Positions 1-64,000 of a stretch of 64,000 nucleotides of DNA are shown piece by piece. The notes beneath the pieces are model-generated. The model ran no database searches, had not been told where the DNA came from, and saw nothing but the letters and a program-made list of their open reading frames with translations. The position numbers and the translations under genes are program-made. This DNA is from Sediminibacterium sp. (GTDB taxonomy: Bacteria > Bacteroidota > Bacteroidia > Chitinophagales > Chitinophagaceae), in contig JAOASM010000027.1 of NCBI GenBank assembly GCA_030158665.1, positions 1 to 64,000 of the forward strand, written 5' to 3'. Numbering within the stretch: position 1 is the first letter of the stretch; every line of letters begins with the position of its first letter.

Positions 1-11
1 TCGTTTTAACA

Positions 12-50
12 TAAAAATGCCCCCATTAAGTGTCTAACTTTTTGGGGGCA
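12..50 (-). terminator. Rho-independent terminator of the M20 amidohydrolase gene
   Basis: Read on the minus strand, TGCCCCCA and TGGGGGCA form an 8-bp GC-rich stem (arms at 18-25 and 43-50), followed by a short U-run (complement of the A-run at 13-17). It lies 43 bp past the stop of the minus-strand gene ending at 93. Confidence 0.8.
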
Positions 51-92
51 GTCTACAACCGAGTGGCCTTTTTGTTACGCTTCTTTTATTAA

Positions 93-1553
93 CTAGTCGC
101 GGTAATTTAAAGCCGGTTTAATATCACCCAATAATGCTTTGTATTTGTACTCCCCTTTGGCTTTATTAAATTCTTCTGTTGCTTTTTTAATCAATTCAGG
201 ATTGCTCATTAAATCAATTGCAGTCATTGCCATTGTTTTACTAGCTACCAACATACCCTTAGTGCCAATCTCTGTGCCTCCAGATGCGATTGCTTGCCAG
301 CTATGTGCAGCAGTTCCCGGAACCCAAGTTGCAGCTCTTAGGCCAACAGTGGGCTTTACATAGCTTACATCACCTACATCAGTAGAACCGCTATTGCCTT
401 CGTTGATATAAGTTAATGGTTTTACTTTAGCAGCTGTAGCAATGTCTACTGGAGCAACCATCGTTGGTTGAATTTTTTTAGCAAATGCAATTTCTTCATC
501 TGTATACATGACACCACCTACTTTATCTAAGTTGGCTTGCATTGTTTCAGCAAGGGTTTTATTGATTAACAGGTCGTGTGTGCCACCAATGATATCATAT
601 TTCATTGTAGTACCTGTTCCTAAAGCGGCACCTTCTGCAGCTTTTACCACTCTATCAAAAATTTCTACCACCTCTTTTCTTCTTGGATGGCGCACATAGT
701 AATATACTTCTGCAAAATCAGGAATCACATTAGGTGCTTTACCACCATTTGTGATGACATAGTGAATTCTAGTTTCTTGTGGAATATGCTCACGCATCAT
801 GTTCACCATATTGTCCATCGCTTCCACTGCATCCAATGCAGAACGACCTTGGTCTGGCGCAGCTGCAGCATGTGCAGAGATACCATAAAATTTAAACTTA
901 GCAGATTTATTAGCTAATGCGCTTGTGGTAGTGATGGCGTTTACATCATCAGGATGCCAGTGAATGACCGCATCTAAATTGTTGAATAAACCTTCACGTA
1001 CTAAAAATACTTTTCCGCTACCACCTTCTTCCGCAGGCGTACCATACACTTTAATGGTCCCTTTTAATTTACCAGCAGCGATCAAGTCTTTAATAGCAAT
1101 ACCTGCAGACACACTAGCTGTGCCAAATAAATGGTGTCCACATGCATGACCCGCATTTTTTCCTGCAATGGGATCTCTTTCTGCAGAAGCAGATTGATTG
1201 ATTCCAGGCAATGCGTCAAACTCTGCTAAAATGCCAATCGCAGGACTTCCTGTACCATAAGTGGCTACAAAAGCGGTAGGAATACCTGCAACGCCTGTTT
1301 CAACAGTGAAACCAGCATCTCTTAAATGTTGGATATGCAATGCAGCACTCTTTACTTCTTTGTAACCTACTTCTGCAAAATCCCAGATTTGTAATGCAGT
1401 TTTTTTGTCTGCATTATAAGCGCTGTTCAAGGCATTTAATGCGGCTTCTTTGTTGGCATTGATTTGCGCTGTGGCAGGATCTACTTTTGTTTTCTTTTGT
1501 GCCCATGCGCCAAAAGATAAAAGCATCATTGCTCCAAGGAATAGTTTTTTCAT
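93..1553 (-). CDS. Secreted M20-family amidohydrolase (AbgB-like)
   Basis: The 486-aa protein begins with a signal peptide ending near AWAQ (residue 19), so it probably acts in the periplasm. It has the M20D metallohydrolase pattern: EFDALPG near residue 111, GHACGHH at 135-141, a PAEEGG motif near 173 and an HWHP segment near 198, which supply the metal ligands and catalytic acid. The nearest family I recognise is p-aminobenzoyl-glutamate hydrolase subunit B (AbgB) and related amidohydrolases that cleave N-acyl amino acids; the substrate here is unknown. The ATG at the signal peptide is the natural start. It lies 18 bp downstream of the SDR gene on the same strand, so the two are probably co-transcribed, with a terminator after this gene. 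Confidence 0.85.
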   Translation of the reverse strand: MKKLFLGAMMLLSFGAWAQKKTKVDPATAQINANKEAALNALNSAYNADKKTALQIWDFAEVGYKEVKSAALHIQHLRDAGFTVETGVAGIPTAFVATYGTGSPAIGILAEFDALPGINQSASAERDPIAGKNAGHACGHHLFGTASVSAGIAIKDLIAAGKLKGTIKVYGTPAEEGGSGKVFLVREGLFNNLDAVIHWHPDDVNAITTTSALANKSAKFKFYGISAHAAAAPDQGRSALDAVEAMDNMVNMMREHIPQETRIHYVITNGGKAPNVIPDFAEVYYYVRHPRRKEVVEIFDRVVKAAEGAALGTGTTMKYDIIGGTHDLLINKTLAETMQANLDKVGGVMYTDEEIAFAKKIQPTMVAPVDIATAAKVKPLTYINEGNSGSTDVGDVSYVKPTVGLRAATWVPGTAAHSWQAIASGGTEIGTKGMLVASKTMAMTAIDLMSNPELIKKATEEFNKAKGEYKYKALLGDIKPALNYRD

Positions 1554-1571
1554 CTTGTCGTTTTTAAATCT

Positions 1572-2399
1572 TTATAAAAATAAGTCAGTGTATAAATGAG
1601 CTCCAGGTACTACCGAATAATGTGAGAGATCCGTTACGCCTTCTGCTGCCAAGACTGCTTCGTCAATAAAAGTTTGCCCAGTATATACCAATGGCTTCTT
1701 GGTGACGATAGCATAAGCAGCATCTGCAAGGATAGCCGGCGTGCGACTCATATTTGCTAGTGCCTCTCCTCCTAATAAATTTCTTACAGCCGCTGTATCA
1801 ATGGTCGTGCGAGGCCACAATGCGTTAACAGAAATTTGGTCATCTTTAAATTCTTCTGCCCATCCAAGTGTCATCATACTCATATTGTATTTTGAAATGG
1901 TATAAGCCACATGAGGCCCAAGCCATTTTGGTGCCAGATTAATGGGTGGAGATAAAGTTAAAATATGTGCATGCGTAGATTTTTTCAAATAAGGAAGCGC
2001 GTGTTGAACCACTAAAAATGTACCACGAACATTAATACTATGCATCAAATCAAATCTTTTACTAGGCGTATGTTCTGTATCTGTAAGCTGAATCGCAGAA
2101 GCATTATTGATTAAAATATCCAGGCCGCCAAATTTATCCACGGTTTGCTTTATTGCATTTGCTATTTGTGCTTCATCTCTAATATCTACTTGCACTGCTA
2201 GTGCACCTACGCCCATTGCTTCCACCTCTGCAGCTGCAGAATAAATGGTCCCACCTAAGCGAGGGTCTTCCTCAACCGACTTTGCCGCAATCACAATGTT
2301 GGCGCCAGCTGCAGCTAATTTAAGTGCAATGGCTTTTCCAATCCCCCTGCTCCCACCAGTGATGAATACTGTTTTTCCTAGAAGTGTTTTGTCAGACAT
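1572..2399 (-). CDS. Short-chain dehydrogenase/reductase (HSDL2-like)
   Basis: This 275-aa protein is a classical SDR oxidoreductase. The NAD(P)-binding glycine motif TGGSRGIG is at 14-21, NNAS at 98-101, and the catalytic YTISK (Tyr166, Lys170) follows Ser150. The extended segment after the glycine motif (EEDPRLGGTIYSAA) and the tail resemble the SDR part of hydroxysteroid dehydrogenase-like protein 2, so a lipid-type substrate is possible but not shown. It is probably cytoplasmic, as there is no signal peptide. It sits between gmk (32-bp gap) and the M20 gene (18-bp gap), all on the minus strand, suggesting one transcript. Confidence 0.85.
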   Translation of the reverse strand: MSDKTLLGKTVFITGGSRGIGKAIALKLAAAGANIVIAAKSVEEDPRLGGTIYSAAAEVEAMGVGALAVQVDIRDEAQIANAIKQTVDKFGGLDILINNASAIQLTDTEHTPSKRFDLMHSINVRGTFLVVQHALPYLKKSTHAHILTLSPPINLAPKWLGPHVAYTISKYNMSMMTLGWAEEFKDDQISVNALWPRTTIDTAAVRNLLGGEALANMSRTPAILADAAYAIVTKKPLVYTGQTFIDEAVLAAEGVTDLSHYSVVPGAHLYTDLFL

Positions 2400-2431
2400 T
2401 TTATTTGAGTTTAATTTAAATAAGTTGGATA

Positions 2432-3007
2432 CTATTTTGAAATAAATCCTTGAATCAATGCGGCTGTTTCTTTACAAGCCGTATCCAATATTTCATTTTT
2501 CACGATCGCATTGAATTGATTGCTAAAACTAATTTCGTATTCGGCTTTATCCAATCGCATTTGCATTTTTTCGGGAGACTCGGTATTTCTATTGGCTAAA
2601 CGCTCTTTTAAAACTTCGATAGATGGAGGTAAAATAAAAATAGATAAGGCCTGATTACCCAATTGTTTTTGAATCGCAATAGCACCTTTTACATCAATAT
2701 CTAACACGGGTGTTTTTCCTTGTGCCCAGATGCGATTGAGTTCAGATTTTAAAGTACCATAATACAATCCTTCATACACCATTTCATATTCTAAAAAATC
2801 GTCTTGCTGAATATGTGCTTCAAATGCAGCAGCACTAATAAAATGATAGTCTATGCCATCTTGCTCTGCGCCCCTTGGAGCCCTTGTGGTAGCAGAAACT
2901 GAAAATGCTAGTTGCGGGTAATTGGCCAATAAAAATTGAGTGATAGATGTTTTACCAGCACCAGATGGTGCAGTTAAAATGATGACTTTTTTTTCTTGTT
3001 CTGGCAT
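2432..3007 (-). CDS. gmk: Guanylate kinase
   Basis: The 191-aa protein phosphorylates GMP to GDP with ATP in purine nucleotide salvage and synthesis. The P-loop APSGAGKT is at residues 13-20, followed by the GMP-binding region (TTRAPRGAEQDGIDYHF) and the lid region around RLANRNTESPEKMQMRL. Length is typical for the family. It is the first gene of a minus-strand run gmk-SDR-M20, divergent from the S10 peptidase gene across a 131-bp intergenic region. Confidence 0.97.
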   Translation of the reverse strand: MPEQEKKVIILTAPSGAGKTSITQFLLANYPQLAFSVSATTRAPRGAEQDGIDYHFISAAAFEAHIQQDDFLEYEMVYEGLYYGTLKSELNRIWAQGKTPVLDIDVKGAIAIQKQLGNQALSIFILPPSIEVLKERLANRNTESPEKMQMRLDKAEYEISFSNQFNAIVKNEILDTACKETAALIQGFISK

Positions 3008-3138
3008 GGGACTAAATTAAGCAAATACCATCTAAATAAAGAATAATAAAGATGAAATAGAAAGAACAAATTGGTTGTATATTTAAACCACAAATTGTAG
3101 ATCTTCTAACAACCTTTATACCTAATAACAGATTATTT

Positions 3139-4653
3139 ATGCAAAAACAATTTTTTACTTATTTCTTGCTCCTAATTACAGTGGTTGCCATCGCACAAAA
3201 ACCATCCGAAGAGGGAATGACTAAAACAACTGCCTTCAACAGGGCTTTAAGTTTGGAACAAAAAGCAGAAAAAACGGGTGAAGTAACGATCAAAGGACAA
3301 AAAGTACCCTATAAAGTGACTGCAAGTACACAGCCAGTTTGGGACGAGGAGGGCAAAGCTATCGCTGGACTGTTTTATGTGTATTATGAGCGCACGGATG
3401 TAAGCAATAAAGAAACAAGACCATTGGTGATTTCATTCAATGGCGGACCTGGTACTGCTAGTGTTTGGATGCACTTAGGATATACGGGACCAAAAAAATT
3501 AAAAATAGATGACGAAGGATATCCTATTCAGCCATACGGATTTGAGGACAACCCACAATCTTTATTAGACGTGGCAGACATTGTATATGTAGATCCAGTG
3601 AACACAGGCTTTTCTAGAATCTTAGATAAAGCAACACCGGGTTCTAAGTTTTTTGGCGTAACAGCAGACATCAAATATTTAGCAGACTGGATCAATACTT
3701 TTGTTGGAAGACAAAAGCGTTGGGCATCTCCTAAATTTTTAATTGGAGAAAGTTATGGCACCAATCGTGTATCTGGATTATCATTAGAATTACAAAACAG
3801 ACATTGGATGTTCTTGAATGGGGTGATCTTGGTTTCACCCACCGATCTTGGATTAAAGCGTGATGCAGTATCTAGTGCAGCCTTACGTATCCCTTATATG
3901 GCAGCGACTGCATGGCACCACAAGAAATTAGCAACAGCGTATCAGTCAAAGGAATTGGAAAAATATTTACCAGAAGTCGAAGCTTTTGCTATCAACGAAC
4001 TGATGCCTGCTTTAGCACAAGGTGGTGCATTGCCAGCAGACAAGCGTAAGGCAATGGTACAAAAAATTGCAGGCTATATTGGTTTAAAAGAATCAGTAGT
4101 TGCAGAACAAAATATGGAAGTTCCATTTGATTATTTCTGGAAAGAGTTATTGCGTGATCAAGGAAAAACGGTTGGAAGATTGGATTCAAGATATATTGGT
4201 ATGGATAAAAAAGATGCAGGACAAAAACCAGACTACAATGCAGAGCTATTGTCATGGGAGCATTCTTTTACGCCAGCAATTAATATGTACTTAAGAGATG
4301 AGTTAGGGTACAAAACAGATTTAAACTATTATATTTTTGGTCCAGTACAACCATGGGATAACAGCAACAACAATACAGGTGAGGATTTGCGCATGGCGAT
4401 GATGGAAAACCCTTACTTAAATTTATTAGTGCAATCAGGTTATTACGATGGTGCTTGTGATTATTTTAATGCGAAGTACAATATGTGGCAGATGGATCCA
4501 GCAGGAAAAATTCAAGACAGAATGTTCTGGGAAGGTTACCGTAGCGGACATATGATGTATCTAAGAAAAGAAGATCTATCTACAAGCAATGAACATTTAA
4601 GAACTTTTATCAAAAACAGTATTCCTAAAGAAGGAACTCCTGCAAAGTTTTAG
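3139..4653 (+). CDS. Secreted S10-family serine carboxypeptidase
   Basis: This 504-aa protein carries a signal peptide (roughly residues 1-19, ending VAIAQ). The oxyanion-hole segment FNGGPG is at 100-105, the nucleophile elbow GESYG places Ser205, and DGACDY and GYRSGHMMY near the C-terminus supply the Asp and His of the triad. Family S10 enzymes remove C-terminal amino acids from peptides; a periplasmic peptide-degrading role is the likely function. It stands alone on the plus strand between divergent gmk and convergent murA. Confidence 0.88.
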   Translation: MQKQFFTYFLLLITVVAIAQKPSEEGMTKTTAFNRALSLEQKAEKTGEVTIKGQKVPYKVTASTQPVWDEEGKAIAGLFYVYYERTDVSNKETRPLVISFNGGPGTASVWMHLGYTGPKKLKIDDEGYPIQPYGFEDNPQSLLDVADIVYVDPVNTGFSRILDKATPGSKFFGVTADIKYLADWINTFVGRQKRWASPKFLIGESYGTNRVSGLSLELQNRHWMFLNGVILVSPTDLGLKRDAVSSAALRIPYMAATAWHHKKLATAYQSKELEKYLPEVEAFAINELMPALAQGGALPADKRKAMVQKIAGYIGLKESVVAEQNMEVPFDYFWKELLRDQGKTVGRLDSRYIGMDKKDAGQKPDYNAELLSWEHSFTPAINMYLRDELGYKTDLNYYIFGPVQPWDNSNNNTGEDLRMAMMENPYLNLLVQSGYYDGACDYFNAKYNMWQMDPAGKIQDRMFWEGYRSGHMMYLRKEDLSTSNEHLRTFIKNSIPKEGTPAKF

Positions 4654-4681
4654 TAGCGAACTAAAACTTTCGACAATGATG

Positions 4682-4716
4682 AAGAAAACAATGTATTTTC
4701 TATACATTATTTTCTT
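4682..4716. terminator. AT-rich bidirectional terminator candidate, S10 peptidase/murA
   Basis: AAGAAAACAATGTA (4682-4695) pairs with TACATTATTTTCTT (4703-4716) with a single mismatch around a 7-nt loop. A- and T-runs in the arms could serve both strands. The right arm overlaps the last codons and stop of murA (stop at 4707). No GC-rich core, so confidence is moderate. Confidence 0.45.
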
Positions 4717-6011
4717 ATAATATCTGCACCCAATGCTTGCAAACGGGTATCGATGTATTGATAGCCTCGGTCAATTTGTTCAATATTTTGAATCGTACTT
4801 TTGCCTTCTGCACTTAAGGCAGCAATTAGTAAAGCCTGGCCTGCTCTGATGTCTGGGCTACTCATGGTGATGCCGCGTAAAGGATATTTACGACCAAGAC
4901 CAATGACTGTTGCGCGGTGTGGGTCACATAAAATAATCTGAGCGCCCATGTCAATTAATTTATCTGTAAAGAACAATCTGCTTTCAAACATTTTTTGATG
5001 AATCAATACCGAGCCTCTTGCTTGTGTGGCTGTCACTAAAACAATGCTCAATAAATCGGGTGTAAAACCAGGCCATGGATTGTCATAGATGGTTAAGATA
5101 CCACCATCCATATATGTTTGTATTTCATAGTCCTCTTGAGCAGGAATAAAAATATCATCACCTTGAATTTTAAAATCAATTCCTAGTAAACTAAATTTTT
5201 CTGGAATGATACCAAGGTGTTGCACACCAGCATCTTTAATGGTGATTTCACTTTTTGTCATTGCCGCAAGTCCAATGAAAGAACCAATCTCAATCATGTC
5301 TGGTAAAATACGATGCGCTGTTCCAGATAATTTAGTGACACCTTCAATCGTCAATAAATTACTTCCTATGCCATTAATTTTTGCACCCATGCGATTTAAC
5401 ATGCTACATAGTTGTTGCAAATAGGGTTCACAAGCTGCATTGTAAATAGTCGTGATGCCTTCTGCAAGTACGGCAGCCATAACAATATTTGCTGTACCAG
5501 TTACAGAAGGTTCATCTAATAACATATAGTTACCTGAAAGATGAGGCGCGGTCAATGTAAAACAGGCTAGTTGTTCGTCGTAGGCGTAATCTGCACCTAA
5601 TTTTTGAAAACCAATAATATGCGTATCCAATCTTCTTCTTCCAATTTTATCTCCGCCTGGCTTAGGAAGATACGCTTTTTTAAAGCGAGCTAAGATAGGC
5701 CCAGCAAGCATTACACTTCCTCTTAATCTACCACTCTTGCTCCTGAATGCTTCTGATGCTAAATAGTCTGCGTCAATTTGATCTGCCTGAAAACGATAGA
5801 TGCCTTCTCCTAACTTTTCTACACGCACACCCATTTCATGCAGTAGTTCAATGAGCAAGTTGACATCAACAATATCAGGGATATTAGAAATAGTGACTGG
5901 TTCTGAGGTCAAAACAACTGCAGATAAAATTTGCAATGCTTCATTTTTTGCACCCTGAGGAATGATGGTGCCTTTTAACGCCTTACCACCTCTTACTTCA
6001 AATGAACTCAT
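4707..6011 (-). CDS. murA: UDP-N-acetylglucosamine 1-carboxyvinyltransferase
   Basis: This 434-aa enzyme transfers enolpyruvate from PEP to UDP-GlcNAc, the first committed step of peptidoglycan synthesis in the cytoplasm. The EPSP-synthase fold signature is clear: the start with GGKALKGTIIPQGAKN, the Lys-Asn pair near residues 22-23, and the loop with PGGDKIGRRRLDTH. In that loop the usual catalytic/PEP-adduct Cys (Cys115 in E. coli, motif PGGC) is Asp121. That substitution is the known natural cause of fosfomycin insensitivity in some other MurA enzymes. The gene follows DUF4290 on the same strand but a terminator lies between them, so it probably has its own promoter. Confidence 0.96.
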   Translation of the reverse strand: MSSFEVRGGKALKGTIIPQGAKNEALQILSAVVLTSEPVTISNIPDIVDVNLLIELLHEMGVRVEKLGEGIYRFQADQIDADYLASEAFRSKSGRLRGSVMLAGPILARFKKAYLPKPGGDKIGRRRLDTHIIGFQKLGADYAYDEQLACFTLTAPHLSGNYMLLDEPSVTGTANIVMAAVLAEGITTIYNAACEPYLQQLCSMLNRMGAKINGIGSNLLTIEGVTKLSGTAHRILPDMIEIGSFIGLAAMTKSEITIKDAGVQHLGIIPEKFSLLGIDFKIQGDDIFIPAQEDYEIQTYMDGGILTIYDNPWPGFTPDLLSIVLVTATQARGSVLIHQKMFESRLFFTDKLIDMGAQIILCDPHRATVIGLGRKYPLRGITMSSPDIRAGQALLIAALSAEGKSTIQNIEQIDRGYQYIDTRLQALGADIIRK

Positions 6012-6062
6012 AGGATTAGATTGTATTACGAAAATAAACTTTTTCTGTACGACTTAAATTAA

Positions 6063-6090
6063 AAATCCCATCTTGAATTAGATGGGATTT
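6063..6090 (-). terminator. Terminator after the DUF4290 gene
   Basis: AAATCCCATCT (6063-6073) and AGATGGGATTT (6080-6090) form a perfect 11-bp stem with a 6-nt loop. On the minus strand the stem is followed by TTTTTAATTT. It lies 20 bp past the DUF4290 stop and 52 bp before the murA start. Confidence 0.85.
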
Positions 6091-6109
6091 AAATATTTTT
6101 CAGGAACGA

Positions 6110-6775
6110 TTAAAAACGTTTTTTAAAATTGCGGTTGTTATTATTTCTTCCGCCACCGCCACCAGAATTAGGCCTGTTGCGATTATTCTGCCAACGACCA
6201 CCAGCAGGACGATATTCATCGCGTTCAAAATTTTGATTGCGGTGTTTGATATAAGGGGTGTTGCTAAATTCCAATTCACCACCTGTGATGGCATTTAACT
6301 CACTACGTATGGCATCGTCTTGCACTAATTCTTTGTGCCAGTTACTATATGCCAATTTCATATAGTGTGCAATGGTGTGTGCAAAACCAGTTTTCTTTTC
6401 AGGGTCTTGTTCTGCCATTGCCTTGTCAATCACCAGTTCTAAGTTTTTACCTAAGTGCGCATATTTGATTTTGCGACGAGGGTAAGGCAAAGGATCCGGT
6501 TTTTGCTTATACGTTTCTTTAGTAGGGATTGGATAAGGGCTTTCTACGTCTAATTTGAAGCCACTCATAAAAAATAAGTGATCCCATAATTTATGCTTGT
6601 AGTCTTCGATATTCTTTAATTGTGGGTTTAGGAATCCCATCAACTCAATCACCACTTGGGCTTGTTCTTGTCTTTTTGCTCTATCCTCAATGGTCAATAG
6701 ATGATCCACCATCCTCTGAACGTGACGGCCATACTCTCTCATCCCCATGATGCTTCTTGCTGTATTGTACTCCAT
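6110..6775 (-). CDS. DUF4290 domain protein
   Basis: This 221-aa protein matches a Bacteroidota-restricted family (DUF4290) that begins with an NTARSIMGMREYGRHVQRM-type segment. Its molecular role is unknown. Residues 1 to about 175 are a predicted helical globular domain without a signal peptide. The last ~45 residues are low-complexity, rich in Arg, Asn and Gly (for example RPNSGGGGGRNNNNR), a composition often seen in nucleic-acid-binding tails. The gene is divergent from pheS and has its own terminator. The 64-aa ORF at 6100-6294 in another frame is a shadow of this tail. Confidence 0.85.
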   Translation of the reverse strand: MEYNTARSIMGMREYGRHVQRMVDHLLTIEDRAKRQEQAQVVIELMGFLNPQLKNIEDYKHKLWDHLFFMSGFKLDVESPYPIPTKETYKQKPDPLPYPRRKIKYAHLGKNLELVIDKAMAEQDPEKKTGFAHTIAHYMKLAYSNWHKELVQDDAIRSELNAITGGELEFSNTPYIKHRNQNFERDEYRPAGGRWQNNRNRPNSGGGGGRNNNNRNFKKRF

Positions 6776-6798
6776 GTATATATTACTTCAACGAATAA

Positions 6799-6806
6799 CA
6801 AATGTA
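6799..6806 (-). promoter_or_regulatory. Candidate -7 box for the DUF4290 gene
   Basis: On the minus strand this is TACATTTG, a full match to the Bacteroidota TAnnTTTG box, 23 bp upstream of the DUF4290 ATG. A matching TTG at the -33 position is not evident. Confidence 0.45.
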
Positions 6807-6844
6807 AGGTTTTTTACGGTTTATTTTTTCTTTATCTTCGTTGC

Positions 6845-7882
6845 ATGGAGCAACTATTACAGCAAATAGAAGACATTAAAAAGGAAATCACTGACGCCGA
6901 AGCTGCAAATGCAGCCGCATTGGAGGAGTTTAGAATTAAATACCTGGGAACCAAAGGTTTGGTAAAACAAATCATGGGAGAAATGAAAAATGTTCCGAAT
7001 GAGCAAAAGAAGGAGTTCGGACAGATATTGAATGCATTTAAGATTGTTGCAGAAGAAAAATTTGCGGCATTACAGGCTGGATTAGGGGATAGTGCAGAAG
7101 CTGAAACGGGAATGGATTTTAGTTTACCAGGAGACCCCACTCCGGTAGGAACCAGACATCCATTGAACTTGGTGCGCAATCAAATGGTCTCTATTTTTAA
7201 AAGATTGGGATTTGCAGTGGCAGAAGGACCAGAGATCGAAGATGATTGGCACAATTTCGGTGCGATGAATTTACCAGAAGACCATCCTGCACGTGACATG
7301 CAAGACACATTTTATGTAGAAGAAAAAACCGCAGATCATTCTGCATGGTTATTAAGAACACATACATCAAGTACACAAGCAAGGGTGATGGAATCGCAGA
7401 AGCCACCTATTCGTGTAATTTGTCCAGGACGTGTGTACAGAAACGAAACAATATCAGCAAGAGCGCATTGCTTTTTCCATCAAGTAGAAGGATTGTATAT
7501 CGATGAAAATGTAAGCTTTGCAGATTTAAAACAAACTTTATATTTTTTCGTACAAGAGATGTTTGGTAAAGAAGTGAAAGTGCGTTTTCGTCCAAGTTAT
7601 TTTCCATTCACAGAACCTAGTGCAGAGATGGATATCAGTTGTCAAATTTGCGCAGGTAAGGGATGTAATATTTGTAAGCACACTGGATGGGTAGAGATTT
7701 TAGGATCAGGCATGGTGCATCCAAAAGTGTTAGAGAATTTTGGCATCGATCCTGAAAAGTATACTGGCTTTGCGTTTGGTATGGGTGTAGAAAGAATTGC
7801 ACAATTGAAATACCAAGTCAACGACTTAAGATTATATTCACAAAACGATGTGAGATTCTTACAACAGTTCAAGAGCGTCTAG
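6845..7882 (+). CDS. pheS: Phenylalanine--tRNA ligase alpha subunit
   Basis: The protein charges tRNA-Phe together with PheT, which is not in this window. I place the start at the ATG at 6845 (MEQLLQQIED), giving 345 aa. The ORF track extends 48 codons further upstream, but that part runs into the divergent DUF4290 gene and does not look like PheS. The N-terminal coiled coil (residues about 1-80) precedes the class II catalytic core with GRVYRNETISARAHCFFHQVEG (motif 2) and FGMGVERIAQLKY (motif 3). Four Cys in CQICAGKGCNIC are normal for this PheS type. recO follows after 9 bp, so the two are likely co-transcribed. Confidence 0.96.
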   Translation: MEQLLQQIEDIKKEITDAEAANAAALEEFRIKYLGTKGLVKQIMGEMKNVPNEQKKEFGQILNAFKIVAEEKFAALQAGLGDSAEAETGMDFSLPGDPTPVGTRHPLNLVRNQMVSIFKRLGFAVAEGPEIEDDWHNFGAMNLPEDHPARDMQDTFYVEEKTADHSAWLLRTHTSSTQARVMESQKPPIRVICPGRVYRNETISARAHCFFHQVEGLYIDENVSFADLKQTLYFFVQEMFGKEVKVRFRPSYFPFTEPSAEMDISCQICAGKGCNICKHTGWVEILGSGMVHPKVLENFGIDPEKYTGFAFGMGVERIAQLKYQVNDLRLYSQNDVRFLQQFKSV

Positions 7883-7891
7883 CAAAATCAT

Positions 7892-8626
7892 ATGCTACAC
7901 AACACCAAGGGTATTGTTTTACGTGTGACCAAATATGGCGATACTAGTGTCATCGCTTCTATCTACACAGAACTTTTTGGTTTACAACAATACATTGTTA
8001 AAGGTGTTAGAACTATCAGCAAAAAAGGTGCAAGTAAGGGTGTGTTTTATCAACCTGGTGCCATCTTGCAAATGGAAGCCTATCATTATCCTATGAAAAG
8101 CATGCAGATGGTGAAGGAGGTCAATTGGTCTTATGTCTATCAAAATGTGTATTCGGATGTATTGCGCAATGCAGTAGCTACTTATATTGTAGAGATTTTA
8201 CAACAAACATTGGAACCAGAACCGCATCCTGAATTGTTTTATTTGATCGAAGATACTTTTAAGCAATTGGATAAAGGGGGACCTGGACTAGTAAGTAATT
8301 TGCCAATCTATTTTTTGATTCATTTAAGTCAAACTTTGGGATTTGGATTACAAGGTGTTTACTCCAACGAGACACCCATCTTAGATGTACATGAAGGTAA
8401 TTTTGTTGCGAATAAACCGCTGCATCCTTATTTTTTAGAATCAACAGAGGCGCAAACGGCATCCACTTTTTTAAGTTTACAATTATACAATGAGCTGGAA
8501 ACAATTCATTTAAATGGAGCGCAAAGAAAAAAGATCCTTGAACTATTTCAGTTATCTTTAAGTTGGCACTATAAAAAATTTAGTGAAATCAAGTCGCTGC
8601 CTATCTTACAAGCAGTGCTGCATTAA
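7892..8626 (+). CDS. recO: DNA repair protein RecO
   Basis: The 244-aa protein belongs to the RecFOR pathway that loads RecA on SSB-coated single-stranded DNA. It opens with the N-terminal OB-fold segment (MLHNTKGIVLRVTKYGDTS), followed by the helical domain containing NAVATYIVEILQQTLEPEPHPELFYLI. Length is typical for Bacteroidota RecO. The zinc-finger cysteines found in some RecO proteins are absent, as is common in this phylum. It follows pheS by 9 bp. Confidence 0.93.
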   Translation: MLHNTKGIVLRVTKYGDTSVIASIYTELFGLQQYIVKGVRTISKKGASKGVFYQPGAILQMEAYHYPMKSMQMVKEVNWSYVYQNVYSDVLRNAVATYIVEILQQTLEPEPHPELFYLIEDTFKQLDKGGPGLVSNLPIYFLIHLSQTLGFGLQGVYSNETPILDVHEGNFVANKPLHPYFLESTEAQTASTFLSLQLYNELETIHLNGAQRKKILELFQLSLSWHYKKFSEIKSLPILQAVLH

Positions 8627-8642
8627 AGTTTATCTCCTATTA

Positions 8643-8729
8643 TTAGTCGTTATTCCTTTTGCTATTACGATGTCTGCGCCAAAGGATGATTAAGATTGCG
8701 ATAATGCCGAATAAAATTGGGAATCCCAT
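8643..8729 (-). CDS. Possible 28-aa single-pass membrane protein
   Basis: This small ORF is absent from the supplied track. Translated, it reads MGFPILFGIIAILIILW, then a very basic tail RRHRNSKRNND and TAA. That is one hydrophobic helix of about 14-16 residues followed by positive charges, the pattern of real small membrane proteins. It fills part of the otherwise empty 296-bp gap between recO and hicA. No ribosome-binding site is visible, but that is normal in this phylum. It could be chance; conservation in relatives would decide. Confidence 0.35.
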   Translation of the reverse strand: MGFPILFGIIAILIILWRRHRNSKRNND

Positions 8730-8877
8730 AAGTGTTAATTGTACTTGTAATTTACATTTTTAGTGGAATAATGGCCTACTTCTTTCCTTGTTGCGTATAA
8801 ACCGACAAAATTCACTTACAAAGTCAAGTTATATTCATTTGCGATTCTAAAAGCGCACAAAATGGCAATATAATTTA

Positions 8878-8909
8878 TTGATTTAATGATATATAATTAT
8901 ATATCTTTG
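8878..8909 (+). promoter_or_regulatory. hicAB promoter with overlapping palindromic operator
   Basis: TATCTTTG (8902-8909) matches the TAnnTTTG -7 box, and TTG at 8878-8880 lies 21 nt upstream. A perfect 18-bp palindrome, GATATATAATTATATATC (8888-8905), covers the spacer and enters the -7 box. It is a plausible autoregulatory operator for the HicB antitoxin. Confidence 0.6.
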
Positions 8910-8922
8910 TAAAGTTGATTTT

Positions 8923-9120
8923 ATGATCAAAAAAGTGAAAGAGATGATCAATTTGATTGAAGCAGATGGTTGGTTTTTGATTGCACAGGAAGGAAGTCAC
9001 AAACAATACAAGCATCTACTAAAAAAAGGTAAAGTCACTATACCAGATCATGGTGCAAACAAAGACTTAGATCATAAAATAGTTAAATCTATTCTAATAC
9101 AAGCTGGTTTAATAAATTGA
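8923..9120 (+). CDS. hicA: HicA-family toxin (putative mRNA interferase)
   Basis: The 65-aa protein fits the HicA toxin family of double-stranded-RNA-binding-fold endoribonucleases. It has the GSHKQYKH segment with the presumed catalytic His26, then VTIPDHGANKDLDHKIVKSILIQAGL, the usual C-terminal motif. HicA toxins cleave mRNA and halt translation until neutralised by HicB. The partner hicB starts 15 bp downstream, so the pair is an operon in the normal toxin-first order. Confidence 0.9.
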   Translation: MIKKVKEMINLIEADGWFLIAQEGSHKQYKHLLKKGKVTIPDHGANKDLDHKIVKSILIQAGLIN

Positions 9121-9135
9121 AGTAAAATATTTAAA

Positions 9136-9543
9136 ATGAAAAAAGTAATCGTTGAAATATATTTCGTGAACAAAAATTTTTCAGCGCATGTTCCGATATT
9201 GCCTGGGTGTATTTCAATTGGAGATACTCCAGAAGAAGTGAAAAACAATATTAACGAGGCAATACAATTTCATATAAAGGGCATGAAAAAAGATGGTGAT
9301 GTGTTACCTGCTGCATTTAAAAAAGAATTCCAACTCGTTTACAAATTTGACGCACAAAGTTTGTTGAAATACTATAAGAACGTAATTACGGGAACTGCTC
9401 TTGAAAAATATTCTGGAATCAATCAAAAGCAATTAAACCACTATGCCAATAGTTATAGAAAACCCAAGCAGTTACAAGTGCAAAAAATCAAAGAAGCTTT
9501 TCATAAACTTGGATCTGAACTAATTGCAATAGAAATGCAATAA
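9136..9543 (+). CDS. hicB: HicB-family antitoxin
   Basis: This 135-aa protein is the likely antitoxin of the adjacent HicA. The N-terminal part (residues 1-60) has the HicB partial RNase H-like fold pattern, including PILPGCISIGDTPEEVKNNINEAI. The C-terminal part (about 85-135, GINQKQLNHYANSYRKPKQLQVQKI) looks like a helix-turn-helix DNA-binding domain, which would bind the palindrome at the promoter and repress the pair. The stop lies 9 bp from the convergent amidohydrolase gene; no clear terminator separates them. Confidence 0.88.
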   Translation: MKKVIVEIYFVNKNFSAHVPILPGCISIGDTPEEVKNNINEAIQFHIKGMKKDGDVLPAAFKKEFQLVYKFDAQSLLKYYKNVITGTALEKYSGINQKQLNHYANSYRKPKQLQVQKIKEAFHKLGSELIAIEMQ

Positions 9544-9552
9544 AAAATTAAT

Positions 9553-10719
9553 TTAAATGATTCTTTTAGAAATTGCCCTGTTTATATTTCCCATTTCAAT
9601 TCCTTCAATCAACACTACACCGGGCTTCTTACCTTTCTCAAAACTGCCTAAGTGTCTATCCATTTGCAATGCGCGTGCACCATTGATGGTGGCCCATTGT
9701 AGCATTTCGGCAAGTGGAATATTAGGATGATGAAGATGAATTGTTTTCAATTCATCTAATATATTCAAACTCCAATTACTTGCATAGCTATCTGTTCCAA
9801 TAACGATATTCGCTTTTTCTGAACGCAATAACTCAACAGGTGGCATGGTTTGTTCGATGTATTGATTCGCGTTAGGACATAAACACCAAAATGCATTTTT
9901 CATCGCTGCATGTACGGCTTGTATATCTTGTGCAGAGGTAAAACTATTGTGTACTAAAATGCCGTGATGTGCATTTTTGAAAACTGGCAATATAGATTGT
10001 AGACTTGACTTACCCGTTGGTTCAAAAAAATCAAGCGCTACTTTTGTTCTTTCATACATCCCTAAAAACGGACCTGTCTTGGTTTCAAAAAATTCATTCT
10101 CTCCAGGTGTTTCTTGATTGTGTAAACTAATCGTATGGGATTCAAAATGTTCACTTAATAATGTCCATAAACGATTGGTAACCGAATAGGGAGCATGAGG
10201 AACAAGAGATGCGCGAACACAATGCTCTTGAAATTGTTTTTGTATCTCAATGCCCGCAATAATTTTATCATGCGCGCGTGTTGGATCTAAATCATACAAT
10301 TCTACAAAACTGTAATAGGCTAAAAGATGTTTTGCTTTTTGGTCCAATGTATCTAAGGTGTTCGAGATATCTCCAACAGCCACAATGCCGCCTGCTATCA
10401 TTTCTGCTTCTGCTGTAACAATGGCTTCTTGAATGGCTTCCGGTTCCACCTGACGCAATGCAACAATCTGTTTTACAAATTCCTGCAAACCAGTTTTAGC
10501 TGGAATCATCCCTTTCATGTGCGATAATTCTAAATGACAATGTGCATTGACAAAGCCAGGGCTTAATATCCCTTCCAATTGTTGGATATCGGAACCCGCT
10601 TCAGATAAAGGCACAATTCCTTCCACCGTCCCATCCGCTTTCGTGATTAAGACTTGGTCGGCGCCTTCTACTATTTGGGTGCCGTTAAATAGCTGGGTTG
10701 CTTGAAATTTTTGATACAT
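9553..10719 (-). CDS. Amidohydrolase-superfamily deaminase-like protein
   Basis: I start this protein at MYQKFQATQLF (388 aa). The track starts 21 codons earlier with a short hydrophobic stretch that does not fit the family. It is a metal-dependent amidohydrolase of the chlorohydrolase/cytosine-deaminase group: GFVNAHCHLELSHMKG carries the first two metal His, LVPHAPYSVT the third, SLHNQETPGE the fourth, and IGTDSYASN the metal Asp. Known members deaminate adenosine- or guanine-like compounds; aminodeoxyfutalosine deaminase of menaquinone synthesis is one possibility, but nothing nearby confirms it. No signal peptide is expected with this start. Confidence 0.82.
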   Translation of the reverse strand: MYQKFQATQLFNGTQIVEGADQVLITKADGTVEGIVPLSEAGSDIQQLEGILSPGFVNAHCHLELSHMKGMIPAKTGLQEFVKQIVALRQVEPEAIQEAIVTAEAEMIAGGIVAVGDISNTLDTLDQKAKHLLAYYSFVELYDLDPTRAHDKIIAGIEIQKQFQEHCVRASLVPHAPYSVTNRLWTLLSEHFESHTISLHNQETPGENEFFETKTGPFLGMYERTKVALDFFEPTGKSSLQSILPVFKNAHHGILVHNSFTSAQDIQAVHAAMKNAFWCLCPNANQYIEQTMPPVELLRSEKANIVIGTDSYASNWSLNILDELKTIHLHHPNIPLAEMLQWATINGARALQMDRHLGSFEKGKKPGVVLIEGIEMGNINRAISKRII

Positions 10720-10900
10720 ATATATAAGTAAGGTAAAAATAAGGCAGATAAGGCAATAATTGCCCCAAATAAAGGGTTTCAAGTCCTTTTATAACTAATT
10801 GATAATCACTACCTATTTAGTATCATGTAAATTACGATACAAAATTATTATTGAAAATCAATTAGTTATAAAGATGCTCGTTAAAACAAGCTCCTATTTC

Positions 10901-10932
10901 TTGGGAAAACCCAAAATCCCCACGTACCTTTG
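10901..10932 (+). promoter_or_regulatory. Promoter of the rplM-rpsI-rpsB-tsf operon
   Basis: TACCTTTG (10925-10932) is a full TAnnTTTG -7 box, with TTG at 10901-10903 and a 21-nt spacer. It lies 67 bp upstream of rplM, leaving a leader of about 60 nt that contains a small CCTTATAAAAGG dyad. Confidence 0.6.
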
Positions 10933-10999
10933 CTCTCCCTTATAAAAGGGGATAATTTATGGCTAGCGGGATAGCGCAGCCTCATTTAAACAAAAGATT

Positions 11000-11443
11000 A
11001 TGAGTAAACTACATTTCACCACGAAGCACGCCAACGCGGCTACCGTTAAACATGGCTGGTACATTGTTGATGGTACTAATCAAACCGTAGGACGTATCGC
11101 TTCAAAAATCGCAGCAGTTCTACGTGGTAAGAACAAGGCTTATTACACTCCTCACGTTGATTGTGGAGATTATGTAATCATCATTAATGCAGAAAAAGTA
11201 CAATTGACTGGTAACAAATTCCACGATAAAGTATACTTGAACTATTCTGGTTACCCAGGTGGTAAAAAAGAAGAAGCTGCTGAAGATTTAATCAGGCGTC
11301 GTCCAGAAGTTATTATGGAAAGAGCGGTAAAAGGTATGTTACCTAAAAACCGTTTAGGTCGTAAGATGATCAAAAAATTATTTGTGTATGCTGGTGCGAA
11401 TCACCCTCATGCTGCACAACAGCCTAAAGAATTTAAATTTTAA
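11000..11443 (+). CDS. rplM: 50S ribosomal protein L13
   Basis: This 147-aa large-subunit protein has the L13 signature: [27 protein letters not shown], then [15 protein letters not shown], and [15 protein letters not shown]. Bacteroidota L13 proteins often carry this slightly extended N-terminus ([19 protein letters not shown]). It is the first gene of the rplM-rpsI-rpsB-tsf group, with a good promoter upstream and rpsI 20 bp downstream. Confidence 0.98.
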
Positions 11444-11463
11444 AAAATTCCAAATCTAAATAA

Positions 11464-11853
11464 ATGGAAAAGCAAACAAATGCAGTAGGTCGTCGTAAGG
11501 AAGCGGTAACTCGCGTCTTCGTCAGCAAAGGTTCTGGTAAGATTACCGTGAATGATAAAGATTACAAAGCGTACTTTCCTTTAGTATACTTACAAAATCA
11601 AGTTGAAGCGCCTTTAAAAGCAGCTGGTGTTGAAGGTAAATACGATATCGTAATTAACGCAACAGGTGGTGGTATGAAAGGTCAAGCAGAAGCAGCCAAA
11701 TTAGGTATTGCACGTGTATTGGTTGAATTGAATCCTGAAGTTCGTCCAACGTTAAAAGCGGCTGGTCAATTGAAGCGTGATCCAAGAAGTGTTGAACGTA
11801 AGAAGTTCGGTCACAAGAAGGCACGTAGAAGCTTCCAATTTAGCAAGCGTTAA
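11464..11853 (+). CDS. rpsI: 30S ribosomal protein S9
   Basis: The 129-aa small-subunit protein starts with AVGRRKEAVTRVF and ends with the conserved RDPRSVERKKFGHKKARRSFQFSKR tail, whose last residues reach the P-site tRNA. It follows rplM as in most bacteria, and rpsB follows after 36 bp. Confidence 0.98.
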   Translation: MEKQTNAVGRRKEAVTRVFVSKGSGKITVNDKDYKAYFPLVYLQNQVEAPLKAAGVEGKYDIVINATGGGMKGQAEAAKLGIARVLVELNPEVRPTLKAAGQLKRDPRSVERKKFGHKKARRSFQFSKR

Positions 11854-11889
11854 TACAATCACATTAATTCATTATTACAATTTATACAA

Positions 11890-12774
11890 ATGGAAAATAA
11901 CACTTCATTACAACAGCAACTTTTGGAGGCCGGCGTACACTTTGGTCACCTTAAAAAGAAGTGGAACCCAAAGATGTTACCTTATATCTTCGCTGAGAAG
12001 AAAGGTATTCACATCATTGACTTGAACAAAACTGTAGAGCACTTACAAGAGACTGCTGCTGCTTTAAAGCAAATTGCTAAGAGCGGTAAGAAGATCATGT
12101 TTGTAGCTACAAAAAAGCAAGCAAAAGAAATCGTTAGCGAGTGTGCTAAGAAAGTAAACATGCCTTACGCTACAGAGCGTTGGTTAGGTGGTATGTTGAC
12201 TAACTTCAACACAGTTCGTAAGAGCGTTAAGAAAATGCAAAGCATCGAGAAGATGTTGAGCGACGGAAGTGCTGAAAGCTTAACTAAAAAAGAGCGTTTA
12301 ACATTAGGTCGTGATAAAGATAAAATGGAAAAAGTATTAGGTGGTATCGCTCAATTGGGTCGTTTACCAGCAGCTTTATTCTTAGTAGACATCGGTCATG
12401 AGCATATCGCTTTAGCAGAAGCTAAGCGTTTAGGAATCCAAACATTTGGAATGGTTGATACCAACTGTGATCCAAATAAAGTAGATTTCTCTATTCCTGC
12501 AAATGATGATGCTACAAAATCAATTGCAATCATTACTAACTATATCACTGCAGCAATCGCAGAAGGTTTGGCTGAGCGTCAAGCTTCTAAAGATGATGAA
12601 GGTGAAGTAGAAGAAGGTGCAAACGAATTAGAAGCAAAAGCTAAGAGAATGGAAGCTGAAGCAAACGCAGAAGGCGGAAGAGCTAAGCGTGGTGCGGGTG
12701 CTGCTCCATCAACTCCAGGCGGTGCTCCAAAGCGTCGTACTACTACTGGCTCTCGTGGTCCAGTAAGAAAATAA
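11890..12774 (+). CDS. rpsB: 30S ribosomal protein S2
   Basis: This 294-aa protein has the complete S2 core (LLEAGVHFGHLKKKWNPKM, ERWLGGMLTNFNTVRKSV, FLVDIGHEHIALAEAKRLGI). After about residue 228 there is a ~65-residue extension, first acidic (KDDEGEVEEGANELEAKA) and then Arg/Gly/Pro/Thr-rich (GAGAAPSTPGGAPKRRTTTG). Many S2 proteins stop near 240 residues; extended tails occur in Bacteroidota. tsf follows after a 115-bp gap that contains a long hairpin. Confidence 0.97.
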   Translation: MENNTSLQQQLLEAGVHFGHLKKKWNPKMLPYIFAEKKGIHIIDLNKTVEHLQETAAALKQIAKSGKKIMFVATKKQAKEIVSECAKKVNMPYATERWLGGMLTNFNTVRKSVKKMQSIEKMLSDGSAESLTKKERLTLGRDKDKMEKVLGGIAQLGRLPAALFLVDIGHEHIALAEAKRLGIQTFGMVDTNCDPNKVDFSIPANDDATKSIAIITNYITAAIAEGLAERQASKDDEGEVEEGANELEAKAKRMEAEANAEGGRAKRGAGAAPSTPGGAPKRRTTTGSRGPVRK

Positions 12775-12784
12775 TATACTATCC

Positions 12785-12827
12785 CAATTGGGTTATTGGT
12801 ATCCTATGGGTACTAATGACCCAATTG
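12785..12827 (+). promoter_or_regulatory. Long intercistronic hairpin between rpsB and tsf
   Basis: CAATTGGGTTATTGGTATCC (12785-12804) pairs with GGTACTAATGACCCAATTG (12809-12827). By hand this gives 19 pairs, two of them G-U, one bulged base and a TATG loop. No U-run follows, so it is not a classical terminator. It could be an attenuator, an RNase III-type processing site or a stabilising 3' end for the rpsB transcript. Confidence 0.65.
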
Positions 12828-12889
12828 TATTTAATTGGATAAGCATATAGTAATCAAATATTCATTAAGATAATTTTAAAAATAATTTT

Positions 12890-13723
12890 ATGAGCGCAAT
12901 AACAGCTGCAGAAATTAATAAATTACGTCAAGCTACAGGTGCTGGTATGATGGATTGTAGAAAAGCATTGACAGAAACAAACGGAGATTTTGAAGGTGCA
13001 ATTGACTGGTTACGTAAGCAAGGACAAAAAGTTGCTGCTAAGCGTAGCGATAGAGAAGCAAAAGAAGGTGTAATTATTGCACAAACTTCTGCTGATAAAA
13101 AAGTAGGTTTTGTAGTTTGTATTTCTTGTGAAACAGATTTCGTTTCTAAGAATGCAGAGTTCGTAGCATTTGCACAAACAATTGCTGACGCTGCAGTAGC
13201 AAACAATGTAAAGTCTGCTGAAGAATTAAACAATGTATCTATCAACGGAACAACTGTTGCAGATATGATCAATGATAAATTAGCTGCAATCGGTGAAAAA
13301 ATCGCTGTAGCTAAATTTGAAAGAGTGGAAGCGCCATTTGTTGCTTCTTATATCCACGGTGCATACAGAATGGGTGTATTGGTAGGATTGACTGCAGAAG
13401 CTGCTGAATTGGGTAAAGATGTTGCGATGCAAATTGCAGCGATGAATCCAGTAGCGGTAGATCCAGAATCAGTACCTGCTGAAGCTGTAGCTCGTGAGAG
13501 AGCGATCATCATTGATACAATGAAAGAAGATCCTAAGATGGCAGGTAAGCCAGAAGAAATGATTGCTAAAATTGCTGAAGGCAAGATTGCAGCATTCTTT
13601 AAAGAAAATACTTTATTAGCACAATCATTCGTAAAGGATGGTTCTAAGACAGTAGCAGAGCATATCAAGTCTGTAGGCGCTGATATGAAAGTAACTGAAT
13701 TTAAGCGCGTAGCTCTAGGGTAA
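12890..13723 (+). CDS. tsf: Elongation factor Ts
   Basis: The 277-aa protein exchanges nucleotide on EF-Tu during translation. The N-terminal motif (INKLRQATGAGMMDCRKALTE) and the core segment KVGFVVCISCETDFVSKN are diagnostic, as is the C-terminal LLAQSFVKDGSKTV. Length is normal. It is the last gene of the ribosomal-protein group and is followed by a strong terminator. Confidence 0.98.
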   Translation: MSAITAAEINKLRQATGAGMMDCRKALTETNGDFEGAIDWLRKQGQKVAAKRSDREAKEGVIIAQTSADKKVGFVVCISCETDFVSKNAEFVAFAQTIADAAVANNVKSAEELNNVSINGTTVADMINDKLAAIGEKIAVAKFERVEAPFVASYIHGAYRMGVLVGLTAEAAELGKDVAMQIAAMNPVAVDPESVPAEAVARERAIIIDTMKEDPKMAGKPEEMIAKIAEGKIAAFFKENTLLAQSFVKDGSKTVAEHIKSVGADMKVTEFKRVALG

Positions 13724-13800
13724 ATTGCAAGTCAACACTGTTTGGTCCAAAAGATTCAAATGGTGCAGATTCCTAGAAACTAAGTGTTTGAAAGAATATC

Positions 13801-13834
13801 AAAAAGGGAGGTCATTGACCTCCCTTTTTCTTTT
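13801..13834 (+). terminator. Terminator after tsf
   Basis: AAAAAGGGAGGTCA and TGACCTCCCTTTTT form a near-perfect stem with a very short loop, followed by CTTTTT. It closes the rplM-rpsI-rpsB-tsf transcript 78 bp past the tsf stop and 49 bp before pyrH. Confidence 0.93.
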
Positions 13835-13882
13835 TAATCCTTATTCAAAATTTGTATCTTGCAACTATAAATCTCAACAACT

Positions 13883-14599
13883 ATGGAGCCAAAGTACAAA
13901 CGCGTCTTGTTAAAGTTATCAGGTGAAGCCTTATTGGGAAACGAAAGAAATGGCGATCCATTTAATCCAAAAATCATCGAACAATATGCCAATGAGATCA
14001 AGCAGTTGGTAGATCTTGGAATTGAAGTTGCGATTGTTATTGGTGGAGGTAATATATACAGAGGAATGAACGAGGCGGATAGTGGTATTGAAAGAGCACA
14101 TGGTGATTATATGGGGATGTTGGCAACTGTAATTAACGCAATGGCGATACAAGCGATGTTAGAAAAAATTGGCGTGTATACAAGATTGCAATCTGCTATC
14201 AATATGGAGCAGGTGGCAGAACCTTATATCAGAAGAAAAGCATTAAGACATTTAGAAAAAGGACGTGTTGTTATATTTGGCGCAGGTACGGGTAATCCTT
14301 ATTTCACAACAGATACTGCTGGTTCATTAAGAGCCATTGAAATGAAGGCAGATGTGATCTTAAAAGGTACAAGAGTGGATGGTGTTTATGATGCAGATCC
14401 AGAGAAAAATCCAAATGCAAAAAAATTCGAGACCATTAGTTTCCAAGAGTGTATCACAAAGAACTTAAAAGTGATGGATATGACTGCATTCACATTGTGT
14501 ATGGAGAATAAATTACCAATCATTGTATTCGATATGAATCAGGCAGGTAATTTAATGAAGATCGTACAAGGAGAATCAGTAGGTACGTTGGTTAAATAG
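13883..14599 (+). CDS. pyrH: UMP kinase
   Basis: The 238-aa amino-acid-kinase-family protein converts UMP to UDP. It shows [13 protein letters not shown] at the N-terminus, [11 protein letters not shown] for substrate binding, and [34 protein letters not shown] in the nucleotide-binding half. A -7-like TATCTTGC lies 26 bp upstream after the tsf terminator, so it appears to be transcribed separately from tsf despite the conserved rpsB-tsf-pyrH order. Confidence 0.97.
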
Positions 14600-14683
14600 G
14601 ATTCAATTCGTTGAAGAATCACCGCTGATGTAAAAAACATAGAGAAATCGTTGTTTTTAGCTTGGCTAGATTAAATTTATAGT

Positions 14684-15994
14684 ATGCAAAAAAACAGTTT
14701 CATCGTCTTATTGTTGGTGCTTATTTTTTCACAAGAAAAACTAGCAGCACAAAATAATTTAAGTTTAAAAGAAGCGGTTACTATCGCAATACAAAATAGC
14801 TACGACATCAAGTTGGTAGAAAACACTGCTGCAATTGCTAAAAACAATAATAACTACGGAGTCGCAGGAGGATTGCCAACAGTGACAGCAACAGGTACAA
14901 ATAACAATACGCTAACAACGATACATCAAACATTTCCAGATCCATCAAGAAACACAACAAGAAGTGGTGTAGATGGATCAACGTTAAATGGTGGATTGTC
15001 TGCTACCATGATATTGTTCAATGGATATAGAGTTGCTGCAACTAAAGATCGTTTAGAAAGCATCCAAAAGCAGACAGAAGCTGCATTGCAAACACAAATG
15101 CTGAACACTAGCTCAACTGTGATGCAACAATATTACAATGTCATCAGACAAGCAGCGTTTTTAAAAACGATAGAAAAATCAATTGAAGCTTCTGAACAAA
15201 GAGTTGCGATTGTTAAAACAAGACAAGAAATTGGTGTAGCCAATCAAGCAGATTTGTTACAATCTAGTTTAGATTTAAATGCATTATTACAAGCAAAGCA
15301 AAATCAACTAGTCGTATTAGAACAAGTGAAAGCAGATTTATACAATAGCATGGTAGTGCCTGCAAATTCAAATTACACATTTACAGATAGCATTCAAGTA
15401 GATCAAAAGTTGAGCTTATCTGATATTGAATCAAAAATGAAGTCGCATCCATTGTTACAATCTGCTCAACAGTTAATCAATGTGAATCAGTTTTTAGAAA
15501 AAGAAACAAAGGCTTTGACTTATCCTACATTAAGAGCAAACGGTGGTTACAACTACAATAGCAATAAATCAACAGCTGGATTCATCTTATTAAATGAAAG
15601 TTACGGTCCATTTTTAGGATTGAACTTAAGTATTCCTATCTATGCAGGAAGCACAAGTAAGCGTGCCTATAAAAATGCACAAATCAATACGGTGAGTGCA
15701 AAGATCCAGTACGAAAATACGGCGCAAGATTTAGCAACAGAATTATTTAAAACCTATCAGAACTATCAAAATAGTTTAAAGCAAACACCCATTGAAGTGC
15801 AGAACTTTGAGATGTCAGAAGCTTTATTGGCTTTAGTGATGGAGAAGTTTAAATTGGGACAAGCAACTATAGTTGATGTAAAACAAGCACAGCAAAGTTT
15901 TGAAACTGCAGGCTTTAGATTGACAAGCTTAAAGTTTAGCGCAAAGATTGCAGAGATTGAATTAAAAAGATTATCCAATCAGCTGAGTTTTTAA
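14684..15994 (+). CDS. TolC-family outer-membrane efflux protein
   Basis: This 436-aa protein has a signal peptide (ending near KLAAQ, residue 22) and the two long helical repeats of the outer-membrane efflux family. The first contains LSLKEAVTIAIQNSYDIKLVENTAAIAKNN and the last KFKLGQATIVDVKQAQQSFE. It would form a trimeric outer-membrane channel for a type I secretion or efflux system. No pump or adaptor gene is adjacent, so its partner is unknown. A strong terminator follows. Confidence 0.9.
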   Translation: MQKNSFIVLLLVLIFSQEKLAAQNNLSLKEAVTIAIQNSYDIKLVENTAAIAKNNNNYGVAGGLPTVTATGTNNNTLTTIHQTFPDPSRNTTRSGVDGSTLNGGLSATMILFNGYRVAATKDRLESIQKQTEAALQTQMLNTSSTVMQQYYNVIRQAAFLKTIEKSIEASEQRVAIVKTRQEIGVANQADLLQSSLDLNALLQAKQNQLVVLEQVKADLYNSMVVPANSNYTFTDSIQVDQKLSLSDIESKMKSHPLLQSAQQLINVNQFLEKETKALTYPTLRANGGYNYNSNKSTAGFILLNESYGPFLGLNLSIPIYAGSTSKRAYKNAQINTVSAKIQYENTAQDLATELFKTYQNYQNSLKQTPIEVQNFEMSEALLALVMEKFKLGQATIVDVKQAQQSFETAGFRLTSLKFSAKIAEIELKRLSNQLSF

Positions 15995-16014
15995 AATACT
16001 AAAATGAATTAACC

Positions 16015-16046
16015 AAAAAGGGCGCATCCATGATGCGCCCTTTTTA
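16015..16046. terminator. Bidirectional terminator between TolC-like and AIM24 genes
   Basis: AAAAAGGGCGCATC (16015-16028) pairs with GATGCGCCCTTTTT (16032-16045) around a 3-nt loop, with A/T runs on both sides. It can end both the plus-strand TolC gene and the convergent minus-strand AIM24 gene. Confidence 0.93.
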
Positions 16047-16078
16047 TAGGTGCTATATTGAATTCTTTATTCAAAAGA

Positions 16079-16870
16079 TTATTTCCAACCGTCTCCATCA
16101 AGGATATTGCCTATGCCGCCCAAGATGCTACCTTCTTCTTTGCGCTTATACGTTCCATAAGCCAAGATACGACCAGCTAAACGGCTGATAGGCAAAGTTT
16201 GAATCCATACCTTACCAGGCCCAGTAAGTGTAGCAAAGAATAAACCTTCACCACCAAACAAGGTATTTTTAATGCCACCCACAAATTGAATATCATAATT
16301 TACATTAGACGTAAAACCAACGATACAACCCGTATCAACTTTTAAGACTTCACCTGGCTGCAAATCTTTTTCAATCACATGTCCACAAGCATGTAAAAAA
16401 GCCATGCCATCACCTTCAAGCTTTTCCATGATAAATCCTTCACCACCAAAAAGGCCTGTACCTAATTTGCGTTGGAATTCAATACCAATGCTAACGCCTT
16501 TCGCAGCACATAAAAAAGCATCCTTCTGACAAATCACTTTGCCACCAAGATGAGGTAAGAACATTGGAATGATTTTTCCAGGATAGGGAGAAGCAAAGCT
16601 TACTTTTTTCTTAGCGTTATACATATTGGTATACGCCGTCATGAACAAGCTCTCCCCCACCAATGCACGCTTACCTGCTTGAAATAATTTATTTAAGATA
16701 CTACTGTCTTGTTGTGTGCCATCACCAAAGATGGTTTCCATTTGAATGCCTTCTTCCATCATCATAAAAGCGCCAGGCTCAGCCACAGCTGTTTCCTGAG
16801 GATCTAGTTCAATAGACACATATTGCATTTCTTCGCCAAAAATTTGATAGTCAATTTCGTGAGCTGTCAT
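16079..16870 (-). CDS. AIM24 / TIGR00266 family protein
   Basis: The 263-aa protein matches the AIM24 (TIGR00266) family: VSIELDPQETAVAEPGAFMMME at the start, repeated beta-rich segments with FGGEGFIMEKLEGDGMAFLHACG, and FGGEGLFFATLTGPGKVWIQTLPI near the end. The family has an all-beta, TRAP-like fold; its bacterial function is not established. There is no signal peptide. It lies downstream of the RND pump but is separated by a hairpin, and a TAGTTTTG box sits upstream, so it is probably transcribed on its own. Confidence 0.88.
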   Translation of the reverse strand: MTAHEIDYQIFGEEMQYVSIELDPQETAVAEPGAFMMMEEGIQMETIFGDGTQQDSSILNKLFQAGKRALVGESLFMTAYTNMYNAKKKVSFASPYPGKIIPMFLPHLGGKVICQKDAFLCAAKGVSIGIEFQRKLGTGLFGGEGFIMEKLEGDGMAFLHACGHVIEKDLQPGEVLKVDTGCIVGFTSNVNYDIQFVGGIKNTLFGGEGLFFATLTGPGKVWIQTLPISRLAGRILAYGTYKRKEEGSILGGIGNILDGDGWK

Positions 16871-16889
16871 AAAATTTATTTTAGTACTA

Positions 16890-16897
16890 CAAAACTA
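16890..16897 (-). promoter_or_regulatory. Candidate -7 box for the AIM24 gene
   Basis: On the minus strand this reads TAGTTTTG, identical to the -7 box of the tetR operon, 19 bp upstream of the AIM24 ATG. The region where a -33 TTG would fall is occupied by the G-run of the preceding hairpin, so the promoter is incomplete. Confidence 0.4.
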
Positions 16898-16913
16898 ATC
16901 CATCTGCATAAAA

Positions 16914-16937
16914 CCCCCCCCCGAAGTATTCGAGGGG
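16914..16937 (-). terminator. Terminator after the RND pump gene
   Basis: On the minus strand CCCCTCGAA and TTCGGGG form a stem with a TAC loop, followed by a G-run and TTTTATG. The plus strand shows nine consecutive C. The hairpin lies 42 bp past the RND stop. The U-run is offset by the G-run, so strength is uncertain. Confidence 0.6.
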
Positions 16938-16978
16938 TTGTAATTTAATTTAAAAACCTGTGTTTCAAGGATACATGG

Positions 16979-19900
16979 TTAAAACCAAGATCCGTTGAAA
17001 GTGGCATCTCCGTTGGCATTGTTTTTTGCAGCTCTTCTTTTCACTTGTTTGTTATGAATCCAGGTGCTTACAAACATCAATGGAATGAATACAAAAGTTA
17101 AAGGAGGGATACCTAACATGCTAATCCACTTGCCACCAAATTGACGACGCATAGGGCGACGTAATCTTTCAGCAATTAAATACATGGCAGGAACAATAAA
17201 CAAAGTCATAAAGAAAGCAAAAGCCAATCCAAAGATAATGGTCCAGCTCAAAGGCTTCCAGAATGCAACGTTATCTCCACCAAAGAAAATATGAGGATTC
17301 AATTCGCTAAATAAAGTTACAAAGTTGATATTGAAACCTACTGCAATTGGAATGAAACCAAGTATCGCAGCCAATGCAGTTAACAATACAGGAATGATTC
17401 TTGTCTTACCTGCTTGAATCACGGCTTCTCTTGTTTTGTATCCACGGCTTCTTAATTCATCCGCGAACTCAATCACAAGGATACCGTTTTTAACAACGAT
17501 ACCAGCCAATCCAACAATACCAAGGCCTGTCATGATACCAGATACTTTCATACCTGTTAAAGCAAATCCTAACAATACACCAATGATACTGAATAGGATC
17601 TCCGTTAAGATAATCACAGACTTAGAGATAGAGTTAAACTGTAAAACCAAAGTAAACAAGATCAACATCAATGCAATGATCAAAGCTTTACCAAGGAACG
17701 CTACAGTTTCTAATTGCTGTTCGTTCTCACCTGTTTGCTTAACTGTCACACCATCTGCGATCCCTTTGTAATTCTCAATGTATTGCGCTATCACTGCATT
17801 CACAGCAGTAGGATTATATCCTTCGTTCATCAATACATTCGAGCGTAATTGAATTTGTCTTTTTTGATTCTTTCTTTTTACACTACCCAACGTGCTAGTT
17901 GGCTCTACTTTAACCAAAGAACTGATTGGAATATTTTTAACCATACCACCAGCAGCCATATCACGGAAAGACAAACGCATATTCAATAAGTCAACTAAAT
18001 TTTTACGTTGCATTTCCTCGTTACGCAGTTGGATTTTATATTCATCCTTACCATCTTTGATTTTAGAAACTTCTCTACCAAATAAGGCAGTACGAATTTG
18101 CATACCTACTTGAGCAGAAGAAACACCTTCACTTAAAGCACGCTCTCTATCAATCGTTAAGGTTAATTCAGGATTTTGTAAATCAACATCCATCTTTAAT
18201 TCTTCGATACCAGGAATCTGTGCTGCATCTAAATAGTTCTTTAAACCTACAGCCGTTTTGATTAACTTATCAAAATCATCTCCTTGAATTTCAATGTTCA
18301 CTGGAGGTTCTGTTGGCGGACCACTAGACTCTTGAGTCACTGTAATCTCTGCACCAGGTACGCCTTTCATTTCTTTACGAACTGCATCTAAATATGGTTT
18401 AGTAGAAACACCATGGCGTTTTTCAAATTCTACAAAGTTCACCTGGATACGACCCAACTCCGATCTAGTACTTCTATCACCCGTCATTGGATCGCCCGCA
18501 CCTACTGCGATATTCGAAATGGTAGACTCTACAATAGGATTCTTTTTGCCGTTGTCTGTTCCTAAAATTTTATTCACTCGAGCTTCTAGTACTTTAGTAA
18601 TAGAGTCAGTGTGTTTTACTTCTGTACCCACTGGTAATTTTAAGTAAACATATATTTGATTTGGATCTGCTTGAGGGAAAAACTCAATCCCTGTTCTGCC
18701 AGTACCAACACTAATACCAAATACGATAAAGGAGAAAATCAACAAGCCAAAAGTGGCAAACAATAATTTAACAGGTCTCCATCCGGTTAATGATCTTCTT
18801 AAAACACGCTCATATAAATCCATCATATTCGGTAAGGTGGTCTCTTGGAAATGCTTGATTGCAGCAGCAATAAAATATCTATTTGCTACAACTAAAAGCA
18901 TAAAGAAGATCAATAAGTTACCTAAGAAGGTTGCACCCATTAAATCTAATACCAAGCCGAAGCCAATTGGAATCCAAAAAGTCTTTTTCTTAAAGATGGC
19001 AGATTTTGGTTCAGTGCTATCATGCTCTTCGTGGTTCATGAAGTCAACCGCAAATACAGGGTTCATGATGAACGCTACTACCAATGAGGCAGCTAATGTA
19101 AAAATTAACATGGCAGGTAAGTAAACCATGAATTTACCAATGATACCAGGCCAGAACAACAATGGGAAGAAAGGAGCCAGTGTAGTCACCGTTCCAGCTA
19201 ATACTGGAATGAATACCTCACCCGCAGCCATCTTCGCTGAAGTAGTAGCAGTTAATTTTCCTTTTCCTTGAACAAAAATTCGGTGTGTGTTTTCAATCAC
19301 CACAATGGCGTCGTCTACAATGATACCCAATCCAAATAAGAGCGCAAACAATACCATGAAGTTCAATGTGATATTGCTACCAATTAATAAGTTACCTGCT
19401 GGTAAAAATACAAAGGCAACAAACATACTCAATGGCACAGATAAGGCCACAAAGAAGGCGTTGGTCACACCCATAAAGAACATCAATACAATCAATACCA
19501 ACACGAAACCTATCACAATTGAGTTCACTAACTCTGTGAAAGATGATCTAGTTTTAATACTTTGATCACCAGTGATAACTGTATTAAGGTCTTTTGGTAA
19601 ACTTGTTAATTTAGCTTCGTCTACAATTTTCTTTACAGCATCAGAAGTTTCAATCAAGTTCTCACCACTACGTTTAATGATATTTAAAGTCAATACGTTC
19701 TTGCCGTCTAAACGTGCATAGCTTTCGTTTTTCTTAACGGTATCAACAATCGTTGCTACATCTTTTAAATAAATAGGTGCTCCACTTGTGTTGCGAACAA
19801 TAATATTAGCAATATCATTGGCGCTTTTAAGTTGCCCTTTTAATTGAAGGTTACGTTGCATGGTACCTACTTCTAAAAGACCGCCTGACATATCTAAGTT

Positions 19901-20572
19901 CTCTCTTTGAATGGCATAAGTGATATCGTCAAATGTGATACCAGAACTTTGCATTCTGTAATTGTCCACATTCACTTGGAATTCACGTTCAGGCGCACCC
20001 ACTAAATCCACACGGTTTACTTGAGTGATGTTTTCTAATTTGTCTTTTAAATCATCTGCATATTTCTTCAATTGAACCGAACTGTAATTGCCACTGATAT
20101 TGACATACATAATCGGTTGCTCACTAAAGTTCACTTCAATCACACGAGGCTCTTGCGTTAAGTCGTTAGGTAAGTCACCTTTCGCTTTATCTACCGCATC
20201 TTTTACTTTTTGTAAAGCCACATCAGGCTTCACGCTTGTATTAAATTCTACGGTGATGGCAGAGAAGTCCTGTTGAGACACAGAAGTGAATTTGTTGATC
20301 TTCACTCCAGTAATGCCTTTGATTTGTTTTTCGATTGGACGTGTCACTAAGTTTTCAATATCCTTCGGAGAGTTACCTACATAGATCGTTTGAACATACA
20401 TAGTAGGAATAACAATTTCCGGAAATTGTTCCTTAGGGAGAGTCAAGAATTGGTAGATACCACCAAGACTAATAAACAACATCACTAAGTAGATAGATGT
20501 TTTGTTGGTGATACTCCAAGAAGTAGGTTTAAATTCTTTAAACTTTTCTTTTATATTATTAAGTGTCGACAT
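16979..20572 (-). CDS. RND-family efflux permease (AcrB/HAE1-like)
   Basis: This 1197-aa inner-membrane pump has the RND architecture: a first transmembrane helix near residue 30, two large periplasmic loops, and two membrane halves with segments such as NFMVLFALLFGLGIIVDDAIVVIENT and MTGLGIVGLAGIVVKNGILVIEF. It would export drugs or other small molecules using the proton gradient. It is somewhat longer than typical AcrB (~1050 aa). Much of the extra length is an additional hydrophobic stretch around residues 520-560 and a basic C-terminal tail. It is the last gene of the tetR-tolC-MFP-RND operon. Confidence 0.93.
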   Translation of the reverse strand: MSTLNNIKEKFKEFKPTSWSITNKTSIYLVMLFISLGGIYQFLTLPKEQFPEIVIPTMYVQTIYVGNSPKDIENLVTRPIEKQIKGITGVKINKFTSVSQQDFSAITVEFNTSVKPDVALQKVKDAVDKAKGDLPNDLTQEPRVIEVNFSEQPIMYVNISGNYSSVQLKKYADDLKDKLENITQVNRVDLVGAPEREFQVNVDNYRMQSSGITFDDITYAIQRENLDMSGGLLEVGTMQRNLQLKGQLKSANDIANIIVRNTSGAPIYLKDVATIVDTVKKNESYARLDGKNVLTLNIIKRSGENLIETSDAVKKIVDEAKLTSLPKDLNTVITGDQSIKTRSSFTELVNSIVIGFVLVLIVLMFFMGVTNAFFVALSVPLSMFVAFVFLPAGNLLIGSNITLNFMVLFALLFGLGIIVDDAIVVIENTHRIFVQGKGKLTATTSAKMAAGEVFIPVLAGTVTTLAPFFPLLFWPGIIGKFMVYLPAMLIFTLAASLVVAFIMNPVFAVDFMNHEEHDSTEPKSAIFKKKTFWIPIGFGLVLDLMGATFLGNLLIFFMLLVVANRYFIAAAIKHFQETTLPNMMDLYERVLRRSLTGWRPVKLLFATFGLLIFSFIVFGISVGTGRTGIEFFPQADPNQIYVYLKLPVGTEVKHTDSITKVLEARVNKILGTDNGKKNPIVESTISNIAVGAGDPMTGDRSTRSELGRIQVNFVEFEKRHGVSTKPYLDAVRKEMKGVPGAEITVTQESSGPPTEPPVNIEIQGDDFDKLIKTAVGLKNYLDAAQIPGIEELKMDVDLQNPELTLTIDRERALSEGVSSAQVGMQIRTALFGREVSKIKDGKDEYKIQLRNEEMQRKNLVDLLNMRLSFRDMAAGGMVKNIPISSLVKVEPTSTLGSVKRKNQKRQIQLRSNVLMNEGYNPTAVNAVIAQYIENYKGIADGVTVKQTGENEQQLETVAFLGKALIIALMLILFTLVLQFNSISKSVIILTEILFSIIGVLLGFALTGMKVSGIMTGLGIVGLAGIVVKNGILVIEFADELRSRGYKTREAVIQAGKTRIIPVLLTALAAILGFIPIAVGFNINFVTLFSELNPHIFFGGDNVAFWKPLSWTIIFGLAFAFFMTLFIVPAMYLIAERLRRPMRRQFGGKWISMLGIPPLTFVFIPLMFVSTWIHNKQVKRRAAKNNANGDATFNGSWF

Positions 20573-20596
20573 ATGGATCGATTAAGCTGTTTTAAA

Positions 20597-21775
20597 TTAT
20601 TGAATGGTTGTGGTGATCAATTGACCATCGTAGATAGACTGATAGCCTTCTGTGATCAAGATCTCGCCAGCTGCTAAACCGCCAAGTACTTCGATATTGT
20701 TACCATAAAATTCACCAGTTGAAACCATTTTCTTACGAGCAATCATTTTTCCGCCTTCTACTACAGCTACATAAACAAATTTTCCTTTCTCGTCATTTTG
20801 TAATAAGTTAACAGGGATGCTAATTGCATCTTTCTTTTCGTAGTCTTTAATTTTAACTTGAGCCAATAAGTTGGGTCTAAAGTTTTTGTCCATAGGCAAC
20901 TTAGATTCAATAAAGAAGCTTCTGCTTAATGGATCAATCACATTACCCAACACATTTATTTTGTTGTTGATGGTCTTTTGGATATCAGGGAAGGTTAAAG
21001 TTAATTCTGTACCCACTTTCACTTTGCCAGCATAGTTTTCTGGAACTTGAGCAGTAAGTTTAAGTTTAGTGGTGTTCACGATTTTGATTTGACCAGGACC
21101 CATGAACAATTCACCCACTTTCACATTCACTTCCTCTGCCACACCATCTACATCACTATAGATGCTTGTAAATGCCAATTGGTCTTTTACCATACCAAGC
21201 TGCTCATTTGCTGCTCTTAATTGGCTAGCCAATGCATCTGCATTTGTTTTAGCAGTCATCAATTGAATTTCGCTTCCAATGTTTTGTTCCCAAAGATTCT
21301 TCTGTTTTTCATAAACAGATTTTGCTAAAGCAGCTTGAGATTTTAAAGTCTCAATATTTTGAGCAGCAGCTGCAGCACTTTGCTTAATTAAAGTGTTGTC
21401 TAATTGTAATAATAATTGACCTTTTCTAACATTGTCACCTCTTTTAATATAGATGGCTCTTACTTGACCACCACCAGCACGAGGCGTAATAAAAGAAACG
21501 CTTTCAGATTCAACCTTACCTTGAAGTTCGATAAAATGTGTAAAGGTTTCAGTTTGGATGGTATCTGTTGCTACTAATATTGCTTTAGCTGCAGCGGCAC
21601 CACCTGCTTTTTCTAGCTCTTTCTCCAACGCTACTATTTGAGCATTTAGTTCGAGCGCTTGCTTTTTTAAGCTTGCTAAAGATTTTTGTTTTGCTTCTAT
21701 AGCGTTGTCGCCACCGCCACAGGCAGTTGCTAGAACTAGTAAGCTAAGGGTAAAAAATGTTGCTATTGATTTCAT
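20597..21775 (-). CDS. RND periplasmic adaptor (MFP/HlyD family), lipoprotein
   Basis: The 392-aa membrane fusion protein links the RND pump to the outer-membrane channel. A lipobox (VLATAC, Cys19) shows it is a lipoprotein. A predicted coiled coil (AKQKSLASLKKQALELNAQIVALEKELEK, residues about 28-56) follows. The split lipoyl domain includes PRAGGGQVRAIYIKRGDNVRKGQLLLQLD, with a helical hairpin around 125-195. It lies 24 bp upstream of the RND gene and 42 bp downstream of tolC. Confidence 0.92.
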   Translation of the reverse strand: MKSIATFFTLSLLVLATACGGGDNAIEAKQKSLASLKKQALELNAQIVALEKELEKAGGAAAAKAILVATDTIQTETFTHFIELQGKVESESVSFITPRAGGGQVRAIYIKRGDNVRKGQLLLQLDNTLIKQSAAAAAQNIETLKSQAALAKSVYEKQKNLWEQNIGSEIQLMTAKTNADALASQLRAANEQLGMVKDQLAFTSIYSDVDGVAEEVNVKVGELFMGPGQIKIVNTTKLKLTAQVPENYAGKVKVGTELTLTFPDIQKTINNKINVLGNVIDPLSRSFFIESKLPMDKNFRPNLLAQVKIKDYEKKDAISIPVNLLQNDEKGKFVYVAVVEGGKMIARKKMVSTGEFYGNNIEVLGGLAAGEILITEGYQSIYDGQLITTTIQ

Positions 21776-21817
21776 TGTATCTATTTTATATGATTGTTGT
21801 ATTGTTTATTATATTGA

Positions 21818-23155
21818 TTATAGTTTACCGCTTGCTTTTAATAAATCTACTTTAGCAATTAAGGCAGCGTAAAGAGCGTTCATAAAATTATTTTGCGCAG
21901 CTACTAGGTCGGCCTGAGCAGCAGAGATTTCGGTATTGGAGCCAGTGCCAGCTTCGAATTTCTTTTTAGTTTGACTATACACGTTTTCTGCCAATTGCAT
22001 GTTCTTCTTTTGAAAGTTAACTGTTGCAACAGAAGACATGTAGTTCAACTTAGCTTGACTGATCTCGTTGTCAATATTGTTTTTCATTGCAGACAATTGA
22101 TTGTCTACTTGCTCTAATTCTAATTTCGCACGTTTGATTTTAGCAACGGTAGATAAGCCATTGAAAATAGGCAGGTTGATGTTTAAGCCAATTAAAGAAG
22201 TCTTAAACCAGTTGCCGTTATTGTTATCAAAAAAGTCGAATTTGGTTCTTTGTGCATTCTTAGTATAAGAGCCATTGATGCTGATGGTTGGTAAGTAACT
22301 TAACTGGTAGCGCTTTACATTAAACTGACTCATCTTTTTCACTGTGGTTAGGTATTGAAAATCCTTACGTACACCATATTGAAAATCATCTTCAAAAAGC
22401 ACCTCTGTGCTTAAACTAGATTCATTGATTACGTCTGTTAATACTAAGCTGTCTTTGATCGGCATACCCATTAACATTTTCAAACCCATAAAACCAATCG
22501 TTACGCTGTTGTTGGCTTTTAACTTTTCAGTTTGAAGGTTGTTCAATTGAACGTTGACTTTGTCTACGTCTAATTTTTCAGCAAAACCATTTTTGTACAT
22601 TGCTGCAGCATCGTTCGCTAATTTTTGAAGACGCTCAATGTTAGCATCTAAAATGTTTAGCTGTGTTTTACTTGCAGATAATTGGTAGTAAATTTTATAA
22701 ATATTTGCTTTAATGTTTTCTTCAGTCAATGCTGCATTCTTCTTTTTCCAGTCTAGTGAAGTAGCTCTAGCTTGTAAAGCAATGAATACCTGACCATCAA
22801 ATAAAAGCTGATTGAAGTTAGCCCCATAAGTACTATTGTATTTTGTACCAAACTGAACAGGGATAAAGGTTCCAGCAGCACCACCAAATATTTGACCAGG
22901 TAATAAAGAAGTTGGGATGGTCAAGAAATTGGTTCCACTAAGACTAGAGTTAATGGTAGGCAATGCAGCTGCAGCTATTTCTCTATTGGTTTGTGTTTGA
23001 ATGTCAATGTCAAGTAAAGCATTTTTTACTTGTACATTATTTTTTTGCGCATAACTCACTGCGTCTGCAAGTGAAAATGCATGCACTGTTTTTTGTTCCT
23101 GCGCTTGAGCTGCAGTAGCAAATAGTGCTGTTACAATAACGATGATTTTTTTCAT
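21818..23155 (-). CDS. TolC-family outer-membrane channel of the RND pump
   Basis: This 445-aa protein has a signal peptide (ending near AAQAQ, residue 19) and the outer-membrane efflux domain repeats. The first begins HAFSLADAVSYAQKNNVQVKNALLDIDI; the second ends with KKKFEAGTGSNTEISAAQADLVAAQNNF. It provides the outer-membrane exit channel for the pump encoded downstream. It starts 8 bp after the tetR stop and is the second gene of the operon. Confidence 0.92.
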   Translation of the reverse strand: MKKIIVIVTALFATAAQAQEQKTVHAFSLADAVSYAQKNNVQVKNALLDIDIQTQTNREIAAAALPTINSSLSGTNFLTIPTSLLPGQIFGGAAGTFIPVQFGTKYNSTYGANFNQLLFDGQVFIALQARATSLDWKKKNAALTEENIKANIYKIYYQLSASKTQLNILDANIERLQKLANDAAAMYKNGFAEKLDVDKVNVQLNNLQTEKLKANNSVTIGFMGLKMLMGMPIKDSLVLTDVINESSLSTEVLFEDDFQYGVRKDFQYLTTVKKMSQFNVKRYQLSYLPTISINGSYTKNAQRTKFDFFDNNNGNWFKTSLIGLNINLPIFNGLSTVAKIKRAKLELEQVDNQLSAMKNNIDNEISQAKLNYMSSVATVNFQKKNMQLAENVYSQTKKKFEAGTGSNTEISAAQADLVAAQNNFMNALYAALIAKVDLLKASGKL

Positions 23156-23163
23156 TGGAATAT

Positions 23164-23775
23164 TTAGATTGCTTGTTTACTTAATTGTTTGTATTGGTCC
23201 ATTAGCTCATATCCTTTAACGGTCATCAAGCCAAAAACAAAATGTTCCATCAGTTGTGTGTGCACTTTGATAGGATCAAATTTGGATAAGGGATACACAT
23301 GAAGATTGAATGGAATAAAAATGGTCTCTAATCTGAACTTAGAAAGGATATCTACTTCAAGGTCACTTCTATAATAACCTTGTTCGATTCCTTTAATGAT
23401 ATTTTGTTTGATGAGCGTAAAGAAAAAATCTTCTTTATGATTCTTAATAATATCAAATGCAGAAGGAAAATATTTTTCCAACTCCATCATGGTACCAGGG
23501 TTCATGGTTTTTGCCATTTCTTTCATGGTTTCCATCATCAAAAACATTTCGTGAATTGCATTCTCTGCTTTCGACTCACAGTTATGGCATAAATGTTGGT
23601 GATTTTTAAGTTCAAAGCCAACAACAGCCCTTACTAGGTCATCTTTGTCCTTATAGTAATGATAAATGGTCTTTTTGCTGATCCCCAAATGGGTAGCCAA
23701 TTCGTCCATTGTAACCTGTCGAATGCCAGATTGAAACATTAAGTCTCTTGCTTTTAATAATATTCTGTCTTGCAT
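23164..23775 (-). CDS. TetR/AcrR-family transcriptional regulator
   Basis: The 203-aa protein has an N-terminal helix-turn-helix typical of TetR repressors (RQVTMDELATHLGISKKTIYHYYKDKDDLV, residues about 19-48) and a helical ligand-binding domain behind it. As first gene of the tetR-tolC-MFP-RND operon, it most likely represses its own promoter until a pump substrate binds. A dyad operator overlaps the promoter directly upstream, which supports autorepression. Confidence 0.93.
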   Translation of the reverse strand: MQDRILLKARDLMFQSGIRQVTMDELATHLGISKKTIYHYYKDKDDLVRAVVGFELKNHQHLCHNCESKAENAIHEMFLMMETMKEMAKTMNPGTMMELEKYFPSAFDIIKNHKEDFFFTLIKQNIIKGIEQGYYRSDLEVDILSKFRLETIFIPFNLHVYPLSKFDPIKVHTQLMEHFVFGLMTVKGYELMDQYKQLSKQAI

Positions 23776-23792
23776 AGGTTCTATTGAGGGCG

Positions 23793-23829
23793 CAAAACTA
23801 AGGAAACTTATTGCGTTTTCAAAGTTTCC
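23793..23829 (-). promoter_or_regulatory. tetR-efflux operon promoter with overlapping operator dyad
   Basis: On the minus strand, TTTG (23823-23820) is separated by 19 nt from TAGTTTTG (23800-23793), an excellent match to the Bacteroidota -33/-7 promoter. An inverted repeat GGAAACTT (23802-23809) / AAGTTTCC (23822-23829) with a 12-nt spacer covers the -33 box and the spacer. This is the expected position for a TetR repressor site. Confidence 0.75.
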
Positions 23830-23899
23830 ATCATGAAAAATTTAATAATTTATGATAAATGGCAAAAATGAGTGAAATTTGAAGCTAAATCAGTACAAA

Positions 23900-24571
23900 A
23901 TGCCCAGTTTAAGGCAAAAATTAAGGAGAAAACAGATTTTGGGCTTTTTGGCTCAATTATTCTTTCAGGGGGTAGTCGTGTTGGCGCCCATTGGTGTGAC
24001 GGTTTGGGTGGTAGTGAGTTTATTTAACTGGGTGGACAATTTTTTACCCAATTTATTGAATGTATTATTTCCGGTTCAGTTTGCCGAAGTAAACGGGCAA
24101 ATTCCAAAAGTAACAGGATTGGGTTTTTTAGTAGCCATTACATTGGTATTAATTGTGGGATGGTTGTCTTCTTTATTTTTTGTAGAAAGGTTGGTATCTA
24201 TATTTGATAAAGTCTTGGAAAAAACACCAGGCATTAAAATCATTTACTCATCGGTAAAAGATTTCTTAGAAGCTTTTGCAGGAAATAAGAAAAAATTTGA
24301 TCAACCCATTTTAGTGAATGTAGATGCCACAGATGTTTGGCGAATCGGATTTATTACACAAAACGATAGTGCACATTTTGGATTGGTAGATTTTGTTACA
24401 GTATATGTACCACACTCTTATGCAATATCCGGTATTACCTATATTGTTGCACCAACTAGAATTAAAAAATTACCAAAAGGTATTGGTGCTGCAGAAGCCA
24501 TGAAGTACGTGGTTTCTGGAGGAGTCACAACAATGGATGAGAATGATGAAGAGCCATTGGTTAATCTATAA
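23900..24571 (+). CDS. DUF502 family membrane protein
   Basis: From the ATG at 23900 (MPSLRQKLRRK) the protein is 223 aa; the track begins seven codons earlier at a TTG. It has two strong transmembrane segments (about residues 20-45, VVVLAPIGVTVWVVVSLF, and 75-100, LGFLVAITLVLIVGWLSSLFF). A cytoplasmic domain with EKTPGIKIIYSSVKDFLEAF and VYVPHSYAISGITYIV follows. These are hallmarks of DUF502, a widespread family of unknown function. serC follows after 11 bp, so the two may share a transcript. Confidence 0.87.
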   Translation: MPSLRQKLRRKQILGFLAQLFFQGVVVLAPIGVTVWVVVSLFNWVDNFLPNLLNVLFPVQFAEVNGQIPKVTGLGFLVAITLVLIVGWLSSLFFVERLVSIFDKVLEKTPGIKIIYSSVKDFLEAFAGNKKKFDQPILVNVDATDVWRIGFITQNDSAHFGLVDFVTVYVPHSYAISGITYIVAPTRIKKLPKGIGAAEAMKYVVSGGVTTMDENDEEPLVNL

Positions 24572-24582
24572 ATCTTTTCTTT

Positions 24583-25638
24583 ATGCAATTACACAATTTC
24601 AATTCTGGACCTTCTATCTTACCCAAAGAAGTGTTGGATGGCGCTGCTGCAGCGATTCATAATTTTAATGGAACAGAATTATCAATTTTAGAGATAGGAC
24701 ACAGAACTGAACATTTTGTTGCAGTAGTAGAAGAGGCAAAACAAATCGTAAAAAGATTGATGGGATTAGGGGATGATTATGAAGTATTGTTTTTACAAGG
24801 AGGTGCTACCATGCAGTTTATGCAAGTGCCTATGAACTTATTGGATGAAAATGGATTAGCAGCCATTTGTGACAATGGCGTATGGGGACACAAGGCGGTT
24901 AAAGAGGCACAAATATTTGGCCCAGTAAAAGTGGTATCAGATACCACTGCAGATAAACACACGTATATTAATAAGGCAATTGAGTTACCAGCCAATACTA
25001 GTTATTTGCATATTACAACCAATAACACAGTCGAGGGAACGCAATGGCATCAATATCCTCAGGTCAATGTGCCGTTGGTGGGCGACATGAGTTCGGATAT
25101 CTTTTGCAGACCTACTCCATTTCATCAGTTCGATTTAATCTATGCTGGAGCGCAAAAAAATATGGGTGCGGCAGGTGTAACAATGGTGGTTGTTAAAAAA
25201 GCCATTTTAGGAAAAACGACTAGACAAATACCAGCTATTCTTGATTATCAAAAACATATTGAGGCGGGATCTTTATTAAATACACCACCCGTTTTTTCTA
25301 TTTATGTGAGCTTATTAACTTTAAGATGGATTGAAAAAGAAGGTGGATTGGCAGAGATGGAAAAACGAAATACCGCTAAAGCAAATTTGTTATATACCAC
25401 AATTGATGCATCAGAAAATTTTTATTGTCCCATTGCAAAAGAAGACAGAAGTATCATGAATGCAGTTTTCTTTTTAAAAGATCAAAATAGAGAAGCAGCA
25501 TTTTTAGCATTGTGTAAAGAAAAAGGAATGATTGGTGTGAAAGGATATAGAACCGTTGGAGGTATTAGAGTTAGTATGTACAATGCGATGCCTCTATCAA
25601 GTGTTGAAGCTTTTTGCGCATTGATCAAGTCTTTTTAA
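24583..25638 (+). CDS. serC: Phosphoserine aminotransferase
   Basis: The 351-aa PLP enzyme converts 3-phosphohydroxypyruvate and glutamate to phosphoserine in serine synthesis. It can also serve pyridoxal synthesis. NFNSGPSILPKEVL opens the protein, FLQGGATMQF follows, and the PLP lysine lies in YAGAQKNMGAAG (Lys192). The C-terminal motif GIRVSMYNAMP is typical. DUF1015 follows after 95 bp; serA, which I recall as a common neighbour in this phylum, is not present here. Confidence 0.96.
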   Translation: MQLHNFNSGPSILPKEVLDGAAAAIHNFNGTELSILEIGHRTEHFVAVVEEAKQIVKRLMGLGDDYEVLFLQGGATMQFMQVPMNLLDENGLAAICDNGVWGHKAVKEAQIFGPVKVVSDTTADKHTYINKAIELPANTSYLHITTNNTVEGTQWHQYPQVNVPLVGDMSSDIFCRPTPFHQFDLIYAGAQKNMGAAGVTMVVVKKAILGKTTRQIPAILDYQKHIEAGSLLNTPPVFSIYVSLLTLRWIEKEGGLAEMEKRNTAKANLLYTTIDASENFYCPIAKEDRSIMNAVFFLKDQNREAAFLALCKEKGMIGVKGYRTVGGIRVSMYNAMPLSSVEAFCALIKSF

Positions 25639-25733
25639 TCAACATACTAATCGCTTCGTTAAAGAAAAATATTTTAACGAATCAATTGCATTCAAGTAGA
25701 TAATATTCGACAAAATGAACGATATTTGCCCTC

Positions 25734-26975
25734 ATGGCAAAAATTAGTCCCTTTGAAGCATTGCGTCCTCAGCCACAATTAGCGAAGCAAGTTGCAAGTA
25801 AACCTTACGATGTTTTAAATAGTGCAGAAGCAAAAGCTGAAGCTGTTGGAAACGCATTTTCTTTTTTACATATCACCAAGAGTGAAATTGATTTACCAGA
25901 AACGGTAGACATACATAGTCAACAAGTATATGATATTGCATTAGATAATTTAAATGCATTCATGCAAAGAGATGTTTTGTTTAAAGAATCAAAACCTTGT
26001 TATTATATCTATCAATTAATCATGGACGGCCGCGCACAAACCGGACTGGTATGTGTTAGTAGTGTGGATGATTATGAAAATGGGATCATTAAAAAACATG
26101 AGTTTACACGTCCAGAAAAAGAGCAGGACAGAATCAATCATATCAAGACAACTGGCGCACAGACGGGTAATGTCTTTTTAGCCTACCGCAATCAAGCCTC
26201 CATTGATACCTTGATAGAAAAATGGAAGACGACTAAAAATGCAGTCTATGATTTTACTGCAGAGGATGGCATACAACATACCGTTTGGGCAGTGAGCGAT
26301 ACAGATACCATTGCACAAATTACCCATTTGTTTGAGACAGAAGTGCCATGCACTTATATCGCGGATGGTCATCACCGCGCGGCATCAGCAGCAAAAGTGA
26401 GAAAAGCGATTGGTAAAGAAAATACGAAGGCAGATTATTTTTTAACCACCTTATTTCCATCCAGCCAATTGGCGATCATGGACTATAATAGAGTGGTGAA
26501 AGATTTGAATGGACACGAAGCTTCGGCGTTCTTAACTGCACTAGCTGAAGATTTTGATGTTCAAACGATGGATAACGCATTTAAGCCAGACGCTTTACAT
26601 CGTTTTGGTTTATACATGAATCATCAATGGTATGCATTGACTGCAAAACCAGGCACTTATAATGATGCAGATCCAATTGGTGTTTTAGATGTGACGATAT
26701 TATCTAATAATATCTTAGACAAATTATTAGGCATCAAAGACCAACGCGTAGATAAAAGAATTGACTTTGTCGGCGGTATTCGTGGTATGGAAGCACTAGA
26801 AGCAAGGGTGAATAGCGGAGAAATGGCATTGGCAATTAGTTTATATCCAGTTACAATCGACCAGTTATTCAATATTGCAGATGCAGGGGAAGTCATGCCA
26901 CCAAAAAGCACCTGGTTTGAACCAAAATTAAGAGACGGATTGTTGACGCATTTAATTTACGATTCAAATAATTAG
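25734..26975 (+). CDS. DUF1015 family protein
   Basis: This 413-aa protein matches DUF1015 (also called SpyM3-like), which starts with ISPFEALRPQP and carries VASKPYDVLNSAEA, HEFTRPEKEQDRINH and YIADGHHRAASA. Its enzymatic role is not established, but the gene very often neighbours serC/serA, suggesting a link to serine or phosphoserine metabolism. No signal peptide is seen. A strong terminator follows. Confidence 0.9.
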   Translation: MAKISPFEALRPQPQLAKQVASKPYDVLNSAEAKAEAVGNAFSFLHITKSEIDLPETVDIHSQQVYDIALDNLNAFMQRDVLFKESKPCYYIYQLIMDGRAQTGLVCVSSVDDYENGIIKKHEFTRPEKEQDRINHIKTTGAQTGNVFLAYRNQASIDTLIEKWKTTKNAVYDFTAEDGIQHTVWAVSDTDTIAQITHLFETEVPCTYIADGHHRAASAAKVRKAIGKENTKADYFLTTLFPSSQLAIMDYNRVVKDLNGHEASAFLTALAEDFDVQTMDNAFKPDALHRFGLYMNHQWYALTAKPGTYNDADPIGVLDVTILSNNILDKLLGIKDQRVDKRIDFVGGIRGMEALEARVNSGEMALAISLYPVTIDQLFNIADAGEVMPPKSTWFEPKLRDGLLTHLIYDSNN

Positions 26976-27048
26976 GCCATAAAAAATAAAACTTTTGAAT
27001 TCTTTTTTTAAAAATTCAATCAAAGTCTAAAATCTATATTTCCTTTCT

Positions 27049-27076
27049 AAAACCAGTCATTTGACTGGTTTTTTTT
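27049..27076 (+). terminator. Terminator after the DUF1015 gene
   Basis: AAAACCAGTCA (27049-27059) pairs perfectly with TGACTGGTTTT (27062-27072), followed by TTTT. It lies 73 bp past the DUF1015 stop. The track start of the next ORF (27075) falls inside this terminator, which argues for the downstream ATG. Confidence 0.92.
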
Positions 27077-27104
27077 GTATTTTGTTGGACAATTTGCTTG
27101 CCTT

Positions 27105-28886
27105 ATGGAATCTAAAAGACTCTTTGATTGTATCGAACATCAGCTAACGCAGTTTCCTCAAGAAGTGATGTTGGCTGGAAAAGAAAACGGTGGATGGAGA
27201 AAGTACTCTACTGCCGAAGTAGCATCAACAGTGAATGCATTAAGTGCGGGATTGCTTAGTCTTGGTTTGTCTGGAAATGATTTCACGCCAGAGGGGTCAG
27301 ACAAAATTGCCATCATAAGTAGCAACCGACCAGAGTGGTTGATGGCGGATATGGCCACACAACAAATTGGCGTTATCTGGGTGCCTGTGTATCCAACCAC
27401 CAATCCATTAGAATTGACTTTTATCTTGAATGACGCTTCGGTGAAATATATGTTTGCGAGCAATCAAGAATTATACAATAAGGTGATGTCTATAAAAGAC
27501 AAAGTGCCTTGTTTAAAAGAGGTATACACATTTGATCAAATAGAAGGCGCGAAACATTGGACAGAATTGTGTTTAAAAGACGCGGCATTATTAGAACAAG
27601 TGGAGGTGATTAAAAAAACAATTCCAGTAGAACAAGTAGCTACATTCATTTATACATCAGGAACAACTGGAACACCAAAGGGTGTGATGTTAACGCATCA
27701 TAATATTTATTTCAATTTGCAATCAGGTAAAACAAGTTTCCCATTCCCTGATGCACCCGATCAAAAAGTACTGAGCTTTTTGCCTCTGAATCATATCTTC
27801 GAAAAAGTGGCTTCCTATATTTATATGTATAGTGGAATGAGTATCTACTATGCGGAGTCGATGGAGACGATTGGAGAAAACTTAAAAGAAGTAGCACCAG
27901 ACGGATTTTCTACAGTGCCAAGATTATTGGAAAAAGTATTCGAAAAAATCATGCTTAAAGGAGAGGAGCTTACAGGCCTAAAGAAAAAATTATTTTTCTG
28001 GGCAGTTGCTTTAGGAGAGCAGTATGATAATTTGAAACCAGGGTCGGCATGGTATCGATTCCAGTTGAAGTTGGCTAACAAACTCATTTTTAGCAAGTGG
28101 AGAGAAGGTCTTGGTGGAAATGTAAAATTCATTGTAACTGGTGGAGCAGCATGTCAAGTAAAATTATTACGCATATTCAATGCTGCACAAATTCCAGTGT
28201 ATGAAGGATACGGTCCTACAGAAAACAGCCCCATCATTAGTATCAATTTTAGAACTCCAGGAGACATGAAATTTGGTACAGTTGGATTGCCTATTCAAGG
28301 TGTTCAATTAAAGCTAGAGGAAGATGGAGAAATTTGTGTGGCAGGACCAAGTGTAATGAAGGGTTATTATAAATTACCAGAATTAACTGCAGAGACCATC
28401 ATCAATGGTTGGTTGCATACTGGAGATATTGGTGTGATTGAAGATGGCAAGTATTTAAAGATCACAGATCGTAAAAAGGAATTGTTTAAAACAAGTGGCG
28501 GAAAATATGTAGCACCACAGCCAATAGAAAACAAGATGAAGGAAAGTCCTTTCATCGAACAGATTGTTTTAATTGGAGACAATAAGAAATTCGTAAGTGC
28601 ATTGATTGTGCCAGGCTTTTCTAAATTAAGAGATTGGGCAAAGCAACATGGTATTGAATACACTAGTAATGAAGCGATTATTCAAAATAGCATGGTCATT
28701 GCCACTTTTGAATCTATTGTTGCAGAATACAATCAATTGTTCAATCAAGTAGAACAAGTTAAAAAGTTCACATTAATACCAAGAGAGTTTACGATTGACA
28801 AAGGAGAGATGACGCCTAAGTTAAGCATACGTCGTAAGCAAGTACTTGCAAATTTTGAAAAAGAGATCGATACGATGTATCTATAA
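27105..28886 (+). CDS. Long-chain acyl-CoA synthetase (AMP-forming)
   Basis: I start this at the ATG 27105 (MESKRLFDCIE, 593 aa) because the track's TTG start lies inside the preceding terminator. It is an ANL-superfamily adenylating enzyme. Its motifs are FIYTSGTTGTPKGVMLTHHN (P-loop, near residue 180), YGPTENSPIIS, GWLHTGDIGVIEDG with the ATP-binding Asp, and KYLKITDRKKELFKTSGGKYVAPQ. The type resembles long-chain fatty acid CoA ligases (FadD/FACL). It activates fatty acids to acyl-CoA for degradation or lipid synthesis. It stands alone and has its own terminator. Confidence 0.93.
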   Translation: MESKRLFDCIEHQLTQFPQEVMLAGKENGGWRKYSTAEVASTVNALSAGLLSLGLSGNDFTPEGSDKIAIISSNRPEWLMADMATQQIGVIWVPVYPTTNPLELTFILNDASVKYMFASNQELYNKVMSIKDKVPCLKEVYTFDQIEGAKHWTELCLKDAALLEQVEVIKKTIPVEQVATFIYTSGTTGTPKGVMLTHHNIYFNLQSGKTSFPFPDAPDQKVLSFLPLNHIFEKVASYIYMYSGMSIYYAESMETIGENLKEVAPDGFSTVPRLLEKVFEKIMLKGEELTGLKKKLFFWAVALGEQYDNLKPGSAWYRFQLKLANKLIFSKWREGLGGNVKFIVTGGAACQVKLLRIFNAAQIPVYEGYGPTENSPIISINFRTPGDMKFGTVGLPIQGVQLKLEEDGEICVAGPSVMKGYYKLPELTAETIINGWLHTGDIGVIEDGKYLKITDRKKELFKTSGGKYVAPQPIENKMKESPFIEQIVLIGDNKKFVSALIVPGFSKLRDWAKQHGIEYTSNEAIIQNSMVIATFESIVAEYNQLFNQVEQVKKFTLIPREFTIDKGEMTPKLSIRRKQVLANFEKEIDTMYL

Positions 28887-28907
28887 AAATATAATCGGTT
28901 CCCTATT

Positions 28908-28939
28908 AAAAGCCTCCTCCATTTAGAGGGGGCTTTTTT
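28908..28939 (+). terminator. Terminator after the acyl-CoA synthetase (repeat copy 1)
   Basis: AAAGCCTCCTCC and GGGGGCTTTTTT form a stem around ATTTAGA, followed by a U-run and a second run of T. The 31-bp sequence at 28909-28939 is identical to the terminator at 31590-31620. Confidence 0.9.
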
Positions 28940-29184
28940 ATTTTTTTTCAATAAATATTTTTTTATTTAAGAATTTATTCTATGTTTGTGTCAACAAGTG
29001 ATAGCAGAAATGTTATTTAACTTGGAACCTCCCCGGTTTGTAATGCCTGAAACCTTTGCTGGCATTGTATCCTACCTCCCCACAATAAAGTTTTGACTTA
29101 ACAATCACACCCCCCGTGTTGATTCACTACGCATGTTTTTTTTCCTCCCCGAAAAAAAAGATTTTATTATTTAATCTATAACAC
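28940..29184 (+). promoter_or_regulatory. Leader region of the barrel/lipoprotein pair
   Basis: This gene-free stretch holds a TATGTTTG -7-like box (28981-28988), which would give a leader of about 190 nt before the ATG at 29185. Within it are an ATGCC/GGCAT dyad (29043-29047/29061-29065) and three copies of CCTCCCC (29028, 29075, 29144). No small ORF of note was seen. The -33 element is not clear. Confidence 0.35.
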
Positions 29185-29934
29185 ATGAGAATTTTCAAAA
29201 TTCTAGTGGTGGCGGTCCTTTGCGTGGCAACTACTACGGTATTCAATCCAATCAATGCGCAAGATAAAAAAACCAATCCTGTTTATGGATGGGGATTAAC
29301 AAGTGGCGTATCAGTTAACAACTTTACTTACGAGCAACCGCATACAGGAATCAATATTGGATATACTGGTGGCGGTTTTGTTGATAGAAGTCTGGGCAAA
29401 CACTTTAAGGCAAGATTGAATGTTGCTTATACAGGTGCTGGGGGTCAGTTGACTACTTTCAAAGACGATACTCGTTATGGCTTTGATCCTATGTTTACTT
29501 TTAAAAATGTAAAGCAAAGTAGTTACCTATTACATAGCGTAGGTACCTCAATCAATGTATTATACCAACATCAAACTACAGCAGCATGGTCTTACTATGT
29601 AGGTGTTGGTGGCGGAATGGAGAACAAATTTGCCGAGCATGAGACCTATCAAAAAACAGGTGAGTTTATCACAGGTATCTATGGAACCGTTGCTGGAAAA
29701 CAATTTACCAATCGTTTTCAGAACAACTGGTTTAATTCTAATCTAACTGCTGGTGTAGAATTGCCCACTAAGAACGTCAATTTTATCATTGAAGCCAAGT
29801 ACATACTAGGTATTACTAGCGTAAGACCTAACTATTCTTATATCGAATTTGCTGGAGTAACTGGAGAGATCCGTACCAATGCATTTCAGTTAACGGTAGG
29901 TGTAAGAAACTTGTTCAAACAAGGCAAAAAGTAA
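29185..29934 (+). CDS. PorT-like outer-membrane beta-barrel protein
   Basis: The 249-aa protein has a signal peptide (ending near NPINAQ, residue 26) and alternating hydrophobic strands typical of an eight-stranded outer-membrane barrel, for example GINIGYTGGGFVDRSLGKHFKARLNVAYTG. It ends with ITSVRPNYSYIEFAG and TNAFQLTVGVRNLF. It resembles the PorT/outer-membrane beta-barrel families of Bacteroidota. The specific function is unknown. A lipoprotein gene follows after 69 bp and the two probably form one unit. Confidence 0.78.
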   Translation: MRIFKILVVAVLCVATTTVFNPINAQDKKTNPVYGWGLTSGVSVNNFTYEQPHTGINIGYTGGGFVDRSLGKHFKARLNVAYTGAGGQLTTFKDDTRYGFDPMFTFKNVKQSSYLLHSVGTSINVLYQHQTTAAWSYYVGVGGGMENKFAEHETYQKTGEFITGIYGTVAGKQFTNRFQNNWFNSNLTAGVELPTKNVNFIIEAKYILGITSVRPNYSYIEFAGVTGEIRTNAFQLTVGVRNLFKQGKK

Positions 29935-30003
29935 TCAAACAAAAAACCGGACCAATAGGTCTATCCATAAAACAAACAAACCAAAAATCAAAAAAGGAAT
30001 ACT

Positions 30004-31566
30004 ATGAAACATTTAAAATTCATACTTCTTTGTGCTGTCATCTCTGCATTTGGAGTAAGCTGTACAAAAAGTGTCTATGATGAAAAACAAGCTTTAGAAG
30101 CACAACAAGGATTGTTACAATTTAAGTACGATCAAGAAATTAAATTAGAATTGTTAAGACAATCTGGTGCAAGTGCATTGGCTCAACTACAAGCATCTTT
30201 TGCAACAAGAGCTACTTTGTTTTCTGACAGTCTTGCAAAAGCAAATGAAGTAACTTCTTATAACAACATCTATAACAAAAGAGATATTACTGTAAAGGTA
30301 TTAGACCTGGTTACTGCCAAGCCTATTGTTGGGGCTATTGTTACAATTCCAACAACTGTAGGAACCGTTTTGACTGCAACTGCGGATTCATCAGGTGTTG
30401 CATTCTTCCCTGGAGACAAAAACGGTAATGTGCCAAATCCAGGCTCTGCAATGGCTAGTAAAACCGGGTACGCATCAGGATCAACAATGGGTACAATTCA
30501 AGGTAATAAAACATCAGGAGCTGTATCTACTATTTATATCTGGAATCAAACAAGTGTTCCAAATACCTTAAATGGTGTAGTGTATGTTGAAAATGATCTA
30601 ACAAATGACCAACCAGAATTAGCGAAAAATGCATTTGTAAACGTTTTCACATTTGTCAATGTTAAAGGATTCGATCAAAGAATTGATTGGTCAGTCTTAA
30701 CTAATGCAAGTGGAGAATATTCATTTAAATTACCTGACCTTGCAAACAATTTACAGGTTGCACATAGTTCATATGATGGTACAACTAAAATGTTTGTGAA
30801 TGGTGAAGTTCCAGGATTTGATTCAATTCCAAAAGTGATGAATGTGCCAGCCACTTTCTATTTAGGTACGGCATCCAATGTGTTGTTTACAAAGAATTCA
30901 ACCTATGCGATTAGTACGGTTGAAAACGCAACAAATTCTTTATACAATATTCCGAGTGGTGTCAACAGATTTAGTGTTGCAGCTCCAGCAGACAGCAATG
31001 GCAGAGGACATTATTTAACAGGGGTTTCATTTAATAGAATTATAATGAATTCTTCAACAGAATCTGATAGTGCATCTATGATTGGTGCTCCATATGTACT
31101 TTCGAACACAACAGGAACTTCTGCAGGATATTATAGTACAAACACAACCACAATGTCTACACCATATTCAAGCGTATATTTAGCTGGCACTACTACTAAA
31201 GATACTGTTGCTGGAAAATTCTATGACGTGACAGACAATGCTGACGGATACTGGAAGTCTATGCCAGAAATCAAATTTGTATTGACTCAAGCAACAAATG
31301 TATTTGGTAATAAATACAAGTATATTTCTGAAATCATTCAAACCAAAGGAGGAAGAATTGCTAAAACAGATCCAAATGTTACGTATAACACTTATTTACA
31401 AAACAGAGTGAAGGCCTTAAGCGGCACTAGTTCTACAAGTTTTAGAGATAAAATTATCAACGAAGGATTCTTGCAATTAGGAACATTCGGAAGATTGAGA
31501 AACGGAAATACCTACACTCAAAACTTAAGTTATGGTGCAGGAAAATTATTGACTGCAGTAAGATAA
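30004..31566 (+). CDS. Lipoprotein with carboxypeptidase-regulatory-like repeats
   Basis: This 520-aa protein has a lipobox (FGVSC, Cys20) and so is membrane-anchored. A predicted coiled-coil stretch (EKQALEAQQGLLQFKYDQEIKLEL, about 27-50) comes first. A domain around 97-180 (DITVKVLDLVTAKPIVGAIVTIPTTVG ... DSSGVAFFPG) looks like a carboxypeptidase-regulatory-like beta sandwich, and a second similar segment lies near 195-270 (LNGVVYVENDL ... NASGEYSFKLPDL). The rest is Ser/Thr/Asn-rich and unrecognised. Function is unknown; association with the preceding barrel suggests a cell-surface structural or binding role. Confidence 0.75.
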   Translation: MKHLKFILLCAVISAFGVSCTKSVYDEKQALEAQQGLLQFKYDQEIKLELLRQSGASALAQLQASFATRATLFSDSLAKANEVTSYNNIYNKRDITVKVLDLVTAKPIVGAIVTIPTTVGTVLTATADSSGVAFFPGDKNGNVPNPGSAMASKTGYASGSTMGTIQGNKTSGAVSTIYIWNQTSVPNTLNGVVYVENDLTNDQPELAKNAFVNVFTFVNVKGFDQRIDWSVLTNASGEYSFKLPDLANNLQVAHSSYDGTTKMFVNGEVPGFDSIPKVMNVPATFYLGTASNVLFTKNSTYAISTVENATNSLYNIPSGVNRFSVAAPADSNGRGHYLTGVSFNRIIMNSSTESDSASMIGAPYVLSNTTGTSAGYYSTNTTTMSTPYSSVYLAGTTTKDTVAGKFYDVTDNADGYWKSMPEIKFVLTQATNVFGNKYKYISEIIQTKGGRIAKTDPNVTYNTYLQNRVKALSGTSSTSFRDKIINEGFLQLGTFGRLRNGNTYTQNLSYGAGKLLTAVR

Positions 31567-31589
31567 TTATTGCAAGTTAGTTTCCCCTG

Positions 31590-31621
31590 AAAGCCTCCTC
31601 CATTTAGAGGGGGCTTTTTTT
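31590..31621 (+). terminator. Terminator after the lipoprotein gene (repeat copy 2)
   Basis: It carries the same 31-bp terminator as at 28909-28939, with the stem CCTCC/GGAGG-like core and a T-run. Unusually, it overlaps the last codons of the opposing minus-strand gene, whose stop TAA is in the loop (31604-31606). Confidence 0.88.
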
Positions 31622-33181
31622 AGCAATAAACTTTTCTCTGATAATGGATTGCACCTCTTTTTCTTGAATGCGACTTTCGAGCCAAGAAATAATGTCTAGG
31701 TACATGAATGCACGGCTCTCTAATTTATTCTGTTGTAGTGGGCGAAGTAATATTAATAATTCTTCAAAAGCCTGCTTTAGCTCTTCTTTATTCATTCCAG
31801 CCACACCTGCTCGGCCGTATTTTTGGATCGATTTTTTCAGGAAGTTGAATAAAATTTCTTCTACGGTACTTAAGTTATCCATCTTACCCATAAAGCGATA
31901 TACCGATTTGGATAAATAGTTCACTACTTCCATATTGCCTAATTCATAGTGTGCAATCAAATGCAGTAAACGCGCATAGCATTGCAAATCGTCACGAAGA
32001 TTTAATTTCCAGTTGATAATCTTATTTAAATAATCAATAGCTTTTGCAGACTCCCCTGCTCCAAAGTATAAACAAGCAATTTTATAATAAAACACGAGTA
32101 CGCGATGGCTGTCAATAAAGGGTTCAATCTCTTTAAGTTGCTCCTCCATTGTAGGAATCATATCCAAGCCTTCACTAAAACTGCCCTCTAAAAAATGTTG
32201 GTTTATTTTAGCAATATAGATATAGACAAAGCACTGAATCTGATTGTTTTTATTATTCAACACAATTGGCTCTTTACTAAATTGTTCGAGTAACGCAATT
32301 GTGTCTTTTAGTTTTTGCACATTGCGTAAATCAAAATGCGCACTAATTAAATTGTGCAACGCTTTAATGTATTGAGCAGTCTCAATCATTTTCATATTCT
32401 CATTGGCCTCATAAAGGTCAACCCATTTTTGACTATAACGATAATGCAATAAAAAATCTTGGTTGATAAATCCATACCAGCACTTGCATTGATAGCGGTA
32501 CATCTTTTCATAAAACCCAGACGCAGTTTTGATTTCCTCTAAAACGGGATCTTTCATCATGGCATCTAATGCGGCACGATCTTCGTCATTGCGTGCATGA
32601 CCATGTTGAATGTACCAGCCATATAATTGTAAAGACAAATTAGAAGCTTTCGCAATTAAATACAATCGTTGATTCACTTCGTCAATTTCTTCGCTCAATT
32701 GTTTCGCACGATCTTGCATGCTACGGGTAATATGTAGCGACTCAATCTTTTTTTCTAAAAACAACACTTGCAATAAATAAGTAACCTGGTTGTTTTGTTT
32801 GGTTAAGGTTTTGATTTTCTCCAACAAACGTAAGCTCTGAAGATAGAGTCCTTTATTGTATAAGATTTTAGCATGGTCCAATTGCTCATGAATCTGCAGG
32901 TCGATGTTTTCGTGTTGCTTCAAGATGCGCAGGCTCGCTAAAATCTGATCGTATAAATGTGCCTTTAAGTTGGAGAGCTGTTGTTTTTGAATCGACTCAT
33001 TCTTACGTAGCAGTTCCTCCTCGTCATATTCCTTCATTTTATCCAGGGCATCAAAAAGCTGGATGATTTTTAAGTCAGTAGACGCAGTGTTACGGGTAAC
33101 GTACAATTTAAAGTTGCGTTTTTCGGCCCTTTCAAGGGATTTTAACAAAATAAATAGGGCATCCGTACTCAGGTTGGGCAT
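31604..33181 (-). CDS. Unrecognised 525-aa helical protein
   Basis: I do not recognise a named family. The protein lacks a signal peptide and appears almost entirely alpha-helical, with repeated segments such as LYNKGLYLQSLRLLEKIKTLTKQ and IACLYFGAGESAKAIDYLNKIINW that look like degenerate TPR-type repeats. It opens with MPNLSTDALFILLKSLERAEKRNFKLYV, a start I associate with uncharacterised Bacteroidota proteins. A scaffold role is a guess. The final residues AKKSPL are encoded by the terminator of the opposing lipoprotein gene, so the true C-terminus may have been reshaped. It is divergent from leuA. Confidence 0.75.
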   Translation of the reverse strand: MPNLSTDALFILLKSLERAEKRNFKLYVTRNTASTDLKIIQLFDALDKMKEYDEEELLRKNESIQKQQLSNLKAHLYDQILASLRILKQHENIDLQIHEQLDHAKILYNKGLYLQSLRLLEKIKTLTKQNNQVTYLLQVLFLEKKIESLHITRSMQDRAKQLSEEIDEVNQRLYLIAKASNLSLQLYGWYIQHGHARNDEDRAALDAMMKDPVLEEIKTASGFYEKMYRYQCKCWYGFINQDFLLHYRYSQKWVDLYEANENMKMIETAQYIKALHNLISAHFDLRNVQKLKDTIALLEQFSKEPIVLNNKNNQIQCFVYIYIAKINQHFLEGSFSEGLDMIPTMEEQLKEIEPFIDSHRVLVFYYKIACLYFGAGESAKAIDYLNKIINWKLNLRDDLQCYARLLHLIAHYELGNMEVVNYLSKSVYRFMGKMDNLSTVEEILFNFLKKSIQKYGRAGVAGMNKEELKQAFEELLILLRPLQQNKLESRAFMYLDIISWLESRIQEKEVQSIIREKFIAKKSPL

Positions 33182-33294
33182 CGTAACTGAATTTGACTCA
33201 AATTATTGAAAATCAATGTATTATCCAAATTGTGGACAGCTTACAGACTGTAAAATAGGCATAAAAATGATCTAAAACACCCGGTCTGAATCGA

Positions 33295-33328
33295 TAAATT
33301 TGAACAATAAACGGGCATCAAGCCCGTT
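33295..33328 (+). promoter_or_regulatory. leuA promoter -7 box and 5'-terminal hairpin
   Basis: TAAATTTG (33295-33302) fits the TAnnTTTG box, predicting transcription from about 33308. Immediately there, AACGGGC (33310-33316) and GCCCGTT (33322-33328) form a 7-bp GC-rich hairpin followed by TTCTAT. The transcript would therefore begin with a stable, terminator-like hairpin, 31 bp before the leuA ATG. No -33 TTG was found. It could act as an attenuator or a 5' end protector. Confidence 0.45.
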
Positions 33329-33359
33329 TTCTATCTATAACATATTCTAAATCAACGAG

Positions 33360-34526
33360 ATGAGCGAAAAAGTCTACATATTCGATACCACCCTAAGAGA
33401 CGGGGAACAAGTACCAGGGTGTAAATTGAACACCAAGGAGAAATTGGCCCTAGCTGTAAAGTTAGAGGAGCTGGGGGTGGATATATTAGAAGCGGGATTC
33501 CCTGTTTCTAGCCCAGGCGATTTTGATTCGGTGAATCAAATCGCAAAAACTTTAAAAAACACCGTGGTATGTGGATTAACTAGGGCGGTACAAAAAGATA
33601 TCGAAGTGGCAGCGGAAGCTTTAAAGCCGGCGGCGCGTTTTAGAATCCACACAGGTATCGGCACTTCTGATTTGCATATCAAATACAAATTCAATAGTAC
33701 AAGAGAAGCCATTATTGAACGTGCGGTGCAAGCAGTGAAGATGGCAAGAAATTTTACAGACGATGTAGAATTTTATGCAGAAGATGCAGGCAGAACAGAC
33801 AATGATTATTTAGCAAAAGTGATAGAAGCCGTTGTGAAAGCAGGTGCTACTACCTTAAATATACCAGACACTACAGGATACTGTTTGCCATACCAATATC
33901 AAGAGAAGATGGCGTACTTATGGAACAACGTTCCAAATATTGACAAAGCTGTGTTGTCATGTCACTGTCATAACGACTTAGGATTAGCAACTGCCAATTC
34001 TATTGCAGGTGTGATGGGTGGAGCAAGACAAATTGAATGTACCATCAATGGATTGGGAGAGCGTGCAGGAAATACCGCATTAGAAGAAGTGGTGATGATT
34101 TTAAATCAACATAAAGATTTGGGTTATTACACAAGCATCAATCCAAAATTATTGAATCCAATTAGTCGTGAAGTCTCTGATATCATGCGTATGGCGGTGC
34201 AACCCAATAAAGCAATTGTGGGAGCGAATGCCTTTTCACATTCATCAGGGATTCATCAGGATGGATTTTTAAAGGAAGCGCAAACCTATGAGATCATCAA
34301 CCCTGCAGAAGTAGGTGCAGAAGATAGCAAGATTGTGTTGACTGCAAGAAGCGGAAGATCAGCACTGGCGCACCGTTTACACAAATTGGGATTTGAATAC
34401 ACTAGAAACGATATTGATGTATTGTATGCTCAATTTGTAGAAGTAGCGGATAAAAAGAAAGAGGTAATGGAAGCAGATTTACAAACTATGGCAGCAGCCT
34501 ACAATAAAACTTTAGTATCTCAATAA
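33360..34526 (+). CDS. leuA: 2-isopropylmalate synthase, short form
   Basis: The 388-aa HMGL-like TIM-barrel enzyme condenses 2-oxoisovalerate with acetyl-CoA, the first step of leucine synthesis. [13 protein letters not shown] is at residues 8-20, [15 protein letters not shown] supplies metal-binding His, and [14 protein letters not shown] and [11 protein letters not shown] follow. It ends after the [14 protein letters not shown] linker region and lacks the ~120-residue C-terminal LeuA dimer domain that binds leucine in full-length (~510 aa) enzymes. Homocitrate- or citramalate-synthase-like activity cannot be excluded, but placement before leuC, leuD and leuB supports LeuA. Confidence 0.9.
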
Positions 34527-34555
34527 GGAGATCAGTGGAAATTAATCATCGAACT

Positions 34556-35959
34556 ATGGGAAATACATTATTCGGAAAAATTTGGGACAAACATGTTGTC
34601 AAGCAAATCAAAGATGGTCCATCGGTATTGTATATCGACAAACATTTTATTCACGAGGTAACCAGTCCGCAAGCATTTAGTGGGATTGAAAAAAGAGGTG
34701 CAAAATTATTTAGACCAGCACAAATTGTGGCAACAGCCGATCACAATGTACCAACAGTGAATCAGCATTTGCCTATTGCCGATCAGTTGTCACGTTTTCA
34801 AGTAGATACTTTAATCGACAATTGTAAAAAACATGGTGTGACATTATATGGCTTAGGACATGAGCACCAAGGGATCGTGCATGTGATTGGGCCAGAACTA
34901 GGAATTACACAACCAGGCATGACCATTGTATGCGGAGACAGTCATACCTCCACACATGGTGCGTTTGGATCGGTGGCATTTGGTATAGGCACAAGTGAGG
35001 TAGAGATGGTTTTCGCTTCACAATGTATCATGCAGACTAAGCCAAAAGCAATGCGTATCAATATCGAAGGCACATTGAACAAAGGAGTGGTATCAAAAGA
35101 TATTATTTTATACATCATTGCAAAAATATCTGCAAGTGGTGCTACAGGATATTTTGTGGAGTATGCAGGATCAGCGATACGCGCTTTGAGTATGGAAGCA
35201 AGAATGACCATTTGTAATATGAGTATTGAGATGGGCGCGCGTGGAGGATTGATTGCGCCAGACCAAACGACATTTGATTATATCCAAGGAAGAATGTTTG
35301 CACCAAAGGGTGCAGACTGGGAGCAACAATTAGCAGAATGGAAAACATTGTATAGTGATGCAGATGCACAATTTGACATGGAAATTAATATTGATGCAGC
35401 AGACATTGAACCCATGATTACTTATGGAACCAATCCAGGCATGGGATTATCTGTTACAGGAACCTTGCCAACGATGGAAAGTTTCACGGATACAACAGAG
35501 CAACAAAATTTTGAAAAGGCTTTAAACTATATGGGCTTACAACCAGGACAAAGTTTATTGGGTATGCCCATACAAAATGTATTCATAGGATCATGTACCA
35601 ATTCAAGGATCGAAGACTTTAGATTGGTGGCATGTATTATTAAAGGCAAGCAAAAAGATCCTGCAGTGAAAACATTGATTGTGCCGGGTTCACAAGAAGT
35701 GGCAAAGCAAATCAAAAAAGAAGGATTGGATAAAATATTTGAAGCAGCAGGTATCGAAATCAGACAAGCAGGCTGTAGTGCCTGTTTGGGTATGAACGAA
35801 GATAAAATACCAGCAGGCGAATATTGTGTAAGTACTAGTAATAGAAACTTTGAGGGACGTCAGGGTGCAGGCGCAAGAACAATGTTAGTGAGTCCACTCA
35901 CAGCAGCAGCGGCATTGTTAACAGGAAAGATCACAGACATTAGAACCTTATTAAATTAA
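34556..35959 (+). CDS. leuC: 3-isopropylmalate dehydratase large subunit
   Basis: I start at the ATG 34556 ([15 protein letters not shown], 467 aa), where LeuC homology begins. The track uses a GTG seven codons upstream that is preceded by AAGGAG, so that start is possible. The protein is an aconitase-family [4Fe-4S] enzyme: [25 protein letters not shown] and [12 protein letters not shown] include the cluster cysteines. With LeuD it isomerises 2- to 3-isopropylmalate. It lies 29 bp after leuA and 4 bp before leuD. Confidence 0.96.
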
Positions 35960-35963
35960 TTGT

Positions 35964-36545
35964 ATGCAATCATTACAAAAAATAACGAGCAGATTTATTC
36001 CATTGAGAATAGAGAATGTGGATACAGATCAGATTATACCAGCACGTTTTTTAAAGGCAACGACCAAAGAAGGTTTTGGTAAAAATTTATTCAGAGATTG
36101 GAGATATGAAAATGATGACGAAACAAAACCAAAAGCAGATTTTGTTTTGAATCAAAAACAATACAGTGGAGAGATATTGGTAGCGGCTAAAAATTTTGGG
36201 TGTGGTTCGTCAAGAGAGCATGCAGCATGGTCTATTCTAGACTATGGTTTTAAGGTAGTGGTGTCCAGCTTCTTTGCAGATATTTTTAAGAACAATGCAT
36301 TGAACAATGGGGTTTTACCAGTAACAGTAACTGATGCTTTTTTACAACAAATTTTTGCGCAGGGTCCAGAAGATACCTTATCCATTGATTTAGCTGCACA
36401 AACCATCACCATTGATGCAACAGGTGCTGCTGAAACTTTTGAGATCAACGCCTATAAGAAAACCTGTTTATTAAATGGCTATGATGATATTGATTACTTA
36501 TTAAGTATGAAAGAAGAGATTGAAGCATTTGAGGCAAAAAGGTAA
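35964..36545 (+). CDS. leuD: 3-isopropylmalate dehydratase small subunit
   Basis: The 193-aa swivel-domain partner of LeuC shows [16 protein letters not shown] near the start and the substrate-binding [14 protein letters not shown] motif. Length is normal. It begins 4 bp after the leuC stop, suggesting translational coupling, and leuB follows after 60 bp. Confidence 0.96.
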
Positions 36546-36605
36546 ATCAGATAGATTATTATAAAAGTGTTGAGCATAAATAGACTTTAAAAGAATTTAA
36601 ATAAT

Positions 36606-37721
36606 ATGGAAAAGAAAATCGCAGTGATATTGGGAGATGGAATTGGTCCAGAAGTAACCAACCAATCCATCAAGGTGTTGAACATGATTGCAAAACAATA
36701 TGGTCATCAGTTTAGTTATGAGCATGCGTTGATGGGTGCTGTGGCGATAGACGAAACAGGCAACCCATTGCCAGATGAAACCATTGCTATCTGTAAAAAC
36801 AGTGACGCCATTTTATTTGGTGCCATTGGCGATCCAAAATATGATAACGATCCAACAGCAAAAGTAAGACCAGAGCAAGGCTTGTTAAAGTTGCGTAAGG
36901 AATTACAATTGTTTGCGAATATCCGTCCGGTAAAAACCTATACTTCTTTACAACATTTATCACCCTTAAAGTCTAAGCAATTAGAAAATGTAGACTTCGT
37001 TATTTTTAGAGAATTAACAGGTGGTATTTATTTTGGTGCAAAATCATTGAGCGAAGATGGAACGGTCGCAAAAGACGATTGTTCTTATAGTGTGATGGAA
37101 ATTGAGCGTGTGGCACATTTGGCATTTCAGTATGCACAAAAAAGAAATAAGCATTTGACATTGGTAGACAAAGCCAATGTATTAGAGACATCAAGACTAT
37201 GGCGTAAAGTAGTACAAGCAATCGCAAAAGAATATAGTGATGTGCAAGTAGATTATTTATTTGTAGATAATGCAGCTATGCAGATCATTTTAAATCCTGC
37301 ACAGTTTGATGTGGTGTTAACAGAAAATTTATTCGGTGATATCATCAGTGATGAAGCATCAGTGTTGGCGGGCTCTTTAGGCTTATTGCCATCTGCATCT
37401 GTTGGCAACACCGTGGCATTGTTTGAACCAATCCATGGATCATATCCACAAGCAAAAGGAAAAGACATTGCCAATCCAATGGGTTCTATTTTATCTGCAG
37501 CCATGTTGTTAGATCATTTTGGTTTACAAGAAGAAGCAAACAGTGTGCGCACAGCAGTAGACTGGTGTTTGAATAATGGATTTGTTACAAAAGATATAGA
37601 TGCAAACAATAGTTATACCACAACAGCCATTGGCGATATGGTGGCTGAATTTATAGAACGACATGCGAAGGGAGAAAAACATCCTATTCATGAGCGTTTG
37701 CATAAATCAACAATAATTTAA
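36606..37721 (+). CDS. leuB: 3-isopropylmalate dehydrogenase
   Basis: The 371-aa enzyme oxidatively decarboxylates 3-isopropylmalate to 2-oxoisocaproate with NAD+. Motifs are ILGDGIGPEVTNQSIKVL at the N-terminus, the substrate-binding loop with LLKLRKEL, and the metal-binding NLFGDIISDEASVLAGSLGLLPSA. FEPIHGSYPQAKGKDIANP lies in the nucleotide-binding region. The stop codon directly abuts the ilvD start. Confidence 0.96.
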   Translation: MEKKIAVILGDGIGPEVTNQSIKVLNMIAKQYGHQFSYEHALMGAVAIDETGNPLPDETIAICKNSDAILFGAIGDPKYDNDPTAKVRPEQGLLKLRKELQLFANIRPVKTYTSLQHLSPLKSKQLENVDFVIFRELTGGIYFGAKSLSEDGTVAKDDCSYSVMEIERVAHLAFQYAQKRNKHLTLVDKANVLETSRLWRKVVQAIAKEYSDVQVDYLFVDNAAMQIILNPAQFDVVLTENLFGDIISDEASVLAGSLGLLPSASVGNTVALFEPIHGSYPQAKGKDIANPMGSILSAAMLLDHFGLQEEANSVRTAVDWCLNNGFVTKDIDANNSYTTTAIGDMVAEFIERHAKGEKHPIHERLHKSTII

Positions 37722-39404
37722 ATGATGGAATTAAATAAATACTCTAAAACAATTACGTTAGATCCAACACAACCCGCTGCACAAGCGATGTTCTACGGTA
37801 TTGGATTAACGGACGAAGATTTACATAAAGCCCAAGTGGGTATTGTAAGTATGGGCTATGATGGCAATACTTGTAATATGCATTTGAATGGATTGGCTGC
37901 AGATATTAAAAAAAGCATTTGGGACAACCATTTAGTGGGATTGACCTTTCATACGATTGGTGTGAGTGATGGCATGAGTAATGGAACAGATGGTATGCGT
38001 TATTCATTGGTGAGTAGAGATGTGATTGCCGATAGTATTGAAACTGTTTGTGGTGCACAATATTATGATGCATTGATCGCAGTACCTGGTTGTGATAAAA
38101 ATATGCCAGGATCTATTATTGCGATGGGAAGATTGAATCGTCCTTCTATAATGATTTATGGAGGAACCATTGCGCCAGGACATTATAAAGGACAAGATTT
38201 AAATATTGTATCTGCATTTGAGGCATTAGGTCAAAAGTTGGCAGGACAATTAGACGAAGCAGATTTCAAAGGCATTATCAAACACGCCTGTCCAGGTGCA
38301 GGCGCTTGTGGAGGCATGTATACTGCAAACACGATGGCTGCGGCGATAGAGGCATTGGGTATGAGCTTGCCCTACTCTTCTTCTAATCCGGCATTGAGTG
38401 AAGAGAAGCAACAAGAGTGTAAAGATGCAGGAAAGGCAATACGATTATTATTAGAAAAAGATATTAAGCCAAAAGACATCATGACACGTAAAGCATTTGA
38501 GAATGCAATTGCAGTGATCATGGTATTAGGTGGAAGCACGAATGCGGTGTTGCATATGATTGCGATGGCGAAGAGTGTGGGCGTAAGTATCACGCAAGAT
38601 GATTTTCAAACCATTAGTGATAAAATCCCAGTGTTAGCAGACTTTAAACCATCAGGAAAATATTTAATGCAGGACTTGCATCAATATGGTGGTGTGCCAG
38701 CGGTGATGAAGTATATGTTGGCGCAAGGATGGTTACATGGAGACTGTTTAACGGTAACAGGCAACACCATTGCAGAAAATTTAGCAGCCGCACCTGATTT
38801 AGATTTTGAGCAACAAAAAATTATCCTTCCAAAGGAAACGCCCATCAAGGCAACAGGCCATTTACAAATCATGTATGGCAACTTAGCCACTGGCGGAAGT
38901 GTAGCAAAAATATCTGGCAAAGAAGGCGATATGTTTGAAGGGCCAGCACGTGTGTTTGATGGAGAACATGCATTGATCGAAGGCATCAATACAGGAAAGA
39001 TAAAAGAAGGCGATGTAGTGGTGATTAAAAATGTTGGACCAGTGGGTGCACCAGGTATGCCAGAGATGTTAAAGCCAACATCGGCAATCATTGGCGCGGG
39101 TTTAGGAAAATCAGTGGCACTCATTACTGACGGAAGATTCAGCGGTGGTACACACGGCTTTGTGGTTGGACATATTACACCAGAAGCCTATAAGGGAGGA
39201 TTGATTGCTTTGGTAGAAGACAATGATATCATTGAATTAAATGTGCCAAAGCGAACGATGACCTTGAAAGTAGATGAAGCAACCATTGCAAAAAGAAGAG
39301 CTGCTTATCAACAACCTGCATTAAAAGCAACTCAGGGTGTGTTATTTAAATATGCAAGATCAGTGAAGGATGCAAGTGAAGGATGTGTAACGGATGAAAT
39401 CTAA
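37722..39404 (+). CDS. ilvD: Dihydroxy-acid dehydratase
   Basis: The 560-aa Fe-S dehydratase forms the 2-oxo acids of the valine and isoleucine pathways. Cluster cysteines are in [25 protein letters not shown] and [31 protein letters not shown] is near the C-terminus. Two tandem ATG codons begin the gene, directly after the leuB stop; either could be used. The stop TAA lies inside the left arm of a perfect hairpin before ilvB. Confidence 0.96.
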
Positions 39405-39420
39405 ACGCAGGCGTTTAGAT
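39399..39420 (+). promoter_or_regulatory. Hairpin over the ilvD stop codon
   Basis: ATCTAAACGC (39399-39408) and GCGTTTAGAT (39411-39420) are perfect inverted repeats. The ilvD TAA (39402-39404) is part of the left arm. AAAATG rather than a U-run follows, so processing or 3' end stabilisation is more likely than termination. Confidence 0.55.
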
Positions 39421-39445
39421 AAAATGAAATTATAAAAAGGGTTTT

Positions 39446-41143
39446 ATGGATACGAAACAACTTACAGGATCACAAGCAGTATTGGAAGCATGTATTGCAG
39501 AAGGCGTAGATACCATTTTTGGATATCCGGGCGGAGCGATTATGCCCATCTATGATGCATTGTATGATTATAAAGAAAAGTTACAGCATGTATTGGTGCG
39601 TCATGAACAAGGTGGAATTCATGCAGGACAAGGGTATGCGCGTACATCCGGAAAAGTTGGTGTGGTATTTGCCACAAGCGGACCCGGTGCAACTAATTTG
39701 GTGACTGGGTTAGCAGATGCGATGATAGATAGTACACCTTTGGTTTGTATCACAGGACAAGTCTTTGCACATTTATTAGGAACAGATGCTTTTCAGGAAA
39801 CAGATATCATCAATATCACAATGCCTGTTACAAAATGGAATTATCAAATCACAGATGCTACAGAGATCCCACATATATTAGCGAAAGCATTTTATTTAGC
39901 AAGAAGCGGAAGACCAGGACCAGTGTTGATTGATATTTCAAAGAATGCACAATTTCAATCTTTCGATTATGAAGGCTATACGGTGTGCAATCATGTAAGA
40001 TCTTATCGACCAAAACCAATCATCCGAAAAGAATATATAGACGAAGCAGTTCAATTGATCAATCAGGCAAAAAAGCCATTGGTGATTTTTGGACAAGGTG
40101 TGATCTTAGGAAAAGCAGAAAAAGAATTCAAGAAATTTATAGAGAAGTCTGGGATACCAGCAGCATGGACTATTTTAGGATTGAGTGCATTGCCAACGGA
40201 TCATCCACAGAACGTGGGTATGTTGGGCATGCACGGTAACTATGGCCCCAATGTATTAACCAATGAGTGTGATGTATTGATCGCAGTGGGTATGCGATTT
40301 GATGATCGTGTAACAGGTAGACTAGATAAATATGCGAAGCAAGCAAAAATTATTCACTTAGATATCGATCCATCCGAAATAGATAAAAACGTATTGGCGC
40401 ATGTGGGTGTGTGGGGTGATTGTAAAGAAACCCTACCCCTGTTAACCATGGGTATCGAACAAAAAGATAGAACAGAATGGTTGAATGTTTTTGCAGGCTA
40501 TGCAAAAGAAGAGTACGAGCAATGTATCAAAGACGAGATGCATCCAACTAGTGAAGCAATGAGTATGGCAGAAGTGATTCATGCTGTAAATGAAATCACT
40601 AAAGGAGATGCAGTAATTGTAACAGACGTGGGACAACACCAGATGGTGGCTTGTAGATACGCCAAGTTCAATCAAACAAGAAGCAATGTTACATCTGGTG
40701 GATTGGGTACGATGGGCTTTGCTTTGCCAGCAGCCATTGGTGCAAAGTTTGGTGCACTGGACAGAACAGTGATTGCAGTGATTGGAGATGGCGGTATACA
40801 GATGACATTACAAGAGTTTGGCACGATCATGCAAACAGGGATAGAGGTTAAAGTGATGATTTTAAACAATGAGTTTTTAGGCATGGTGCGTCAGTGGCAA
40901 CAATTGTTTATGGATAAGCGATACAGTTTTGTGGATATAGCAAGTCCGGACTATGTGATGCTGGCCAATTCATATAAGATTGCTGCAGCAAAAGTGAGCA
41001 AGCGAGAAGAGCTGGAAGCTGCTGTGGCGAAGATGTTATCACATAATGGATCTTATGTATTAGAAGTGATGGTGGGTAAAGAAAACAATGTATTCCCGAT
41101 GGTACCACAAGGTTGCTCGGTGAGTGAAATTAGATTGAAGTAG
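39446..41143 (+). CDS. ilvB: Acetolactate synthase large subunit
   Basis: The 565-aa ThDP enzyme makes acetolactate and acetohydroxybutyrate, the first common step of branched-chain synthesis. FGYPGGAIMPIYDALY and the catalytic Glu in LVRHEQGGIHAGQGYAR mark the N-terminal domain. VIGDGGIQMTLQEFGT and LNNEFLGMVRQWQ form the ThDP/Mg site. The regulatory subunit ilvN begins 22 bp downstream. Confidence 0.97.
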   Translation: MDTKQLTGSQAVLEACIAEGVDTIFGYPGGAIMPIYDALYDYKEKLQHVLVRHEQGGIHAGQGYARTSGKVGVVFATSGPGATNLVTGLADAMIDSTPLVCITGQVFAHLLGTDAFQETDIINITMPVTKWNYQITDATEIPHILAKAFYLARSGRPGPVLIDISKNAQFQSFDYEGYTVCNHVRSYRPKPIIRKEYIDEAVQLINQAKKPLVIFGQGVILGKAEKEFKKFIEKSGIPAAWTILGLSALPTDHPQNVGMLGMHGNYGPNVLTNECDVLIAVGMRFDDRVTGRLDKYAKQAKIIHLDIDPSEIDKNVLAHVGVWGDCKETLPLLTMGIEQKDRTEWLNVFAGYAKEEYEQCIKDEMHPTSEAMSMAEVIHAVNEITKGDAVIVTDVGQHQMVACRYAKFNQTRSNVTSGGLGTMGFALPAAIGAKFGALDRTVIAVIGDGGIQMTLQEFGTIMQTGIEVKVMILNNEFLGMVRQWQQLFMDKRYSFVDIASPDYVMLANSYKIAAAKVSKREELEAAVAKMLSHNGSYVLEVMVGKENNVFPMVPQGCSVSEIRLK

Positions 41144-41165
41144 CAAACTTCTTAAAGTAAAAATT

Positions 41166-41762
41166 ATGGAAAACGAAAAACAAGAATTTACGATCACGGT
41201 ATATACCGAAAACCAAGTTGGTTTGTTGAATCGTATTGCCATTATTTTTTCGAGAAGAAAAATAAATGTAGAGAGTTTAAATACGTCTCCTTCAGAAGTA
41301 CAAGGCATACATCGTTTTACTATTGTGGTAGTAGAGTCAAAAGACGTGGTGATTAAAGTGGTAAGACAAATTGAAAAGCAAGTAGAAGTATTGAAAGCCT
41401 ATTATAATACCAACGACGAAATCGTATGGCAGGAGTTGGCCTTATATAAAGTATTGTCGGATGAGATTACAGAAAAGGTAAAAGTAGAAAGGTTGTTGAG
41501 AGAGTTTGGTGCAAGAGCAGTAGCGATCAGAAAAGACTTTATCGTTTTTGAAACCACAGGACATAGAGAGGAAACTAATAAGTTGATGGAAGCATTGGCG
41601 CCATTCGGTTTGGTGGAGTTTGTAAGAAGTGCGAGGGTGGCCATCATCAAAGAAAGTGCAGGCTTCCATGAAAAACTAAAAGACTTCGAAAAAAGAGAGC
41701 CAGGAGACGAACTTATAGAAAACGAATACTTGGGGAAAAGAGAAGCAGTTTTCACCATGTAA
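41166..41762 (+). CDS. ilvN: Acetolactate synthase small (regulatory) subunit
   Basis: The 198-aa protein has an N-terminal ACT domain (FTITVYTENQVGLLNRIAIIFSRRKINVESLNTSPSE, about residues 8-44) that usually senses valine. A second ACT-like domain follows (about 85-160). It stimulates and feedback-controls IlvB. The C-terminal ~35 residues (EKLKDFEKREPGDELIENEY) are charged. The gene is 22 bp after ilvB and 80 bp before ilvC. Confidence 0.94.
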   Translation: MENEKQEFTITVYTENQVGLLNRIAIIFSRRKINVESLNTSPSEVQGIHRFTIVVVESKDVVIKVVRQIEKQVEVLKAYYNTNDEIVWQELALYKVLSDEITEKVKVERLLREFGARAVAIRKDFIVFETTGHREETNKLMEALAPFGLVEFVRSARVAIIKESAGFHEKLKDFEKREPGDELIENEYLGKREAVFTM

Positions 41763-41842
41763 ACGAAACGTATATTTTTTACAAGCGATCATTATAAAGT
41801 ATCATCACATTCAAATCTTTCAATTCATAAACTAAACAAATC

Positions 41843-42898
41843 ATGGCAAAATTAAATTTCGGAGGTACCGAAGAAAATGTGGTAACCCGCGAAGAGTTCC
41901 CATTAGCAAAAGCACAAGAAGTATTAAAAAATGAAGTTGTAGCAGTCATTGGATATGGCGTACAAGGACCAGGTCAAGCATTGAACCAAAAAGAAAATGG
42001 GGTGAATGTGATTGTAGGTCAAAGAAAAAATTCAAAATCATGGGATAAGGCAATCGCAGACGGATTTGTTCCAGGCCAAACCTTATTTGAAATAGAAGAA
42101 GCATTAGAGAAAGGAACCATTATTTGTTATTTATTGAGCGACGCTGCACAAATCGCAATGTGGCCAACAGTAAAGAAACACTTAACGCCAGGTAAGGCAT
42201 TGTATTTCTCTCATGGATTCGGTATCACTTATAAAGAGCAAACAGGTATCGTACCTCCTGCAGATGTGGATGTGATTTTAGTTGCACCAAAAGGATCAGG
42301 TACTTCACTAAGAAGAATGTTTTTACAAGGACGTGGCTTGAACTCAAGTTATGCGATCTTCCAAGACGCAACAGGTAAAGCACATGACAGAGTAATTGCA
42401 TTGGGTATTGCGGTTGGGTCTGGCTATTTGTTTGAAACCAATTTCAAAAAGGAAGTGTATTCAGATTTAACTGGAGAGCGTGGTACCTTGATGGGCGCTA
42501 TCCAAGGTATTTTTGCGGCACAATATGAAGTGTTGCGTAAGAATGGACATAGCCCTTCTGAATCATTCAACGAAACAGTAGAAGAATTAACACAATCATT
42601 GATGCCACTAGTAGCAGAAAACGGAATGGATTGGATGTATGCCAACTGTTCAACAACTGCACAAAGAGGTGCGTTGGATTGGTGGAAGAAATTCCGTGAT
42701 GCCACTTTGCCAGTATTCACCGATTTATATGAAAGCGTAGCAACTGGAAAAGAATCTGCACGTTCAATTGATTTGAATAGTAAAGCAGACTACCGTGAAA
42801 AATTAGAAGTGGAATTAGCAGAACTACATAATAGTGAAATGTGGCAGGCAGGAAGAACTGTAAGAAGTTTACGTCCAGAGAATCAGCCAGCAAAATAA
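41843..42898 (+). CDS. ilvC: Ketol-acid reductoisomerase
   Basis: The 351-aa enzyme converts acetolactate to dihydroxyisovalerate with NAD(P)H. The Rossmann motif VVAVIGYGVQGPGQALNQ is near residues 32-50, VGQRKNSKSWDKA is the cofactor-specificity loop, and VDVILVAPKGSGTSLR follows. SDLTGERGTLMGAIQGIF and ETVEELTQSLMPLV carry acidic metal ligands. It is longer than common class I forms (~330 aa), as is usual in this phylum. ilvA starts 17 bp later. Confidence 0.95.
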   Translation: MAKLNFGGTEENVVTREEFPLAKAQEVLKNEVVAVIGYGVQGPGQALNQKENGVNVIVGQRKNSKSWDKAIADGFVPGQTLFEIEEALEKGTIICYLLSDAAQIAMWPTVKKHLTPGKALYFSHGFGITYKEQTGIVPPADVDVILVAPKGSGTSLRRMFLQGRGLNSSYAIFQDATGKAHDRVIALGIAVGSGYLFETNFKKEVYSDLTGERGTLMGAIQGIFAAQYEVLRKNGHSPSESFNETVEELTQSLMPLVAENGMDWMYANCSTTAQRGALDWWKKFRDATLPVFTDLYESVATGKESARSIDLNSKADYREKLEVELAELHNSEMWQAGRTVRSLRPENQPAK

Positions 42899-42915
42899 AT
42901 GTGAAAGAATCAGTA

Positions 42916-44190
42916 ATGAGCGAAACAAAATTTGTAATCGATCCTGCACTCGATATTGAGGGCGCAATGCAAAGACTAAAGTCGGTGGTAACACATACCC
43001 CACTGCAGTATAATGCAAACTTGTCTCGTAAATATCAGTGCAGGGTTTATTTGAAAAGAGAAGACTTACAAATTGTACGTTCTTATAAATTAAGAGGCGC
43101 CTACAATATGATGCGTCAACTTTCTGCAGACCAATTGGCAAAAGGCGTTGTGTGTGCAAGCGCAGGCAACCATGCACAAGGCTTTGCTTATAGCTGTAAA
43201 AAATTAGGAGTCAAGGGTGTGGTGTTTATGCCCATCCCATCCCCACAGCAAAAAGTATCACAAACAAAAATGTTTGGAGAAGATTTTGTAGAAGTAAAAT
43301 TAGTGGGCGATACATTTGATGACACCGCAGTAGCAGCAAAAGCATATACACTAGAACATGGTATGACTTTTATTCCACCCTTTGATCATCCAGATATTAT
43401 TTCAGGACAGGCAACTGTAGGTGTAGAAATTGTAGAAGACTTACCACAGTTCACGCAGGATCCAATCGATTATTTATTCTTACCCATTGGAGGCGGCGGA
43501 TTGAGCGCCGGTGTTGGTGCCTATTTTAAATCAAGATCGCCTCACACAAAAATAATCGGACTAGAGCCAGAAGGAGCGCCAAGTATGTTGGCGGCGATGA
43601 AGGCAGGACATCCGGTTGAATTAGACAGCATCGACAAATTTGTGGATGGCGCATCTGTAAAGCGTGTTGGCGATCACAACTTTGCTATCTGTAAAAATGT
43701 ATTGGATGAAGTACACTTAGTACCAGAGGGAAAAATCTGCACTACCATTTTAGATATGTACAATGAGGAAGCGATTGTGGTAGAGCCAGCAGGAGCAATG
43801 TCAATAGCTGTATTGGATGATTATGCAGAACAAATCAAAGGAAAGAATGTATTGTGTGTTGTAAGTGGTGGTAATAATGATATCGCAAGGATGCAGGAAA
43901 TAAAAGAGCGTTCTTTAATCTATGAGGGGTTAAAACATTATTTCTTGATTCGCTTTGCACAGAGACCAGGTGCATTAAAAGATTTTGTGAACAAGGTATT
44001 GGGAGACAATGACGATATCACTAGGTTTGAGTACATACAAAAGCATAATAAAGAATCAGGACCAGCATTGGTTGGATTAGAGCTAAGGTCCAAATCGGAC
44101 TATACCGAGCTGATAGAAAAGATGAAGCAATATCAGATCAACTACAATGAAATCAATAAAGACGACAATATCTATGGGTATTTAATTTAA
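42916..44190 (+). CDS. ilvA: Threonine ammonia-lyase (threonine dehydratase)
   Basis: From the ATG 42916 (MSETKFVIDPALD) the protein has 424 aa. The track's GTG start lies inside ilvC and is rejected. The PLP enzyme deaminates threonine to 2-oxobutanoate for isoleucine synthesis. SYKLRGAYN carries the PLP Lys, SAGNHAQGFAYSCKKLG and PIGGGGLSAG bind the cofactor phosphate. The C-terminal ~85 residues (YFLIRFAQRPGALKDFVNKVL) form one ACT-like regulatory domain. Confidence 0.95.
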   Translation: MSETKFVIDPALDIEGAMQRLKSVVTHTPLQYNANLSRKYQCRVYLKREDLQIVRSYKLRGAYNMMRQLSADQLAKGVVCASAGNHAQGFAYSCKKLGVKGVVFMPIPSPQQKVSQTKMFGEDFVEVKLVGDTFDDTAVAAKAYTLEHGMTFIPPFDHPDIISGQATVGVEIVEDLPQFTQDPIDYLFLPIGGGGLSAGVGAYFKSRSPHTKIIGLEPEGAPSMLAAMKAGHPVELDSIDKFVDGASVKRVGDHNFAICKNVLDEVHLVPEGKICTTILDMYNEEAIVVEPAGAMSIAVLDDYAEQIKGKNVLCVVSGGNNDIARMQEIKERSLIYEGLKHYFLIRFAQRPGALKDFVNKVLGDNDDITRFEYIQKHNKESGPALVGLELRSKSDYTELIEKMKQYQINYNEINKDDNIYGYLI

Positions 44191-44194
44191 GACC

Positions 44195-44202
44195 TAACTT
44201 TG
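44195..44202 (+). promoter_or_regulatory. Possible internal promoter before thrA
   Basis: TAACTTTG in the 77-bp ilvA-thrA gap fully matches the TAnnTTTG box and is flanked by GACC/GGTC. No TTG occurs at the -33 distance, so this is a weak candidate for separate thr transcription. Confidence 0.35.
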
Positions 44203-44267
44203 CGGTCATCTAGCAATAGAGGGGAAAAGAAGGCAAATTGAATCGTCGTTAAGGAAAAATAAATACT

Positions 44268-46733
44268 ATGCAGGTTTTAAAGTTTGGAGGAAGTTCAGTA
44301 GGTACACCAGAAGCTATTTCAAAAGTAATAGCGATTGTGAAAGAGCGTGTAAAAACAACACCAACTATTGTGGTGGTATCTGCAATGAGCGGTGTAACAG
44401 ATCAATTGATTTTGTTAGCACAAAGTGCTGCACAAGGAAACGAAGCCTACAAAACGATTATTCAAAACTTAGAACAAAAACATTTAGACGCAGTACGTGC
44501 ATTATTGCCGATACAACAACAGTCGGGTACATTGAGCATGGTCAAGCAATTGATGAATGAAATTGAATCTAATTGTGATGGCTTATTTATGCTAAGAGAG
44601 TTGACCATGCGCATGCAGGATCGATTGATTAGCTATGGAGAAATTTTATCTTCAAAAATTATTGCAGCTGCATTTGAAGCAGAAGGCGTAGATCAAGTTT
44701 GGTTGGATTCAAGAGCCATGATCAAAACCAATAGCAAATATTTCAATGCGGTTGTAGACAGATCAGCAACGATTAAAACAATCCAAGCCTATTTTGCCAC
44801 GCCATCTAACAAGCATGCCTTGTATATGGCGCCTGGTTTTATCGCATCAGATGCAGAAGGCAATACCACCACATTAGGAAGAGGTGGATCAGATTATACA
44901 GGTGCAATTTATGCAGCTTCTTTAAAAGCAACTGTCTTAGAAATATGGACAGATGTCAGTGGTATGATGACTGCAGATCCAAGAATGGTGCATAATGCAA
45001 AAGAGATTCCAAAAATTTCTTATCAAGAAGCGATGGAGTTATCGCATTTTGGCGCCAAGATTATTTATCCTCCAACCATTCAACCAGTGATGCGTGAAAA
45101 CATTCCTGTTTGGATCAAGAATACCTTTGAGCCGGAGCATCCAGGTACATTGATTGAAAATGAATCACCTAAAGACGATAATTTTATTCGTGGTATCTCC
45201 AGCATCAAAGATATATGCCTATTGAGTTTGGAAGGAGCAGGTATGGTAGGTATACCAGGTTTCTCAAAAAGATTGTTTGATGCTTTGGCCAAAAAACAGA
45301 TCAATGTTATTTTAATCACACAGAGTTCTTCGGAGCATTCAATCTGTGTGGGTGTGAATGTACAGGACACGCATATGGCGAAGATTGCCGTGGATGCAGA
45401 ATTTGAACAAGAGATCAATACACAGGTAGTAGAGCCATTGATTATTGAAAAAGATTTATCCATCATTGCTTTGGTAGGTGAGCAAATGCGCAACCATCCA
45501 GGGGTGAGTGGAAAAATGTTTGGTGTCTTAGGACGCAATGGTATCAATGTACGCGCGATCGCGCAAGGTTCATCTGAGAAAAACATTACCGCAGTGATTG
45601 CATCGCAGGATGTACGCAAAGCGATCAACGTATTACACGAAGAATTCTTTGAGACTTCTTACAAGCAAGTGAATGTGTATCTAGCCGGTGCAGGTAATGT
45701 AGGTGGTAAACTAATAGAGCAAATCAAAAAACAGGTTCCTTATTTACAATCCACTTTAAGATTGCAAATTAATATTGTAGGGATAGCGAATAGTAAAAAG
45801 CAATTGATTAATATAGAAGGCATTGATTTAAGTAATTGGAGAGATCAATTGGCTGCAGCACCAGCAGGTACTATTACAGATTATGTAGCAGCTATTTTAG
45901 AAAACAATTTACGTAATTCTATATTTGTTGATGTCACTGCACACGCCACAGTCGCAGATACCTATGCTCGGTTATTGAGTAAGGCGGTATCAGTGGTGGC
46001 ATGTAATAAAATAGCTTGTTCATCACCTTATGCGCACTATGCAAAATTAAAGGCCTTAGCTAGAACCTATAGTGCAGCCTTTTTATTTGAAACCAATGTG
46101 GGCGCAAGCTTACCCATTATAGGCACACTGAATGATCTAATCCGAAGTGGAGATAAGATTAACAAGATAGAAGCAGTTTTATCGGGCACATTGAATTTTG
46201 TGTTTAATAATTATAACGGCACCAAATCATTTGCACAGGTGGTAAGGCAGGCACAGGATGAGGGATATACAGAACCAGATCCAAGATTAGATTTAGGAGG
46301 AACAGACGTTATGCGTAAAGTGATGATTTTAGCGCGTGAAGCTGGACATAAATTAGAAATGGAAGATATTGCGAATGAGGCCTTCTTGCCAGCAAGCTGT
46401 TTTAATGGATCAGTAGATGATTTTTATGCAGAGATGGAAAAACAAGAAGCACATTTCAAAAAATTATATGAAGCAGCAGCAGCTGAAGGATGCAAGTTGA
46501 AATTTGTAGCGAAGTTTGAAAGAGCTGAAAATGGACAAGGTGTTGCGAAAGTGGGATTACAACATATCCAACCAAGTTCAGACTTCTATCATTTATATGG
46601 AAAGGACAATTTAGTTTTATTCTATTCTGAAAGGTATCCTGAATTACCATTGGTGATAAAGGGAGCAGGTGCTGGTGCAGATGTCACCGCATCAGGGGTG
46701 TTTGCAGATATCATAAGAGCAGCAAGAGTTTAA
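44268..46733 (+). CDS. thrA: Bifunctional aspartokinase/homoserine dehydrogenase
   Basis: The 821-aa fusion has an N-terminal aspartokinase (VLKFGGSSVGTPEAI at 3-17, TLGRGGSDYTGAIYAA near 205). Two ACT domains lie in the middle (about 310-455, including SGKMFGVLGRNGINVRAIAQGSSE). The C-terminal homoserine dehydrogenase follows (VNVYLAGAGNVGGKLIEQI near 466, KIEAVLSGTLNFVFNNY near 640). It catalyses the first and third steps from aspartate to homoserine; the intervening asd is not in the window. It is followed by thrB after 11 bp. Confidence 0.96.
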   Translation: MQVLKFGGSSVGTPEAISKVIAIVKERVKTTPTIVVVSAMSGVTDQLILLAQSAAQGNEAYKTIIQNLEQKHLDAVRALLPIQQQSGTLSMVKQLMNEIESNCDGLFMLRELTMRMQDRLISYGEILSSKIIAAAFEAEGVDQVWLDSRAMIKTNSKYFNAVVDRSATIKTIQAYFATPSNKHALYMAPGFIASDAEGNTTTLGRGGSDYTGAIYAASLKATVLEIWTDVSGMMTADPRMVHNAKEIPKISYQEAMELSHFGAKIIYPPTIQPVMRENIPVWIKNTFEPEHPGTLIENESPKDDNFIRGISSIKDICLLSLEGAGMVGIPGFSKRLFDALAKKQINVILITQSSSEHSICVGVNVQDTHMAKIAVDAEFEQEINTQVVEPLIIEKDLSIIALVGEQMRNHPGVSGKMFGVLGRNGINVRAIAQGSSEKNITAVIASQDVRKAINVLHEEFFETSYKQVNVYLAGAGNVGGKLIEQIKKQVPYLQSTLRLQINIVGIANSKKQLINIEGIDLSNWRDQLAAAPAGTITDYVAAILENNLRNSIFVDVTAHATVADTYARLLSKAVSVVACNKIACSSPYAHYAKLKALARTYSAAFLFETNVGASLPIIGTLNDLIRSGDKINKIEAVLSGTLNFVFNNYNGTKSFAQVVRQAQDEGYTEPDPRLDLGGTDVMRKVMILAREAGHKLEMEDIANEAFLPASCFNGSVDDFYAEMEKQEAHFKKLYEAAAAEGCKLKFVAKFERAENGQGVAKVGLQHIQPSSDFYHLYGKDNLVLFYSERYPELPLVIKGAGAGADVTASGVFADIIRAARV

Positions 46734-46744
46734 TTTAATAATGT

Positions 46745-47761
46745 ATGTTTGAAATCAATCAATGGATAAAAATTAAAGCACCAGCTACCGTAGCCAATAT
46801 GGTTTGCGGGTTTGATATATTGGGCTTTGCTGTGAACAATCCATATGATGCGATGGAGATGCGCAGAGTAGAACGCACAAAAGAACATAGTTCAGCTTCT
46901 TCAACAAGTTCAATTATTTCTGCGATTAAGATCATCAATCTTGACGATTATAATTTACCCACCGATCCAGAGAAAAACGTAGCCGGTGCGGCATTGATCG
47001 CACTCATCGAAGCTTATGAAGAGCAAGTGCAGTTGGGCAATCCAAAGGCAACTATTCCGGTAGGCCAGTTGGCTTTTGAAGTTAAAATCAACAAACTCAT
47101 TAAACCAGGATCAGGCGTAGGATCAAGCGCGGCAAGTTCTGCAGGTGCAGTTGTTGGCGCCAATCATTTATTGGGCAACCTGTTTACAAAAGATGATTTA
47201 GTGCGTTTTGCAATGAATGGTGAAAAACTAGCATCAGGTGTAAAGCATGCAGACAATATCGCACCTTGTATTTTTGGCGGTGTGACATTGGTAAGAAGCA
47301 TTTTTCCGTTGGAAGTAATTGCACTACCCTCACCTATTTTACATGTAACGATTGTACATCCGCAGATAGAAGTAAAAACATCCGATGCGCGAAGTATCTT
47401 AAAACAAAATATACAATTAAAAGATGCCATCAAGCAATGGGGCAATATCGCAGGCTTGGTAGCGGGATTGATGAAAGGAGATTATGATTTAATTGGTAGA
47501 TCCTTGGAAGATGTGATCATTGAACCCATTCGTTCTATATTGATACCAGGATTTGATGAATTGAAAGCAGCATGTAAGGCAGCAGGTGCATTGGGAGGAG
47601 GGATTTCAGGATCAGGGCCATCCATCTTTTTCTTGAGTAAGGAACAGTCCACTGCGTTTGCCGTAGAAAAAGAAATGAAAAAATTATACACGCGAATTGG
47701 TTTGCCACATCATACTTATGTGACCTCTATCAATGGCGCTGGTGTAGAAGTAGAATTGTAG
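46745..47761 (+). CDS. thrB: Homoserine kinase
   Basis: The 338-aa GHMP kinase phosphorylates homoserine. IKAPATVANMVCGFDILGFA is at residues 9-28 and the ATP-binding KPGSGVGSSAASSAGAVVGAN near 120-140. GGGISGSGPSIFFLS is the C-terminal motif. It lies between thrA and thrC in the normal thr order. Confidence 0.96.
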   Translation: MFEINQWIKIKAPATVANMVCGFDILGFAVNNPYDAMEMRRVERTKEHSSASSTSSIISAIKIINLDDYNLPTDPEKNVAGAALIALIEAYEEQVQLGNPKATIPVGQLAFEVKINKLIKPGSGVGSSAASSAGAVVGANHLLGNLFTKDDLVRFAMNGEKLASGVKHADNIAPCIFGGVTLVRSIFPLEVIALPSPILHVTIVHPQIEVKTSDARSILKQNIQLKDAIKQWGNIAGLVAGLMKGDYDLIGRSLEDVIIEPIRSILIPGFDELKAACKAAGALGGGISGSGPSIFFLSKEQSTAFAVEKEMKKLYTRIGLPHHTYVTSINGAGVEVEL

Positions 47762-47770
47762 ATAAAACAA

Positions 47771-47825
47771 AGTGATTTGTATTCACTTATAAATTGTATT
47801 ACTAAAGTAAAAATGTTTTACTTAG
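47771..47825 (+). promoter_or_regulatory. Two small dyads in the thrB-thrC gap
   Basis: AAGTGA/TCACTT (about 47770-47788) and CTAAAGTAAAA/TTTTACTTAG (47802-47825, one bulge) occupy the 88-bp gap. Neither has a U-run. They may adjust relative thrC expression or be chance AT-rich dyads. Confidence 0.3.
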
Positions 47826-47849
47826 GTTTATAAAAGGAAACAACTAAAG

Positions 47850-49199
47850 ATGGAATATTATAGTTTAGGAAAACAATCTGCGAATGTCGATTTTAAAATT
47901 GCAGCCATTACTGGACAAGCGCCAGATAAGGGATTGTATTTTCCAACTACAATTCCTCAGTTGACTGCCGAGCAAATAGAAAGATTCAAAACATTAGATA
48001 AGGCGAGCTTGGCATTTGAAGTGATGCGTCCTTATGTTGGAGGCACAATTGATGATGCAAGTTTGAAGCAAATTTGTAAAGAGACAATTGATTTTGATTT
48101 TCCATTAGTCCCTATTACATCTAATATTAAAGCACTAGAGCTATTTCATGGACCTACCCTCGCTTTTAAAGACGTGGGTGCAAGATTTATGAGTAGATGT
48201 TTGGGTTATTTTTCTAAAACTTCATCTTCAAATAACAATACCGTTCTTGTTGCCACTTCTGGAGATACTGGTGGCGCAGTAGCCAATGGCTTTTTAGGTG
48301 TTGAAGGTGTGCAGGTAATTATTTTATATCCAAAAGGGAAAGTGAGTCCGATACAAGAATTGCAATTGACTACCTGCGGACAAAATATCACAGCTTTAGA
48401 AGTAGATGGAAGTTTTGATGATTGTCAAGCGATTGTCAAGGAGGCATTTATGGATGCCGATTTAAATGCAGCCTATCATTTAACTTCTGCTAACTCAATT
48501 AATGTAGCAAGATGGTTGCCGCAACAATTGTATTATTTCTTTGCATGGCAACAATGGGTTGCACAATATGGAGACAATACGCCCATGCATATCGTGGTGC
48601 CAAGTGGTAACTTCGGTAATATATGTGCGGGGATGATGGCCAAAGCAAGTGGCTTGCCATTGGGACATTTTGTAGCAGCCTGCAATGACAATAATGTGGT
48701 GACAAGGTATCTGTCTACTGGAAATTATGAAGTCAAAAAATCAGTAGAGACGATTTCAAATGCAATGGATGTAGGTAACCCAAGTAATTTCGTTCGCATC
48801 CTTGAGATCATGCAAAACAACTTTGATCAACTTAAAAATGCGTTGAGTAGTTATAGCTATGATGATATCTCAACGCAAGCTGCCATCACAAGGGTCTATA
48901 ATGATTATGGCTATACCTTAGATCCACATGGTGCCGTTGCATTTTTAGCAGCAGAAGAATTTATCCATGACCACGAACACGCCATTACCCATTATAATCA
49001 TACCGTGGAATCAATGCCTGTGCATGCGGTTATTTTAGAAACGGCCCATCCTGTAAAATTCCCAGAGGTAGTTGAAGAAGCCATTGGACATTCACTAACC
49101 ATCCCAGCTTCTGTTCAATATTTATTAGATAAGCCAAAGCAATCCATTCCACTTGCTGCAACCTATGCTGCATTTAAGCAATGGATGCTGCGTAAATAA
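47850..49199 (+). CDS. thrC: Threonine synthase
   Basis: The 449-aa PLP enzyme converts phosphohomoserine to threonine. MEYYSLGKQSANVDFKIA opens the protein, FHGPTLAFKDVGARFMSR contains the PLP Lys, and VATSGDTGGAVANGFLG and VPSGNFGNICAGMMAK follow. It is the last gene of the leu-ilv-thr run; a hairpin lies directly after its stop. Confidence 0.96.
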   Translation: MEYYSLGKQSANVDFKIAAITGQAPDKGLYFPTTIPQLTAEQIERFKTLDKASLAFEVMRPYVGGTIDDASLKQICKETIDFDFPLVPITSNIKALELFHGPTLAFKDVGARFMSRCLGYFSKTSSSNNNTVLVATSGDTGGAVANGFLGVEGVQVIILYPKGKVSPIQELQLTTCGQNITALEVDGSFDDCQAIVKEAFMDADLNAAYHLTSANSINVARWLPQQLYYFFAWQQWVAQYGDNTPMHIVVPSGNFGNICAGMMAKASGLPLGHFVAACNDNNVVTRYLSTGNYEVKKSVETISNAMDVGNPSNFVRILEIMQNNFDQLKNALSSYSYDDISTQAAITRVYNDYGYTLDPHGAVAFLAAEEFIHDHEHAITHYNHTVESMPVHAVILETAHPVKFPEVVEEAIGHSLTIPASVQYLLDKPKQSIPLAATYAAFKQWMLRK

Positions 49200-49224
49200 A
49201 AACGGCCCCGTTGAAGGGGCCGTT
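49192..49224. terminator. Bidirectional terminator between thrC and the S9 peptidase
   Basis: AACGGCCCC (49201-49209) pairs with GGGGCCGTT (49216-49224) with a 6-nt loop. On the minus strand TTTTTATTT follows, giving a strong terminator for the S9 peptidase gene. On the plus strand the U-run is poor, but the hairpin starts right after the thrC stop. Confidence 0.85.
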
Positions 49225-49273
49225 GAGAGTTCATGTATTGTAAACTAGAAATAAATTATATTCTAGTTAATGT

Positions 49274-51709
49274 TTATTTTCCTTTCAAGTATTTATCCAA
49301 CCAACGTCCTTGCTCGTATAATAAATGCAATACGTTTTCTTTTCCTCTGTAGCCATGTGCCTCATAAGGTAAGTAGACAAAACGAACTGTACCACCGTGT
49401 CCTTTGATAGCTGCATATAAACGCTCACTATTGATTGGGAATGTACCAGTGTTGTCATCCATTTCGCCGTGGGTCAATAAAATAGGTGTTTTAATTTTAT
49501 TCGCATGTGCAAAAGGGCTCATGTCTAAATACAATTGAGGTGCTTGCCAGAAAGTTCTGTCTTCATTTTGGAAACCAAAAGGAGTCAAGGTTCTGTTATA
49601 AGCACCACTACGTGCGATACCTGCTTTAAATAAATTGCTATGTGCAAGTACGTTTGCAGTCATGAAGGCGCCATAGCTATGACCACCAATTGCAAACTTA
49701 TTACGATCACTCACACCCATGCTCACTAATTTGTCAATCGCAGCAGTCGCATTCAAGATCAATTGATTGACAAAATCGTCGTTTGGTTTTTTATCAGGAG
49801 AAGTTGCCACAATCGGCATTTCAGCATTGTCCAAGATCGCATAACCTTGTGTTACATAAAATACTGGAGAGCCCCAACTTAATAAAGTAAACTTATGTTG
49901 GTTACCTCTGATCTGGCTAGCGTCAGCAGCACTTGTAAATTCTCTAGGATAAGCCCAAAGCAATGTAGGTAAAGGACCATCTTTTTCTTTGTTGTAGCCC
50001 TTAGGTAAATACAAGTCGCCAGTTAAGTCAACACCATCTGCTCTTTTGTATTTAATTTTTTCTTTTGTTACCCCTTCCATACTTGCATAAGGATTGCTGA
50101 AGCTCGTTAAGGCTACAGAAGTATTGGCTTGTAAAGATTTTAAATAATAGTTAGGTACTTCTTTTTCTGTTTCTCTGCGTGTGATAATTTTCAAAGTTGC
50201 AGCATCTAATACATCCACTACATATTCAAAACAATCTTCTTTACTGCGCCAGATGATTTCATTGGTTTTAGTATCTAAGTTGTAGATAGATAAGTAAGGA
50301 AGATCTCCTTTATCAGAAGCACCAGTGGTGTTGTTCATTAAAACTGAACGGCCATTGTTTACTGTCGCAATCACATCTTTTCCGAACTTATTTTTATGGG
50401 TAACAGGATTGCCTAAGTTGGTATACGCGTCTGTTAAACTACGCTCGTATAAAGTGGTTAAACTTTGTGCTTTATGATTGTAGATGCTTACTTTATAACG
50501 TTGCTTTGTTCTTAATACTTCAGTCACTAATGCTAAGGTTTCATCGCCCCAGCTGATATTAGAAAAACGAGTGACTGTTTTAAATAATTCTTTCGGTGTT
50601 TCATTGAAAGGAGCTGATATCGCCATCACCGCGTCATGGAAGGGCACAGCTTTTTTAATCAAGCCACTATCTAAAGGCATTGCATACACAATGGTAGCCG
50701 CTTCATCGTCCTTCCATTCAAAACCACGAGGTGCATTTTGCACATTGTCATAACCACTTGCTGTTCCTTCTGAAGAAGGTAATTGAGCAATTGTTTTTAC
50801 TAAGGCACCGTTTTTATCCAATACTTGCATAGAAGAAGCAAAACCATAAGCAGTCACTAAATAAGAGAATGGCTTATTTAAAGTGCGCGTAAGGATATAA
50901 TTTTTATCAGGAGAGATGCTAAAGCTATTGGTTAATGCAGGTGCACCAATTTTAGTCTCTACACCGTTTTTGTTTTTAACCAATTGACTCTTCGCTAAAA
51001 ATTCAAACACATATTCGTCATAAGGAGATTTGATCAAATCTTGATACGTCACGCTAGGTGCAGCTTTACCTAAGTTCTCTTGAATGGTTGGGCCTTTAGG
51101 TGTGATGGGTCTTTTTGCTAAAGCACTTGCAGTGTTCACATTTACTTTATACATCACTGTGGCGTCATCTAACCAAACAAGGCTAGCACCTAAAATTAAA
51201 TTCGCTGCAGTTTTATTTATTTTTTGACAAGTCAAAGTAGATAGGTCAATGACATACACATCCACTGCTGTTGCTGTGATATTGTAGAATGCAATTTTAT
51301 TTTCAGACGGATTCCATGTTGGGCTCAAAGCAGCAACAGAAGATGGCATGCCTTTGATCGCTACAATTTTATTGCTAGCGATGTCTTTAATCGTCATGCC
51401 CTTGATGTAGTTCTGACGGGTAGGAGAGAAATTGTTGGGATTCAAACGAAGACCAGCAATTTTAAATTCAGCTTGTCCTAGTTCTTCCACTAAAGGATAA
51501 GAAGGACGCTCCATTACAAGCATGTGTTTTGCTTTTCCATCCACACTAATAGAAGGCGTGGGCGCTGCTAATAGTAAGTCAGCAATTTCTTTTGGTGGGA
51601 GTTGATAGGCAGATGCGTCTTGCGCAAATGTGTTCAAGCTCATTAAGGCTAGCATCAACAAGCCAGCGATAGAACCTAAGATTTTTTTAGAACCTATGAT
51701 TTTTTTCAT
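49274..51709 (-). CDS. Secreted S9-family prolyl oligopeptidase-like peptidase
   Basis: I start at the ATG 51709 (MKKIIGSKKILG, 811 aa), which gives a clean signal peptide ending near NTFAQ; the track's start adds 26 residues without signal character. The N-terminal ~530 residues are a predicted beta-propeller. The C-terminal alpha/beta-hydrolase has GGHSYGAFMTANVLAH (nucleophile Ser), a following Asp region (THGEMDDNTGTFP) and EAHGYRGKENVLH for the His. The pattern resembles S9D glutamyl endopeptidase-type enzymes. It probably degrades oligopeptides in the periplasm. Confidence 0.88.
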   Translation of the reverse strand: MKKIIGSKKILGSIAGLLMLALMSLNTFAQDASAYQLPPKEIADLLLAAPTPSISVDGKAKHMLVMERPSYPLVEELGQAEFKIAGLRLNPNNFSPTRQNYIKGMTIKDIASNKIVAIKGMPSSVAALSPTWNPSENKIAFYNITATAVDVYVIDLSTLTCQKINKTAANLILGASLVWLDDATVMYKVNVNTASALAKRPITPKGPTIQENLGKAAPSVTYQDLIKSPYDEYVFEFLAKSQLVKNKNGVETKIGAPALTNSFSISPDKNYILTRTLNKPFSYLVTAYGFASSMQVLDKNGALVKTIAQLPSSEGTASGYDNVQNAPRGFEWKDDEAATIVYAMPLDSGLIKKAVPFHDAVMAISAPFNETPKELFKTVTRFSNISWGDETLALVTEVLRTKQRYKVSIYNHKAQSLTTLYERSLTDAYTNLGNPVTHKNKFGKDVIATVNNGRSVLMNNTTGASDKGDLPYLSIYNLDTKTNEIIWRSKEDCFEYVVDVLDAATLKIITRRETEKEVPNYYLKSLQANTSVALTSFSNPYASMEGVTKEKIKYKRADGVDLTGDLYLPKGYNKEKDGPLPTLLWAYPREFTSAADASQIRGNQHKFTLLSWGSPVFYVTQGYAILDNAEMPIVATSPDKKPNDDFVNQLILNATAAIDKLVSMGVSDRNKFAIGGHSYGAFMTANVLAHSNLFKAGIARSGAYNRTLTPFGFQNEDRTFWQAPQLYLDMSPFAHANKIKTPILLTHGEMDDNTGTFPINSERLYAAIKGHGGTVRFVYLPYEAHGYRGKENVLHLLYEQGRWLDKYLKGK

Positions 51710-51787
51710 ACAATTTATTTTACCCAAATTAAGATAAAATCTACATTCAGCCCCGCCATCTATCAAAAACAATGGAATTGATTTCAA

Positions 51788-51818
51788 ATAAAAAACGGCC
51801 CCTGTGTTAGGAGCCGTT
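51788..51818 (-). terminator. Terminator after the nitroreductase gene
   Basis: On the minus strand AACGGCTCC and GGGGCCGTT pair (one G-U), followed by TTTTTTATTT. It is similar in sequence to the terminator at 49192-49224. It lies about 95 bp past the nitroreductase stop. Confidence 0.85.
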
Positions 51819-51913
51819 TGGATTCAGCTTATGAAGGCTGAATACCGATTGCTTGCTTAAAACTCAATTCAAAAACGCAGTTTAATATTTTTGACTAGTT
51901 CTAACTAGATCTA

Positions 51914-52543
51914 TTATTTTTTGATGATCAACTTCTCAGTCGCTCTTCTTACTTTCTTAGCGCCAGATAAATAATCATTAGCGGCATCTCTGTAACCTAA
52001 AGTCACAGCAACAGCACTATGTAAGCCTAATTCTTTTAAGCCTAATGCTTCATCCACTGCGTCAGGAATAAATCCTTCCATTGGTGTTGCATCAATTTCT
52101 TCAGAAGCAGCTGCTACTAAAGTAAATCCTAATGCGATGTAAGTTTGTTTCGCTGCCCAGATCTGTAATTGCTCTGGCGTCAAGTTCTTGATAGAACCAT
52201 TGATATAACCAGCGAAGTCTTTTAATGAATCAACTGGAACACCTCTTTCTTCAGCAATTTCTTGCATGTACTCAGCCACTTCTTTTTCTGTGATGCTATT
52301 CCAAGTAGCAAAGATCACAAGAGCAGAAGCTTCAGCAACCTGAGGTTGATTGTAGAAATGAGGTTGTAATTTTTTTCTAGTCTCTTCGTCTTCAATGACA
52401 ATGATATTGTAAGGAGTCAAGCCAAAAGAGCTAGGTGCTAATTTAGTTGCTTCCAAAATGGTGTTCAAAGTAGCTTCAGGGATTTTGTTACCATTCATTC
52501 TCTTTACTGCGTAGCGCCATTTAAGGGCATCTAATAAACTCAT
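51914..52543 (-). CDS. Nitroreductase-family NAD(P)H oxidoreductase
   Basis: The 209-aa protein matches FMN-dependent nitroreductases of the NfsB type: LKWRYAVKRMNGNKIPEATLNTILEATKLAPSSFGLTPYNIIVIED at the start, AAKQTYIALGFTLVAAASEEIDATPMEGF in the middle, and SAVAVTLGYRDAANDY near the end. It would reduce quinones or nitro compounds using FMN. It is monocistronic. The next 568 bp upstream hold no gene, only a tandem repeat. Confidence 0.9.
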   Translation of the reverse strand: MSLLDALKWRYAVKRMNGNKIPEATLNTILEATKLAPSSFGLTPYNIIVIEDEETRKKLQPHFYNQPQVAEASALVIFATWNSITEKEVAEYMQEIAEERGVPVDSLKDFAGYINGSIKNLTPEQLQIWAAKQTYIALGFTLVAAASEEIDATPMEGFIPDAVDEALGLKELGLHSAVAVTLGYRDAANDYLSGAKKVRRATEKLIIKK

Positions 52544-52837
52544 AATTGTAGTATTTTAATTGTTTTTAATTAATGTTGTTGTTTTGAATCAATGTTTGAA
52601 CATCAAAGGTAGACTATTTTAAGCATACGACCAAAATTCTGCCACCCCAACATATATAAACTAACAAACCCTTTACCAAATAGTTCAAACCAAACTTTCT
52701 AGCTGCTCAAGCCCCCAATATTCTTATAATATTTCCCCAATTACCTCCTTTTGCCCCATATGCTTAGATTATTTCTAAGTCTGTTGCTTGGGTCTAGTTC
52801 TTTAAACCGAATAAGTAGGTGTTGTGTTTTTGCTCTA
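52544..52837. other. Gene-free stretch upstream of the 61-bp repeats
   Basis: No credible gene is seen here. The segment is AT-rich with several C-runs (CCCCCAATATTC, TTTCCCCAATTACC, TTTTGCCCCATATG). The last ~40 bp (GTAGGTGTTGTGTTTTTGCTC) resemble a degenerate third copy of the adjacent tandem repeat. Confidence 0.4.
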
Positions 52838-52959
52838 TTTTAAAACTGTGGATTATATGATACAAACCAAGGCGAATCTGTGTGTTATGAACCACACAAA
52901 TTTAAACTGTGGATTAAATGACACAAGCAAAGGCGGTGGTGTGTGTTCTGTTCCACACT
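52838..52959. repeat. Imperfect 61-bp tandem repeat, two copies
   Basis: Two direct copies, 61 bp apart, share AAACTGTGGATTAxATGAxACAA, then AAGGCG, TGTGTGTT and CCACAC. Each unit carries a TGTGTG/CACACA-type dyad with an 8-nt loop. They lie between the nitroreductase and phosphatase genes. They could be protein-binding sites, a small RNA or a decayed element. Confidence 0.75.
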
Positions 52960-53120
52960 TTTAAAAAGCATGAATTTTGTAACAAATGTGTCAATGGCCA
53001 TGTTTTTGGTTGAAAATCCTAAAGCAACATAGAAAATAGTATAAAATCTTAATTTCTTTAAATTATGAAAATTCTGAAAAATGCGCAAAATTGCCTATTT
53101 TAACAAGATAATTGAACAAA

Positions 53121-54275
53121 ATGAGTCAAAAATCATCCATTTTCGCCGTTTTTCTTGCGATTTTAATCTTTCAACATAATGGCTTAAAAGCCCAAAAGCA
53201 AATTGAAAAAATTGGACTAGACAGGTCTTCTCCTAACTTGATCGTTATTACTACGGACGGATTAAGATGGCAGGAGGTATTCAACGGGATGGATTTTGCG
53301 TTAGCCAATAATCGAAAGTTCAATCACGGAGATAGCGCCTACTTATTCAATAAATATAGTAATACATTAAATGGGGGTAATTCAATAGATGGTGCCAATG
53401 CGGTACTGGAGCGTCGTGCAAAACTCCTCCCCTTCATCACCCAAACGATGGGTACAAAAGGACTCCTTTTTGGCAATCGTTTTAAAGAAAATAAAGTCGA
53501 TGTGGCCAATCCGCATTGGTTCTCTTATCCAGGCTACAATGAAATCTTTACGGGCTATCCGGACTCCGCGATTAACTCTAATAATTATCCGCCTAATCCT
53601 CACGAAAACATTTTAGCATTTTTACAAAAACAAAAAGGGTATCAAAATAATGTCATTGCATTTGGGGCATGGGATGCCTACAGTCGAATCTTAAATGAAG
53701 CTGCATCAGGGTTTCCAGTGATCAATGGTTTTGAATCTTTGTCGAGTATCCTGCCTGATCCACAAACAAAAATGTTGGCGCAAATGCTTAAGGATAGTTA
53801 CAAACCCTTTAAGGAAGCTGAATGTCTAGATGTATTTACACATCAGCAAGCCAAATATTATCTTGAAACAAAACTCCCAAAAGTTATGTACATCAGTTAT
53901 GGTGAAACCGATGAATGGGCGCATGAAGGAAACTACTCGGCTTATTTAGATGCATCGCATCAAGTGGATGCCTGGGTAAATGAACTTTGGCAATGGGTGC
54001 AAAACACGCCGGGCTATAAAGACAACACTTATTTATTAATCACCACCGATCATGGCAGGGGCTTTGGCGAAGGCTGGACAGATCATGGTGCAGATGTAAA
54101 AGGTGCTTCAAGTATCTGGTTTGGCTTAATGGGTCCTGAAAAAAATTCCAACTTGAACAAGATCAAACAAACAGACAATCAACAATTGTATCAAAAACAA
54201 TTAGCGGCAACGATGGTAAAATTATTGGGCCTAGAATTTACACCAGCACATCCAGTAGGAAATCCGATCTATTAA
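53121..54275 (+). CDS. Secreted alkaline-phosphatase-superfamily hydrolase
   Basis: From the ATG 53121 (MSQKSSIFAVF, 384 aa) the protein has a signal peptide ending near GLKAQ. The track's TTG start is three codons earlier. It belongs to the alkaline phosphatase/sulfatase/phosphodiesterase superfamily: IVITTDGLRWQEVF provides the first metal Asp and the nucleophile region, YGETDEWAHEGNY the second metal set, and LLITTDHGRGFGEGW with TDHGAD the last. Substrate is unknown; a phosphomonoesterase or phosphodiesterase in the periplasm is likely. It stands alone between the repeat region and the small gene at 54354. Confidence 0.82.
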   Translation: MSQKSSIFAVFLAILIFQHNGLKAQKQIEKIGLDRSSPNLIVITTDGLRWQEVFNGMDFALANNRKFNHGDSAYLFNKYSNTLNGGNSIDGANAVLERRAKLLPFITQTMGTKGLLFGNRFKENKVDVANPHWFSYPGYNEIFTGYPDSAINSNNYPPNPHENILAFLQKQKGYQNNVIAFGAWDAYSRILNEAASGFPVINGFESLSSILPDPQTKMLAQMLKDSYKPFKEAECLDVFTHQQAKYYLETKLPKVMYISYGETDEWAHEGNYSAYLDASHQVDAWVNELWQWVQNTPGYKDNTYLLITTDHGRGFGEGWTDHGADVKGASSIWFGLMGPEKNSNLNKIKQTDNQQLYQKQLAATMVKLLGLEFTPAHPVGNPIY

Positions 54276-54341
54276 TTACACAACCCTTTTAAAATCGTTA
54301 TACTCAATTAAATAGAATTTAGTTGGATTTTAAAAATGGTT

Positions 54342-54349
54342 TAACTTTG
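54342..54349 (+). promoter_or_regulatory. -7 box immediately before the 115-aa gene
   Basis: TAACTTTG matches TAnnTTTG only 4 bp before the ATG at 54354, implying an almost leaderless transcript. A TTG at 54323-54325 is 16 nt upstream, shorter than the usual 19-21. Confidence 0.45.
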
Positions 54350-54353
54350 TTCT

Positions 54354-54701
54354 ATGCTACAAAACAAAACCTTTAAGCAATTTCTTGCGCTAGCGATGCT
54401 AGTGGTTTTTGCATTTAGCATTACGCCACAAAAATCGATTCACGATTTAGTAGCAAAACATATTGATCCAACTAGTTGTTCGGTACATAAGGATTTGCCT
54501 ATTGAGCAAATTGAAAAAACTGAACTGCATTGTACTTTCGATTTTCAAGTAGCCACTACTCCATTTGTGGACTACGATTTTAGTATCCTTATTCCAACGC
54601 CAATTGTTGCCAAAGCGCGCAATGCCTATTTTGTAGCAAAGGCAATTACACAATTATCTATTGTTTCTGACTCTCGTGGTCCCCCTGCTGTTATTTGTTA
54701 G
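54354..54701 (+). CDS. Small secreted protein preceding a TonB receptor
   Basis: The 115-aa protein has an N-terminal hydrophobic segment (FLALAMLVVFAFSITPQ, about 10-26) and three later Cys/His positions (TSCSVHKDL, ELHCTFDF, terminal AVIC). It ends with SRGPPAVIC. I associate short proteins ending in RGPP-type tails with genes just upstream of TonB-dependent receptors in Bacteroidota, but know no assigned function. Metal or ligand binding in the periplasm is conceivable from the Cys/His content. Its stop overlaps the track start of the receptor ORF, and the receptor ATG is 32 bp downstream. Confidence 0.7.
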   Translation: MLQNKTFKQFLALAMLVVFAFSITPQKSIHDLVAKHIDPTSCSVHKDLPIEQIEKTELHCTFDFQVATTPFVDYDFSILIPTPIVAKARNAYFVAKAITQLSIVSDSRGPPAVIC

Positions 54702-54733
54702 GTTTCGATTTTTTTAACAAACAAAACAGTTTT

Positions 54734-56254
54734 ATGAAAAAATATTTAGGTGTATTACTCTTATTGAGTGCGAGTATCGGATTTGCAACAAAAGCGATTG
54801 CGCAACAATTTACATTAACAGGAAAAGTATTTGATAGAGCAACAGGTAAAACCTTAGGAGGAGCAAGTGTCTATCTTCCAGAAATTAAAAAAGGAACGAT
54901 TGCCAATAAAGATGGCGTCTTCACAATCAATATAGAAGCAGGATCGCATGTATTAGAAATTAGTTATGTTGGCTATGCGACTGATGTAGAAAATATCAAA
55001 CTGCAAAAAAACACTACACAAGATTTTTATTTAAATAGTTCGGTACTAGAAGGGGGCAATGTGATTGTCACCAGTTTTTTAAGAGCCACTTCTACCAGAC
55101 GCACACCCACACCGGTGACGATTGTAAAAAAAGAAGAACTATTTAGAGGTGTATCAAGCAATTTAATTGATGCCTTGTCTAAAGTACCAGGTGTCTCTCA
55201 AATATCTACAGGACCCGCCATCTCTAAACCAATCATTCGTGGCTTGGGATACAATCGTGTAGTGGTAATGAATGATGGTATCAGACAAGAAGGGCAACAA
55301 TGGGGCGATGAACATGGTATTGAAATCGACGAATACAATGTTAGCAGAACCGAAGTGTTAAAAGTGCCGGCGTCATTGATTTATGGATCGGATGCCTTAG
55401 CGGGTGTAATCAACATCATCTCTAACGTACCAGTGAGTGAAGGCGTGATCAAAGGAAATGTGTTTTCCAACTATCAAACCAATAACCGCATGATGGGCAA
55501 TCACTTTGATTTAGCTGGAAACAATAAAGGATTTATCTGGGGGATCAACTATAGTGCAAAAAATGCAGGCGATTATAAAAACAAATATGATGGCACTGTA
55601 TTTAATTCAAGATTTTTAGAGCGCAATGGCGGTGGTTATATTGGTATCGAAAAAAGCTGGGGATACTCACAGTTGTCTTTTAGTAATTTTTACCAAAACT
55701 TAGGCATAGTAGAAGGAGATCGTGATGCAGATGGACGATTTATTATGTTGAAAGATGTGGGTGGTATTGCAGAGGAAGTTGTTGTAGATGCTGCAGAGGA
55801 AAAAAGATTTACCCCACGTGTGCCGATGCAAAAAATCCAACACACTAAATATACATTGGATAACAATATCAAATTAGGCAATGACAGATTGAAAGCCACT
55901 TTTGGTTTACAACAAAACCAAAGAATGGAATTTGGCAATGTCTTAGATATAAATGAAAAAGAATTGTTTTTTGATTTAAAAACATTCAACTACGCCATAC
56001 AATATTTACAAGCAGAAAAAAATAATTGGAAAAATACATTTGGTGTAAATGGTATGCGACAAACCAATACCAACCGAGGAGAAGAAGCGCTAGTGCCCGA
56101 TTATACGAGCTTTGATATCGGTGCGTTTTATTATACTCAAAAAAGAACAGAGAAAACAAGTTGGAGCGGAGGATTAAGATACGATCAAAAGTGGATGAAC
56201 TTTAGCAACCCGAATCAATTTGTATGTCCTCCAGGGATGGCTTGTATTGCATAA
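54734..56254 (+). pseudogene. TonB-dependent receptor, 5' part (frameshifted)
   Basis: From the ATG 54734 (MKKYLGVLLL) this frame encodes a signal peptide ending IAQQ, a carboxypeptidase-regulatory-like domain (FTLTGKVFDRATGKTLGGASVYL) and the TonB plug (VSSNLIDALSKVPGVSQISTGPAISKPIIRGLGYNRVVVMNDG). The first barrel strands follow. It then stops at TAA 56252-56254 in the middle of the barrel. The rest of the barrel continues in the +1 frame. The intact protein would be about 800 residues, normal for the family. The ORF track start at 54695 is upstream of the signal peptide and rejected. Confidence 0.85.
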
Positions 56255-57143
56255 TCCAATAGAAAGCAATAGGCAGTTTAATAATATTTCTGGAGCTATC
56301 AGTGTGGCGCATGATGTAAGTGAACAGTTGACATTGAAATTTAATATCGCGCGCGGGTTCCGCGCGCCAAACATGGCAGAGATGGCGTCTTATGGTGCAC
56401 ATGAAGGCACGAACAGATTTGAATATGGCAATGAAGCGTTGATTTCTGAAAAGAGTTTACAATTTGATGCTGCAGTAGAATGGAGCAATGAGCATATGAG
56501 CTTTGCAGGAAATGTCTTTTACAATACCGTAAGTGATTATATCTTTTATCAGAAGTTAACTGCTGTTGGAGGAGGAGACTCTATCATCATGGATCATGGG
56601 GACAATCTCTATGCATTTGCATTCAGACAAAAAGATGCACACTTGTATGGCGCTGAATTCAATGTTGATTTTCATCCACACCCACTAGACTGGCTGCATG
56701 TAGAAAATAGTGTGAGCTTAATCCGCGGACAATTTAAAGAAGCATTGGATGGATCAAAAAATCTACCAGGCATACCAAGTGCAAGATGGTTGTCTGAAAT
56801 AAAAATCGAACTTTTTAAAAAGTCAAAAGCCATCCGAAATAGTTTTATCAATCTACAGTTAGATAATGTGTTTGCGCAAAATCATCCATTTGTAGGTTAC
56901 AATACTGAAACGCGTACACCAGCTTATACTTTATTGAATCTGGGTTATAGTACGCAGATCCAACACCGCAACAAAACCTTGTTTAGCGTTTCCTTAGTTG
57001 GACAAAATGTCACCGATGTGGCGTATCAGCATCACTTGAATCGTTTAAAATATGGTCCAGTGAATGAAGCGACTGGACGCATGGGTGTATTCAATATGGG
57101 TCGCAATTTTAGTTTCAAAGTGAATATTCCTATTGGGAATTAA
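56199..57143 (+). pseudogene. TonB-dependent receptor, 3' part (frameshifted)
   Basis: This frame is open from 56199 and contains the remaining barrel: FNNISGAISVAHDVSEQLTLKFNIARGFRAPNMAEMASYGAHEGTNRFEYG, a hallmark of the family, then strands to the end FNMGRNFSFKVNIPIGN. It has no plausible start of its own; the track proposes a TTG at 56220. Together with the 5' part it makes one receptor for uptake of a siderophore, metal or other ligand across the outer membrane. Coding quality is high on both sides, so the frameshift is recent or a sequencing error. Confidence 0.85.
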
Positions 57144-57412
57144 AATAGATAGATTGTTAATAGTAAGAAAACAAGATTGACAATCGTTCTGAAATAAATC
57201 CAAATTTTTCTAGATTTTTCTATAACCTCTTGATCGCTTAATATTTTTAATATTGAGTAGATCAAGAGGCTTATATTAATGATCCATGCTGCAGTTAATG
57301 CTACAATAATAAATTGGCTCGCATCTATGCGTTTAATGATTGAGTAGCTGATGTATAATACAACAGTTAAAATATTTGTTAAGTTGTTTAAAGAAGGTAT
57401 TATATTAATCAT
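57140..57412 (-). CDS. Unknown small membrane protein (90 aa)
   Basis: Three hydrophobic stretches (residues about 8-25, 33-56 and 70-89) suggest three transmembrane helices. No family is recognised. Its stop overlaps the end of the TonB receptor by 4 bp, tail to tail. With the next two genes it forms a minus-strand group in visibly AT-richer DNA. Confidence 0.55.
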   Translation of the reverse strand: MINIIPSLNNLTNILTVVLYISYSIIKRIDASQFIIVALTAAWIINISLLIYSILKILSDQEVIEKSRKIWIYFRTIVNLVFLLLTIYLF

Positions 57413-57457
57413 TTTTCAATTTATATTAGATGAAACATGTATTTAATGGTCTAATTT

Positions 57458-57655
57458 TTAGTTAAATGTATTTGGAATAAACAAATAAACATAAGCAGCT
57501 ATAGCTAGATAAACTACTAGTACTGCAATGGATACTTTTTTGAAAACAATCAAACTCTTATCAATTGATAACTTAAGTTTTTGTTTATCATATAACCAGA
57601 CAAATAGATTAAACAACATTAATAATATTCCGATTAAGATTAGTAGGTATAACAT
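57458..57655 (-). CDS. Unknown two-helix membrane protein (65 aa)
   Basis: The protein has a hydrophobic N-terminus (MLYLLILIGILLMLFNLFVWLY), a short basic loop (DKQKLKLSIDK) and a second helix (VSIAVLVVYLAIAAYVYLFI). No family is recognised. It starts 11 bp after the lipoprotein gene ends, suggesting co-expression. Confidence 0.55.
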   Translation of the reverse strand: MLYLLILIGILLMLFNLFVWLYDKQKLKLSIDKSLIVFKKVSIAVLVVYLAIAAYVYLFIPNTFN

Positions 57656-57666
57656 AATTTATCATT

Positions 57667-58371
57667 TTATTTTTGTTCAACTCTTACTGCATTTTTAGTA
57701 TAATCTGAATCCATGTTCACTGTGAAATAATAATTACTTCTTTCTGTCCACCCAAGTGTTAGACCGCCTAACTGAATACCGAATAAGTTGTTGCCAGTTA
57801 TTGTAAATGTTGATGTTGTAGTAGAAGGGTTGAATGTAATACTAGATGAGTTTACATATGTCCAGTAAAAGAATCCGATACCTGTAAAAGATAATGTTGG
57901 AGTTCCTATAACTCTTCCGAATTGATCTGTATTGAAATCTAAATGCATTGTATAAAATCCCTTTGGTAATACATTGTCATTAATTGAAGAATAATATGAA
58001 ACATAAAAAGGAAAAGATGCGTGATAGTATCCGGCTTGTCTAGGTCCATCATCTTCGTATTCATCAAGAGATATAGTTGAGAATGCACTTTTTAAACTAT
58101 TAAGTGTTTTTGTGTTATTTGGTTTCAAATCTGCTTGACCTATAAACACTTTGCTTTTTTTAAATTCTTTATATGCATCTTTGAATTCATCAAATGAAAG
58201 TATTGGTATATTATTTAATTCATTTAGTATTATAAATTCACCTTTTTCGCCTACAACTTCTTTTAGTTTAGACATTGCAATCTCTTCTTTATATTCTGGT
58301 ATTTCTTTTTGACAACTTGGTAAAAAGATAAAAACGAATAGTACTAAAACGAATGTTAAATAATTTTTCAT
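57667..58371 (-). CDS. Unknown lipoprotein (234 aa)
   Basis: A lipobox (FLPSC, Cys20) marks it as a lipoprotein. Residues 25-110 are charged and helical (KLKEVVGEKGEFIILNELNN). The C-terminal half is beta-rich with many Tyr, Ser and Thr (ASFPFYVSYYSSINDN, STTTSTFTITGNNLFG). No family is recognised. It is the first gene of a three-gene minus-strand group with two small membrane proteins. Confidence 0.65.
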   Translation of the reverse strand: MKNYLTFVLVLFVFIFLPSCQKEIPEYKEEIAMSKLKEVVGEKGEFIILNELNNIPILSFDEFKDAYKEFKKSKVFIGQADLKPNNTKTLNSLKSAFSTISLDEYEDDGPRQAGYYHASFPFYVSYYSSINDNVLPKGFYTMHLDFNTDQFGRVIGTPTLSFTGIGFFYWTYVNSSSITFNPSTTTSTFTITGNNLFGIQLGGLTLGWTERSNYYFTVNMDSDYTKNAVRVEQK

Positions 58372-58506
58372 GATGTTGGATTTAGTTATGAAGAAACAAT
58401 GAAATGATTTTATATTATTGCGTATTTATACCTTCTGTAGATTTTCTTATACAATCTACCCCTTGCTTTTCATAAAAAGATCAAACTTAGAATAGGCTCT
58501 ATGCAT

Positions 58507-58962
58507 TTATTTTTCATTTGCTAGTTGAAGTGCTGTTTTTATTAACGCATCACTTACTCTAAAATTCGTTGCTTGAATTTTTTCTAAATAAAATTTTAAG
58601 GAATGAATGATACCTAATTCTTTCGCTATAATTAATACTCCAATGCTTCCTGTATATCTTAGTCTCAATAATGTAGTAACTTTTCTTGCTTTTAAATCAT
58701 CGATTATTAAGAATGAATTATTTTTTAACGCGTTCGTGATAATACTAGATTCGCCAGCTCCTAATTTAAAGCGCTTTAAAAAGGATTGTTCTATTTCGTT
58801 CGTCGTTTCTACAACTATCCATGAAGGGATAGATTCATTCAACTCGGATTTAATCTGGGTAGTAATGATAACCTTGCCATAAATTCTTTGCAATAGATGT
58901 AAGGCATTTATTTTATTAAGAATGATTAGTGAACTTGTATCAACGTATACTTTCTCTTGCAT
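58507..58962 (-). CDS. DUF3368 PIN-like toxin
   Basis: The 151-aa protein fits DUF3368, a PIN-domain-like group that pairs with UPF0175 antitoxins. Asp8 (VYVDTSSLIIL), Glu40, Glu71 (LGAGESSII) and Asp88/89 (FLIIDDLKARK) provide the acidic cluster expected of a PIN ribonuclease. RYTGSIGVLIIAKELGII is the typical C-terminal motif. It overlaps the upstream UPF0175 gene by 23 bp, indicating translational coupling. Confidence 0.85.
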   Translation of the reverse strand: MQEKVYVDTSSLIILNKINALHLLQRIYGKVIITTQIKSELNESIPSWIVVETTNEIEQSFLKRFKLGAGESSIITNALKNNSFLIIDDLKARKVTTLLRLRYTGSIGVLIIAKELGIIHSLKFYLEKIQATNFRVSDALIKTALQLANEK

Positions 58963-59182
58963 TGCTTACATCTGATTCTAAATCAGATGCAGGGTAATTG
59001 ATAACTGAGACGTTGTAATTTTTTAGTAAATCCATAAATTCTGAGATAGTGTAACCTGCACTTTTTGCGGCCTGACTCATTGTAAGTCTTCCTGCTTCAA
59101 AAAGTTTAGCAGCAAAAAAAGTCTTTAACTCTTGTTTGTCTGCCTCTAGTTCATCAGGTAATTGTAATTCTATGGTTTTCAT
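58940..59182 (-). CDS. UPF0175 family antitoxin
   Basis: The 80-aa protein matches UPF0175: LQLPDELEADKQELKTFFAAKLFEAGRLTMSQAAKSAGYTISEFMDLLKNYNVSVINY. The segment LTMSQAAKSAGYTISEFMDLL resembles a helix-turn-helix. It would neutralise the DUF3368 protein and may repress the operon. A 12-bp palindrome, ATTAGTACTAAT (59191-59202), lies 8 bp upstream of its start. Confidence 0.87.
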   Translation of the reverse strand: MKTIELQLPDELEADKQELKTFFAAKLFEAGRLTMSQAAKSAGYTISEFMDLLKNYNVSVINYPASDLESDVSNARESIR

Positions 59183-59190
59183 TTTACTAA

Positions 59191-59202
59191 ATTAGTACTA
59201 AT
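59191..59202 (-). promoter_or_regulatory. Palindrome upstream of the UPF0175/DUF3368 pair
   Basis: ATTAGTACTAAT is a perfect 12-bp palindrome just upstream of the antitoxin ATG. Its position suits an autoregulatory operator, but a 12-bp AT-rich palindrome may also arise by chance. Confidence 0.35.
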
Positions 59203-59355
59203 ATCTTTTTTACAATAAATTTGTTTCCTGCATATGATCGGGTGATAAATATGCTTGAAATTCATTTTAATTTTGTTTTATATTTTAAGTATTTATACTT
59301 TAAATATTGACTAACTTGTATGTACATATTAGAATACATTCTAAATCTACTAACT

Positions 59356-60675
59356 ATGAAAAAAACAGCTTTGTTTTTATTTGCAATGGTCGTTGCGTTG
59401 TCGAGTACTGCGCAGGGTTTAACAAAAGAAGAAAAACAAGTGATGGCTTGGATTGATGCGCATATGCCGCAAGCAATTGAGCTGTTAAAAGAGTCTGTGA
59501 ATATCAATAGTGGCACATTGAATATAGAAGGAGTGAAAAAAGTGGGCGCCTTGTTTGCGAAGGAATTTGAAAAAGCTGGATTTGCCACTGAGTGGGTAGC
59601 GATGCCTGACTCTATTAAAAGAGCGGGGCATTTGGTGGCGAGTCGTCGCGCTAGCGCCGCCGCCGCCACATCTTCCAAACAAAAATCTGGAAAACGCCTC
59701 TTCCTCATCGGACACTTAGATACGGTCTTTGAACCAGATATGCCAGCCAATCCATTCACTATGTTGAATGATTCAACTGCTACAGGACAGGGTGTGAATG
59801 ATATGAAGGGAGGAGATGTGGTAGTGATTATGGCATTACAAGCATTGGAGCAGGCTGGATTATTAAAGAATACAGATATCACCGCCTATTTTACAGGAGA
59901 CGAGGAACATGCGGGTTATCCTAGGGAAGTGACAAGAGGAGATTTTGTCAATAGAGCTAAGCAGGCAGATATTGCATTGGCTTTTGAAGGAGCGAACGGA
60001 TTGAACTCGGTAGCCACAGGAAGAAGGGGTGCGAGTGGATGGAGATTGGATGTGACTGGAAAAACAGGACATAGTTCGGGGGTATTCACGCCAGGCGCGG
60101 GTTATGGTGCTATTTACGAGGCGGCAAGAATCATCAATCAGTTTAGAGAAACATTGAGCACCGAAAAATATTTAACCTTTAACCCAGGCATCATCATTGG
60201 TGGTTCAGATATTGAATACAATGAAGCCACTTCAAAAGGCGCGGCCATCGCCAAAACCAATATTATCTCCCCGGCGGTGACGGTTACGGGAGACTTAAGA
60301 TTCTTGACCGAGGATCAAAAAGACCGCGCCAGAGCCAAAATGAGGGAAATTGTAGGGCAAAACCTTGCTCAAACCAGTGCCAAAATCAGTTTTGTGGATG
60401 GGATCCCAAGTATGGCTCCTACGGAAGGTAACAACAAGGTACTAGGCGTAATCAATTCAATATCAACGGATATGGGCGTTGGGGCCACCGTGGCCGGTGA
60501 CCCAGGATCAAGGGGTGCGGGCGATATCAGTTATGTGGCTGCTTATGTGGACTGTATTGATGGATTGGGAGCTTCAGGACGCGGCGCTCACGCGCCGGGA
60601 GAAACCATCCACCTCAATCAACTCCCTTTTTTGATTAAAAGAGCGGCATTAACCATCTATCGATTATCTAGATAA
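59356..60675 (+). CDS. Secreted M20-family metallopeptidase
   Basis: I start at the ATG 59356 (MKKTALFLFAMVV, 439 aa), which begins a signal peptide ending near SSTAQ; the track adds 12 upstream residues. It resembles M20A/carboxypeptidase G2-like enzymes: LFLIGHLDTVFEP has the first metal His and Asp, QGVNDMKGGDVVVIM the bridging Asp, and YFTGDEEHAG the catalytic and metal Glu. A Ser/Ala-rich insertion (RRASAAAATSSKQKSG) encoded by unusually GC-rich DNA precedes the first metal motif. The large antisense ORF at 59262-59882 is a shadow. Confidence 0.87.
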   Translation: MKKTALFLFAMVVALSSTAQGLTKEEKQVMAWIDAHMPQAIELLKESVNINSGTLNIEGVKKVGALFAKEFEKAGFATEWVAMPDSIKRAGHLVASRRASAAAATSSKQKSGKRLFLIGHLDTVFEPDMPANPFTMLNDSTATGQGVNDMKGGDVVVIMALQALEQAGLLKNTDITAYFTGDEEHAGYPREVTRGDFVNRAKQADIALAFEGANGLNSVATGRRGASGWRLDVTGKTGHSSGVFTPGAGYGAIYEAARIINQFRETLSTEKYLTFNPGIIIGGSDIEYNEATSKGAAIAKTNIISPAVTVTGDLRFLTEDQKDRARAKMREIVGQNLAQTSAKISFVDGIPSMAPTEGNNKVLGVINSISTDMGVGATVAGDPGSRGAGDISYVAAYVDCIDGLGASGRGAHAPGETIHLNQLPFLIKRAALTIYRLSR

Positions 60676-60692
60676 TAGTCTAAAAAACGAGG

Positions 60693-60736
60693 GGGTATAA
60701 CATATATGTTATATCAAATGTGTTATACCCTTTTTT
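60693..60736 (+). terminator. Terminator after the M20 peptidase gene
   Basis: GGGTATAACATAT and ATGTGTTATACCC pair (one G-U) around an AT-rich loop, followed by TTTTTT. It lies 18 bp past the stop. Confidence 0.88.
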
Positions 60737-60930
60737 ATACCTTTGTTTAAGCCCTTTCACAATAATTTAAACAAAAGAACGTTTATATCTAACGCGTTGA
60801 TTGTCTTGAATAAACAGACATAAAACGCCCATCAAAAAATCAAAAAATACCCCTTTAAAAATTAGATTTTTTGATATTGTTGCTCTACTTTCGCTGTTCA
60901 ACTTACCCCCCACAAGTTTATTGGAAAAAT

Positions 60931-60999
60931 TAACAGCTAAATACTGTTAAAAAGCATACATAATATATACAAAATAGTATTTTTGTCGTATATTAACAG
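60931..60999 (+). promoter_or_regulatory. Exopolysaccharide operon promoter with TTAACAG sites
   Basis: TATTTTTG (60978-60985) is a full TAnnTTTG box predicting a start near 60992. Upstream, TTAACAG (60931-60937) and CTGTTAA (60945-60951) form a dyad with a 7-nt spacer. A third TTAACAG (60993-60999) lies at the predicted start. The dyad is positioned like an activator site, the downstream half-site like a repressor site. No -33 TTG was found. Confidence 0.5.
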
Positions 61000-61081
61000 T
61001 GCGTCTTATGCACTCAAAATGAGTCACTTAGGCCTATAATGGGACTAAGAAGGGCGGAGCCATACAAAGCCCGCAAACTCC
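60998..61081 (+). ncRNA. Candidate structured leader RNA of the exopolysaccharide operon
   Basis: By hand pairing this leader can form a hairpin AGTGC/GCACT (60998-61002/61010-61014), a second stem CTTAG/CTAAG (61027-61031/61045-61049) and an H-type pseudoknot. In the pseudoknot GGGC (61052-61055) pairs with GCCC (61069-61072) while GGAG (61056-61059) pairs with CTCC (61078-61081). It ends 16 nt before the ATG. I cannot match it to a known riboswitch class; short stems may be coincidental. Confidence 0.35.
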
Positions 61082-61097
61082 AAACAAATTCTGAACT

Positions 61098-63635
61098 ATG
61101 AAATGGATTAAAATTGCCTTATTTAGCTTGAGCATTTTTGCGATGAGCATCCAATCGAATGCGCAAAACTTATTAAGCGGAAAAGATCTAAGTACAATTA
61201 AAGTAGATGCATTAACCGATGCTGAAATTGCACAAATACAAGCGCAGTTAAAGCAAGCTGGTGTAAGCATTGATATGGTAGAATCTCAAGCCATTGCAAA
61301 AGGCATGAGCCCTGCAGAGTTTGCTAAATTAAAAGCAAGACTAAGTGGTGCAAAATCAGGTACTAAATCAGGATCACCACTGACCAAGAAAACCGTTAGC
61401 AAAAAACCAACTTATGAGATTGACAGTACTCGAAAAACATTTGAGAATAAAATCAATCCGTTGATTTATGGATCTGAATTATTTGCTAACGAAAATGGTT
61501 TTGGTGAAAATCAAAATATCGCCACACCAATGAACTATGAAGTAGGCACCAACGATGTGTTGAAGTTGGTGGTGTATGGTGTGCAAGAATACAGTTCGGA
61601 TTTAGACGTGAGCAAAGAAGGAACGGTGTTGATAGAGAATGTAGGCCGTGTAAAAGTAGCAGGCTTGACCATCGAAGCAGCGACCACAAGAATCAGACAG
61701 CAGATGGCCAACACTGCTTATCCAAGCCTAAGAACGGGTGAATCTAAATTGGCCTTAACGGTTGGCGATACAAGAACCATTCAAGTGACCATTATCGGTG
61801 CACAAAGAAGTGGTAATTACAATGTGTCTTCTTTGTCTACTATTTTAAATGCGTTAACAGAAGCAGGTGGTCCGAATGAAATTGGTTCTTACAGAAATAT
61901 TGAATTGATTAGAAACAACAAGTTGTATAAGAAGATCGATTTATACGCTTTCATGCAAAACGGAGATCAATCACAGAATATGGGTTTAAAGGATCGTGAT
62001 GTGATTCGAGTACCAGCCTATAAAGGAAGAGTAGAAATTAAAGGACAGGTAAAGCGTCCAGGTATTTTTGAGATCAACGGCACGGCAGAAAACTTCAATC
62101 AGTTTTTACAATATGCAGGCGGCTTTGATGACACAGCGTATACTGCATGGGTGAAAGTGATTCAAAAGAACGATAAAGAAAAATCGGTAAAAGATTTATC
62201 TGCAAAAGAATTTGCTAGCTACCAACCACAGGGAGGAGACATTATCCAAGTGTCTAAAATTTTAGATCGTTTTCAGAACAGGGTTAAATTATCTGGTGCC
62301 GTATTCAGACCAGATGTGTATGAGTTAACAGAAGGCATGCGCATTAGCGACTTGATCCAAAAAGCAGATGGCTTAAAAGAAGATGCTTATTTGGGCCGTG
62401 CACAGCTGATCCGCTTAAAGCCTAATTTATTAAAAGAATTAGTGAGCATCAATTTAGGCAAGGCATTGCAAAAAGGATCAGAAGAAAATATTTATTTACA
62501 AAGAGAAGACGAATTGTATATTAACTCCATTGTTGATTTAAGAGATTCATTGACGGTAGATTTATTAGGAGAAGTAAGAAGCCAGGGTCGCTTTAACTAT
62601 GTAGATAGTATGACGGTGAAAGATTTAATTTTAATGGCAGGTGGATTCAAGTACGAAGCAAGCAAGCAAGTAGAAGTAGCAAGGTTGGTTAAGTTTGGTG
62701 ATAAAGTAACCGATAACCAAGTAGCGACCATTTTAAAAACAGAAGTGAATGGTGATTTAAGTTTTAATCCAGGTCAAGAGAATTTTGTATTGCAACCGAT
62801 GGACGTAGTAACCATTACTAAAAAAGTTGGTTATACCAATCCAGAAGTGGTCAGCATTACCGGACAAGTACAGAGTGTAGGTAAATATACTTTGAGTACA
62901 CGTGTGGAGCGTGTGAGTGATATTGTAAAACGTGCTGGCGGCTTAATTGGGCAAGCTTATGGAGAAGGTGCTTATATTAAAAGAAGCCGATACAATATAG
63001 ATACTTTAAGATCGGACGAATCAAAGACATCCGTTGAGCAAGCCTATATTAGAAAGTTTAAAGCACAGCAATTATCTGCTAAAGCTGAAATTAAAAATAG
63101 CTTAAACGAAGAGGATGTTTTGGTAGATGCACAAAAGCAAGGCAAGAAGAATTTAAAAGACACGCTTGATATTTTATACAAAGAATTAGAAAACGATTAT
63201 TATCAAATTGCCATTGACATTAATAAAATTATGGATAAGCCAGGTTCCGAACTAGACCTGGTGTTGAGAGACAAGGATGAGATTGTGATTCCAAAAACAG
63301 ATAATCGAGTAAAAATTAGTGGTGGTGTATTGCGACCTACCAATATTGTTTACCGTGATGGATTGACTATTGGAGAATGTATTAGTTCGGCGGGTGGTAT
63401 AAGTGAGTATGCGAGAAGAGGCAGGGCTTATGTAATTTATGCGAATGGTAAAAGCAAAAGAACCATGCATTTTGGCTTGTTTAGAATTAACCCAACCATC
63501 AAGCCAGGTGCCGAAGTGGTATTGCCAGAAACAGATGTGAAAAAAGACAAGCCATTAACTAGCATTATCCAATTCACTACCGTACTAGCACAAATAGGAT
63601 CGGTACTAGCCACATTAGCTATTTTAAATAGATAA
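61098..63635 (+). CDS. SLBB-domain polysaccharide export protein (Wza-like)
   Basis: The 845-aa protein has a signal peptide ending near QSNAQ (residue 23). A charged N-terminal region follows, then the polysaccharide export domain (NYEVGTNDVLKLVVYGVQEYSSDLDVSKEGTVLIENVGRVKVAGLTI, about 145-195). A series of SLBB repeats follows (for example VTIIGAQRSGNYNVSSLSTILNALTEAGG, VEIKGQVKRPGIFEING, VKLSGAVFRPDVYELTEGM, VSITGQVQSVGKYTLS, VKISGGVLRPTNIVYRDG). A C-terminal hydrophobic helix (FTTVLAQIGSVLATLAIL) ends the protein. It would form the outer-membrane or periplasmic conduit for capsule or exopolysaccharide. The Wzz-like gene follows after one base. Confidence 0.9.
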   Translation: MKWIKIALFSLSIFAMSIQSNAQNLLSGKDLSTIKVDALTDAEIAQIQAQLKQAGVSIDMVESQAIAKGMSPAEFAKLKARLSGAKSGTKSGSPLTKKTVSKKPTYEIDSTRKTFENKINPLIYGSELFANENGFGENQNIATPMNYEVGTNDVLKLVVYGVQEYSSDLDVSKEGTVLIENVGRVKVAGLTIEAATTRIRQQMANTAYPSLRTGESKLALTVGDTRTIQVTIIGAQRSGNYNVSSLSTILNALTEAGGPNEIGSYRNIELIRNNKLYKKIDLYAFMQNGDQSQNMGLKDRDVIRVPAYKGRVEIKGQVKRPGIFEINGTAENFNQFLQYAGGFDDTAYTAWVKVIQKNDKEKSVKDLSAKEFASYQPQGGDIIQVSKILDRFQNRVKLSGAVFRPDVYELTEGMRISDLIQKADGLKEDAYLGRAQLIRLKPNLLKELVSINLGKALQKGSEENIYLQREDELYINSIVDLRDSLTVDLLGEVRSQGRFNYVDSMTVKDLILMAGGFKYEASKQVEVARLVKFGDKVTDNQVATILKTEVNGDLSFNPGQENFVLQPMDVVTITKKVGYTNPEVVSITGQVQSVGKYTLSTRVERVSDIVKRAGGLIGQAYGEGAYIKRSRYNIDTLRSDESKTSVEQAYIRKFKAQQLSAKAEIKNSLNEEDVLVDAQKQGKKNLKDTLDILYKELENDYYQIAIDINKIMDKPGSELDLVLRDKDEIVIPKTDNRVKISGGVLRPTNIVYRDGLTIGECISSAGGISEYARRGRAYVIYANGKSKRTMHFGLFRINPTIKPGAEVVLPETDVKKDKPLTSIIQFTTVLAQIGSVLATLAILNR

Positions 63636-63636
63636 C

Positions 63637-64000
63637 ATGATTGAGCAACAACAGCAAATAGACAACGACGAGATTTCTTTAAAGGAATTGATTCAAAAAA
63701 TACAGGAGTGGATCCAGTATTTAAAAACGCAGTGGAAACTCATTTTGGGTATTGCAGCTTTAGGTGCCATCATTGGGTTTGTGTATGCTAGTTTTCAAAA
63801 ACCCAATTACCTAGCAACTACCACATTCGTATTGGAGGAAGATAAAGGTGGTGGAGGATTAGGCGGTGCAATGGGTTTGGCGAGTAGTTTTGGTTTTGAC
63901 TTAGGTGGCGGTGGCGGGGGCTTATTCACTAGCGCCAATATCATTGAATTAATGAAGAGCCGTTTGGTGGTAGAGAAAACTTTATTGAATCCGTTGCAAG
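63637..64000 (+). CDS. Wzz-like chain-length determinant, partial at window edge
   Basis: Only the first 121 codons are in the window. The ATG is one base after the SLBB gene's stop, so the two are translationally coupled. The N-terminus is charged (MIEQQQQIDNDEISLKELIQKIQEW), followed by a transmembrane helix (LILGIAALGAIIGFVYASF, about 37-55) and YLATTTFVLEEDKGGGG. This matches the Wzz/PCP family that controls polysaccharide chain length in the inner membrane. A Gly-rich stretch (GGAMGLASSFGFDLGGGGGG) follows. Whether a tyrosine-kinase domain follows cannot be seen. Confidence 0.85.
   Translation, partial: MIEQQQQIDNDEISLKELIQKIQEWIQYLKTQWKLILGIAALGAIIGFVYASFQKPNYLATTTFVLEEDKGGGGLGGAMGLASSFGFDLGGGGGGLFTSANIIELMKSRLVVEKTLLNPLQ

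Follow-up and report, generated by a model that had tools for sequence, protein, structure and literature searches.

The leader of an exopolysaccharide operon in the window (the whole 64,000-nt stretch of Sediminibacterium DNA analysed) contains a conserved 24-nt element, TGTGACTNAGAWNGGCGNAGCCNT (61040-61063, plus strand), recognised from an exact-consensus scan and from SLBB orthologue loci and hereinafter treated as the ops-like element TGGGACTAAGAAGGGCGGAGCCAT. From sequence comparison we judge, with a probability of about 0.84, that this leader carries an ops-like site at which a NusG paralogue of the UpxY family is recruited, which would enable processive transcription of an operon of at least 16 kb.

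Operon and promoter region

The operon begins with a Poly_export/SLBB (Wza-like) gene (61098-63635, plus strand; 845 aa; PF02563, PF10531, PF22461), followed by a Wzz chain-length determinant (63637-64000, plus strand; 358 aa, extending beyond the window) and by CapD-like, DegT and NeuB genes, all on a single strand over at least 16 kb. Upstream, on the 3' side of an M20 peptidase gene, the inverted repeat GGGGGTATAACA...TGTTATACCC with a T-run behind it (60688-60742) is a probable terminator. Farther away, a UPF0175 and DUF3368/PIN-like gene pair on the minus strand (58507-59182) looks like a toxin-antitoxin module, and a TonB-dependent receptor (54695-57143) is split into two overlapping frames, a Plug part (54695-56254) and a barrel part (56220-57143), by a frameshift or an assembly error.

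A Bacteroidota -7 promoter box of the TAnnTTTG type, TATTTTTG (60978-60985, plus strand), is apparent in the sequence, and 66 of 126 homologous leaders have such a box 5' of the element, where shuffles predict 16. Because the box covers -12 to -5 in Flavobacterium (PMC9723704), transcription would start near 60990. The three TTAACAG sites that a sequence-only reading of this DNA had placed around the box are present, two as written and one as the reverse complement, with the start given there being one base off. TTAACAG (60930-60936) and CTGTTAA (60944-60950) form a TTAACAG-N7-CTGTTAA palindrome (60930-60950, no strand assigned) shared by the closest ortholog, L296, but by no other of the 126 leaders checked; the third half-site (60993-60999, plus strand) overlaps the first transcribed bases and is likewise kept in L296 only. 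Present only in the window and L296, TTAACAG was rejected as a general signal and is treated as a lineage-specific regulator site, the palindrome near -50 being a possible activator site. An ACCCCCC box visible 5' of the promoter (60905-60911, plus strand) is found about 110-175 nt 5' of the element in many leaders of the genus, and ACCCCCC occurs within 320 nt upstream in 18 of 126 homologous leaders versus 1.5 expected; a regulator might act there, 5' of the promoter.

The proposed pseudoknot

The 24-nt element occupies the same bases as a riboswitch-like H-type pseudoknot that had been proposed to govern translation of the SLBB gene. Its pairings can be written out in the single window sequence, GGGC (61052-61055) with GCCC (61069-61072) and GGAG (61056-61059) with CTCC (61078-61081), but they are neither conserved nor above shuffled expectation. 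The fold of the leader has a z-score of -0.37, with 72 of 200 shuffles folding equally well, and among 52 leaders of the genus both stems are possible in 4, compared with 3.97 when the downstream sequence is shuffled. In L296, mismatches (A-C, C-T) disrupt stem 2, and all that is left of stem 1 is three G-U pairs and one G-C pair. A comparison with Rfam returned no match to the window at threshold, only sub-threshold chance matches (E 0.67-5), and the leader shows neither the Rfam match nor the conserved pseudoknot that would place it in a known riboswitch class. Since fold z-score, Rfam, shuffles and L296 all speak against the pseudoknot, and its bases belong to an element conserved beside many unrelated genes, we reject it and give riboswitch control next to no credence: the leader element is not a riboswitch. 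What survives of the earlier proposal is that an exopolysaccharide operon has a regulated leader here, that the promoter is of the Bacteroidota type and that part of the leader is conserved and bears evidence of base pairing.

Conservation and distribution of the element

In a DNA search of relatives, a short common block turned up 20-140 nt 5' of the start codon of orthologous SLBB genes, and a pattern search of 151 genomes (75 places inspected) found the same block 5' of unrelated genes: beside SLBB/Wza exporters it precedes genes for Wzz, CapD-like epimerases, ABC transporters, nucleotidyltransferases, a lipoprotein and a winged-helix-like protein. As an unbiased check, 30 loci chosen by SLBB protein similarity were scanned for the block. 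It is present in 23/30 at up to 2 substitutions and in 26/30 at up to 4, as opposed to 0/30 and 1/30 for the reversed control, leaving 4/30 loci without the element in the scan at up to 4 substitutions; these counts, like all counts of the element given here, are drawn from related sequences and hence are not independent. The window copy itself departs from the consensus in having GGGACT instead of GTGACT and an A at +1.

Scanned for exact matches to the pattern GTGACTNAGANNGGCGNAGCCNT, 84,980 genomes yielded at least 119 sites, where chance would give about 7.5 (2 x 257e9 / 4^18). Among the exact matches listed, the majority are from Bacteroidota, including Chitinophagaceae, Flavobacterium, Sphingobacteriaceae, Pontibacter, Lutimonas, Salinimicrobium, Arenibacter and others, with few outside the phylum. 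The element precedes exopolysaccharide operons throughout the genus, in Flavobacteriaceae, Sphingobacteriaceae and Pontibacter, and in another Bacteroidota class. In a phylum sample of 198 genomes, 28 places in 23 genomes match with up to 2 mismatches (reversed control, 6); further matches in this sample again lie 5' of genes for WecA-like proteins, LegC-like aminotransferases, nucleotide-sugar dehydrogenases and export. Among the matches is the variant form TGTGACTGAANGNGGCGAAGCCGT of family f36, which lies outside the class of the window; it precedes WecA-like, LegC-like and export genes.

Among the matches listed, a few Acidobacteria and Planctomycetes also carry the element. Copies in two Acidobacteria MAGs and one Phycisphaerales MAG (L164, L171, L229) lie beside NusG-paralogue genes, those of the two Acidobacteria encoding PF02357 proteins. 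Because of these adjoining genes, the copies were re-classed as probably real, and they would reflect transfer, misbinning or an older origin. Exact matches in Aureimonas, Rhodococcus, Curvibacter and Pseudoxanthomonas sit inside long frames and were discarded as chance.

Pause register and hairpins

The final 12 nt of the element, GGCGNAGCCRTG, align gap-free with the ops sequence of E. coli, GGCGGTAGCGTG, with the same length and the same pause register. Position 23 of the element, the predicted pause position -1 (61063, plus strand), is T in 52/52 leaders of the genus, whereas its neighbours vary; it lies outside the search pattern and remains invariant (39/39, binomial p ~2e-18) after similar leaders are dropped. 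In the same 52 leaders, G-10 is found in 52, G-11 in 45 and G at +1 in 31. The core thus follows, within an untranslated leader, the G-11G-10...Y-1G+1 register of the ops class, with A at +1 in the window. Counting the invariant T as -1 puts the two Gs at -11/-10 and the preference for G at +1, and the core fits the consensus pause, as does E. coli ops (PMC7819879; PMC6391919); the pause consensus and non-template recognition are carried over from E. coli.

On the non-template strand of the predicted paused bubble, GGC-GGA-GCC (61053-61061, plus strand) could form a mini-hairpin with a GNA loop. The general form, GGC-GNA-GCC, occupies G-11 to C-3 and encloses GCGNAGC. DNA mini-hairpins of exceptional stability are formed by d(GCGAAGC) and, as a wider class, by GNA or GNNA loops closed by two G-C pairs (PMC4686876). 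The outer pair covaries among the 52 leaders (G-C in 41, A-T in 7, G-T in 1, a G-A mismatch in 3), giving, as in the ops class, a small hairpin with covariation or a stable loop. The loops are GAA, GGA or GTA, with GNNA in two relatives (L311, L312); outside these classes are AAC in L296 and TAT in L298, both of which keep the GGC/GCC stem and T-1. The leader of L296 also contains a perfect 6-bp helix, GGCAAC/GTTGCC, with a 10-nt loop, which overlaps the mini-hairpin and was not seen in other relatives.

Immediately upstream, the MFE fold contains a nascent-RNA stem-loop, CTTAG (61027-61031) with CTAAG (61045-61049) (61027-61049, plus strand), the 3' arm of which lies within the element. Upstream arms pair with GTGACTNAG above shuffles (12.3 vs 10.09 +/- 0.13), and the fit favours the native variable base over others by 85:25 leaders, figures that are less independent than they appear, as the sequences are related. 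The enriched stem-loop is variable in sequence, its 5' arm being unconserved and absent from some leaders.

This stem-loop enrichment and covariation, together with the ability of the mini-hairpin sequence to fold as RNA as well, would also suit an element that acts as RNA, with UpxY or another factor binding the nascent stem-loop and the GNA mini-hairpin with no need of a pause or of non-template DNA, much as LoaP associates with an RNA hairpin (PMC12691694). The invariant T, 10 nt past the first G of the mini-hairpin and flanked by variable neighbours, instead fits a pause position -1; the 5' arm of the stem-loop has no sequence conservation and is missing in some leaders; and the nearest solved relatives of the partner protein are RfaH. 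We therefore regard a LoaP-like RNA-binding mechanism as unlikely and less likely than recognition of DNA in a paused complex.

Linkage to UpxY-family NusG paralogues

The downstream genes of the matches listed (102 scanned) include 34 UDP-sugar dehydrogenases, 22 Poly_export proteins and 9 UpxY-family NusG paralogues; apart from UpxY, the next genes mostly serve polysaccharide synthesis or export. Counting both sides, a UpxY-like ORF accompanies 48/119 listed loci, 47/119 within about 1.2 kb and usually adjacent: directly 5' of the element in Flavobacterium, directly 3' in Ferruginibacter, Pontibacter and others. Pontibacter anaerobius has two element copies 52 nt apart 5' of its UpxY gene (L330/L336, G347:C8:310437-310512). 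In the phylum sample, UpxY-type NusG paralogues above the family cut-off are encoded by 109/198 genomes, namely 21/23 element-bearing versus 88/175 other genomes (Fisher p = 1e-4), and 2/23 element-bearing genomes have none above cut-off. With NF033644 (UpxY family, cut-off 100 bits), six of seven proteins score 132-145 bits and one 93.5, with the RfaH, LoaP and NusG models all under their own cut-offs. The element is thus associated with a NusG paralogue, as in the ops class.

The genome of the window carries a second copy of the element, with 2 mismatches (C8:27222), 53 nt 5' of a UpxY gene assigned by NCBIfam. Nearly all well-assembled genomes of the genus hold exactly two NusG-type genes, NusG and a UpxY-type paralogue of about 175 aa. 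Full reading of the locus in two genomes places the paralogue with a tail-specific protease gene on one side and mtaB on the other, at a distance from polysaccharide genes; such a location points to UpxY acting in trans. In the window assembly (89.6% complete), a search for this trans-acting locus gave only mtaB paralogues, and the organism presumably encodes the trans-acting UpxY.

UpxY gene linkage far above expectation also bears on a reading in which an exopolysaccharide regulator, for instance the linked winged-helix-like protein, uses the element as its double-stranded DNA operator and the element is no elongation signal. Strong sequence conservation and the copies 5' of a winged-helix-like gene would suit an operator; the location of the element 3' of the promoter box, the base-pair covariation and the ops-type pause spacing would not, and we hold this explanation to be very improbable.

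A model for UpxY recruitment

The features of the leader, and what RfaH and UpxY are known to do, make a stall near 61063 and recruitment of UpxY the most likely course of events. Starting near 60990, RNA polymerase would pause at 61063, where GG at -11/-10 and T at -1 make up a consensus elemental pause. The GNA mini-hairpin would then form from GGCGNAGCC, the non-template strand exposed in the bubble; the conserved GTGACTNAGA would be part of the upstream duplex and, as RNA, supply the 3' arm of the stem-loop just behind the polymerase. UpxY would bind the paused complex, remain attached and suppress pausing and termination, so that transcription would reach the end of the exopolysaccharide operon, which measures at least 16 kb. 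Within the genus, UpxY would usually be a single gene in a housekeeping locus, acting in trans on one to few operons; outside the genus, the UpxY gene adjoins the element.

An ops-like element for UpxY is covered by neither Rfam nor JUMPstart. Our searches of the open literature found no description of the motif and no UpxY targets outside Bacteroides, and overlap with the supplement of Saba 2024 is possible. In the literature searched, a recognition target of UpxY outside gut Bacteroides is thus unreported, and the element gives a likely target sequence, predicts which operons are under the UpxY of each genome and supplies a leader feature so far missing from annotation. The regulon of a trans-acting UpxY becomes directly testable, for example in Flavobacterium johnsoniae. 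The combination of a consensus pause and a tiny DNA hairpin suggests that the solution found in E. coli ops evolved more than once or is ancestral.

Comparison with known systems

Like the EAR/epsC RNA of Bacillales, which is tied to processive antitermination (PMC2864571), the element lies in an exopolysaccharide leader; EAR/epsC is a larger structured RNA, whereas the leader studied here has no Rfam match. As with LoaP and the dfn hairpin, a NusG paralogue would be recruited in the leader of a long operon, but LoaP binds the dfn RNA hairpin without a pause (PMC12691694), whereas the element has pause-type spacing and an ops-like core.

The closest parallels are with E. coli ops/JUMPStart and RfaH. 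Both cores are 12 nt long and have GG at -11/-10 and TG at -1/+1; both contain a small hairpin whose loop is closed by a G/A position, along with a C-G pair, and have a stem-loop just upstream; and both lie in leaders of long polysaccharide operons, with a NusG paralogue as the partner, predicted in our case. The ops hairpin of E. coli has C3:G8 and G4:A7 pairs (PMC6391919). By sequence, its loop also belongs to the GNNA class; the GNA loop of our element is one nucleotide shorter, has no flipped T6 and sits on a stem of up to three G-C pairs. In further contrast to JUMPStart, the conserved upstream part is TGTGACTNAGA, and RF01707 (JUMPstart RNA) speaks against JUMPstart membership: at its gathering score it hits 0/61 genomes of the genus and nothing in the window, the E. 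coli control being positive. The partner also differs from RfaH in scoring as UpxY and under the RfaH cut-off.

With the UpxY and capsule leaders of Bacteroides, reportedly described in Chatzidaki-Livanis 2009 and Saba 2024, the system shares the protein family, which there acts in the leader to antiterminate capsule operons. Saba 2024 is said to show UpxY recognising paused polymerase through non-template DNA and the upstream duplex, with RNA hairpins assisting. Each UpxY of Bacteroides is dedicated to its own operon and is accompanied by UpxZ inhibitors, whereas here one motif is common to several families and, within the genus, would be served by one trans-acting UpxY.
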